This document shows, one piece after another, positions 1 to 40,880 of a stretch of DNA of 40,880 nucleotides. A program made the position numbers and the translations under genes. The number at the start of each line of letters is the position of its first letter. Position 1 is the first letter of the stretch. This DNA comes from an uncultured Pelagibacteraceae bacterium (GTDB lineage: Bacteria; Pseudomonadota; Alphaproteobacteria; Pelagibacterales; Pelagibacteraceae): assembly GCA_902619495.1 (NCBI GenBank), contig CACNEM010000006.1:1-40880 (forward strand), read 5' to 3'. Below the pieces are notes generated by a model, which was given only the letters and a program-made list of their open reading frames with translations, had not been told where the DNA came from and did no database searches.

Positions 1-1524
<1,524 letters not shown>

Positions 1525-1547
1525 TATGTAAGGATATATAATAACTA

Positions 1548-2501
1548 ATGTTAGAATTAAAAGCACTTCTTTTAACGCAAGGCATGCACGGTATGGTAAG
1601 CCAAGTAGAAGGATTGGCAAGAGCTTTGGGTTTGAGATATAAACACCAAAAAATTGAACTAAAATCCTTTTGGAATTTCATTCCTCCAAAGATCAGCCCA
1701 ATATCAGAAAATTTAGTAAAAAATAAATTTGTATGTGATTGTAAAGTAATTATATCTTGTGGAAGAAAAAGTGTAATACCTTCAATTGCCTTAAAAAAAA
1801 GATTAGGTAATCAAATTTTTAATATACACATACAAGATCCTAAAGTTTCTTTTAAAAACTTCGATCTGATTGTAAGCCCCGAGCATGATAATTTAAAAGG
1901 AGAAAATATTATTAATACAATAGGAGCTATTCACTATTTAAACAAAAAAGAAATTAACGATAACTCAAAATATCTTGGAATTGAGAAAGATAAGAGAAGA
2001 GAACTAGTTGCATTTATAATCGGAGGACCAAATAAATATTACAAATATTCAGAAAAACAAATTCATGAACTTTTTAACAAAGTTAAGACTTTATTTACTC
2101 CAGATAAATTTAAAATTATTGTTGTTCCTTCTTACAGAACCCCTGAAAATATTTTAAAAATAGCATTTAACACTTTTAGTATTAATCATCACGTGATTAA
2201 AAATATTGATAAAAATGCTTATCTTTCTGCATTAGCGATTTCAAATTATATAATTGTAACATGCGACTCCACGTCAATGATTTCAGAAGCTGCAATAACT
2301 GGAAAACCTGTTTATATTGCCATGATGAAGTCTTTTAAGCCAACTGGAAGATTTAAAAAATTTTATTCACAATTGAAAGATTTAGGTATAACAAGAGAGT
2401 TAGAAGACAGAGTTGAAAGTTGGAGTTACAATAGTTTAAACGAAGTAAATAGAATTGCTCCAATGGTAAAAGCAAAAATGAAAAAAAATGGAATTATTTA
2501 A
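1548..2501 (+). CDS. ELM1/GtrOC1-like putative glycosyltransferase
   Basis: 317-residue protein of the family named after plant mitochondrial fission protein ELM1 (bacterial COG3660-type). Members have a glycosyltransferase-B-like fold and often occur with cell-envelope genes, but their substrate is mostly unknown. Visible support is the N-terminal GMHGMVSQVEGLA motif, an early ISCGRKSV loop, a central IIGGPNKYY loop starting the second Rossmann half, and the C-terminal VTCDSTSMISEA stretch followed by GKPVYI, which resembles the nucleotide-sugar-binding region of GT-B enzymes. The ATG at 1548 sits just after AAGGA and TATAAT-like bases (1530-1542). It overlaps the next gene by 14 bp, so the two are probably cotranscribed. 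Family assignment is good; the biochemical role is inference. Confidence 0.75.
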   Translation: MLELKALLLTQGMHGMVSQVEGLARALGLRYKHQKIELKSFWNFIPPKISPISENLVKNKFVCDCKVIISCGRKSVIPSIALKKRLGNQIFNIHIQDPKVSFKNFDLIVSPEHDNLKGENIINTIGAIHYLNKKEINDNSKYLGIEKDKRRELVAFIIGGPNKYYKYSEKQIHELFNKVKTLFTPDKFKIIVVPSYRTPENILKIAFNTFSINHHVIKNIDKNAYLSALAISNYIIVTCDSTSMISEAAITGKPVYIAMMKSFKPTGRFKKFYSQLKDLGITRELEDRVESWSYNSLNEVNRIAPMVKAKMKKNGII

Positions 2502-3153
2502 ATCTTTAGAGAGTAGAACAAAATTATATAGTGACCCTTTCAAACATTTTGAAATCAATAAACCGTTAACACAAAATGCAATTGACGAAATATGTAATGC
2601 AGAAATAGCTGATCCTAGAAAACAAAATTTAAAATATGACGGTACTAGAGCTCTTGATGGAGGGGAAGGGGCCTTCAGAGCTGGAATTAAAGATGGCGGC
2701 AAAGCAAAAAAACTCAGATGTTATGTTACCAAAGAAAACTCTACACAATTTCCAAATTTAACAAAGTTTATTGAAGAATTAAGATCACCTGAAGTTTATA
2801 AAAAAATTGGATCATTAATTGGAAAAGATTTAAGCAATTCTTTCGTAAGACTAGAGGTGATTTGCGATCGAGAAGGATTTTGGCTTAAACCTCATTGCGA
2901 TATTGAAGAAAAATTAATGTCTTCAATAGTTTTTGTAAATTTACACAATGAATCGGAAAATCTAGGAACTGATTTTTATGATGCAAAATTAAATAAAGTT
3001 AAAACAGTTCCTTATAGACACAATTATGGATATTTCTTTACAAGTGGACCAAACACTTGGCATGGAATGGAAAAAAAAGAGATTAAAAAAGAAAGAAGAT
3101 GCATCCAAATAAACTACGTAACTTTCGAGACTGACTGGAAAGTAAAAATTTAG
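2488..3153 (+). CDS. 2-oxoglutarate/Fe(II)-dependent oxygenase family protein
   Basis: 221-residue protein with the double-stranded beta-helix iron site of 2OG-Fe(II) oxygenases: HCD (His136, Asp138) in LKPHCDIEE, and His192 in GPNTWHGME. Arg203/Arg204 lie about a dozen residues later, where the 2-oxoglutarate carboxylate is normally bound. These enzymes couple decarboxylation of 2-oxoglutarate to hydroxylation of a substrate; the substrate here cannot be told. The start overlaps the ELM1-like gene by 14 bp, suggesting coexpression, and hydroxylation of an envelope sugar or protein would fit that context (inference). It converges on carB with a 4-bp overlap of the ends. Confidence 0.8.
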
Positions 3154-6100
3154 ATATCTTGCAAAGAAGTAACATTAATATCTTTCAATTTCAGAGATTT
3201 TATTCCTTCCAGACAAACTTTAGCCGTGGACATATTAGTGCAGTAAGGAACCTTGTTAGCTAAAGTAGCTCTTCTTAAAGCCACAGCATCACTCAACTGT
3301 GCTTCACTGTTTCCTCCTCCAGTGTTAATAACCAAAGCTATTTTTTTAGCATTTAAAACATCTACTATATGTGGGGAACCCTGATTAACTTTGTTTATTT
3401 TTTTACATTTAATTCCATGCTGGTTTATATAATCAGCGGTACCTCCAGTTCCACAAAGTTCAAAATCTAACTTAATTAATTGTTTTGCTAATTGTACACC
3501 TTCTTTTTTATGACTATTTTTCAAAGAGATAAAAGCTAAACCTTTTTTAGGAAGGGAGTTTGAGGCCGCAATTTGACTTTTAGCAAAAGCCATACCAAAA
3601 TTTTTATCAAAACCCATAACTTCACCTGTTGATTTCATTTCTGGTCCAAGTAAAAGATCGCTGTTCGGAAATTTGTTGAATGGAAAGACCGCCTCTTTTA
3701 CTGCAAACATATCTTTTGTTTTACTTTTTAAATTGAACTTTGATAATTTTTCCCCTGCCATCACTCTTGAGGCTATCTTAGCAAGAGGTAAATTTTTCGC
3801 TTTTGAGACAAATGGGACAGTCCTACTAGCTCTTGGATTGACCTCTATCACATAAATCTCATCTTTTTTAATTGCATATTGAACATTCATGAAACCTTTA
3901 ACTTTTAGAGCTAAAGCTAATTTTTTCGTTTGATTTTCAATCTCTTTAATTAAATAAGGTTTTATTGATACTGGAGGTAGACTACATGCGGAGTCACCTG
4001 AGTGTATGCCAGCTTCTTCAATGTGCTGCATAATGCCAGCCACGAAAACACTTTTACCGTCTGATATTGCATCAACATCCACTTCCATTGCGTTATCAAT
4101 AAATTTATCTATTAATATTGGATTTTTTTCAGCAACTTTAAATGCTTCCTTAACAAAATCTTTAAGCTGTCTTTTTTCATGAACAATCTCCATTGCTCTT
4201 CCACCTAATACGTAAGATGGTCTTACCATTAAAGGTAAACCAATTTTATCTGCAATTTTTATTGCTTGAGGGAAAGTCCTAGCTATACCACTTTCAGCTT
4301 GTTTTAAATTAAGTTTATTTAAAAGATTTCTAAATCTATCTCTATCTTCAGCAAGATCGATCGATGAATATTGAGTTCCTAAAATCGGAAGCTTGTTTTC
4401 GTATAAAAATTTTGCAAGTTTAATTGGAGTTTGTCCTCCAAATTGAGTAATGACACCTTTTACATTACCTTTTGATCTCTCTCTTTTTATAATATTAAAA
4501 ACATATTCGTCTATTAAAGGTTCAAAGTATAATCTATCACTTGTATCGTAATCCGTTGATACAGTTTCTGGATTACAATTGACCATTATAGTTTCATATT
4601 TAGCTTCCTTAAGAGCAAAACTAGCTTGGCAACAGCAATAATCAAACTCTATTCCCTGACCAATTCTATTAGGCCCTCCACCAAGTATTATAATTTTATC
4701 TCTGTTAGAGGGATCAGCTTCACATTCTGAACTAGAAGAGAAATTTCTTTGATATGTAGAATACATATATGGGGTGAAAGATTTAAATTCTGCAGCACAA
4801 GTATCGACTTTTTTGTAAACTGGTAAAACTTTTAAAGCAGTTCTTTTCTTTCTAATTACCGACTCTGAAGTATTTGTAAGTTCAGATAATTTTTTGTCAG
4901 AAAACCCTATCGACTTGATATAATTAAATTCATTAAAATTTTTAGGAAGACCTTTTTTCTTTATTCTAATTTCATTATCTATAATTTCTTTTATTTGATT
5001 TAAAAACCAAGGATCAATTTTTGAAAGTTTATTTATTTCCTTTAAATTTATTTTTTTTCTCATAGCCTCCCCAACAAGTAAAATCTTATTTGGAATATTT
5101 TCTTTAAGTTTTTGTCTAATTTGTTTCTTATTTAAATTAAATATTTCGTCTACTCCTGAGAAACCTGTCTCTAGAGAGACCAAAGCTTTTTGAAGAGACT
5201 CTTTAAAATTTCTCCCAATAGCCATCGCCTCTCCTACCGATTTCATTGAAGTTCCTAAAACTGCAGCTGAAGAAGAGAATTTTTCAAAAGTGAATCTTGG
5301 AATTTTAGTGACCACATAGTCTATTGTAGGCTCAAAAGATGCAGGTGTTACTTTCGTAATTTCATTTTTTAATTCGTCCAAAGTATATCCTACAGCTAAC
5401 TTCGCTGCTACTTTTGCTATTGGAAATCCTGTGGCTTTGGATGCTAACGCTGATGATCTTGAAACCCTAGGATTCATCTCAATTATTACCATTCTTCCAT
5501 TTTTCGGATTTATAGCAAATTGAACATTTGATCCTCCAGTTTCTACACCAATTTTTCTTAAGCAGGCTATAGATGCATTCCTCATAACTTGATATTCTTT
5601 GTCCGTTAAAGTAAGTGCAGGTGCTATAGTCACGGAGTCCCCAGTATGAATGCCCATGGGATCTAAATTTTCTATTGAACAAATGATAATGCAATTATCA
5701 TTTTTATCTCTGACAACTTCCATCTCAAATTCTTTCCAACCCTCTAAACACTCTTCAACTAAGACTTGACTAACAGGTGACTCGTGAAGTCCATTTTTAA
5801 TTATTTTATAAAAATCTTTTCTATTTTTTGCTATACCACCACCTAGACCACCAAGAGTAAAAGCTGGTCTTATAATTGCCGGTAATCCAATCTGTTTTAA
5901 TACTTTTGAAGAATGTTTAAAATTATTTACTATTTTTGATTTGGGAAGATCTAAACCAATCTCTATCATATTTTTTCTGAACTTTTTTCTATCTTCTGCA
6001 TTGGATATAGCTTTTGAGTTAGCGCCAATAAGTTCAATTTTATATTTTTTAAGAATTCCTTTTTTTTCTGCCTCCATTGCTAAATTTAAAGCAGTTTGAC

Positions 6101-6374
6101 CGCCCATGGTCGGCAAGATCGCATCAGGCTTTTCTTTGATAAGAATTTTTTCAAGAACTTCTATTGTAATAGGCTCAATATAAGTTTTATCAGCGACGTT
6201 TGGGTCTGTCATAATCGTTGCTGGGTTTGAATTTATTAGAATTACTTTGAAACCTTCATCTCTTAGAGCTTTACATGCTTGAGTTCCTGAATAATCAAAT
6301 TCACAAGCTTGCCCAATAATTATTGGCCCCGCACCAACAACTAAAATTTTTTTAATATCTTTTCTTTTTGGCAT
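3150..6374 (-). CDS. carB: Carbamoyl-phosphate synthase, large (synthetase) subunit
   Basis: Makes carbamoyl phosphate from bicarbonate, ammonia supplied by CarA, and two ATP, for pyrimidines and arginine. At 1074 residues it is full length. It shows the expected duplication: the first half opens with [17 protein letters not shown] and the second, near residue 570, with [16 protein letters not shown]. Each half carries an ATP-grasp domain ([12 protein letters not shown] in the first, [12 protein letters not shown] in the second). An oligomerisation region lies between about 400 and 550, and a C-terminal MGS-type allosteric domain runs from about 935 to the end. It overlaps carA by 23 bp and so is translated from the same message. 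No truncation or lost motif was seen. Confidence 0.98.
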
Positions 6375-7560
6375 TTTTTTTCATACTCTCCACAAATTTA
6401 TCAAATAAATAAACACTATCTTGAGGACCAGGGTTGGACTCCGGATGATATTGAACTGAGAAAACGGGTTTATTTTTTAGCTCGATACCCTCAATGCTGT
6501 TGTCAAATAAAGACTGATGAGTAACTCTTATATTTTTAGGCATACCTTTTTTAATTACTTCAAATCCGTGATTCTGACTTGTGATTTCAACATTGCCTTC
6601 AATCAAATTTTTAACAGGATGGTTAGCTCCTCTATGCCCTAATTTCATCTTTTCTGTTTTAGCGCCGAGTGCTAAAGCTAGGATTTGATGGCCTAAACAG
6701 ATTCCAAATAATGGTAACTTTTTTTTGATTAATTCTTGAATTGTCGGTATTGCATATTTCCCAGTCGCCGCAGGATCTCCGGGCCCATTTGATAAAAATA
6801 TTCCATTAGGCTTGAGTTTTAAAATATCTTTTGTACCTGTTTTGCATGGAACAATTGTAACCCTACAATTAAAGTCTGAAAAATATCTTAAAATATTTTT
6901 CTTTATTCCATAATCTATGGCTACCACATGTAATATTTTTTTTTTATTTTTTAAATATCCATTCCCTTTTTTCCATGTTTTATAGTCTTGCCATAAATAA
7001 TTTTTCTTAGTAGTAACCATTTTTGCTAAATCTAAGTTTTTAAGACCACTCCATTTATTTGTTATCTTAATTAGCTTTTTTATATTTAATTTATTTTTGT
7101 TGTGAAAAGATATCGTCCCCTTAGGAGCACCTTTATCTCTAATGAAATTTGTTAAATTTCTAGTATCAATTCCAGTTATCCCAACAATCTTATTTTTTTG
7201 TAACCATTTATCTAAATGTTTTAAAGATCTATAATTTGATGGATTAGTTATTTCGGTGTTTATTATTACCCCTTTAGTCCATATTTTATCAGATTCATGA
7301 TCCTCTTTATTTGTTCCTACATTACCTACGTGAGGAAAAGTAAAGTTTATAATTTGATCTGCATAAGAAGGATCAGAAATTATTTCTTGGTAACCAGTAA
7401 TTGAGGTATTAAAACATACTTCACCAGTTGCAGTCCCCTTGTAACCCAAACCTACACCTTTAAAAAATTTACCATTTTGCAGAACTAAAATAGCAGTGGA
7501 ATCGATCTTTTTAAGATTTTTTTTAGAGTTTATATTTTGACCAATCTTCTTCAAATACAA
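6352..7560 (-). CDS. carA: Carbamoyl-phosphate synthase, small (glutaminase) subunit
   Basis: Hydrolyses glutamine and channels ammonia to CarB. The N-terminal CPSase domain contains [15 protein letters not shown]; the C-terminal class I glutamine amidotransferase domain has the nucleophile Cys288 in FGICLGHQ and the catalytic His372/Glu374 in QYHPES. The open frame begins with TTG at 7560 and contains no ATG before the conserved core ([10 protein letters not shown], residues 21-30). A second TTG lies at 7554, so initiation is at a non-ATG codon and its exact position is uncertain. Length is about 400 residues, slightly longer than usual at the N terminus. A sigma70-type promoter lies about 35 bp upstream of the TTG. 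Confidence 0.96.
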
Positions 7561-7602
7561 CTCATGAGTTAAAGTAAAAAACTTATAAACATGATTTTGC
7601 GC

Positions 7603-7631
7603 AACATATGAAATAGAAACAAAATCGTCAA
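7603..7631 (-). promoter_or_regulatory. Predicted sigma70 promoter of carAB
   Basis: On the minus strand TTGACG (7626-7631) and TATGTT (7603-7608) are separated by exactly 17 bp. The -35 matches the consensus at 5 of 6 bases and the -10 at 4 of 6, including the first three and the last. The predicted transcript start is near 7596, leaving a leader of about 36 nt before the carA TTG start. The assignment rests on sequence match alone. Confidence 0.55.
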
Positions 7632-7656
7632 CAAACTTCTTTTTATTTTGTATTAA

Positions 7657-7682
7657 AATTGTGATTAAAATAAATCACAATT
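7657..7682. promoter_or_regulatory. Perfect 10-bp inverted repeat abutting the yqeY start codon
   Basis: Arms AATTGTGATT (7657-7666) and AATCACAATT (7673-7682) are perfect complements around a 6-nt AAAATA loop, and the right arm ends exactly one base before the ATG at 7683. It could be an operator for a dimeric regulator acting on yqeY-dnaG-rpoD, or an RNA hairpin occluding the ribosome-binding region if the transcript starts upstream. It lies in the 122-bp divergent gap shared with carAB. Neither function is proven by sequence. Confidence 0.5.
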
Positions 7683-8138
7683 ATGTCTCTAAAAAAACAA
7701 ATAGAAGATAAGTTAAACCAAGCCTTAAAAGCCAAAGACAAAAATATTTACCCAACTTTGAGGCTAATTGTTTCAGCAATTAAAGATGCTGAAATCGCAG
7801 GAAGGTCCAAAGGTCAAAAAGAAATAAAGGATAGTGATATTATTTCACTACTTAAAAAAATGATAAAACAAAGAAACGAGTCTAGCGAAGTTTATGAAAA
7901 AGCCGGACGTAAAGAGCTTCTTGATAATGAAAAAAAAGAAATAGAAGTTATCAATATTTTTTTGCCAAAACAATTAAGCGAAGAGGAAACTAAAAAAATT
8001 TGCGAAGAAACAATCAAGTCTGTTGGGGCATCATCAATGAAAGATATGGGAAAAATTATGGGAACCTTGAAATCAAAACACGCAGACTCTTTAGATTTTT
8101 CCAAAGTAAGCTCAATCTTGAAAGGGCTTTTGAATTAA
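7683..8138 (+). CDS. yqeY: GatB/YqeY domain protein
   Basis: 151-residue member of the YqeY family, related to the C-terminal tail domain of the GatB amidotransferase subunit, proposed to bind tRNA. Typical features are the helical N terminus (MSLKKQIEDKLNQALKAKD), the stretch LRLIVSAIKDAEIAGR, the central LLKKMIKQRNES, and the C-terminal MGKIMGTLKSKH segment with a GLLN end. Precise function is unknown in the family. It is followed after 2 bp by dnaG and then rpoD, a position taken by rpsU in the equivalent E. coli operon. The start ATG directly follows the inverted repeat at 7657-7682, and I see no strong Shine-Dalgarno sequence. Confidence 0.92.
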   Translation: MSLKKQIEDKLNQALKAKDKNIYPTLRLIVSAIKDAEIAGRSKGQKEIKDSDIISLLKKMIKQRNESSEVYEKAGRKELLDNEKKEIEVINIFLPKQLSEEETKKICEETIKSVGASSMKDMGKIMGTLKSKHADSLDFSKVSSILKGLLN

Positions 8139-8140
8139 GA

Positions 8141-9928
8141 ATGAAATACCCTAAAGAATACCTGGATGAAATAAAAACGAGAATAAAAGTTTCACAAGTG
8201 GTTGGTAAAACCGTACAGCTTAAAAAAAGAGGAAAAGAGTTTATTGGTTTATCACCTTTTAAAAATGAAAAAACACCTTCTTTCACAATAAATGATGAGA
8301 AAGAATTTTACCACTGTTTTAGCACAGGCGAGCATGGAAACATATTTGATTTTTTAATGAAGACTAAATCAGTTGGTTTTGGAGAAGCTGTAAAAATTCT
8401 AGCAGCCGAAGCAGGAATGCAACCATATCGTTTCACAAATTTTGATAAAAAAAAAGATCTTAGGTTTCAAACATATAAAAAGATTTTACAAGAATACTCA
8501 GAACATTTTCACCAGCAAATTTATAAAGAAAATAATAAAGAAGCCTTAGATTATTTAAAAAAAAGAAATTTAAATAAAGGTCTAATTGATGAATTTAAAT
8601 TAGGCTTCGTGCCTTGGAAAAATGACTTTTATAAAGAATTATTAAAAAAATATTCTGAAGATGAAATTAATTTAACGGGTTTATATTATAAGAGCGATAA
8701 AACTGGAGTTTTTGTTGATAGATTTAATTCAAGAATAATATTTCCTATTAATAATATACAAGGAGAAACAGTTGCTTTTGGTGGAAGAATAATTAAAGAT
8801 GGAAAGTTAGCAAAATATATTAATTCACCTGAGACAGAATTTTATAAAAAGGGTAATATAATATTCAATCTTGATAGAGCCAAAAATAGTAGGGCTAATA
8901 CAGACGAAGTTATAATCGTAGAAGGCTACATGGATGTTGTAAGTCTTCACTCATCAGGTATCAAAAATGTTGTAGCTAATTCTGGCACAGCTTTAACTGA
9001 GAGACAAATGAGCTTAATTTGGAGATTTTTTCCTAATCCAATAATTTGTTTAGATGGAGATATAAGCGGACAACAAGCAGCTTATAGGATTTCAGAGAAG
9101 TTATTGCCATTTATAAACGAAAAAAATAAAATTTACTTTTCTGTAATGCCAGAGGGAGAAGATCCTGATGATTTTATTGCTAAAAACGGAAAAAAAGAAT
9201 TTTTAGAACTATTAAAAGAAAAATCAATTATTCAATCCTTTATTTGGAACTACAATTTAAGTAAAATAAGTTTAAATAATCCATTTGAGGTTTCGAACTT
9301 TGAAAAAGAGATTAAAAAATTAACTTATTCTATTCAAGATGAAACATTAAAAAAGTATGTGTTAGAGGATTTTCTGGAAAAATTAAAAAATTTAACGCCA
9401 TTACAATCATCAAGTCAAAAACTTTACTATTCAAAATTTACAAAGAAAAAGAATTTCAAAATACTAAATGAAACAAAAATTTTACATCAAAAGAGAAAAG
9501 ATCTTTCAAAAATTCAAATTTTAGAGTTCTCTATTTTATATATTATTTTAAATAATTTTAAAATTGCTGAAAAAAAAATTGAAGAATTATCTAAAATAAA
9601 GTTATTGTCTGAAAAAAATGAAAGTTTAAAAAATGAAGTTCTAACTTTACTTTCTGAGCAAATTGATAAAAAAACAATTCAACAAAAAATTAATACTGAA
9701 TACAAAATGCTTATAGAAGAAATAAAAGAAAACTCAAATATTCAAATTATTACTCAAGATAAAACTGATGAAGGTATATTTCATATGTTAGATGAATTAA
9801 TTGTAGACTTTAAAGAACAAGATAATCTTAAAAAAATAGAATCTCTTGAAAAAAAACTAATTAATAATCTTGATGAAAGCTCTTATTCCGAATTAATTAG
9901 GCTTAAAAGCCAGATAAATAGTGAATAA
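8141..9928 (+). CDS. dnaG: DNA primase (zinc-ligand-poor N-terminal domain)
   Basis: Synthesises RNA primers at the replication fork, working with DnaB. The start at 8141 (MKYPKEYLDE) gives 595 residues and lies 2 bp after the yqeY stop; a longer open frame from 8000 only overlaps yqeY. The N-terminal CHC2-type module is recognisable (SPFKNEKTPSF, then FYHCFSTGEHGN), but three of four usual zinc ligands are replaced: Ser38, Lys41 and Thr62, leaving only Cys59. The Toprim catalytic core is intact, with Glu261 in VEGYMDV and Asp305/Asp307 in CLDGDISG. The C-terminal ~190 residues are Lys/Glu-rich helices that would contact the helicase. As I recall, many alphaproteobacterial primases share the altered ligands, so the enzyme is probably functional. 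Confidence 0.96.
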   Translation: MKYPKEYLDEIKTRIKVSQVVGKTVQLKKRGKEFIGLSPFKNEKTPSFTINDEKEFYHCFSTGEHGNIFDFLMKTKSVGFGEAVKILAAEAGMQPYRFTNFDKKKDLRFQTYKKILQEYSEHFHQQIYKENNKEALDYLKKRNLNKGLIDEFKLGFVPWKNDFYKELLKKYSEDEINLTGLYYKSDKTGVFVDRFNSRIIFPINNIQGETVAFGGRIIKDGKLAKYINSPETEFYKKGNIIFNLDRAKNSRANTDEVIIVEGYMDVVSLHSSGIKNVVANSGTALTERQMSLIWRFFPNPIICLDGDISGQQAAYRISEKLLPFINEKNKIYFSVMPEGEDPDDFIAKNGKKEFLELLKEKSIIQSFIWNYNLSKISLNNPFEVSNFEKEIKKLTYSIQDETLKKYVLEDFLEKLKNLTPLQSSSQKLYYSKFTKKKNFKILNETKILHQKRKDLSKIQILEFSILYIILNNFKIAEKKIEELSKIKLLSEKNESLKNEVLTLLSEQIDKKTIQQKINTEYKMLIEEIKENSNIQIITQDKTDEGIFHMLDELIVDFKEQDNLKKIESLEKKLINNLDESSYSELIRLKSQINSE

Positions 9929-9982
9929 AAAAAGTATAGATTTTTTCAATTGAGTCATTATATATATCCAACTTACCCTTTT

Positions 9983-11854
9983 ATGGCTGAAAAACTTATA
10001 ACAAAATCATTCGAGAGACTACTTGATAAAGGTAAACATAGAGGTTTCATCACTTACGAAGAATTAGGTAAATCCTTAGGAAAAAGGAACAGCACTAATG
10101 AAAATATTGAACGAGCCTTCTTAATAATCGTAGATGAGAAAATAACATTAGTTGAAAAAAAATCTCAATTTCAATCAAATAAAAAAAAGGAAACTGCAAA
10201 TACAAGCGAAGAAAAATCATCAGATAAAAGTGATGATCCAATAAGAATGTATTTAAGAGAGATGGGCGGAGTAGAATTGCTATCTCGAGAAGGAGAAATA
10301 GCAATTGCGAAAAGAATAGAAGCAGGTAAAGACGTAATGATTAATGCATTGACACAAAGTCCTATAGTTGGAAAGAAAATTAATGAGTGGAAAGAGCAAA
10401 TAGAAACTCAGCAACTTTTGGTGCGGGATATAATTGATATTGACTCAACTTATGAAGATTTTGAAGCAATGAACGAGGAAGACGATTTAAAGATAAATAA
10501 AAAAACTAAGCCGAATATTAAAGAAGAAGAAAAAGACAAAAAAGAGGAAGGTGGTGACAAAAAAGAAGACTCCTCTGAAGATGATGAATTTAACGTCTCG
10601 CTTGCTAAAATGGAGGAAGAAATTAAACCAAAAATTATCAATATTTTAGACGCTTTGAGCAAAAACTACTCAAAACTTAAAAAATACCAAATTGAAAAAC
10701 TAGAGTGTCTTTTAAATTCAAAAGAATTGTCAGTTTCAAAAAATAAAAATTTTAAAAAAATTCAGGAAATACTTGTAGATAATTTTAAAAATTTACAACT
10801 AGCACCTCATATAGTGGAGGAATTAGTTCAAGCTCATTATAAAGAGAATAAAAGAATAGTTTCGTTAGAGGGTGTTTTATTACGTTTAGCGATGGATAAC
10901 AAAATCTCACGTGAGGAGTTTTTGAAATATTATGTAGGAAATGAGATAAACCCAAAATTTGAAACTTTTTTAAAAGAAAATGCTACCTGGAAAGCTTTCT
11001 TTAAAAAATTCAAAAAAGACTTTGCTGAAATAAAAGAGAGACTTGTAGAATTCAGTAAAAAAATAGGTTTATCTGTCGGAGAATTTAAAAAACTTGTAAA
11101 TAGAATTCAAAAGGGGGAGAGGGAGTCTAGAATAGCAAAAAAAGAAATGGTTGAAGCAAACCTTAGACTCGTAATATCAATTGCTAAAAAATATACTAAC
11201 AGAGGCTTACAGTTTTTAGATTTAATTCAAGAGGGAAATATTGGTCTGATGAAAGCAGTTGATAAATTTGAATATCGAAGAGGATACAAGTTTTCAACTT
11301 ACGCAACTTGGTGGATCAGACAAGCAATTACAAGATCAATAGCTGATCAAGCTAGAACTATACGAATACCAGTTCATATGATTGAAACAATTAATAAAAT
11401 TGTAAGAACTCAAAGACAGATAATGAGTGAGTTCGGTAGAGAACCTACTCCTGAGGAGCTAGCTAAAAAATTAGCTATGCCATTAGAAAAAGTTAGAAAA
11501 GTTCTAAAAATAGCTAAAGAGCCAGTTTCTTTAGAAACACCTGTTGGAGATGAAGAGGATAGTAGTCTTGGAGACTTTATTGAAGACAAAAATGCTTTAC
11601 AACCTCTTGATACTGCAATTCAGTCAAATCTTAGTGAGTCTACTACAAAGATTTTAGCGTCATTAACTCCTAGAGAGGAAAGAGTTTTACGAATGAGATT
11701 TGGAATAGGAATGAATACAGATCATACTTTAGAAGAAGTCGGTCTTCAGTTTTCTGTTACAAGGGAAAGAATAAGACAAATTGAGGCCAAGGCCCTAAGA
11801 AAACTCAAACACCCTAGTAGATCAAAACAACTAAAAAGTTTCTTAGAAAAATAA
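9983..11854 (+). CDS. rpoD: RNA polymerase primary sigma factor (sigma70)
   Basis: Housekeeping sigma factor that directs RNA polymerase to -35/-10 promoters. I chose the ATG at 9983 ([11 protein letters not shown], 624 residues); a TTG at 9950 would add 11 residues. Order of regions: N-terminal region 1.1 (residues ~1-60); region 1.2 with [11 protein letters not shown]; a long non-conserved insertion with an acidic, Lys/Glu-rich tract around residues 170-210; region 2 with [27 protein letters not shown] and the -10-reading [10 protein letters not shown]; region 3; and region 4 with [11 protein letters not shown] and the -35-reading helix [17 protein letters not shown]. Third gene of the yqeY-dnaG-rpoD unit, 54 bp after dnaG. 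No Shine-Dalgarno sequence precedes either start. Confidence 0.97.
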
Positions 11855-11864
11855 ATATTTGTGA

Positions 11865-11870
11865 TATAAG
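11865..11870 (+). promoter_or_regulatory. Possible extended -10 element for the tRNA gene
   Basis: TGATATAAG at 11862-11870 provides a TATAAG hexamer preceded by TG at the extended -10 position, 10 bp before the tRNA 5' end. No good -35 is visible 16-18 bp upstream. It lies just after the rpoD stop, so the tRNA could have its own start as well as readthrough from rpoD. Confidence 0.35.
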
Positions 11871-11880
11871 TAAATCCTTT

Positions 11881-11957
11881 GGGCCTGTAGCTCAGTTGGT
11901 TAGAGCAGTACACTCATAATGTATTGGTCCCAGGTTCGAGTCCTGGCGGGCCCACCA
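11881..11957 (+). tRNA. tRNA with CAU anticodon (Ile2 or elongator Met)
   Basis: 77 nt including an encoded CCA. The acceptor stem GGGCCTG/CGGGCCC pairs with one T-G wobble, the D arm is GCTC-AGTTGGTTA-GAGC, the anticodon stem is GTACA/TGTAT with loop CTCATAA (anticodon CAT at 11915-11917), and the T arm is CCAGG-TTCGAGT-CCTGG. It is not the initiator: position 1 pairs normally and the three-GC anticodon stem is missing. Pairs C4-G69 and C5-G68 match those of E. coli tRNA-Ile2, where they help lysidine synthase (TilS) recognition, so Ile2 reading AUA is as likely as elongator Met. Sequence alone does not settle it. Confidence 0.93.
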
Positions 11958-11959
11958 CA

Positions 11960-12553
11960 TTAATTCTTGTTAACGAAATCCTCTAATTTACTTATGAGAA
12001 TTCCAATATCATTATCATTTGAATTTAGTATTGAAGCAAACTCCTCTTTTTGAGTTCTAGCTAAACTTAATCCCTCAACAATTAAATCTCTTATTAATGG
12101 TTTTTCAGGATTTTTTGTATAAACTCTCCAATCAATTTTGATCTCTGGACCGTTGTCTGGCAAAACTTTAGAATTTACTATAGTGTAATTTGAACTTTTT
12201 TTATCATCACCAATAATTTCAAATCTACTTGATGAATAATCTGAAAGTCTTGAAGTTAAGCTTTTCAAAAAATAACTTCTGAAAACGTTTTGAAATTTGG
12301 CTACGTCTTGTTCATTTAAGGTCTTTCTTATATCTCCAAGTGTGTATAAACCTAATGCATTTATATCCACATTATCCAATGCGATTTTTTCAATATAAAG
12401 TGATTTTTCTTCCTTATTTAAATCTTTGTCAGATAAAGTCTTTATAGAATCGTTGACTAATTCGGATATAAAATCTCTTGGATTTGAGCTGTAGGCCCAT
12501 AGAGACGAATACAAAAATGAAAATGAAATAAGAATAAGAATAGCTTTTTTCAT
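11960..12553 (-). CDS. mlaC: Phospholipid-binding periplasmic protein MlaC (Ttg2D family)
   Basis: Periplasmic carrier in the Mla pathway, which moves phospholipids between the outer-membrane MlaA and the inner-membrane MlaFEDB transporter. 197 residues: a signal peptide (MKKAILILISFSFLYSSLWA, residues 1-20) and one MlaC/Ttg2 domain with the typical FQNVFRSYFLKSLTSRLSDY segment, a KIDWRVY strand and LIRDLIVEGLSLARTQKEEF near the end. It lies 7 bp downstream of mlaA and is certainly cotranscribed with it. Genes for the MlaFED transporter are not in the window. The stop is 2 bp from the end of the convergent tRNA. Confidence 0.92.
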   Translation of the reverse strand: MKKAILILISFSFLYSSLWAYSSNPRDFISELVNDSIKTLSDKDLNKEEKSLYIEKIALDNVDINALGLYTLGDIRKTLNEQDVAKFQNVFRSYFLKSLTSRLSDYSSSRFEIIGDDKKSSNYTIVNSKVLPDNGPEIKIDWRVYTKNPEKPLIRDLIVEGLSLARTQKEEFASILNSNDNDIGILISKLEDFVNKN

Positions 12554-12560
12554 TTAAACG

Positions 12561-13304
12561 TTATTTATCTAAATTTCCCCAGTCATCCTGATCTTCTGAA
12601 GAGTTTTTGACCTCATTTTTTCTTTTTTGTAGATAAACACTTTTTATAGAAGAGTATAAATCAATAGAGTTTTTTTCTAAACTCGTGAAATTTAAATCAT
12701 TCTCTGCTCTAAAATTTATGGCAGTTGCTCCCTTAACTGAATAATAATCTAATGCATTTCCCGAGGTGCTTAAAATTTCATGCTCTCTAATCGTCATAAT
12801 TGCAAATGGATCAATAAATGAGTCAGCAAGTAAACCAATCGAATCTCTTACAGTTGTAGGACCTAATATTGGTAAAACAAAATAGCAACCTGTTCCAATA
12901 CCATAAGTTCCTAAAGTTTGACCAACATCTTCTTTATGAGAGTTTAATCCTAATTTTTCAGCAGGATTAAAAATTCCTAGAACTCCTACGGAAGTATTAA
13001 CAATAAAACTTCCCATAGAGTGCCCAAGTTGATTAATATTTCCTTGTAATATATTGTTTGGTATAGACAAAAGTGTTCCGATGTTAGATGTAAAATTATT
13101 TGTGCTTACTTTTATTGGTTCAGGTAATTTATTAAATCCTTTAGCAATTGGCTCCAAAATAGCATCATCCAGAGCCATATTAAATTTAAAAATCGCTCTA
13201 CTTGTATTTTCAAAACATTCACTAGTCGCTTTCGCTTGCAGAGAAAAAAGTCCAACTAGGAGTATGAACGAGGTAACAATTAGCTTTAAATTTTTTAAAA
13301 TCAT
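12561..13304 (-). CDS. mlaA: Outer-membrane lipid asymmetry protein MlaA (VacJ family)
   Basis: Extracts mislocalised phospholipids from the outer leaflet of the outer membrane and hands them to MlaC. 247 residues. The VacJ fold is recognisable: an N-terminal FENTSRAIFKFNMALDD motif, then PEPIKVSTNNFTSNIGTLLSIPNNILQG, then GQTLGTYGIGTGCYFVLPILGPTTVRDSIG and the DPFAIM region. The N terminus is a clear signal sequence ending near SLQAKA, but no Cys sits in a proper lipobox (the first Cys, in TSEC, lacks the L-x-x-C pattern), unlike E. coli MlaA, which is a lipoprotein. The last ~30 residues are acidic and probably disordered. First gene of the mlaA-mlaC pair. Confidence 0.93.
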   Translation of the reverse strand: MILKNLKLIVTSFILLVGLFSLQAKATSECFENTSRAIFKFNMALDDAILEPIAKGFNKLPEPIKVSTNNFTSNIGTLLSIPNNILQGNINQLGHSMGSFIVNTSVGVLGIFNPAEKLGLNSHKEDVGQTLGTYGIGTGCYFVLPILGPTTVRDSIGLLADSFIDPFAIMTIREHEILSTSGNALDYYSVKGATAINFRAENDLNFTSLEKNSIDLYSSIKSVYLQKRKNEVKNSSEDQDDWGNLDK

Positions 13305-13326
13305 ATAAATAAGGTATATATATATT

Positions 13327-13339
13327 TATAATCTATAAT
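13327..13339 (+). promoter_or_regulatory. Two tandem perfect TATAAT hexamers upstream of the amidase
   Basis: TATAAT occurs at 13327-13332 and again at 13334-13339, in the 100-bp gap between divergent mlaA and the amidase gene. No convincing -35 lies 16-18 bp upstream, and the region is so AT-rich that chance matches are likely. It could drive the amidase and the following rnpB. The rest of the gap shows alternating TA repeats only. Confidence 0.3.
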
Positions 13340-13404
13340 CTATATAAAATTTAGCTTAAAAATGGTCATAATTAGTGACGATAATGATTATAATTTATAA
13401 ATTA

Positions 13405-14139
13405 ATGAAAAAAAAAATTGATCTTTCCCCTAATTGTTCAAAGAAATCAAGGATAAAAAAACATATAATTTTTGTGATTATTCATTACACAGGAATGCAA
13501 TCTGAAATTGAATCTCTTAAAAGGCTTAAAAATCCAAAATCAAAAGTTAGCGCGCATTATTTAATCAATAGAAGAGGATTTATTACTCAAATGGTTAAAG
13601 ATGAGAAAATCGCTTGGCATGCTGGAAAGTCTAAATGGAAAAATTATAAAAATTTAAATAAAAATTCGATAGGTATAGAGCTTGTTAATAAAGGACATAA
13701 ATTTGGGTACCAAAATTTTACTAAAATTCAAATAAGAAATTTATTAAGATTATGTAAGTTTCTTAAAAAAAAATTTAAGATTAGTAGAGAAAACTTTCTA
13801 GGTCATTCTGATATAGCCCCACTACGAAAAATTGATCCTGGTGAAAAATTTCCTTGGAAAGTAATGAGCGAACATAATTGTGGTATTTGGTATAAAAAGG
13901 GTAGAAAGGGAATTAATTATTCAAATAAAAAAAAGATGCAAAATATTTTTTTTAAGAATATTTTTAAAATTGGGTACAGATATTTTTCTGTCAAAATCAG
14001 ACGAAAAAACGATAGACATATTATTAAAACTTTTCAGCAAAGATACTTGCCAAGGAAAGTCACAGGTAAAATTGATCAAAAAACACTTGAAATTAGCAGT
14101 TTATTAGCCAATAAGGTTTTTCTTGAAAAATCAAATTAA
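13405..14139 (+). CDS. N-acetylmuramoyl-L-alanine amidase, AmpD/AmiD type (Amidase_2) with PG-binding-like tail
   Basis: Zinc amidase expected to cleave the bond between muramic acid and L-Ala in peptidoglycan or recycled anhydromuropeptides. Domain 1 (residues ~20-150) has the zinc ligand His27 in FVIIHYTG, the SAHYLINRRG motif, IAWHAGKSKW, and the second zinc His and the Asp in FLGHSD and KIDPGEKFPW. A C-terminal segment (RHIIKTFQQRY, then TGKIDQKT) resembles a PG_binding_1 repeat. Starts at 13375 (GTG) and 13384 (ATG) are possible, but the ATG at 13405 (MKKKIDLSPN) puts the domain at the usual distance. No signal peptide is visible, suggesting a cytoplasmic recycling role (inference). Next to rnpB and the dcw cluster. 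Confidence 0.88.
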   Translation: MKKKIDLSPNCSKKSRIKKHIIFVIIHYTGMQSEIESLKRLKNPKSKVSAHYLINRRGFITQMVKDEKIAWHAGKSKWKNYKNLNKNSIGIELVNKGHKFGYQNFTKIQIRNLLRLCKFLKKKFKISRENFLGHSDIAPLRKIDPGEKFPWKVMSEHNCGIWYKKGRKGINYSNKKKMQNIFFKNIFKIGYRYFSVKIRRKNDRHIIKTFQQRYLPRKVTGKIDQKTLEISSLLANKVFLEKSN

Positions 14140-14153
14140 TTCAATTAATAGTT

Positions 14154-14517
14154 GATCGCTAGATAATTGGATGTTCGCTGTATGATTTATTACAGAGGAA
14201 AGTCCGGGCTCCGTAAAGACACAGTGCCAGTTAATGACTGGCGAAGGTGACTTCAGGGATAGTGCCACAGAAAATAAACCGCCTTATCGAGGCAAGGGTG
14301 AAACGGCGAGGTAAGAGCTCACCGGTTTTTTGGTAACAAAAAACGCAAGGCAAACCCCACTGGGAGCAAGGTTAAATAGAGAAGGCAATGCGTAAATACG
14401 CTAAAAACAGTCTTTAGTTCGTCTTCTGGGTTAACCGCTTGAACTTAAATGCGAATTTAAGTCTAGATAAATGACATCTTCAATGACAGAACCCGGCTTA
14501 CAGATTGTCTAGCAATC
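14154..14517 (+). ncRNA. rnpB: RNase P RNA, bacterial type A
   Basis: Catalytic RNA of ribonuclease P, which matures tRNA 5' ends. Diagnostic conserved blocks are present: GAGGAAAGTCCGGGCTC near the 5' end (14194-14211), GGTGAAACGGCGAGGTAAGAG in the middle, GGCAAACCCCACTGGGAGCAAGG, and ACAGAACCCGGCTTACAG near the 3' end. The ends are set by the P1 helix: 14158-14168 (GCTAGATAATT) pairs with 14503-14513 (GATTGTCTAGC) through two T-G wobbles, and three more pairs extend it past a C-A mismatch to 14154/14517. Length is about 360 nt, normal for the group. Boundaries may be off by a few bases. No clear intrinsic terminator follows. Confidence 0.96.
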
Positions 14518-14562
14518 CAAAATGAATGTTCCCTTTTTGTACTTTATTGCAGATTCAATGTA

Positions 14563-14590
14563 TTGACTAATTTATAAAAACCCATACTAT
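14563..14590 (+). promoter_or_regulatory. Predicted sigma70 promoter of the mraZ-ftsZ dcw operon
   Basis: TTGACT (14563-14568, 5 of 6 to consensus) and TACTAT (14585-14590, matching the key first, second, fifth and sixth bases) are 16 bp apart. The predicted start is near 14597, giving a leader of about 59 nt before mraZ. The -10 lies between two of the CCCAW repeats described for the MraZ box, so repressor binding would cover it. Confidence 0.55.
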
Positions 14591-14605
14591 CCCAAATTAT
14601 CCCAT
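14581..14605 (-). promoter_or_regulatory. Putative MraZ-binding box: three CCCAW repeats at 10-bp period
   Basis: CCCAT (14581-14585), CCCAA (14591-14595) and CCCAT (14601-14605) recur with an exact 10-bp step; on the other strand they read TGGG-N6-TGGG-N6-TGGG. Known MraZ operators upstream of dcw clusters are three or four direct TGGG-containing repeats with this helical period. The box covers the -10 and start site of the promoter above, ending 50 bp before the mraZ ATG, fitting autorepression. Binding itself is inference. Confidence 0.65.
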
Positions 14606-14655
14606 AATGGAGGGTGATTTGAAAATAATTAAGAATATAAGGTTTTTATATAAAA

Positions 14656-15120
14656 ATGTTTTTATCAAGTTTCGAGAACAAAATAGACAAGAAAGGTCGA
14701 GTATCTGTGCCAGCTACTTTTAGATCACATCTTAACTCTATGGGTTATAATGGCTTTATAAGCTATCCATCTTTTAACCATACAGCTTTAGAGGCATGCT
14801 CTCAGGATAGAATTGAAAAATTATCAAATACAATAGACTCTCTTAATCCGTTTGAGGAAAAAAGAGATTATTTTGCAACTTCTGTTTTATCAGAAAGTGA
14901 AAATCTTCAATTTGATACTGAAGGCAGAGTTTCAATTTCAGAAAAATTATTAAGCCATGCCAAAATTAAAAATAATGTCTTATTTGTTGGGTTAGGGAAA
15001 ACATTTCAAATTTGGGACCCTAAAAATTTTGATAAATTTAAAACTCTTGCTAGAAAAAAGGCTTTTCAAAATAGATCTAATTTAAAGTGGGAAAACAAAC
15101 AGAAAGGGGAGGTATTATGA
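14656..15120 (+). CDS. mraZ: Transcriptional regulator MraZ
   Basis: DNA-binding regulator that in E. coli and Mycoplasma controls its own dcw operon. 154 residues with the two SpoVT/AbrB-like half-domains: DKKGRVSVPATFR at ~11-23 and DTEGRVSISEKLL at ~92-104, each with the typical D-x-x-G-R-[VI] signature. Length is normal. It is the first gene of the long co-directional dcw run and lies downstream of a promoter overlapped by TGGG repeats. Its TGA stop overlaps the ATG of ftsZ (ATGA), so the regulator and the main division protein are translationally coupled here, an unusual pairing. Confidence 0.96.
   Translation: MFLSSFENKIDKKGRVSVPATFRSHLNSMGYNGFISYPSFNHTALEACSQDRIEKLSNTIDSLNPFEEKRDYFATSVLSESENLQFDTEGRVSISEKLLSHAKIKNNVLFVGLGKTFQIWDPKNFDKFKTLARKKAFQNRSNLKWENKQKGEVL
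15106..15113 (+). promoter_or_regulatory. Strong Shine-Dalgarno sequence of ftsZ
   Basis: GGGGAGGT (15106-15113) lies 3 nt before the ftsZ ATG at 15117, inside the mraZ coding end. It contains GGAGGT, a long match to the 16S rRNA 3' end, whereas most starts inspected in this window have little or none. It decides the ftsZ start over the in-frame GTG- or ATG-like codons upstream. Confidence 0.6.
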
Positions 15121-16622
15121 GCATAAATGTCGGCGGCGGTGAGTTAAGGGAGTTAAAACCTAGAATACTAGTAGTTGGAGTAGGAGGAGCTGGGGGAAAT
15201 GCTATTAATGCAATGATTGAAGCAGGAATGCAAGGAGTCGAATTTGTTGCAGTAAATACTGATGCACAAGATTTAAAAATGAGCAAGGCAGATGCAAAAA
15301 TACAAATAGGTATGAATTTAACTAAGGGACTCGGTGCTGGAGCAAAGCATGATATTGGTCAAGCCGCAGCTGATGAGTCTATAAATGAAATAGTAAATTA
15401 TATTCAAGGTAGTAATATGGTTTTCATCGCTTCAGGAATGGGAGGTGGAACTGGCACTGGTGCCTCTCATGTTATTGCGAGAGCTGCAAGAGAAATGAAT
15501 ATTTTAACTGTAGGTGTTACTACATTACCATTTTCATATGAGGGCCCTAAAAGAATGAGAAGAGCAATTGCAGGTCTAGAAGAATTGAAAAAATATTTAG
15601 ATACTACGATTGTAGTTCCTAATCAGAATTTATTTAAAATTGCTAACGAAGCAACTGGGTTTGAAGAGTCATTTAGCTTATCAAATGATGTTCTAAAGCA
15701 CGGAGTACAAAGTATAACTGATCTAATGGTAAGACCTGGGATGATCAATTTAGATTTTGCTGATGTTGAAACTGTCATGAACTCAAGTGGAAAAGCAATG
15801 ATGGGTACAGGTGAAGCTGATGGAGAGAATAGAGCTATGGCCGCAACCGAGTTAGCTTTAAATAATCCGTTAATTGATGAATATTCTTTACAAGGAGCAA
15901 AAGGATTGCTTGTAAATATAACTGGTGGAAGTGACATTAAACTTTTTGAAGTTGATGCGGCCGTAAACAAGATCAGAGCTGAGGTAGATCCCGAAGCAGA
16001 ATTGATATTTGGTGCAATAAAAGATGAAACTATGAATGGTAAAATAAGAGTTTCAATTGTAGCTACATCTCTAAAAGGTTCTACAATTTCATCAGAATCA
16101 AGACCAATTCTGAATATTGTAAGTAATTCAAATAATAGAAATAATTTTTCTGAAAATTTGTTTTCAAAAAATAGTATTGAACAAAATGTTATGAGCTCAA
16201 TCGAGGGCGCAAACGCTTTGAAGCTTGACGAAAGTTACGAAATAAAAAATAACGAAGAACAAAATGCGCTAATAGATAGCTTCGAAAGAAACGAGGAAAA
16301 CCAGATTGCAGAAAATTCAATTAACAAATCTCATTCAGCAGATGAAATTCCCTCTGGTGTATCTATTGAAAGTACCACATATATAGAAAACAATTTAGAA
16401 AATGACACCTTAAATGAGAACGTAATCACTGACAATAATTTTGATCAAGAAAATATAAAAGAAGAATTTACTCCTAAACTTTTCAATGAGGAAAATAATG
16501 ATTTCGATAACTCTGAGGAAAAGGATTTAAGAGAGAATAATGAAACAGATCAATTATTCGATCAAGAGCTAAAAGAAGAGGATTTTGAAATTCCTGCATT
16601 TCTAAGAAGACAGAAGTTTTAA
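15117..16622 (+). CDS. ftsZ: Cell division protein FtsZ
   Basis: Tubulin-like GTPase forming the Z-ring at midcell. 501 residues. The GTP-binding domain includes VVGVGGAGGNA (~19-29), the tubulin signature GGGTGTG (109-115) and the GTP-hydrolysing T7 loop NLDFADVE (~218). The C-terminal subdomain ends near VSIVATSLKG. A linker of ~160 Asn/Glu-rich residues, long for the family, leads to the C-terminal conserved peptide FEIPAFLRRQKF, which binds FtsA and other anchors. The start is the ATG overlapping the mraZ stop and is preceded by a strong SD. Its place between mraZ and rsmH differs from the usual site between ftsA and lpxC. After its stop only an 18-bp gap with a 10-bp palindrome (16621-16630) precedes rsmH. 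Confidence 0.98.
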   Translation: MSINVGGGELRELKPRILVVGVGGAGGNAINAMIEAGMQGVEFVAVNTDAQDLKMSKADAKIQIGMNLTKGLGAGAKHDIGQAAADESINEIVNYIQGSNMVFIASGMGGGTGTGASHVIARAAREMNILTVGVTTLPFSYEGPKRMRRAIAGLEELKKYLDTTIVVPNQNLFKIANEATGFEESFSLSNDVLKHGVQSITDLMVRPGMINLDFADVETVMNSSGKAMMGTGEADGENRAMAATELALNNPLIDEYSLQGAKGLLVNITGGSDIKLFEVDAAVNKIRAEVDPEAELIFGAIKDETMNGKIRVSIVATSLKGSTISSESRPILNIVSNSNNRNNFSENLFSKNSIEQNVMSSIEGANALKLDESYEIKNNEEQNALIDSFERNEENQIAENSINKSHSADEIPSGVSIESTTYIENNLENDTLNENVITDNNFDQENIKEEFTPKLFNEENNDFDNSEEKDLRENNETDQLFDQELKEEDFEIPAFLRRQKF

Positions 16623-16640
16623 TGATCATTTTTAAAAAAA

Positions 16641-17651
16641 ATGAAAACCCAAACTACATCACTGGAATTTTCCCATTTTCCAGTAATGTTGAGCGAAGTA
16701 ATTCATATTTGTTCACCTAAAAAGGGTGGACTATTTGTTGATTGCACATTTGGAGGTGGAAATTATTCAAATGCGATTCTTGAATTTCCAAAAACTAAAG
16801 TAATTGCTATCGACAGGGATAAAGCCGTGATTTCAATTGCAAAAAATCTTCAGAAAAAGTTTAAAAATAGATTTCAATTTCATCAATCAAAATTTAGCCA
16901 AATAGATACAATTTTAAATAGTGAAGTTGATGCAATTATTTTTGATCTTGGTCTTTCATCTATACAATTAAGAGATCTAAAAAGAGGTTTTTCATTTAAA
17001 TCTAGAGATAAATTAGACATGCGGATGGGACTCACTGAATTGTCAGCACTAGAAGTTATTAATAACGTTAATGAGAAAAAACTAAAATTAATTTTAAAAA
17101 TTTTAGGTGATGAAAAAGAAGCATCAAAAATTGCAAAAAATATTGTTAAGGCTCGACAGGAAAAAAAAATTACCAAGGTTGATGAATTAGTTGAAATTAT
17201 AGAAAAGAGTAAAAAAAAAAATTATTCTTCAAAAATAAATCCAAGCACTAAAACTTTTCAAGCTTTGAGAATCTTTGTTAATAAAGAAATTACAGAGCTG
17301 ATGGAAGGAATTACAAAAGCGACACAACTATTGAAACCTGGCGGAAGGATTATAATTGTTAGTTTTCACTCAATCGAAGATAAGATAGTAAAATTTTTTT
17401 TTAGTAATTTTTCTCAAAATAAATCTAAACCCTCAAGATACTTACCAGAAGAGATTAATAATAATTCTTTTTTATTTGAAAATTACAATAAGAAAGCAAT
17501 AAAACCCTCAATAAATGAAATAAACAAAAATAACCCATCACGTTCTGCGAAACTAAGATTTGCCACAAGAAGTAAAAATAAGTTTGTTTATCCTGCGAAT
17601 TTGTTTTCAAAATTTAATAAATATATAGATATCGAGGCTCACAATGCTTAA
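16641..17651 (+). CDS. rsmH: 16S rRNA (cytosine-1402-N4)-methyltransferase RsmH
   Basis: Methylates N4 of C1402 in the ribosomal P-site region (older name mraW). 336 residues. It begins with FSHFPVMLSEVI, the family's first motif, followed by the SAM-binding DCTFGGGNYS loop, IAIDRDKAVI, the DLGLSSIQLRDLKRGFSF motif, DMRMG, and the C-terminal TFQALRIFVNKE and IIVSFHSIEDKIVKFFF blocks. An in-frame A11 tract (17211-17221) encodes part of a Lys run. Normally directly behind mraZ; here ftsZ intervenes. Its 3' end overlaps the ftsL-like gene by 8 bp. Confidence 0.97.
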   Translation: MKTQTTSLEFSHFPVMLSEVIHICSPKKGGLFVDCTFGGGNYSNAILEFPKTKVIAIDRDKAVISIAKNLQKKFKNRFQFHQSKFSQIDTILNSEVDAIIFDLGLSSIQLRDLKRGFSFKSRDKLDMRMGLTELSALEVINNVNEKKLKLILKILGDEKEASKIAKNIVKARQEKKITKVDELVEIIEKSKKKNYSSKINPSTKTFQALRIFVNKEITELMEGITKATQLLKPGGRIIIVSFHSIEDKIVKFFFSNFSQNKSKPSRYLPEEINNNSFLFENYNKKAIKPSINEINKNNPSRSAKLRFATRSKNKFVYPANLFSKFNKYIDIEAHNA

Positions 17652-17955
17652 ACTTAAAATAATTGTTTCAGTTTTAATTTTTTCATTTTTATTAATTTCA
17701 ACATCTACAATAAAAAATCAAACTAGGGAAATAGAAAAAAAAATTTTTAGTTTAAACAATAAAATTTTGAATAAAGAAAAAGATTTAAATGAGTCGCAAT
17801 TAGACTTCTCTTATCTAACATCACCTTCAATGATTGAGAAAAAAATAGAATATTTAGATATAAAGAATTACTTTCCAATGAATTATTCAAATATTTTTTT
17901 AAGTATCTCAAATTTCTTAGAACTGGAAAATAAATATGCAATTCAAAAAAACTGA
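17644..17955 (+). CDS. ftsL: Cell division protein FtsL-like
   Basis: Small bitopic divisome protein, 103 residues: a single N-terminal membrane segment (KIIVSVLIFSFLLISTST, residues ~4-21) followed by a periplasmic coiled coil (EIEKKIFSLNNKILNKEKDLNESQ region, ~30-55) and the tail LDFSYLTSPSMIEKKI, which resembles the alphaproteobacterial FtsL end. Sequence conservation in this family is low, so the name relies on topology, size and location between rsmH and ftsI, where FtsL is nearly always found. It would form a complex with FtsQ/FtsB and activate FtsW-FtsI. It overlaps rsmH by 8 bp and ftsI by 20 bp. Confidence 0.85.
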   Translation: MLKLKIIVSVLIFSFLLISTSTIKNQTREIEKKIFSLNNKILNKEKDLNESQLDFSYLTSPSMIEKKIEYLDIKNYFPMNYSNIFLSISNFLELENKYAIQKN

Positions 17956-19684
17956 AATAAAAAAAAAACGAAAAAAAAACAAGAATTTCAATAGTAATCA
18001 ATCAAGCTTTTATTTTGAAGATTACATGGAAACAAATAAGAAAAATAAATTTTCAAAAAAAAATAACTTTTCCCAAGATCGAATTTATCTATTATTTTTT
18101 TTATTTTTTTCATTAATCTTTATTTTTAGCATTAGAATTATTCATGTATCTCTTAATACAATAGAAATATTTCAAAATGAAAACACCTCTAACAAGTTCA
18201 CTTTGTTACGAAGAGACATTGTTGATAGAAATGGCGAGCTTATTTCTAGAAATATAAAATCTTTTCATGCAGCAGTAAATCCAAGCTTAATCAATAATAA
18301 AGAAAATTTTTTGATAAAATTACAATTAAATTTCCCGGAATTACAAATAAACAAAATCAAAAATAAAATTAATAGTGGAAAATATTTCTACATAAAAAAA
18401 CGTATTACCCAACTTGAAAAAGAAAAATTATGGAGTTTAGGTGAAAAAGGAGTAATATTTGAACCTTTTCAATCAAGAATTTATACCCATGGTAACTTAT
18501 TTAGCCACGTTATTGGTCAGGTAGATTATGATAATTATGGTGTCTCTGGAGTAGAAAAATATTTTGACAAAGAACTAAAGAATAATAAATTTTATAATGA
18601 ACCTTTAGCGTTAACTTTAGATGCTAATATTCAACATATAATTAGTAAAGAGTTGAACAAAGCACTGATTACTTTTAAATCAAAAGGAGGAGCTTCTTTA
18701 CTTATGGATGTTGAAAATGGAGATATTTTATCTTTAGTATCTCTTCCAAATTTTGACATTAATAAAAGAGCTGATTTAGTAGATAAAAAGTATATTAATA
18801 AAATTACCAAAGGCGTTTATGAGCTAGGTTCAATTTTTAAAACTTTTACCGTAGCACTTGCCTTAGATAACGAACTTGTAAAACCAGACACAATATTAAA
18901 AAATATTCCTCAATCAGTAAAATGCTCTAAATATGAAATATCTGATATAAAAAAATTTCCAAAAAATTTATCTGTAGAAGACATTTTGGTTAGATCTTCA
19001 AATGTTGGAACTTTGCTTATTGCTAGAAAAATTGGTGAAGAAAAGTACAAAAAGTTTATCGAAGATGCGGATTTGCTAAAAAGTCCAAAAATTCAATTAG
19101 AGGAAGTAGGAAATCCGATAAGTTTTAACTGGAATAAGTGTAAACTAGAGACCATTTCATTTGGACATGGGATTACCACAACACCATTACAAGCAGTGTC
19201 TGTTTATTCGGCATTAACTAATGGAGGTATACTAGTTGAACCAAATTTGATTAGAGATAATAAAAGTCAAAGAAATATTAGACTGTTTTCCGAAAAAACA
19301 AGTGAAAATATTAATAAAATTTTAAGAAAAGTTGTAGTTGATGATGAGGGAACAGCAAATTTTGCTAATATTCATGGTTATAATGTAGCAGGAAAAACTG
19401 GTACTTCTCAAAATTACAAGGATAAAAATAAAAATTTAAATACTTTCATATCTGTTTTTCCTTCTTACAAACCAAAATACGCATTGTTGGTAATGCTTGA
19501 AAACCCTCGAGTAGCGAAAGATTTAATTTACAATTACAAAGGTATGAAAATTAAAGGTTCTCGAAATGAGGCTGGGTGGAATTCAGTATACGTTGCTGGC
19601 AAAATAATTAAAAAAATTGGACCAATTTTAGCCATAAAAAGTGAAGACTTTAATAATCAATATGTTGCTGAAAAAAATAATTAA
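17936..19684 (+). CDS. ftsI: Peptidoglycan transpeptidase FtsI (PBP3)
   Basis: Class B penicillin-binding protein that crosslinks septal peptidoglycan with FtsW. 582 residues: a basic cytoplasmic tail of ~48 residues, a single membrane anchor (YLLFFLFFSLIFIFSIRII, ~51-69), the pedestal domain with RRDIVDRNGELISRN (~92-106), and the transpeptidase domain with the nucleophile in S299-I-F-K302, the second motif S354-S355-N356, and K487-T488-G489. All active-site motifs are intact. The N-terminal tail is longer than usual and very Lys-rich. It overlaps ftsL by 20 bp at the start, and the murE-murF start lies inside its 3' end. Confidence 0.97.
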   Translation: MQFKKTEIKKKRKKNKNFNSNQSSFYFEDYMETNKKNKFSKKNNFSQDRIYLLFFLFFSLIFIFSIRIIHVSLNTIEIFQNENTSNKFTLLRRDIVDRNGELISRNIKSFHAAVNPSLINNKENFLIKLQLNFPELQINKIKNKINSGKYFYIKKRITQLEKEKLWSLGEKGVIFEPFQSRIYTHGNLFSHVIGQVDYDNYGVSGVEKYFDKELKNNKFYNEPLALTLDANIQHIISKELNKALITFKSKGGASLLMDVENGDILSLVSLPNFDINKRADLVDKKYINKITKGVYELGSIFKTFTVALALDNELVKPDTILKNIPQSVKCSKYEISDIKKFPKNLSVEDILVRSSNVGTLLIARKIGEEKYKKFIEDADLLKSPKIQLEEVGNPISFNWNKCKLETISFGHGITTTPLQAVSVYSALTNGGILVEPNLIRDNKSQRNIRLFSEKTSENINKILRKVVVDDEGTANFANIHGYNVAGKTGTSQNYKDKNKNLNTFISVFPSYKPKYALLVMLENPRVAKDLIYNYKGMKIKGSRNEAGWNSVYVAGKIIKKIGPILAIKSEDFNNQYVAEKNN

Positions 19685-22424
19685 CAATCTCCCTAAAGAA
19701 AAAAAAAATATAAGAATTTTAGGACTATCAACAAACAGCAAAAAAATTAAAAAGGGTTTTATATTTTTTGCAATTAAAGGTCATAAATTTGATGGTGAAA
19801 AATTTATAGACGAGGCTTTAGAAAATGGAGCTTCAGTGCTTGTATGTTCTAAGAAATGTAAATACAAAAATGATAAAATTACAATCATAAAGACCTCAGA
19901 TATTAGAAATTTATTAAGTTTAATTTCATCAAGATTTTATACTTCAAAACCAGAAAGTATAATCGCAGTTACTGGAACTAATGGAAAAACGTCTGTAGCA
20001 GATCTTTTCTACCAGATATTAAATATTAATAATATTCCTGTCGCAACAATCGGTACTCTTGGAATTAAATATAAAGGCAAAGCTTCAAAGTCAGATCTGA
20101 CGACCCCTGAAACAATTTCACTTCATCAAACCTTAGAAAGATTAAAAAAAAATAAAGTCCGTCATGTTATGATAGAAGCATCAAGTCATGGTTTACATCA
20201 AAAAAGATTAAATCACCTTAATTTAAAAGCAGCAATTTTTACTAACTTTAGTCAAGATCATTTAGATTATCACAAAACTATGCGACTATATTTGAATTCA
20301 AAATTACTCTTATTTAAAAAAGTTTTATCCAAAAAAAAAACAATGATTGTAGATAAAAGTATAAAAGAATTTTCAATATTAAAAAAAATTTCAAAAAAAA
20401 AAGATCTACGTTTAGTCGATATCAGCTCAATAAAAAAGAAATTGAAAAACAAAAACAATTTAAAACTTAACGAATTTCAATTGAAAAATTTATCAATGGC
20501 GATTGCAGCAGCAAAATTATGTAATTTAAGTGAGAAAAAAATATTTCGCTCTTTATCAAATATTAAAGACGTTAATGGCAGACTTGAGTTTGTCAAAACT
20601 TTTACAAATAATATAAAAACGTATGTCGACTTTGCACACACACCTGATGCATTATTTAAATCTTTAAAAGCATTAAAGGAAACTCATGGTGAAAAAATTT
20701 CTTTAGTTTTTGGTTGTGGAGGAGATCGAGATCATAAAAAAAGGCCAATAATGGGGAAAATTGCAAGTTTAAATTGTGATAAAATTTATGTAACCGATGA
20801 TAATCCAAGATCTGAAAAACCAGATAAGATAAGAAAGGAAATAATTAAAAATATAAATAACATCAATTGTTACGATATAGCAAACAGAAAAAAGGCTATA
20901 AAAACTGCTATTACAAATGCAGAACCAAATGAAGTTGTTTTAATAGCTGGCAAAGGTCATGAGGTTCAGCAAATTTACAAAAATAAGATCCTTGAAATTT
21001 CAGATAAAGAAATAATTAAAAGATTAAAGATTAAAACAAAAAAAATATCAAATAGAGATAATAATTTTGCTCAAAATAAAAAAATTTTAAGAGAAATCGT
21101 TAAAAGAAAAAAACTAGAAAATTTCCACGGACTTTCAATTGATACAAGAAATATTAAAAAACAAAATTTATTTCTTACAATTAGGGGAAAAAAAAACGAT
21201 GGAGCTAAATTTATTTCACAAGCAATTAAAAAAGGAGCTAAATATATTATCTCCTCAAAGAGCATTAAAAAATTTAAAAATAAAATTATAAAAGTAAAAA
21301 ATGAGATACAATTTTTGAATGATTTTGCCTCAAAAAAAAGGGAATATAGTAATGCAAAAGTTTTTGCAATAACTGGTAGCGCAGGAAAAACTTCACTTAA
21401 AAATTTAATCAAAAATTTATTACAAAACTACGGAGAAACATTCTGCTCACCAAAATCTTATAATAATCATTTCGGAGTTCCGTTAAGTCTCTCTCAACTC
21501 AATACGATACATAAATACAGTATTTTTGAAGTTGGAATGAGTAAGGCAGGAGAGATAAATTCACTATCTAAGATTATAAAACCTCATATAGGAATAATTA
21601 CAAATATTGGGGAGGCCCATATTGAAAATTTTAAAAATTTAAAAGCTATAGCAGATGCAAAAGGAGAGATCCTAAATAATATTAAAAAAAATGGAACTAT
21701 AATTTTAAATCGAGACGATAAATTTTTTAATTACCTTGAGAAAAAAGCAATTCTTAAAAAATTAAAAGTTGTCTCTTTTGGAATAAATAAAAATTCAGAT
21801 ATTTGTCTTATGTCAAAATATAAAGATAAAAAGAAACAATTATTGAATATTAAAATCAAAGATAAATTTCTTAAAATAGAAAATAACAATATAAATATTT
21901 ATAATATTCTATCCTCTTTAGCTTTATTGAAAGAATTGAATTTAAATCTTAACAATATTACTAACTTATTTAAAAAATATGAACCAACAGAGGGTAGGGG
22001 GAAAGTTCACAATATTAAAAGATATAATAAAAAATTTAAATTAATTGATGAAAGTTACAACGCGAATCCTTTATCAGTTAAAAATGCAGTTAAAAATCTA
22101 AATTCTATTAAAAAACAAAAATTTAAAAAATATTTGTTATTAGGAGATATGCTCGAATTAGGAGATAAATCTGACAAATTGCATAAAGATTTATCAAAAG
22201 TTATTAACAATACAGATATAGACAAGGTGTTCATAAAAGGTGAAAAAACTCTTATCACTTATAGAAATATTCATAAAAATAAGCGAGGCAACATTTTTCA
22301 ACAAGAGGCAGATATAGATTTTACTTTAAATAATATTATAGCTAATAATGATTACTTAATGATTAAAGGATCTAATGCGACAGGTTTAAATAACTTTAGC
22401 AGAAAAATGATAAAAGGTTACTAA
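19662..22424 (+). CDS. murEF: Fused MurE-MurF peptidoglycan precursor ligase
   Basis: One 920-residue polypeptide carrying two Mur ligases. MurE half (~1-455): ATP loop GTNGKTS at 105-111, IEASSHGLHQKR at 171-182, and DNPR at 380-383, the motif that goes with meso-diaminopimelate as the added residue. MurF half (~475-920): an LSIDTRN UDP-binding start (491-497), ATP loop TGSAGKTS at 571-578, then FCSPKSYNNHFGVPL and DESYNANP. Together they would add meso-DAP and then D-Ala-D-Ala to the UDP-MurNAc peptide. The start is the ATG at 19662 (MLLKKIINN), 23 bp inside ftsI; a GTG at 19641 is the alternative. No stop or frame change separates the halves, although an in-frame A10 run occurs at 20331-20340. 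Confidence 0.95.
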   Translation: MLLKKIINNLPKEKKNIRILGLSTNSKKIKKGFIFFAIKGHKFDGEKFIDEALENGASVLVCSKKCKYKNDKITIIKTSDIRNLLSLISSRFYTSKPESIIAVTGTNGKTSVADLFYQILNINNIPVATIGTLGIKYKGKASKSDLTTPETISLHQTLERLKKNKVRHVMIEASSHGLHQKRLNHLNLKAAIFTNFSQDHLDYHKTMRLYLNSKLLLFKKVLSKKKTMIVDKSIKEFSILKKISKKKDLRLVDISSIKKKLKNKNNLKLNEFQLKNLSMAIAAAKLCNLSEKKIFRSLSNIKDVNGRLEFVKTFTNNIKTYVDFAHTPDALFKSLKALKETHGEKISLVFGCGGDRDHKKRPIMGKIASLNCDKIYVTDDNPRSEKPDKIRKEIIKNINNINCYDIANRKKAIKTAITNAEPNEVVLIAGKGHEVQQIYKNKILEISDKEIIKRLKIKTKKISNRDNNFAQNKKILREIVKRKKLENFHGLSIDTRNIKKQNLFLTIRGKKNDGAKFISQAIKKGAKYIISSKSIKKFKNKIIKVKNEIQFLNDFASKKREYSNAKVFAITGSAGKTSLKNLIKNLLQNYGETFCSPKSYNNHFGVPLSLSQLNTIHKYSIFEVGMSKAGEINSLSKIIKPHIGIITNIGEAHIENFKNLKAIADAKGEILNNIKKNGTIILNRDDKFFNYLEKKAILKKLKVVSFGINKNSDICLMSKYKDKKKQLLNIKIKDKFLKIENNNINIYNILSSLALLKELNLNLNNITNLFKKYEPTEGRGKVHNIKRYNKKFKLIDESYNANPLSVKNAVKNLNSIKKQKFKKYLLLGDMLELGDKSDKLHKDLSKVINNTDIDKVFIKGEKTLITYRNIHKNKRGNIFQQEADIDFTLNNIIANNDYLMIKGSNATGLNNFSRKMIKGY

Positions 22425-23510
22425 ATGTTATTCCATTTATTCACTTCTTTGATTGATCAATATTCTTTTTTTAATGTATTCAAATATTTGACTTTTAGGA
22501 CAGGGTTATCTGTTATAACTTCATTAGTCGTAGTCTTTATAATTGGAGCTCCGCTTATTAAAATTTTTTCAGAAAAAATGATTACAGGCCCAATTAGGCA
22601 AGACGGCCCGATTGACCATATCGTTAAAAAATCTGGCACTCCCACAATGGGAGGGGTAATTATTATTATAGGAATAATTTCTAGCACTTTACTTTGGGCA
22701 GATCTTACAAATTTTTATGTTTGGACATTAATATTCGTATCCTTAAGTCTTGGTGCTTTAGGACTTTTAGATGATGTACTAAAAATCAAACACAAAAATT
22801 CCAGTGGATTAAAGTCTAGATATAAATTTTTTGGTCAATTAATAATAAGTGCTTTAGCTTTATACGCTTTAATTGAATACTCTAATCACGAATTTTTATT
22901 TGATCTTTATTTCCCTTTTTTTAAAAATTTTATCTTACACATGGGTTTATTTTTTATTCCCTTTGCATTATTTGTTATAATTGGAGCATCTAATGCTGTT
23001 AACTTAACGGATGGGCTTGACGGTCTGGCCACAGTTCCAGTCATGTTAGTTGCTCTTTCATTTACATTAATCTCTTACGTTGTAGGAAATACAATTTTTT
23101 CTGAATATTTAAAGATTCAGTACATACCCGATGTAGGTGAGCTATCAATTTTTTGTGGATCAATAGTTGGAGCTTGCTTAGGATTTCTTTGGTATAACGC
23201 TCCTCCAGCAAAAATTTTTATGGGTGACACGGGCTCTCTTTCTTTAGGAGGATCTCTAGCCGCGATTGCAATTATAGTAAAACATGAAATTGTTTTGGCA
23301 ATAATCGGTGGTTTATTTGTTTTGGAAACAGTTTCAGTCATAATTCAAGTAATATCTTTTAAGCTTACTGGAAAAAGAATTTTTAAAATGGCACCAATAC
23401 ACCATCATTTTGAGAAAAAAGGTTGGGCGGAGCCAACGATTGTAATTCGTTTCTGGATCATTGCTATTATCTTGGCATTAGTAGGATTAGCGACACTTAA
23501 ACTAAGGTAG
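22425..23510 (+). CDS. mraY: Phospho-N-acetylmuramoyl-pentapeptide transferase MraY
   Basis: Integral membrane enzyme making lipid I from UDP-MurNAc-pentapeptide and undecaprenyl phosphate. 361 residues with about ten hydrophobic segments. Signature stretches include KSGTPTMGGVIII (~68-80), the catalytic LGLLDDVLK region with a double Asp (~112-121), NAVNLTDGLDGLA (~190-202), FMGDTGSLSLGG (~265-276) and the C-terminal MAPIHHHFEKKGW. The ATG follows the murE-murF stop with no gap. Length is the same as in E. coli (360). No irregularity seen. Confidence 0.98.
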   Translation: MLFHLFTSLIDQYSFFNVFKYLTFRTGLSVITSLVVVFIIGAPLIKIFSEKMITGPIRQDGPIDHIVKKSGTPTMGGVIIIIGIISSTLLWADLTNFYVWTLIFVSLSLGALGLLDDVLKIKHKNSSGLKSRYKFFGQLIISALALYALIEYSNHEFLFDLYFPFFKNFILHMGLFFIPFALFVIIGASNAVNLTDGLDGLATVPVMLVALSFTLISYVVGNTIFSEYLKIQYIPDVGELSIFCGSIVGACLGFLWYNAPPAKIFMGDTGSLSLGGSLAAIAIIVKHEIVLAIIGGLFVLETVSVIIQVISFKLTGKRIFKMAPIHHHFEKKGWAEPTIVIRFWIIAIILALVGLATLKLR

Positions 23511-23513
23511 CAG

Positions 23514-24801
23514 ATGCTTTCCACTAGCAATATTAAAAAATTATCTTTTCTCGTTTATGGATTAGGACAGACAGGCCAGTCTGTAGTTAATTTTTTTAAA
23601 AGAAACAATTTTCAGAGTTATAAAGTATGGGACGATTTTAATAAGAATTTATATAAAAAAAAAAGAGTAAATAATTTAAATAAAGCATTGAAAAATGTAG
23701 ATTTTATAGTTCTAAGTCCTGGAGTAAGTTTAAATCAATCCAAAAATAAAAATAAATTATTTCAGTTTAGAAAAAAAATTATTACAGATATAGATCTTAT
23801 TTATTTACTAGGAAATTTTTCTAAAAGTATTGTTGTAACTGGAACAAACGGGAAATCGACAACTTGTAAGATAATAAATCACATATTAACAAAAAATAAT
23901 TACAAAACATTTCTTGGAGGAAATATTGGAACACCAATTTTAAATTTAAAAATGAATAGAAGAAAATTTTTAATAATTGAAGCCTCCTCTTTTCAGCTTT
24001 CTCACTCTAAATTTATTCGTCCAGATTATGCCTTACTTCTTAATATAACCAATGATCATCTTGATTGGCATCGAACAAAGAAAAATTATATTAATTCAAA
24101 GTTTAAAATTTTTAATTTACAAAAAAAAAACTCAATTTTCAATTTTAAACAACAAATTCAAAATCGAGTTTAAAAAAAGAAACTTACATGGAAAATTAAT
24201 TGTACCTAAAATTAATTCATATCTAAAAATCAAACATAAGATCAAAAATTCGTATTTAAAATTAGATATAAATGACGAAAACATGTCTTTTGTTCTTACC
24301 TTATCAAAACTGATCGGAATAAGTGAAAAATCATTTGTTAAATCATTAAATACTTTTATTGGTTTACCGCATAGGTATGAGGTTTTTTTGAAAAAGAAAA
24401 ATTGTGTATTTATAAATGACTCAAAGGCCACCTCATTTGAGGCTACAAAGTTTGCTTTAAGAAATACAAAAAATTTATTTTGGATTGTTGGAGGCTTACC
24501 TAAAAAAAACGATAGAATAACTTTGAACAACCTGAAAAAAAATATAGTAAAATCATATATTATCGGGAAAAATACAAACTTTTTTAAAAAACAAGTTCAA
24601 AATAAGATTAATTTTCACGTTTCCAAAAATTTAAGAAGTTCGATAATTAAAATTTTAAAAGATATTAAATTGTTCAATAAGAAAAAAAATACGATTTTAC
24701 TAAGTCCTGCATCAGCTTCTTATGACCAATTTTTAAATTTTGAAAAAAGAGGTGAAATATTTAAAAAACTAAGTAAATATTATGCTAGAAAATTCATTTA
24801 A
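23514..24801 (+). CDS. murD: UDP-MurNAc-L-Ala:D-Glu ligase MurD, frame interrupted in an A10 tract
   Basis: Adds D-glutamate to UDP-MurNAc-L-Ala. The first frame (23514-24173) supplies YGLGQTGQSV (15-24), ATP loop GTNGKST (110-116), EASSFQLS (156-163) and NDHLDWH (180-186). The rest (GLPHRYE, INDSKATSFEATKFAL, WIVGGLPKKND, LSPASASYDQF) continues in the +1 frame to 24801. The switch falls at ten consecutive A (24121-24130); with nine, one 428-residue protein results, normal for the family. The second frame is open from about 24052, but its first ~25 residues (MIILIGIEQ) are only an out-of-frame copy of the shared region. Options are a base-calling or assembly indel, transcriptional slippage restoring the frame, or a recent mutation. 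murD is essential, so true loss is unlikely. Confidence 0.9.
24121..24130 (+). repeat. murD: A10 homopolymer at the murD frame break
   Basis: Ten A between TTTAATTTAC and CTCAATTTTC. Upstream codons run in one frame and the conserved downstream MurD codons in the frame one base later, so the tract is one A too long (or two too short) for a continuous gene. Such tracts are prone both to sequencing error and to polymerase slippage. Confidence 0.85.
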
Positions 24802-25909
24802 AGCACAGTTAATTAATTATTGGCGTAATATCGATAAAAAGATTTTTTTTTGTTTTGTAATACTATTTGCCCTAGGTTTATTTTTCTCTTTTTCCTCTAC
24901 ATCATCATTAGCCGGAGAACGTCTTAATAAAGATTATTATTTCTTTTTTTTAAAGCATTTAACTTTTACCTTTTTGGCTTTAACAATAATGTTTTTAATT
25001 TCAGTTTTAGAAACCTCACTGTTAAAAAAATTTATAACGCCATTATTTATTTTCTCTTTTATTTTTTTAGCCCTGGTTCCAGTAATTGGGATAGAGGTTA
25101 AAGGAGCTAAAAGATGGTTAGACTTTTATTTTTTCAGACTTCAACCAATAGAAATTTTAAAACCCTTTTTTATACTTGCAACAGTAAAAATTTTAACATT
25201 AGAAAAACTACAAAATTCTCAAGTGAAATACTTTTTTAGTTTTTTACTATTAACTTCCGTTATTATTCTTCTCATTGATCAACCAGATTTAGGCCAATCT
25301 ATTTTATTAATAGGCAGCTGGGCAGCAACAGTGTTCATTTCAGGAGTGAGTTTGTTTTATATTATCGGTTTCTTCTCAATTTTCTTGTTTGTATTTAGCT
25401 CATTACTTTTTTTTATGCCTGAAAAATTTGGTTATATAATTAATCGTCTAGTCTCATTTATTGACCCCTCAAAAGGAGACAAATTTCAATCGTCGTCGGC
25501 ATTAGATGCTATAAAACTTGGCGGTCTTAAAGGGCAAGGTATGGGAGAAGGAATTTTAAAAGATAGTGTTCCAGAGGCACACACGGATTATATAATTGCT
25601 ATTATATCCGAAGAATATGGCTCAATAATCTCAATAATGATCATATTATTATTTTTGTATATTTCATTTCGAATAATAAAAAATTGCATTAATCAAGAAG
25701 ATCAGCTTATCAAAATTTCTTTGTGCGGTCTCGCTTCTCTTTTAGTATTTCAAACCTTCATACATGTTGGTGTAAACACAAGTCTAATTCCAACTACCGG
25801 AATGACTTTACCATTTCTTAGTTACGGAGGTTCATCTTTAATTGGAAGTGCGATACTCGCTGGTGTAATTCTTAATTATACAAAAAACAGAAGCTATCTT
25901 TATGACTAA
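24782..25909 (+). CDS. ftsW: Septal peptidoglycan polymerase FtsW (SEDS family)
   Basis: Polytopic glycosyltransferase that polymerises lipid II at the septum together with FtsI. 375 residues, with about ten membrane helices from residue ~21. SEDS features: GIEVKGAKRWLDF and LQPIEILKPF (~103-125), DQPDLGQS (~166-173, with the catalytic Asp region), a long loop with LGGLKGQGMGEG and VPEAHTDYIIAIISEEYG (~246-279), and the terminal TGMTLPFLSYGGSSLI. The usual short cytoplasmic head is present. It overlaps the end of murD by 20 bp and murG by 8 bp. Confidence 0.97.
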   Translation: MLENSFKAQLINYWRNIDKKIFFCFVILFALGLFFSFSSTSSLAGERLNKDYYFFFLKHLTFTFLALTIMFLISVLETSLLKKFITPLFIFSFIFLALVPVIGIEVKGAKRWLDFYFFRLQPIEILKPFFILATVKILTLEKLQNSQVKYFFSFLLLTSVIILLIDQPDLGQSILLIGSWAATVFISGVSLFYIIGFFSIFLFVFSSLLFFMPEKFGYIINRLVSFIDPSKGDKFQSSSALDAIKLGGLKGQGMGEGILKDSVPEAHTDYIIAIISEEYGSIISIMIILLFLYISFRIIKNCINQEDQLIKISLCGLASLLVFQTFIHVGVNTSLIPTTGMTLPFLSYGGSSLIGSAILAGVILNYTKNRSYLYD

Positions 25910-26999
25910 AAAAATAAAAGCAATAATAGCAATAGGAGGAACAGGTGGTCATGTTTTTCCAGGATATAATCTAGCCATTCACCTAATTCAAAAAGATTAT
26001 AATGTAGAATTAGTTTCAGATAAAAGAGGATATAAATATTTAAAAGAATTCAAAGATTTGAATATTTCGATATTACCATCTTCACCATTTAAAAATAATA
26101 ATATATTTAAATTAATTTTTTCTATTGCAACAATTTTTTTTTCAATTTTAAGGTCTTTAATATTTTTAATATCCCACAAACCTAGAATTATCTTTGGTAT
26201 GGGTGGTTATGCCTCTTTTCCTATATGTATTGCTGCTAGTATTTTAAAAATAAAATTTGTTATTTATGAAAATAATTTAATATTAGGAAAGGCAAATAAA
26301 TTTTTATTACCATTTGCGAAAAAAATATTAGTTTCTTATAACGAGCTTGAAGGAATTCCAAAAAAATATCAAAATAAAGTTTTCAAAATAGGAAATATTA
26401 TCAAAAAAGAAATAATTAACTACTCTAAAAACAATAATATTAAAATAGAAAATAAAACGCTAAATATATTTGTTCTTGGAGGCAGCCAAGCTGCTAAAAT
26501 ATTTGCAGAAATATTACCAAATATTTTTAAAAAATGTATAGACAGTGGTATTTCTCTTAAAATTTTTCAACAATGTTTACCAAATCAAAATGATAATCTA
26601 AAATTTTTTTACGAAAAGTCTAATATTGATTTCGAAATATTTAATTTTAGTAAAAATTTGGCTAAATATTTTTCAAAGGTAAATTTAGGGATTACAAGAT
26701 CAGGATCATCTATGCTTGCAGAGCTGGCCAATGCAAATATACCGTTTATTGCCGTACCTTTACCAACATCTGCAGATAATCATCAACTCAAAAATGCAAT
26801 TTATTATAAAAATAAAAATTTCGGTTATATGTTAGAGGAAAAAGATTTAAACGAAAGATTATTTAACCTTATTAAAGATATTTATGAAAATAAATCAATG
26901 TTAAATAAGATTGTAAATAATTTAAAACAATATTCTGACAAAGATGTCTACAATAATATCGACAAAATGATGAAGGAATTATTAAATGAAAAAGATTAA
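25902..26999 (+). CDS. murG: UDP-GlcNAc:lipid I N-acetylglucosaminyltransferase MurG
   Basis: Converts lipid I to lipid II on the inner face of the cytoplasmic membrane. 365 residues with the GT-B fold. N-terminal GGTGGHVFPGYNLA binds the lipid phosphate (~11-24), RIIFGMGGYASFP follows (~95), ENNLILGKANK is the acceptor-side loop, the second half opens with VLGGSQAAK (~190), and ITRSGSSMLAELANANIPFIAVPLP (split over ~262-285) holds the UDP-GlcNAc site including the Glu that contacts ribose. It overlaps ftsW by 8 bp and murC by 14 bp. No anomalies. Confidence 0.97.
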   Translation: MTKKIKAIIAIGGTGGHVFPGYNLAIHLIQKDYNVELVSDKRGYKYLKEFKDLNISILPSSPFKNNNIFKLIFSIATIFFSILRSLIFLISHKPRIIFGMGGYASFPICIAASILKIKFVIYENNLILGKANKFLLPFAKKILVSYNELEGIPKKYQNKVFKIGNIIKKEIINYSKNNNIKIENKTLNIFVLGGSQAAKIFAEILPNIFKKCIDSGISLKIFQQCLPNQNDNLKFFYEKSNIDFEIFNFSKNLAKYFSKVNLGITRSGSSMLAELANANIPFIAVPLPTSADNHQLKNAIYYKNKNFGYMLEEKDLNERLFNLIKDIYENKSMLNKIVNNLKQYSDKDVYNNIDKMMKELLNEKD

Positions 27000-28383
27000 T
27001 TTAGGTCAAAAAGAGATAATACATTTTGTTGGTATTGGTGGAATTGGAATGAGTGGCTTAGCTCAAATTATGAAAAATATGGGTTTTAAAATTCAAGGAA
27101 GTGATCAAAATAAAAATAAAAATACTATTTCCTGCACAAAGGCAGGTATAAAGGTTTTTATTGGCCATTCTAAAAATAATTTAAAAAGTTCAACAATATT
27201 GGTTAGATCGTCAGCAATAAAAAATAATAATAGCGAAATTAAATTTGCTCGTTCAAAAAAAATACCAATTTATTCTAGAGCAGAAGTTTTAGCAGATGTA
27301 GTTTCTTTGAAAAAAAATATCATCATCACAGGTTCTCATGGTAAAACGACAACTACATCATTAGTTTCGAAAATATTATCAGATCAAAAACTCGACCCCA
27401 CTATAATTAATGGTGGCGTTATAAATTCTTTCAATAGTAATGCAAGGCTTGGAAAAGGAGATTGGGCAATTTTAGAAGCAGACGAATCAGATGGGAGTTT
27501 TCTGAAACTACCAATTAATTATTCAATAGTAACCAATATCGATTACGAGCACATCGATTATTATAAAAATTTTAAAAATTTAGAAAAATCATTTATTAAA
27601 TTCATTGAAAAAACTCCTCCTACTGGTAAATCAATTATCTGTTTAGATAACAAAAATATCAAAAAAATATTTAATAAAGTAAAAACTAAAAATATTCTTA
27701 CTTATGGTGAAAGTAAAAATGCCAATTATAAAATATCAAATATCAAATATAAAGTTGACTTTTCTATTTTTGATTTAAGTTACAAAGATATAAAGAAGAA
27801 AAATCGAAAAATAAAAAATATAAAGTTAAGGTTATTAGGAAAACATAACGTTTTAAACGCAGCTGCAGCTTTAACCGTATGTTTAAATCTTGGTTTAAAT
27901 CAAAATATAATTAAAAAGTCTTTAAAAAAATTTTCAGGGGTTCAAAGAAGAATGACGAAAATTTTTACTAAAAATAAAAATGATTTTTATGACGATTATG
28001 CTCATCATCCTACTGAGATAGAATCTATTTTAGAAGGTGTTAAAAATGTATATCAAAACAGATTTATTATCTCTGTTTTTGAACCTCATCGCTACTCAAG
28101 AGTATTATCCTTAAAAAAAGAATTTGCAAAATCATTTAATAAATCAAACCTCGTACTTCTTTGCCCTATTTTTGGCGCAGGTGAAAAGAAAAACTCTAAA
28201 TTTAACGCATTAGAATTTGGAAAATTAATTTCAAAACACTCAAGGACTCAAGTAATAGTAATAAAGGATTATAAAGAATTAGAGAAATTTTTTAAAAAAA
28301 ATTTAATATCCGATGAAATAATTATAGGTATGGGAGCAGGATCAATATCAAAACATATGAGGGGACTTAAATATATTTTATGA
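26986..28383 (+). CDS. murC: UDP-N-acetylmuramate:L-alanine ligase MurC
   Basis: First amino-acid-adding step on UDP-MurNAc, using ATP. 465 residues: UDP-binding loop HFVGIGGIGMSGLA (~13-26), ATP loop GSHGKTTTT (~116-124), the EADESDGSF metal region (~164-172), TNIDYEHIDYY (~183-193), and a C-terminal DDYAHHPTEI plus FEPHRYSR (~335-370), the pattern specific to MurC. It overlaps murG by 14 bp, and its TGA overlaps the murB ATG (ATGA). Base use resembles its neighbours. Confidence 0.97.
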   Translation: MKKINLGQKEIIHFVGIGGIGMSGLAQIMKNMGFKIQGSDQNKNKNTISCTKAGIKVFIGHSKNNLKSSTILVRSSAIKNNNSEIKFARSKKIPIYSRAEVLADVVSLKKNIIITGSHGKTTTTSLVSKILSDQKLDPTIINGGVINSFNSNARLGKGDWAILEADESDGSFLKLPINYSIVTNIDYEHIDYYKNFKNLEKSFIKFIEKTPPTGKSIICLDNKNIKKIFNKVKTKNILTYGESKNANYKISNIKYKVDFSIFDLSYKDIKKKNRKIKNIKLRLLGKHNVLNAAAALTVCLNLGLNQNIIKKSLKKFSGVQRRMTKIFTKNKNDFYDDYAHHPTEIESILEGVKNVYQNRFIISVFEPHRYSRVLSLKKEFAKSFNKSNLVLLCPIFGAGEKKNSKFNALEFGKLISKHSRTQVIVIKDYKELEKFFKKNLISDEIIIGMGAGSISKHMRGLKYIL

Positions 28384-29285
28384 GTTTAAATCAAGAATTG
28401 ATTAAAAAATTTAGTGAAAATATTTCAAATAACACAAAACTGTCAAATTATAGCTGGTTCAATCTTGGCGGACCTGCAGAATATTTATTTAAACCTGAAA
28501 ATAAATCACAGTTGATTGAGTTTTTGAAAGAAAATAAAAAAAATAAACTTAAAATCACTATTTTAGGAGCTGGTTCAAACACTCTCATACGTGATAATGG
28601 TATAAAAGGAGTAGTAATTAAACTTAGCTCAAATTTTTCTTATATAAATTTAATAGATAATAAAACTATTGAGGTCGGTGCTGCAACACTAGATCGTAAA
28701 GTTTCAAACTTTGCAAAAGATAATGCAATAGCTGATTTAGAATTTCTTTCTTGCATACCAGGTTCAATTGGCGGTGCAGTTATTATGAATAGTGGTTGTT
28801 ATGGGTATGATATTTCGAAGTGTTTAGTCTCAATGAAGGTAATAGACATAAATGACTGCAAGGAAAAAGAAATTAAACGAGATCAAATTAAATTTTTTTA
28901 TAGAGGAGTCAATTTACCGAGTGCATTTATTATAGTTTCGGTAAAACTTAAAGGAACTAACAGATTAAAAGAGGAGATACAAAAAAAACAAAATGAATTT
29001 ATTGAAAGAAAAAAATTCTCTCAACCTAGTCAAATAAAAACATGCGGAAGTACTTTTAAAAATCTCAACAATGAAAAAAAAGCTTGGCAACTAATTAAAG
29101 AAACTGGATGTGATCAATTTACCGAGGGCGATGCTGTGATTTCAAAAAAACACTGTAATTTTTTTGTAAATAACGGAAAAGCTAAATCTTCGGATATCGA
29201 AAGGTTAATTAATAAAGTTCAAAAGGCAGTTAGTATAAAAACAGGAGTTAATCTCGAATTGGAGATCAAGATAATTGGTGATTAA
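28380..29285 (+). CDS. murB: UDP-N-acetylenolpyruvylglucosamine reductase MurB
   Basis: FAD enzyme reducing enolpyruvyl-UDP-GlcNAc to UDP-MurNAc with NADPH. 301 residues, type II MurB size. Visible motifs: NYSWFNLGGPAEYLF at the start, the FAD loop LGAGSNTLIRD (~60-70), LSCIPGSIGGAVIMNSGCYG (~121-140), the catalytic-region FFYRGV, and a C-terminal CGSTFKN with the proton-donating Ser. The end VNLELEIKIIG is typical. It starts inside the murC stop, and the ddl start lies within its last codons. Confidence 0.97.
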   Translation: MSLNQELIKKFSENISNNTKLSNYSWFNLGGPAEYLFKPENKSQLIEFLKENKKNKLKITILGAGSNTLIRDNGIKGVVIKLSSNFSYINLIDNKTIEVGAATLDRKVSNFAKDNAIADLEFLSCIPGSIGGAVIMNSGCYGYDISKCLVSMKVIDINDCKEKEIKRDQIKFFYRGVNLPSAFIIVSVKLKGTNRLKEEIQKKQNEFIERKKFSQPSQIKTCGSTFKNLNNEKKAWQLIKETGCDQFTEGDAVISKKHCNFFVNNGKAKSSDIERLINKVQKAVSIKTGVNLELEIKIIGD

Positions 29286-30216
29286 AAAAAAATTTAAAAA
29301 AGTTGTCGTAGTGCTTGGTGGAACTTCAGGAGAAAGAGCAGTAAGTCTTGATAGCGGCAAAGCATGCATAAAAGCTCTTAAAAAAAAGAAGTACTCTGTT
29401 ACTAAGTTTGACCCAAAATTTAAAAATTTGAACTTAATAAATAAAAACGAAACTGATGTAATTTTTAATGCATTGCATGGAAAGGGTGGTGAAGATGGTT
29501 TGGCACAAAGCTATTTTGAATATTTAAAAATCCCTTATACTCACTCAGGAGTTATAAGTTCTTATAATTCAATGGATAAGATTATTTCAAAAGAAATATT
29601 TTTAAAAAATAAAATTTTGACCCCAAAATATTTTTCAATTTATAAAAACGAAAATAATAGTAACATTTTAATGACAATGTTAAAAAGAAGAAAGATTTCT
29701 TTTCCCGTTGTAATTAAACCAACAAATGAGGGATCAAGTCTCGGAGTAAAAATAGTAAAAAATTTTAAAGATTTAAAAAAAGCAACTAAATTATTGTTTA
29801 AAAATTATACACAATTAATTTTTGAGGAATTTATAGGAGGTCAGGAAATACAAGCAGCTATATTAAATAATCTTGCTATTGGCGCTATTGAGCTAATACC
29901 CAAAAGATCATTTTACGATTATAAAGCTAAATATACAAAATCTGCAAAAACAAAACATATAATGCCTGCAAGACTAAAAAAAAATAAATACCTTGAAGTT
30001 TTAAAAATAGCAAAAAAAGCTCATCTAGCTCTTGGATGCAAAGGCGTAACAAGAACTGATTTTAAATTCTATAAGAACAAATTTTATATTTTAGAATTAA
30101 ATACGCAGCCTGGTATGACTAGCCTTTCATTAGTACCAGAAATAGCAAATTACAAAGGCATAAGTTTTCCCGACTTGGTAGAAAAAATATTGTTAGATGC
30201 TAGTTGTAATAAATGA
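29278..30216 (+). CDS. ddl: D-alanine:D-alanine ligase
   Basis: Makes D-Ala-D-Ala, the substrate of the MurF half of the fused ligase. About 312 residues, ATP-grasp fold. VLGGTSGERAVSLDSG at ~13-28 is the substrate-binding head, NALHGKGGEDG follows (~64), PVVIKPTNEGSSLGV (~142-156) and FEEFIGGQEIQ (~183) bind ATP, and RTDFKF plus ELNTQPGMTSLSLVPE near the end carry the metal and D-Ala sites. There is no ATG near the start: GTG at 29278 or TTG at 29275 must be used, both within the last codons of murB. The end overlaps the ftsQ ATG (ATGA). Confidence 0.95.
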   Translation: MIKKKFKKVVVVLGGTSGERAVSLDSGKACIKALKKKKYSVTKFDPKFKNLNLINKNETDVIFNALHGKGGEDGLAQSYFEYLKIPYTHSGVISSYNSMDKIISKEIFLKNKILTPKYFSIYKNENNSNILMTMLKRRKISFPVVIKPTNEGSSLGVKIVKNFKDLKKATKLLFKNYTQLIFEEFIGGQEIQAAILNNLAIGAIELIPKRSFYDYKAKYTKSAKTKHIMPARLKKNKYLEVLKIAKKAHLALGCKGVTRTDFKFYKNKFYILELNTQPGMTSLSLVPEIANYKGISFPDLVEKILLDASCNK

Positions 30217-30872
30217 AAAAAAAATTATTTATAGCTATTATATTTTTATTTCTTTTTACCACTTTTCATGCACAAAACGGTTTCAATTTTAAAGTAAATT
30301 CTAAAGTAAAGGAAATTATAATAGAAAATAATTTTATAATTGATGAGAGTGAAATTAAAAAAGACTTGTCTTTTTTGTATAATGAAAATCTTTTTTTAAT
30401 TAAAAACTCAGATATAAATGAAAATTTGAGTCAATCGAGCTTTATAGAAAGTTTTGAAATTAAAAGAATTTATCCTAGTAAATTAAAAATTAAAATTTAC
30501 GAGAAAAAACCCATCGCAATTTTACAAAATAAAAAAAAAAAATACTACTTTACAGATAAAGCAGATACTATTGATTTTATGAATTTGGAAAGATTTAATA
30601 ATTTACCACTAGTATTTGGAGATAAAGTTAACTTTAAAAAATTTCACAATAGTTTAAAAAAAATTGACTTTCCGATTAGTTCGATAAAAACTTTTTACTT
30701 TTTTGAAACAAAAAGGTGGGATTTAATCACTAAAGAAAAAAAAACTATTAAACTTCCACCAAAAAATTTCGAAAAAAGCTTAAAAAATTATATGAGCATT
30801 AAAAATAGAGAAAATTTTGATAAATATAATATCTTTGATTATAGGATAAAAGAACAACTTATAATTAAATAA
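30213..30872 (+). CDS. ftsQ: Cell division protein FtsQ (short form)
   Basis: Divisome scaffold with a periplasmic POTRA domain. 219 residues, shorter than most FtsQ (about 270-310). The hydrophobic segment begins at residue 5 (LFIAIIFLFLFTTFHA, ~5-20), leaving only a MKKK cytoplasmic tail. The POTRA domain follows (~30-100), ending in YPSKLKIKIYEKKPIAIL, a typical FtsQ stretch. The second beta domain runs to WDLITKEKKTIKLP (~169-182) and the final NYM...YNIFDYRIKEQLII, resembling the FtsQ C terminus. FHAQ could even be a signal peptidase site. An in-frame A12 tract (30531-30542) encodes a Lys run. Identity rests on these motifs and location between ddl and ftsA. Confidence 0.9.
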   Translation: MKKKLFIAIIFLFLFTTFHAQNGFNFKVNSKVKEIIIENNFIIDESEIKKDLSFLYNENLFLIKNSDINENLSQSSFIESFEIKRIYPSKLKIKIYEKKPIAILQNKKKKYYFTDKADTIDFMNLERFNNLPLVFGDKVNFKKFHNSLKKIDFPISSIKTFYFFETKRWDLITKEKKTIKLPPKNFEKSLKNYMSIKNRENFDKYNIFDYRIKEQLIIK

Positions 30873-30875
30873 CTT

Positions 30876-32072
30876 ATGCAATATAAATCCTTAGTTTTTT
30901 TTGTTGAGATAAATGATCTAGAATTTTCATTTATTGTTGGAGATAACATTAATGAAGAACAATTTAAAATAATATTTACAAATTCTATACCTATAAAAGG
31001 AATTCAGGATAATAAAATTACTAACCTGGATCTAGTTTGTAATACTTTAAAAGAAAATATATTAAAAATAGAAAAAAAAGTAAATTTTGTTTTTAAAGAA
31101 GTTATTCTTGTAATAAATAATTTTAATTTTACCCTTAATTCATGTACCGGTTTTAAGAAATTAAACGGTTCTCAACTCACTAAAGAGAATATTACTTATA
31201 TACTTAATTCTCTTAAATTATTAATAAGCGAAACTGAGCAGGATAAAAAAATTATTCATATTTTCAACACCAGATACTTTTTAGACAAAAAAGAGACGAC
31301 AAATTTACCCATAGGATTATTTGGAAATTTTTATTCTCATGAATTATCTTTTTTTCTTATAAACAATAATGATTATAAAAATTTAAAAAATATTTTTGAT
31401 AAATGTAATTTAAAGATTAACAAAATTATTTCTAAAAGTTTTATTGAGGGAGTTAATTTAATTAATCTTAATAAAAATTCAGAGTCATTTTTTAAAATCG
31501 AAATTAAAGATACGAATTCTCAAATTATCTTATTTAAAAATTCATCTTTAAAATTTGTTCAAAACTTTAAATTTGGTTCTAATTTAATCTTAAGCGATAT
31601 TTCAAAAATAATAGCTATTAAAGAGGATTTAGTAAAAGATATGTTATTTAACCAAACTTTTTTTAATGAAAATTTTGATAATGAGTATTTAGAAAAAAAA
31701 TATTTTCAGAGTCAAAATTTTAGAAAGATAAAAAAAAAACTTATTTATGAAATTGCTGAAGCAAGAATTTTTGAATTAGCTGAAAAAATTCTGCTTAAAA
31801 ATTTAAATATTAACAACTTTTTAAAAAAAAATGTCACTATCTTTTTACAAGTTAAGGATAAAAATTGTTTTAATTCTTTTGAGAAAATTTTCATGAATTC
31901 TTTTTCATTTAAAAAAAAATATGATCTGAAAACTTTAGAAAATCTTAATATTGAATCTTTGTATGAAAGTGCTAATAAACTTGTTCAATATGGGTGGAAA
32001 AAAGAGGCGGTGCCTATAATCCAAGAAAATAATTCAATTATCGCAAGATTCTTCAACTATATTTTTAAATAA
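30876..32072 (+). CDS. ftsA: Divergent FtsA-like divisome protein
   Basis: Position after ftsQ, 398-residue length and a C-terminal amphipathic helix (IIARFFNYIFK, 388-398) like the membrane-targeting tail of FtsA identify it as the FtsZ membrane anchor. Segments such as FGSNLILSDISKIIAI (~233-248) and YEIAEARIFELAEKI (~291-305) match conserved FtsA helices. However, the actin-family nucleotide signatures are not recognisable: phosphate 1 reads VEINDLEFS (10-18) instead of a DIGSSK-like motif, phosphate 2 IEIKDTNSQI (208-217) instead of DIGGGTTD, and the adenosine motif FLQVKDKNC (323-331) instead of TGGG. It may have lost ATP binding. Starts 3 bp after ftsQ. The family call is confident only with the context. 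Confidence 0.82.
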   Translation: MQYKSLVFFVEINDLEFSFIVGDNINEEQFKIIFTNSIPIKGIQDNKITNLDLVCNTLKENILKIEKKVNFVFKEVILVINNFNFTLNSCTGFKKLNGSQLTKENITYILNSLKLLISETEQDKKIIHIFNTRYFLDKKETTNLPIGLFGNFYSHELSFFLINNNDYKNLKNIFDKCNLKINKIISKSFIEGVNLINLNKNSESFFKIEIKDTNSQIILFKNSSLKFVQNFKFGSNLILSDISKIIAIKEDLVKDMLFNQTFFNENFDNEYLEKKYFQSQNFRKIKKKLIYEIAEARIFELAEKILLKNLNINNFLKKNVTIFLQVKDKNCFNSFEKIFMNSFSFKKKYDLKTLENLNIESLYESANKLVQYGWKKEAVPIIQENNSIIARFFNYIFK

Positions 32073-32084
32073 CAATTGTTATTT
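32067..32084. promoter_or_regulatory. 18-bp perfect palindrome at the ftsA stop
   Basis: AAATAACAATTGTTATTT at 32067-32084 is self-complementary with no loop and includes the ftsA TAA (32070-32072). It precedes the 68-bp ftsA-lpxC gap, one of the few real gaps inside the cluster. A dimeric operator for lpxC is possible; a terminator is unlikely because there is no GC-rich stem or loop. Confidence 0.4.
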
Positions 32085-32140
32085 TCAGAAACATTTGTTG
32101 TTTTAATTCATTAAATGAGATTTTGTATAAAGCGACCTAC

Positions 32141-33061
32141 ATGAAAAATATAAGCCAAAAAACTCTAAGAGATAAAATTGAAATTGATGGAATAGGCCTC
32201 CATAATGGAGTTAAAGTAAATTTAATTATAAAACCAGCCAAACCTAATTCGGGCATTGTATTCAAAAGAATTGATATTGAAAATAATAATATTATTCACG
32301 CTAACTTTAAAAATGTTGTTGAGCCTATTTTATGTACTAAGTTAAAAAATGATAGTGGAGCTAGCGTATCAACAGTTGAACATCTTATGGCAGCCTTTTA
32401 TGGAGAGGGAATTGATAATGCTTTAGTAGAAATAGATGCTCCAGAGATTCCAATATTAGATGGTTCTGCAATTGATTTTGTAGATGCGATTAAAGGAGTT
32501 GGTATAGAAGAACAAAACGTTAAAAAAAAATTTATTAAAGTATTAAAAAAAGTTGAAGTAAAAGATGGAAGTAAATTTATTTCCATTGAACCTCTTAATT
32601 ACGATCTAATTATTGATTTTGAAATTGTTTTTAACAATCCATTAATTAGAAAAAGACGTAAGGAATTTAAATTAAGTTCTGATAACTTAAGTGAAATTTA
32701 CAACTCTCGAACTTTTTGTTTGTATGAAGATATTGATAATATTAAAAGAATGGGTCTAGCAAAAGGTGGGTCTTTAGAAAATGCTATTGTAGTGCAAGGG
32801 GATAAGATTTTAAATGAAGATGGTTTGAGAAATAGACATGAATTCGTTTATCACAAAATACTAGATTGTATGGGAGACATCATGCTATCTGGAAATCGTA
32901 TCTTTGGTCACATTAAAACTTCCCAAGGCGGTCACGCATTAACTAACAAATTATTAAAAAAATTCTTTTCTGAAAAGTCTAATTGGTGTTACGAGAATTT
33001 TGAAAATACAGAAAAACAAAATCAAAATTCTTACGAAAAACCTTTGGCTATTAATGTATAA
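32141..33061 (+). CDS. lpxC: UDP-3-O-acyl-N-acetylglucosamine deacetylase LpxC
   Basis: Committed step of lipid A synthesis, a zinc deacetylase in the cytoplasm. With the ATG at 32141 (MKNISQKTLR) it has 306 residues, essentially E. coli length. Zinc ligands are His81 (in TVEHLMAA), His238 and Asp242 (in VYHKILDCMGD); the catalytic Glu80 and His265 (in GGHALTN) are also present. IGLHNG near residue 20 and EIPILDGSA near 105 are family motifs. A TTG at 32123 would add six residues and is less likely. A TGTATAAA extended -10-like element is at 32124-32131, but it would give a leader of only a few bases. It shows this is a lipopolysaccharide-capable Gram-negative. Confidence 0.97.
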   Translation: MKNISQKTLRDKIEIDGIGLHNGVKVNLIIKPAKPNSGIVFKRIDIENNNIIHANFKNVVEPILCTKLKNDSGASVSTVEHLMAAFYGEGIDNALVEIDAPEIPILDGSAIDFVDAIKGVGIEEQNVKKKFIKVLKKVEVKDGSKFISIEPLNYDLIIDFEIVFNNPLIRKRRKEFKLSSDNLSEIYNSRTFCLYEDIDNIKRMGLAKGGSLENAIVVQGDKILNEDGLRNRHEFVYHKILDCMGDIMLSGNRIFGHIKTSQGGHALTNKLLKKFFSEKSNWCYENFENTEKQNQNSYEKPLAINV

Positions 33062-33108
33062 GATCGAAAAAATTTACCATTTCATTATATTCTGATATTA
33101 GTCATATA

Positions 33109-37666
<4,558 letters not shown>

Positions 37667-37679
<13 letters not shown>

Positions 37680-39709
37680 TTTAACATTTTTTTCTTGTAT
37701 CTGTCCCAACCAGGACTTCTGTATTCATCATTAAACTCTATGGAATTATCTTGATTAAATTCAAAATCTTCTGATCCTGTTAAATCTATTTCGTTTTTTT
37801 CAACGCTATCATCGGGAATTTCGTTAATGAATCTTGAGGGCAGTGCATCCATCCAGTCTCCATGATATGCTCTTTTCATCGCAAACGATAAATATGCCTC
37901 TTTTTTAGCTCTAGTAATTCCAACGTAAGCTAATCTTCTTTCCTCTTCTAAAGCAAAATCTCCCTTCTCTTCTAAGGACTTTTGATGTGGAAAAAGCCCT
38001 TCCTCCCAACCTGGCAAAAATACGACATCAAATTCTAATCCTTTAGCAGCATGCATCGTCATTAAATTAATTTTTGCACCTTCCCATTCTTGATCGATAG
38101 AAGTAGCTAATGCTACATGCTCAAGAAAACTTTGTAAATTCTCATAATCTTGCATTGCCCTCAACAACTCTTTTAAATTTTCTAGTCTATTTTCATTTTC
38201 TAAATCTTTTTTATTTTTAAGCATTGAAGAATATCCCGACTCATCTAATACAAGTTTCATCAAATCATAATGTTTCATGTTAAGAGCATCTTTACGCCAT
38301 TTATGAATCATATTAATGAGTTGATTAAGTGAGGTTTTAATTTTTGGTTTAAATTCTCCTTTTTCTGATATCTTTATAATGGAGTCTTCAAGACATAATT
38401 TGTGGGTTTTGCAATAAGTATAAAGTTGATTGAGAGTGCTTTCTCCCACTCCTCTTTTAGGCGAACCAATAACTCTTTCTAAGGCAAGATCGTCAAATTT
38501 TTGATTTATAATGCGTAAATATGAAACTGCATCTTTAATTTCTGCTCTTTCATAAAATTTTATACCTCCAAGAACGCGATAGCCAATACCAATTTGCAAA
38601 AATCTCTCCTCAAATTCTCTTGTTTGATAAATCGCTCTTACTAGTATCGAAACATTATTTAATGAATACTTCTTTTTTAATTTTTGTTCAATTATATCAC
38701 TAACACCTTGAGCTTCTTCTTTACCAGTTCTATAACAATTAAGTTTAACTAACTCACCTTGACTTGCTGATGACCATAACTTTTTATCAACTCTATTAGT
38801 ATTATTTGAAATTAAATTTGAAGCAGTTTCTAATATATTTTTTGTTGATCTGTAGTTTTGTTCTAATTTAAAAACTTTACATCCTTGATAAATTTTATCA
38901 AAAGTAAGAAAATTCTTTATCTCTGCGCCTCTCCAGCTATAAATAGATTGATCATCATCACCAACACAACAAATATTTTGCTTATTATTTACTAACAAAT
39001 TTAACCATTTATTTTGAATAAAGTTTGTGTCTTGAAATTCATCAACTAGAATATATTTAAAATTTTTTTGATATATTTCTTTTATATCTTGATGTTCCTC
39101 AAATAATTTTACACAAAACAAAATTAAGTCTCCAAAATCAAATGCGTTTAAATCTTTGGTTTTGTTTTGATATATTTCGTAAACTTTTAAAATTGATTTC
39201 ATCATATTTCCAGATTTCTCTAAATTAACATCGTTTGGTAGAAAACCCTTATTTTTCCATTGATCAATGTGATAGATAATTAATTGAGGAGAAAACTTTT
39301 TTGCATCCAAATCTTCAGCTTTTACAATATTTCTTATAAGTTTTTTCTGATCATCAGTATCTAAAATTGTAAAGTTGCTTTTATAGCCAAGGGCTTCAGC
39401 ATGTCTTCGCAAAAATTTAACACTTATCGAATGAAATGTTCCCAACCAAGAAATTGCCTTTGAACTTCCCTTTAAGTGCTGCATCACTCTATTTTGCATC
39501 TCTTTTGCAGCTTTATTTGTAAAGGTCACACACAAAATTTGATTTGGAAAAGCTTTTTTCTGGTTAATAATATGAATTAGTCTTGTTGTTAAAACTTTAG
39601 TTTTACCAGAGCCAGCACCAGCGACAATTAAGTTTGGACCTTCTGTACTAAGTACCGCCTCCTTTTGCTCTTTGTTTAGGTTTTCAATTAATTTATCTAT
39701 GCTATTCAT
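37667..39709 (-). CDS. uvrD: ATP-dependent DNA helicase UvrD/PcrA
   Basis: Superfamily 1A 3'-to-5' helicase acting in excision and mismatch repair and in clearing proteins from DNA. 680 residues, slightly shorter than E. coli UvrD (720). In order: Q motif LNKEQKEAV (11-19), Walker A GAGSGKT (31-37), motif Ia CVTFTNKAAKEM, motif II LVDEFQDTN, motif III VGDDDQSIYSWRGAE, motif IV LEQNYRST, motif V MTMHAAKGLEFDVVFLPG and motif VI EERRLAYVGITRAK. The C-terminal tail has the acidic linker and ends with a short GWDRYKKKML segment, similar to the RNA-polymerase-interacting tail of PcrA/UvrD. First gene of the uvrD-pepP pair. Confidence 0.96.
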
Positions 39710-39753
39710 AAGTAAGAATTTTCATTTATATACTAATTATAAAAATAAAAAAA

Positions 39754-40880
39754 ATGATTAATAAAATTTTCAAAATAATTAACAACAAATTCTCTAGACT
39801 TTTCAAATTTGTTTTTTTTATTAGATATCTTTTTTTAATTTTTTTTGTCGCAATAGCATTATTTTTGTCTATACCTCAATTTTTTGATTATAAAAAAAAG
39901 ATTGAAATAATTAAAGTAAACCTATTTGAAAACTATGGCTTAGAGTTAAAAAAGATAGAAAATATCAGTTATAATTCTTTACCGGTGCCTCATTTAGAAA
40001 TTAGCAACTTATCAATAAATTTTTATTCTGATAGTACAAATCTAATAACAAATAAATTAATAATTTATCCAAAATTACTTAGCATTTATAACTACGAAAA
40101 TTTTCAAATTAAAAAAATTAAATTAGAAAATAATGATTTGAAAATTAATTATGGAGAAATAAAATCTATAATTACAAAAGTTTTTAGTTTTAAAAACAAG
40201 ATACATCTTAAAAACTTAAATTTAGTAATATACGATAATGGTTTAAATATCGTAGAACTTAAAAAAGTAAATTTTTTAAATTATGGATATAAAAAAAATT
40301 TAATAGATGGAAAAGTTTTTAATAAAAAGTTTAAGATTAATTTAAAAGATGATCTCAGTAATTTAGATTTAAAATTAATTGACTCAGGTATTACCGCTTC
40401 TCTTAGTATTATAGATTACAATCAAAATTCGAGAATAAAAGGTATTTTTAAAGGAAAAGTTTTAAAATCAAAATTTAAATTGAACTTTGTGTACGATCAA
40501 GAAGAAATAAAAATAAAAGATTTTTATTTTAGGAATAAACAATTGTCTTTTGATAGCAAAGGACATTTAAAATTCAAACCGTTCTTTTATACTAACTTAA
40601 CATCGAAGATTAAAAATATAAACCCAGATCTATTAAGACAGTTAGATATAGAAGAATTATTAAGTTTTAAGGATCTTATAAAAAAGTTAAACACTCAACA
40701 TAATATAAATTTTGAGTTTAAAAAATTTAGTAAAAATTTAATTAATACCTTGGATATTAAAATTAATCTTGCCTATGGCAGACTTAATCTTTTTAAAAAA
40801 CTTTTTATATCAAATAGTAATTTTAATTGTGAAAGCAATGTGAATCTTTTAAATGAATTTCCAATTCTTTATTTTAATTG
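39754..40880 (+). CDS. AsmA-like membrane-anchored protein (5' part, runs off the window)
   Basis: The frame is open from ATG 39754 to the window end, 375 codons without a stop, so the C terminus is missing. After a short basic head, a single membrane segment (RYLFLIFFVAIALFLSIPQF, ~30-49) is followed by a long domain of alternating hydrophobic strands. The early GLELKKIENISYNSLPVPHLEISNLSI region (~67-93) strongly resembles the AsmA start, where a sequence of the type 'G ... PxPxLxLxDVxL' is typical. AsmA/TamB-like proteins span the periplasm and help lipids or proteins reach the outer membrane. No closer subfamily can be told. It diverges from uvrD with 44 AT-rich bases between them; no clear promoter is visible there. 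Confidence 0.7.
   Translation, partial: MINKIFKIINNKFSRLFKFVFFIRYLFLIFFVAIALFLSIPQFFDYKKKIEIIKVNLFENYGLELKKIENISYNSLPVPHLEISNLSINFYSDSTNLITNKLIIYPKLLSIYNYENFQIKKIKLENNDLKINYGEIKSIITKVFSFKNKIHLKNLNLVIYDNGLNIVELKKVNFLNYGYKKNLIDGKVFNKKFKINLKDDLSNLDLKLIDSGITASLSIIDYNQNSRIKGIFKGKVLKSKFKLNFVYDQEEIKIKDFYFRNKQLSFDSKGHLKFKPFFYTNLTSKIKNINPDLLRQLDIEELLSFKDLIKKLNTQHNINFEFKKFSKNLINTLDIKINLAYGRLNLFKKLFISNSNFNCESNVNLLNEFPILYFN

Follow-up and report, generated by a model that had tools for sequence, protein, structure and literature searches.

The usual view of FtsA is that of an actin that depends on ATP and governs cell division through its polymer state. In S. pneumoniae, both the membrane attachment and the polymerisation of FtsA are reported to depend on ATP binding, and a gain of function can come with variants whose self-interaction is weakened (PMC5832921). 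Mutations in the ATP region have been reported to abolish both the self-interaction of FtsA and its interaction with FtsZ. Deletion of subdomain 2B is also reported to abolish FtsZ binding, and subdomain 1C to be needed for self-interaction and for the recruitment of FtsQ and FtsN (PMC4281207). In E. coli, E14, which lies in phosphate-1, and S84 are reported to be essential for ATP-dependent vesicle remodelling and for magnesium-dependent membrane release. The E14R and S84L proteins bind lipid with or without ATP, and their function in vivo is lost while 61% and 68% of the ATPase activity is still present (PMC10213515). Among the titles and abstract openings of the open-licence PMC literature, no paper on the FtsA of SAR11 or Pelagibacter was found. 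In the accessible passages of PMC papers that name both FtsA and SAR11/Pelagibacter, FtsA comes up, if at all, in other contexts or in the reference list only.

Here we describe an ftsA gene in a 40,880-nucleotide stretch of DNA from an uncultured Pelagibacteraceae bacterium (the window, meaning the whole stretch that was analysed). The features discussed are collected in Table 1.

Table 1. Coordinates of the division genes and FtsA parts discussed in the text (window positions unless a locus is named)
Feature	Position	Strand	Description
ftsA	30876..32072	+	398-aa FtsA ortholog; three nucleotide motifs all replaced
Phosphate-1 position	30903..30929	+	VEINDLEFS, residues 10-18; canonical D/E-x-G-S/T; Glu kept, Gly lost
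Phosphate-2 position	31497..31526	+	IEIKDTNSQI, residues 208-217; canonical D-x-G-G-G-T; lost
Adenosine-motif position	31842..31868	+	FLQVKDKNC, residues 323-331; canonical T-G-G-x-S; lost
Subdomain 1C (SHS2) core	31158..31352	+	SHS2_FTSA match, residues 89-151, below cut-off; column conservation
2B helix with R297, E300	31719..31787	+	counterparts of E. coli R300, E303
GWKKEAxP box and C-terminal amphipathic membrane-targeting helix	31989..32069	+	conservation, model, moment
ftsQ	30213..30872	+	219 aa; POTRA domain above cut-off
ftsZ	15087..16622	+	lies upstream of ftsA by about 14 kb; EIPAFLRRQKF, the C-terminal peptide, is encoded at 16587-16619
Mini-FtsA, example from genus g6	L189:1366-2064	-	about 233 aa, without domain II (2A/2B)
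Further mini-FtsA loci of g6	L183, L184, L194, L207-L228		

An FtsA ortholog behind ddl and ftsQ

The reading frame of the window's ftsA is intact. Its product matches the NCBIfam family TIGR01174 with an E value of 2.5e-30 and 105.8 bits, which does not reach the curated cut-off of 175.85. The Pfam matches, SHS2_FTSA at 5e-4 and FtsA at 0.25, are likewise each below their cut-offs. Solved FtsA chains are matched by the single sequence (phmmer; 7q6d, 9.6e-14), and a profile built from 19 relatives finds E. coli FtsA at 4.9e-22. Low family scores are common in the window's order: the TIGR01174 cut-off is exceeded in 10 of 247 genomes at the level of the order, 37 of 41 at that of the class, and 294 of 299 at that of the phylum. 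G596, G533, G446 and G546 are rare genomes of the phylum with a weak FtsA match or none at E 1e-12.

An AlphaFold2 model of the protein was computed from 15 input sequences (pLDDT 76.8, pTM 0.76), with pLDDT below 50 at residues 94-98, 135-137 and 141-155, within 1C, and at 372-398, the tail. The 19 best Foldseek matches of this model are all FtsA chains. FtsA also takes ranks 1-11 in VIA-align, with Z scores of 20.1-21.9 over 341-359 residues at an rmsd of 5.5-6.2. The FtsA-type actin fold, including subdomain 1C, is present in the protein according to Foldseek, VIA-align and the SHS2_FTSA match. Since the TIGR01174 match, the 19 best Foldseek matches and the gene slot ddl-ftsQ-ftsA-lpxC agree, the frame encodes a true FtsA. 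The preliminary description had stated that the usual length, the helices and the amphipathic tail of FtsA persist, and this is borne out by the 398 residues, the helices of the model and the tail moment (see below).

The window's ftsA lies downstream of ddl-ftsQ, between ftsQ and lpxC, and the order murC-murB-ddl-ftsQ-ftsA-lpxC is found in the compared SAR11 loci. A BLAST search with the window protein did not pick up FtsA at one of these loci, L274, where TIGR01174 had found it in that place. FtsQ frames span 217-246 aa across the 40 SAR11 loci compared, and the distance between ftsZ and ftsA is 13-14 kb in other SAR11 genera where both genes are on one contig. The preliminary description had combined the moved ftsZ and the short FtsQ with the loss of the nucleotide motifs as signs of a reworked divisome. 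This connection does not hold, because genera that retain the pocket motifs (g5, g6, g7 and g8) show both traits as well. In the window, ftsZ lies between two frames whose translations read as mraZ and rsmH (14656-17651). In G301, a genome outside SAR11, ftsZ adjoins ftsA.

Nucleotide motifs in the window's genus and in wider SAR11

Motif columns were compared in an alignment of 139 FtsA rows from 186 loci, from which rows below 300 aa, duplicates and unassigned loci had been dropped. The window's genus (g1) contributes 56 distinct rows, the window included. Samples are small for g9 (n=3), g5 (n=2), g7 (n=2, one cut short), g8 (n=4), g51 (n=1) and g52 (n=1). The phosphate-1 and phosphate-2 stretches were placed by the profile, opposite LEIGT and DIGGGT of E. 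coli. The profile match stops near residue 318, and the adenosine stretch was placed by the multiple alignment only; therefore, an alignment-free count of GG or GxG was also made.

The window's FtsA has none of the phosphate-1, phosphate-2 and adenosine motifs of the actin/Hsp70/sugar-kinase ATPases, either in the alignment or in the alignment-free count. The phosphate-1 Gly column in g1 holds N in 37 rows, D in 9, S in 6, G in 2, and Y and E in 1 each. The acidic residue of this motif is mostly kept (Glu in 49/56, Asp in 2/56). At the phosphate-2 Asp column, g1 has E in 20, K in 17, Q in 8, N in 6, D in 3 and S in 2, and the next Gly column retains G in 7 of the 56. None of the three adenosine columns has Gly in any row (0/56 each), and the second is Asp in 39/56. 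By comparison, 29 other alphaproteobacterial rows keep the phosphate-1 Gly in 29/29, the phosphate-2 Asp in 28/29 (E in 1) and the phosphate-2 Gly in 29/29. The claim of the preliminary description that all three motifs are replaced was thus correct, with the amendment that at phosphate-1 it is the Gly that went, and the Glu has mostly stayed. It had called for an alignment of SAR11 FtsA; within the window's genus, the motif columns are degenerate across the 56 distinct members, and the loss is not one genome's error.

The alignment-free count agrees. GG or GxG within residues 281-360 is seen in 0/56 rows of g1 and 0/3 of g9, and in 17/17 of g6, 23/23 of family f2 and 25/29 of the other alphaproteobacteria, a group in which some sequences are longer at the N terminus. 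A displacement of the motifs to elsewhere in the g1 protein was considered, and the count of 0/56 is against it. A [DE]-x-G string occurs in residues 1-45 of 3/56 g1 proteins and in residues 181-240 of 11/56. When columns are ranked by conservation, the twelve pocket columns lie at the 69th-93rd percentile in the alphaproteobacteria. In g1, nine of them lie at the 4th-38th percentile, and the remaining ones rank at 81, 66 and 56. Other ATPases of the window's genome keep their motifs: DnaK has IDLGTTN/YDLGGGTFD/LVGGMTR, and MreB has AIDLGTAN, the N-terminal motif being the only part seen.

Departures from the canonical motifs are also seen in other SAR11 groups. In all 50 SAR11 sequences outside g1 and g9 (groups f2, g5, g6, g7, g8, g51 and g52), the phosphate-2 Thr position is Lys (41) or Arg (9). 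The same position is Thr, Ser or Val in other alphaproteobacteria. This substitution was perhaps an early step that preceded the loss of the pocket. In f2, Arg additionally replaces the phosphate-1 Gly in 20/23. The full-length rows of g6 (n=17), a genus that we take to be Pelagibacter, keep the phosphate-1 Gly in 17/17, the phosphate-2 Gly in 16/17 and the adenosine Gly in 17/17, and the columns of their pocket residues show little or no variation. The single sequences of g51 and g52, neighbours of g1 and g9, keep E-x-G, D-I-G and G-x-G-S. The sister genus g9 has its own degenerate set of motifs in 3/3 sequences, one of which keeps the phosphate-2 Gly. Because g1 and g9 are joined on a four-protein tree (SH-aLRT 99, quick method), the loss of the three motifs is best assigned to the stem that they share, as judged from the sequences.

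Retained parts, selection and short forms of FtsA

Subdomain 1C is the best-conserved part of g1 FtsA, with a mean of 2.78 bits per column compared with 1.83-2.20 in the other parts. In subdomain 2B, the columns of R297 and E300 are R and E in 56/56 g1, 29/29 alphaproteobacterial, 23/23 f2, 17/17 g6 and 3/3 g9 rows. Their E. coli counterparts, R300 and E303 as counted from the profile alignment, are presumed to face FtsZ. R283, opposite E. coli R286, is R in 52/56 g1 rows; it was dropped as evidence because the column is mostly not R in the other alphaproteobacteria (N 10, Q 3, H 3 and K 3 of 29). The GWKKEAxP box and the amphipathic tail are also conserved in g1. The model places a tail helix at residues 388-397 with low confidence. 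The amphipathic moment of the window's tail is 0.59 (3.75% of shuffles are as high), and the mean over the 56 g1 sequences is 0.55.

The window's FtsZ ends in the peptide that presumably meets this pair, and the tail EIPAFLR[RK]Q plus two residues is present in 30/30 loci. FtsZ of 17 genus members is 71-83% identical to the window's. Three tethers of FtsZ were looked for, FtsA, SepF and ZipA. SepF was found in 0/32 genomes (7/14 control genomes gave SepF) and ZipA in 0/32 (the E. coli control matched). FtsA is the sole one found among the three tethers sought.

The gene is maintained in g1. A match is present in 108 of 151 genus genomes, including 12/12 of those at least 90% complete; none of the 43 genomes without a match is among these 12. 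Full-length matches share 32-58% identity with the protein of the window, and no in-frame stop was seen among the matches listed. For the 16 closest pairs below 99.5% identity (Nei-Gojobori method, own script), dN/dS is 0.10-0.34 in 14 g1 pairs, and two g6 pairs give values of 0.14 and 0.22. The purifying selection on g1 FtsA argues against a pseudogene, and this explanation was rejected on the dN/dS values and the intact frames.

A different reduction is seen in g6. A search of 114 genomes gave a match in 105 and none in 9. The frame is 220-245 aa in 64 of the matched genomes and 370-401 aa in 30, and the other 11 have fragments or broken frames below 200 aa. This count is by frame length; the joined architecture of the mini-FtsA was seen in 16 mini copies. 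In the copies examined, profile positions 1 to about 190 are fused in frame to about 345-390. The deletion corresponds to about residues 192-355 of the window protein, and the phosphate-2 motif, the 2B helix and the adenosine motif are gone. The mini-FtsA occupies the same gene slot as full-length ftsA and is found in the single-contig genomes G062, G063, G067 and G070. In G073, also a single-contig genome, the mini-FtsA frame (L200/L246) is split into pieces of 76 and 175 aa, by error or decay.

The short g6 forms do not make up one clade on the four-protein tree (AU p 0.005), which calls for two changes or more. If domain II cannot be regained, the tree gives three deletions, one of which rests on an 82/82 fork. 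Reacquisition of a full-length FtsA by the G066-like lineage is a possible alternative to repeated deletion. The FtsA of this lineage (L080) shares 61% identity with a full-length copy from its own subclade, 44% with the mini-FtsA L183 over domain I only, and 32-35% with three other full-length copies. The FtsZ tail peptide is kept in G062 (L158), a mini-FtsA genome without 2B, where another partner may read it. Conservation of the tail is therefore no proof of FtsA binding.

Proposed function without the pocket motifs, and known systems

The best explanation, which we consider likely, is that g1 FtsA is a nucleotide-independent 'pseudo-actin', a membrane adaptor for FtsZ and later division proteins. 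In this mechanism, FtsA would be anchored to the membrane by its C-terminal amphipathic helix and to the conserved C-terminal peptide of FtsZ by the 2B helix, which carries R297 and E300; subdomain 1C would contact neighbouring FtsA and the later proteins. Without bound ATP, nucleotide would no longer switch assembly or membrane release, and the protein would stay in the recruiting state. We infer that g1 FtsA binds FtsZ and the membrane, recruits later proteins, binds no ATP and is constitutively active. The preliminary description had proposed only a passive anchor for FtsZ. The loss of the ATP signatures, with the fold, R297/E300 and the membrane tail kept, favours a nucleotide-independent anchor over the other readings; the restriction to 'only passive' is unsupported. 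The published results from model species, in which ATP matters for just these functions, speak against this explanation, so that the loss of the pocket must have been compensated somehow. It is nevertheless plausible that an FtsA lacking the pocket stays membrane-bound and recruiting, because the E14R and S84L proteins bind lipid whether ATP is present or not and because weaker self-interaction can gain function.

The pocket could instead still bind nucleotide or another ligand through new residues, leaving FtsA a switch. The phosphate-1 Glu and the Asp of the second adenosine column, each frequent in g1, may hint at a remaining ligand site, and the actin fold is intact. We regard this as unlikely in view of the low conservation of nine of the twelve pocket columns in g1 and the lack of Gly at all three adenosine columns; g9 is, moreover, degenerate in its own way, though one sequence keeps the phosphate-2 Gly. 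Decay is also a candidate, in which FtsA would be dispensable and another tether would hold FtsZ. The low scores across the order, the short frame of most matched g6 genomes, the broken frames in G073 and G184, the FtsZ tail kept beside a mini-FtsA, and the fast evolution of FtsA and FtsQ are in line with decay. It is nonetheless improbable given the dN/dS values, the presence of ftsA in all 12 genus genomes of at least 90% completeness, the lack of in-frame stops among the matches listed, and the conservation of 1C, R297/E300 and the tail.

An assembly or alignment error, or a paralog that is not FtsA, would fit the family score below the cut-off and the broken murD frame elsewhere in the window, and is very improbable. 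An assembly artefact was rejected on finding the same kind of protein in many other genomes, and the slot and fold are the same; the genus-wide data largely exclude this reading. The break itself is a murD-like gene, so named from its translation and place, that is split into two overlapping frames near a ten-A run (23514-24801). It is either a length error in the A run or a real frame break.

SAR11 bacteria are among the commonest in the ocean. Taken together, their sequences lean towards a picture in which SAR11 dismantles the FtsA ATPase cycle by parallel routes: Lys or Arg at the phosphate-2 Thr position, Arg in f2, three-motif loss in g1 and g9, and loss of domain II in g6. The g6 mini-FtsA would then consist of 1A-1C and the membrane tail, without the ATP cleft or the known FtsZ site. 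If this is true, the irreducible job of FtsA would be that of a 1C-plus-membrane adaptor, not of an ATP-driven actin filament. A natural FtsA that is under selection without pocket motifs would show that nucleotide cycling is dispensable. The natural stages in SAR11 (lysine-loop, pocketless, domain-II-less and canonical) would make the ATP need of FtsA testable.

Compared with known systems, the window's FtsA shares a fold of about 350 residues with FtsA of E. coli, Vibrio, Staphylococcus and Thermotoga (7q6d, 7q6f, 3wqu, 1e4g, 4a2a), as well as the place behind ftsQ, the counterparts of R300/E303 and the C-terminal amphipathic helix. It differs from them in the loss of the three motifs, and its identity to them is 10-15% by structure alignment. 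The g6 FtsA occupies the orthologous slot in the same gene order as in g1; its full-length rows, unlike those of g1, keep the motif Gly residues. Arp7/Arp9 (VIA-align rows 16 and 19) have the actin fold in common with the window's FtsA and are not division proteins. In Arp7/Arp9, the actin fold serves as a scaffold instead of building a dynamic filament; the structure 5tgc (row 16) is titled as ATP-bound. Deinococcus radiodurans FtsA is reported to be functional without ATPase activity, as a pocketless FtsA would be. However, it still interacts with ATP and needs ATP to polymerise (PMC4281207), whereas g1 FtsA is without the binding motifs.
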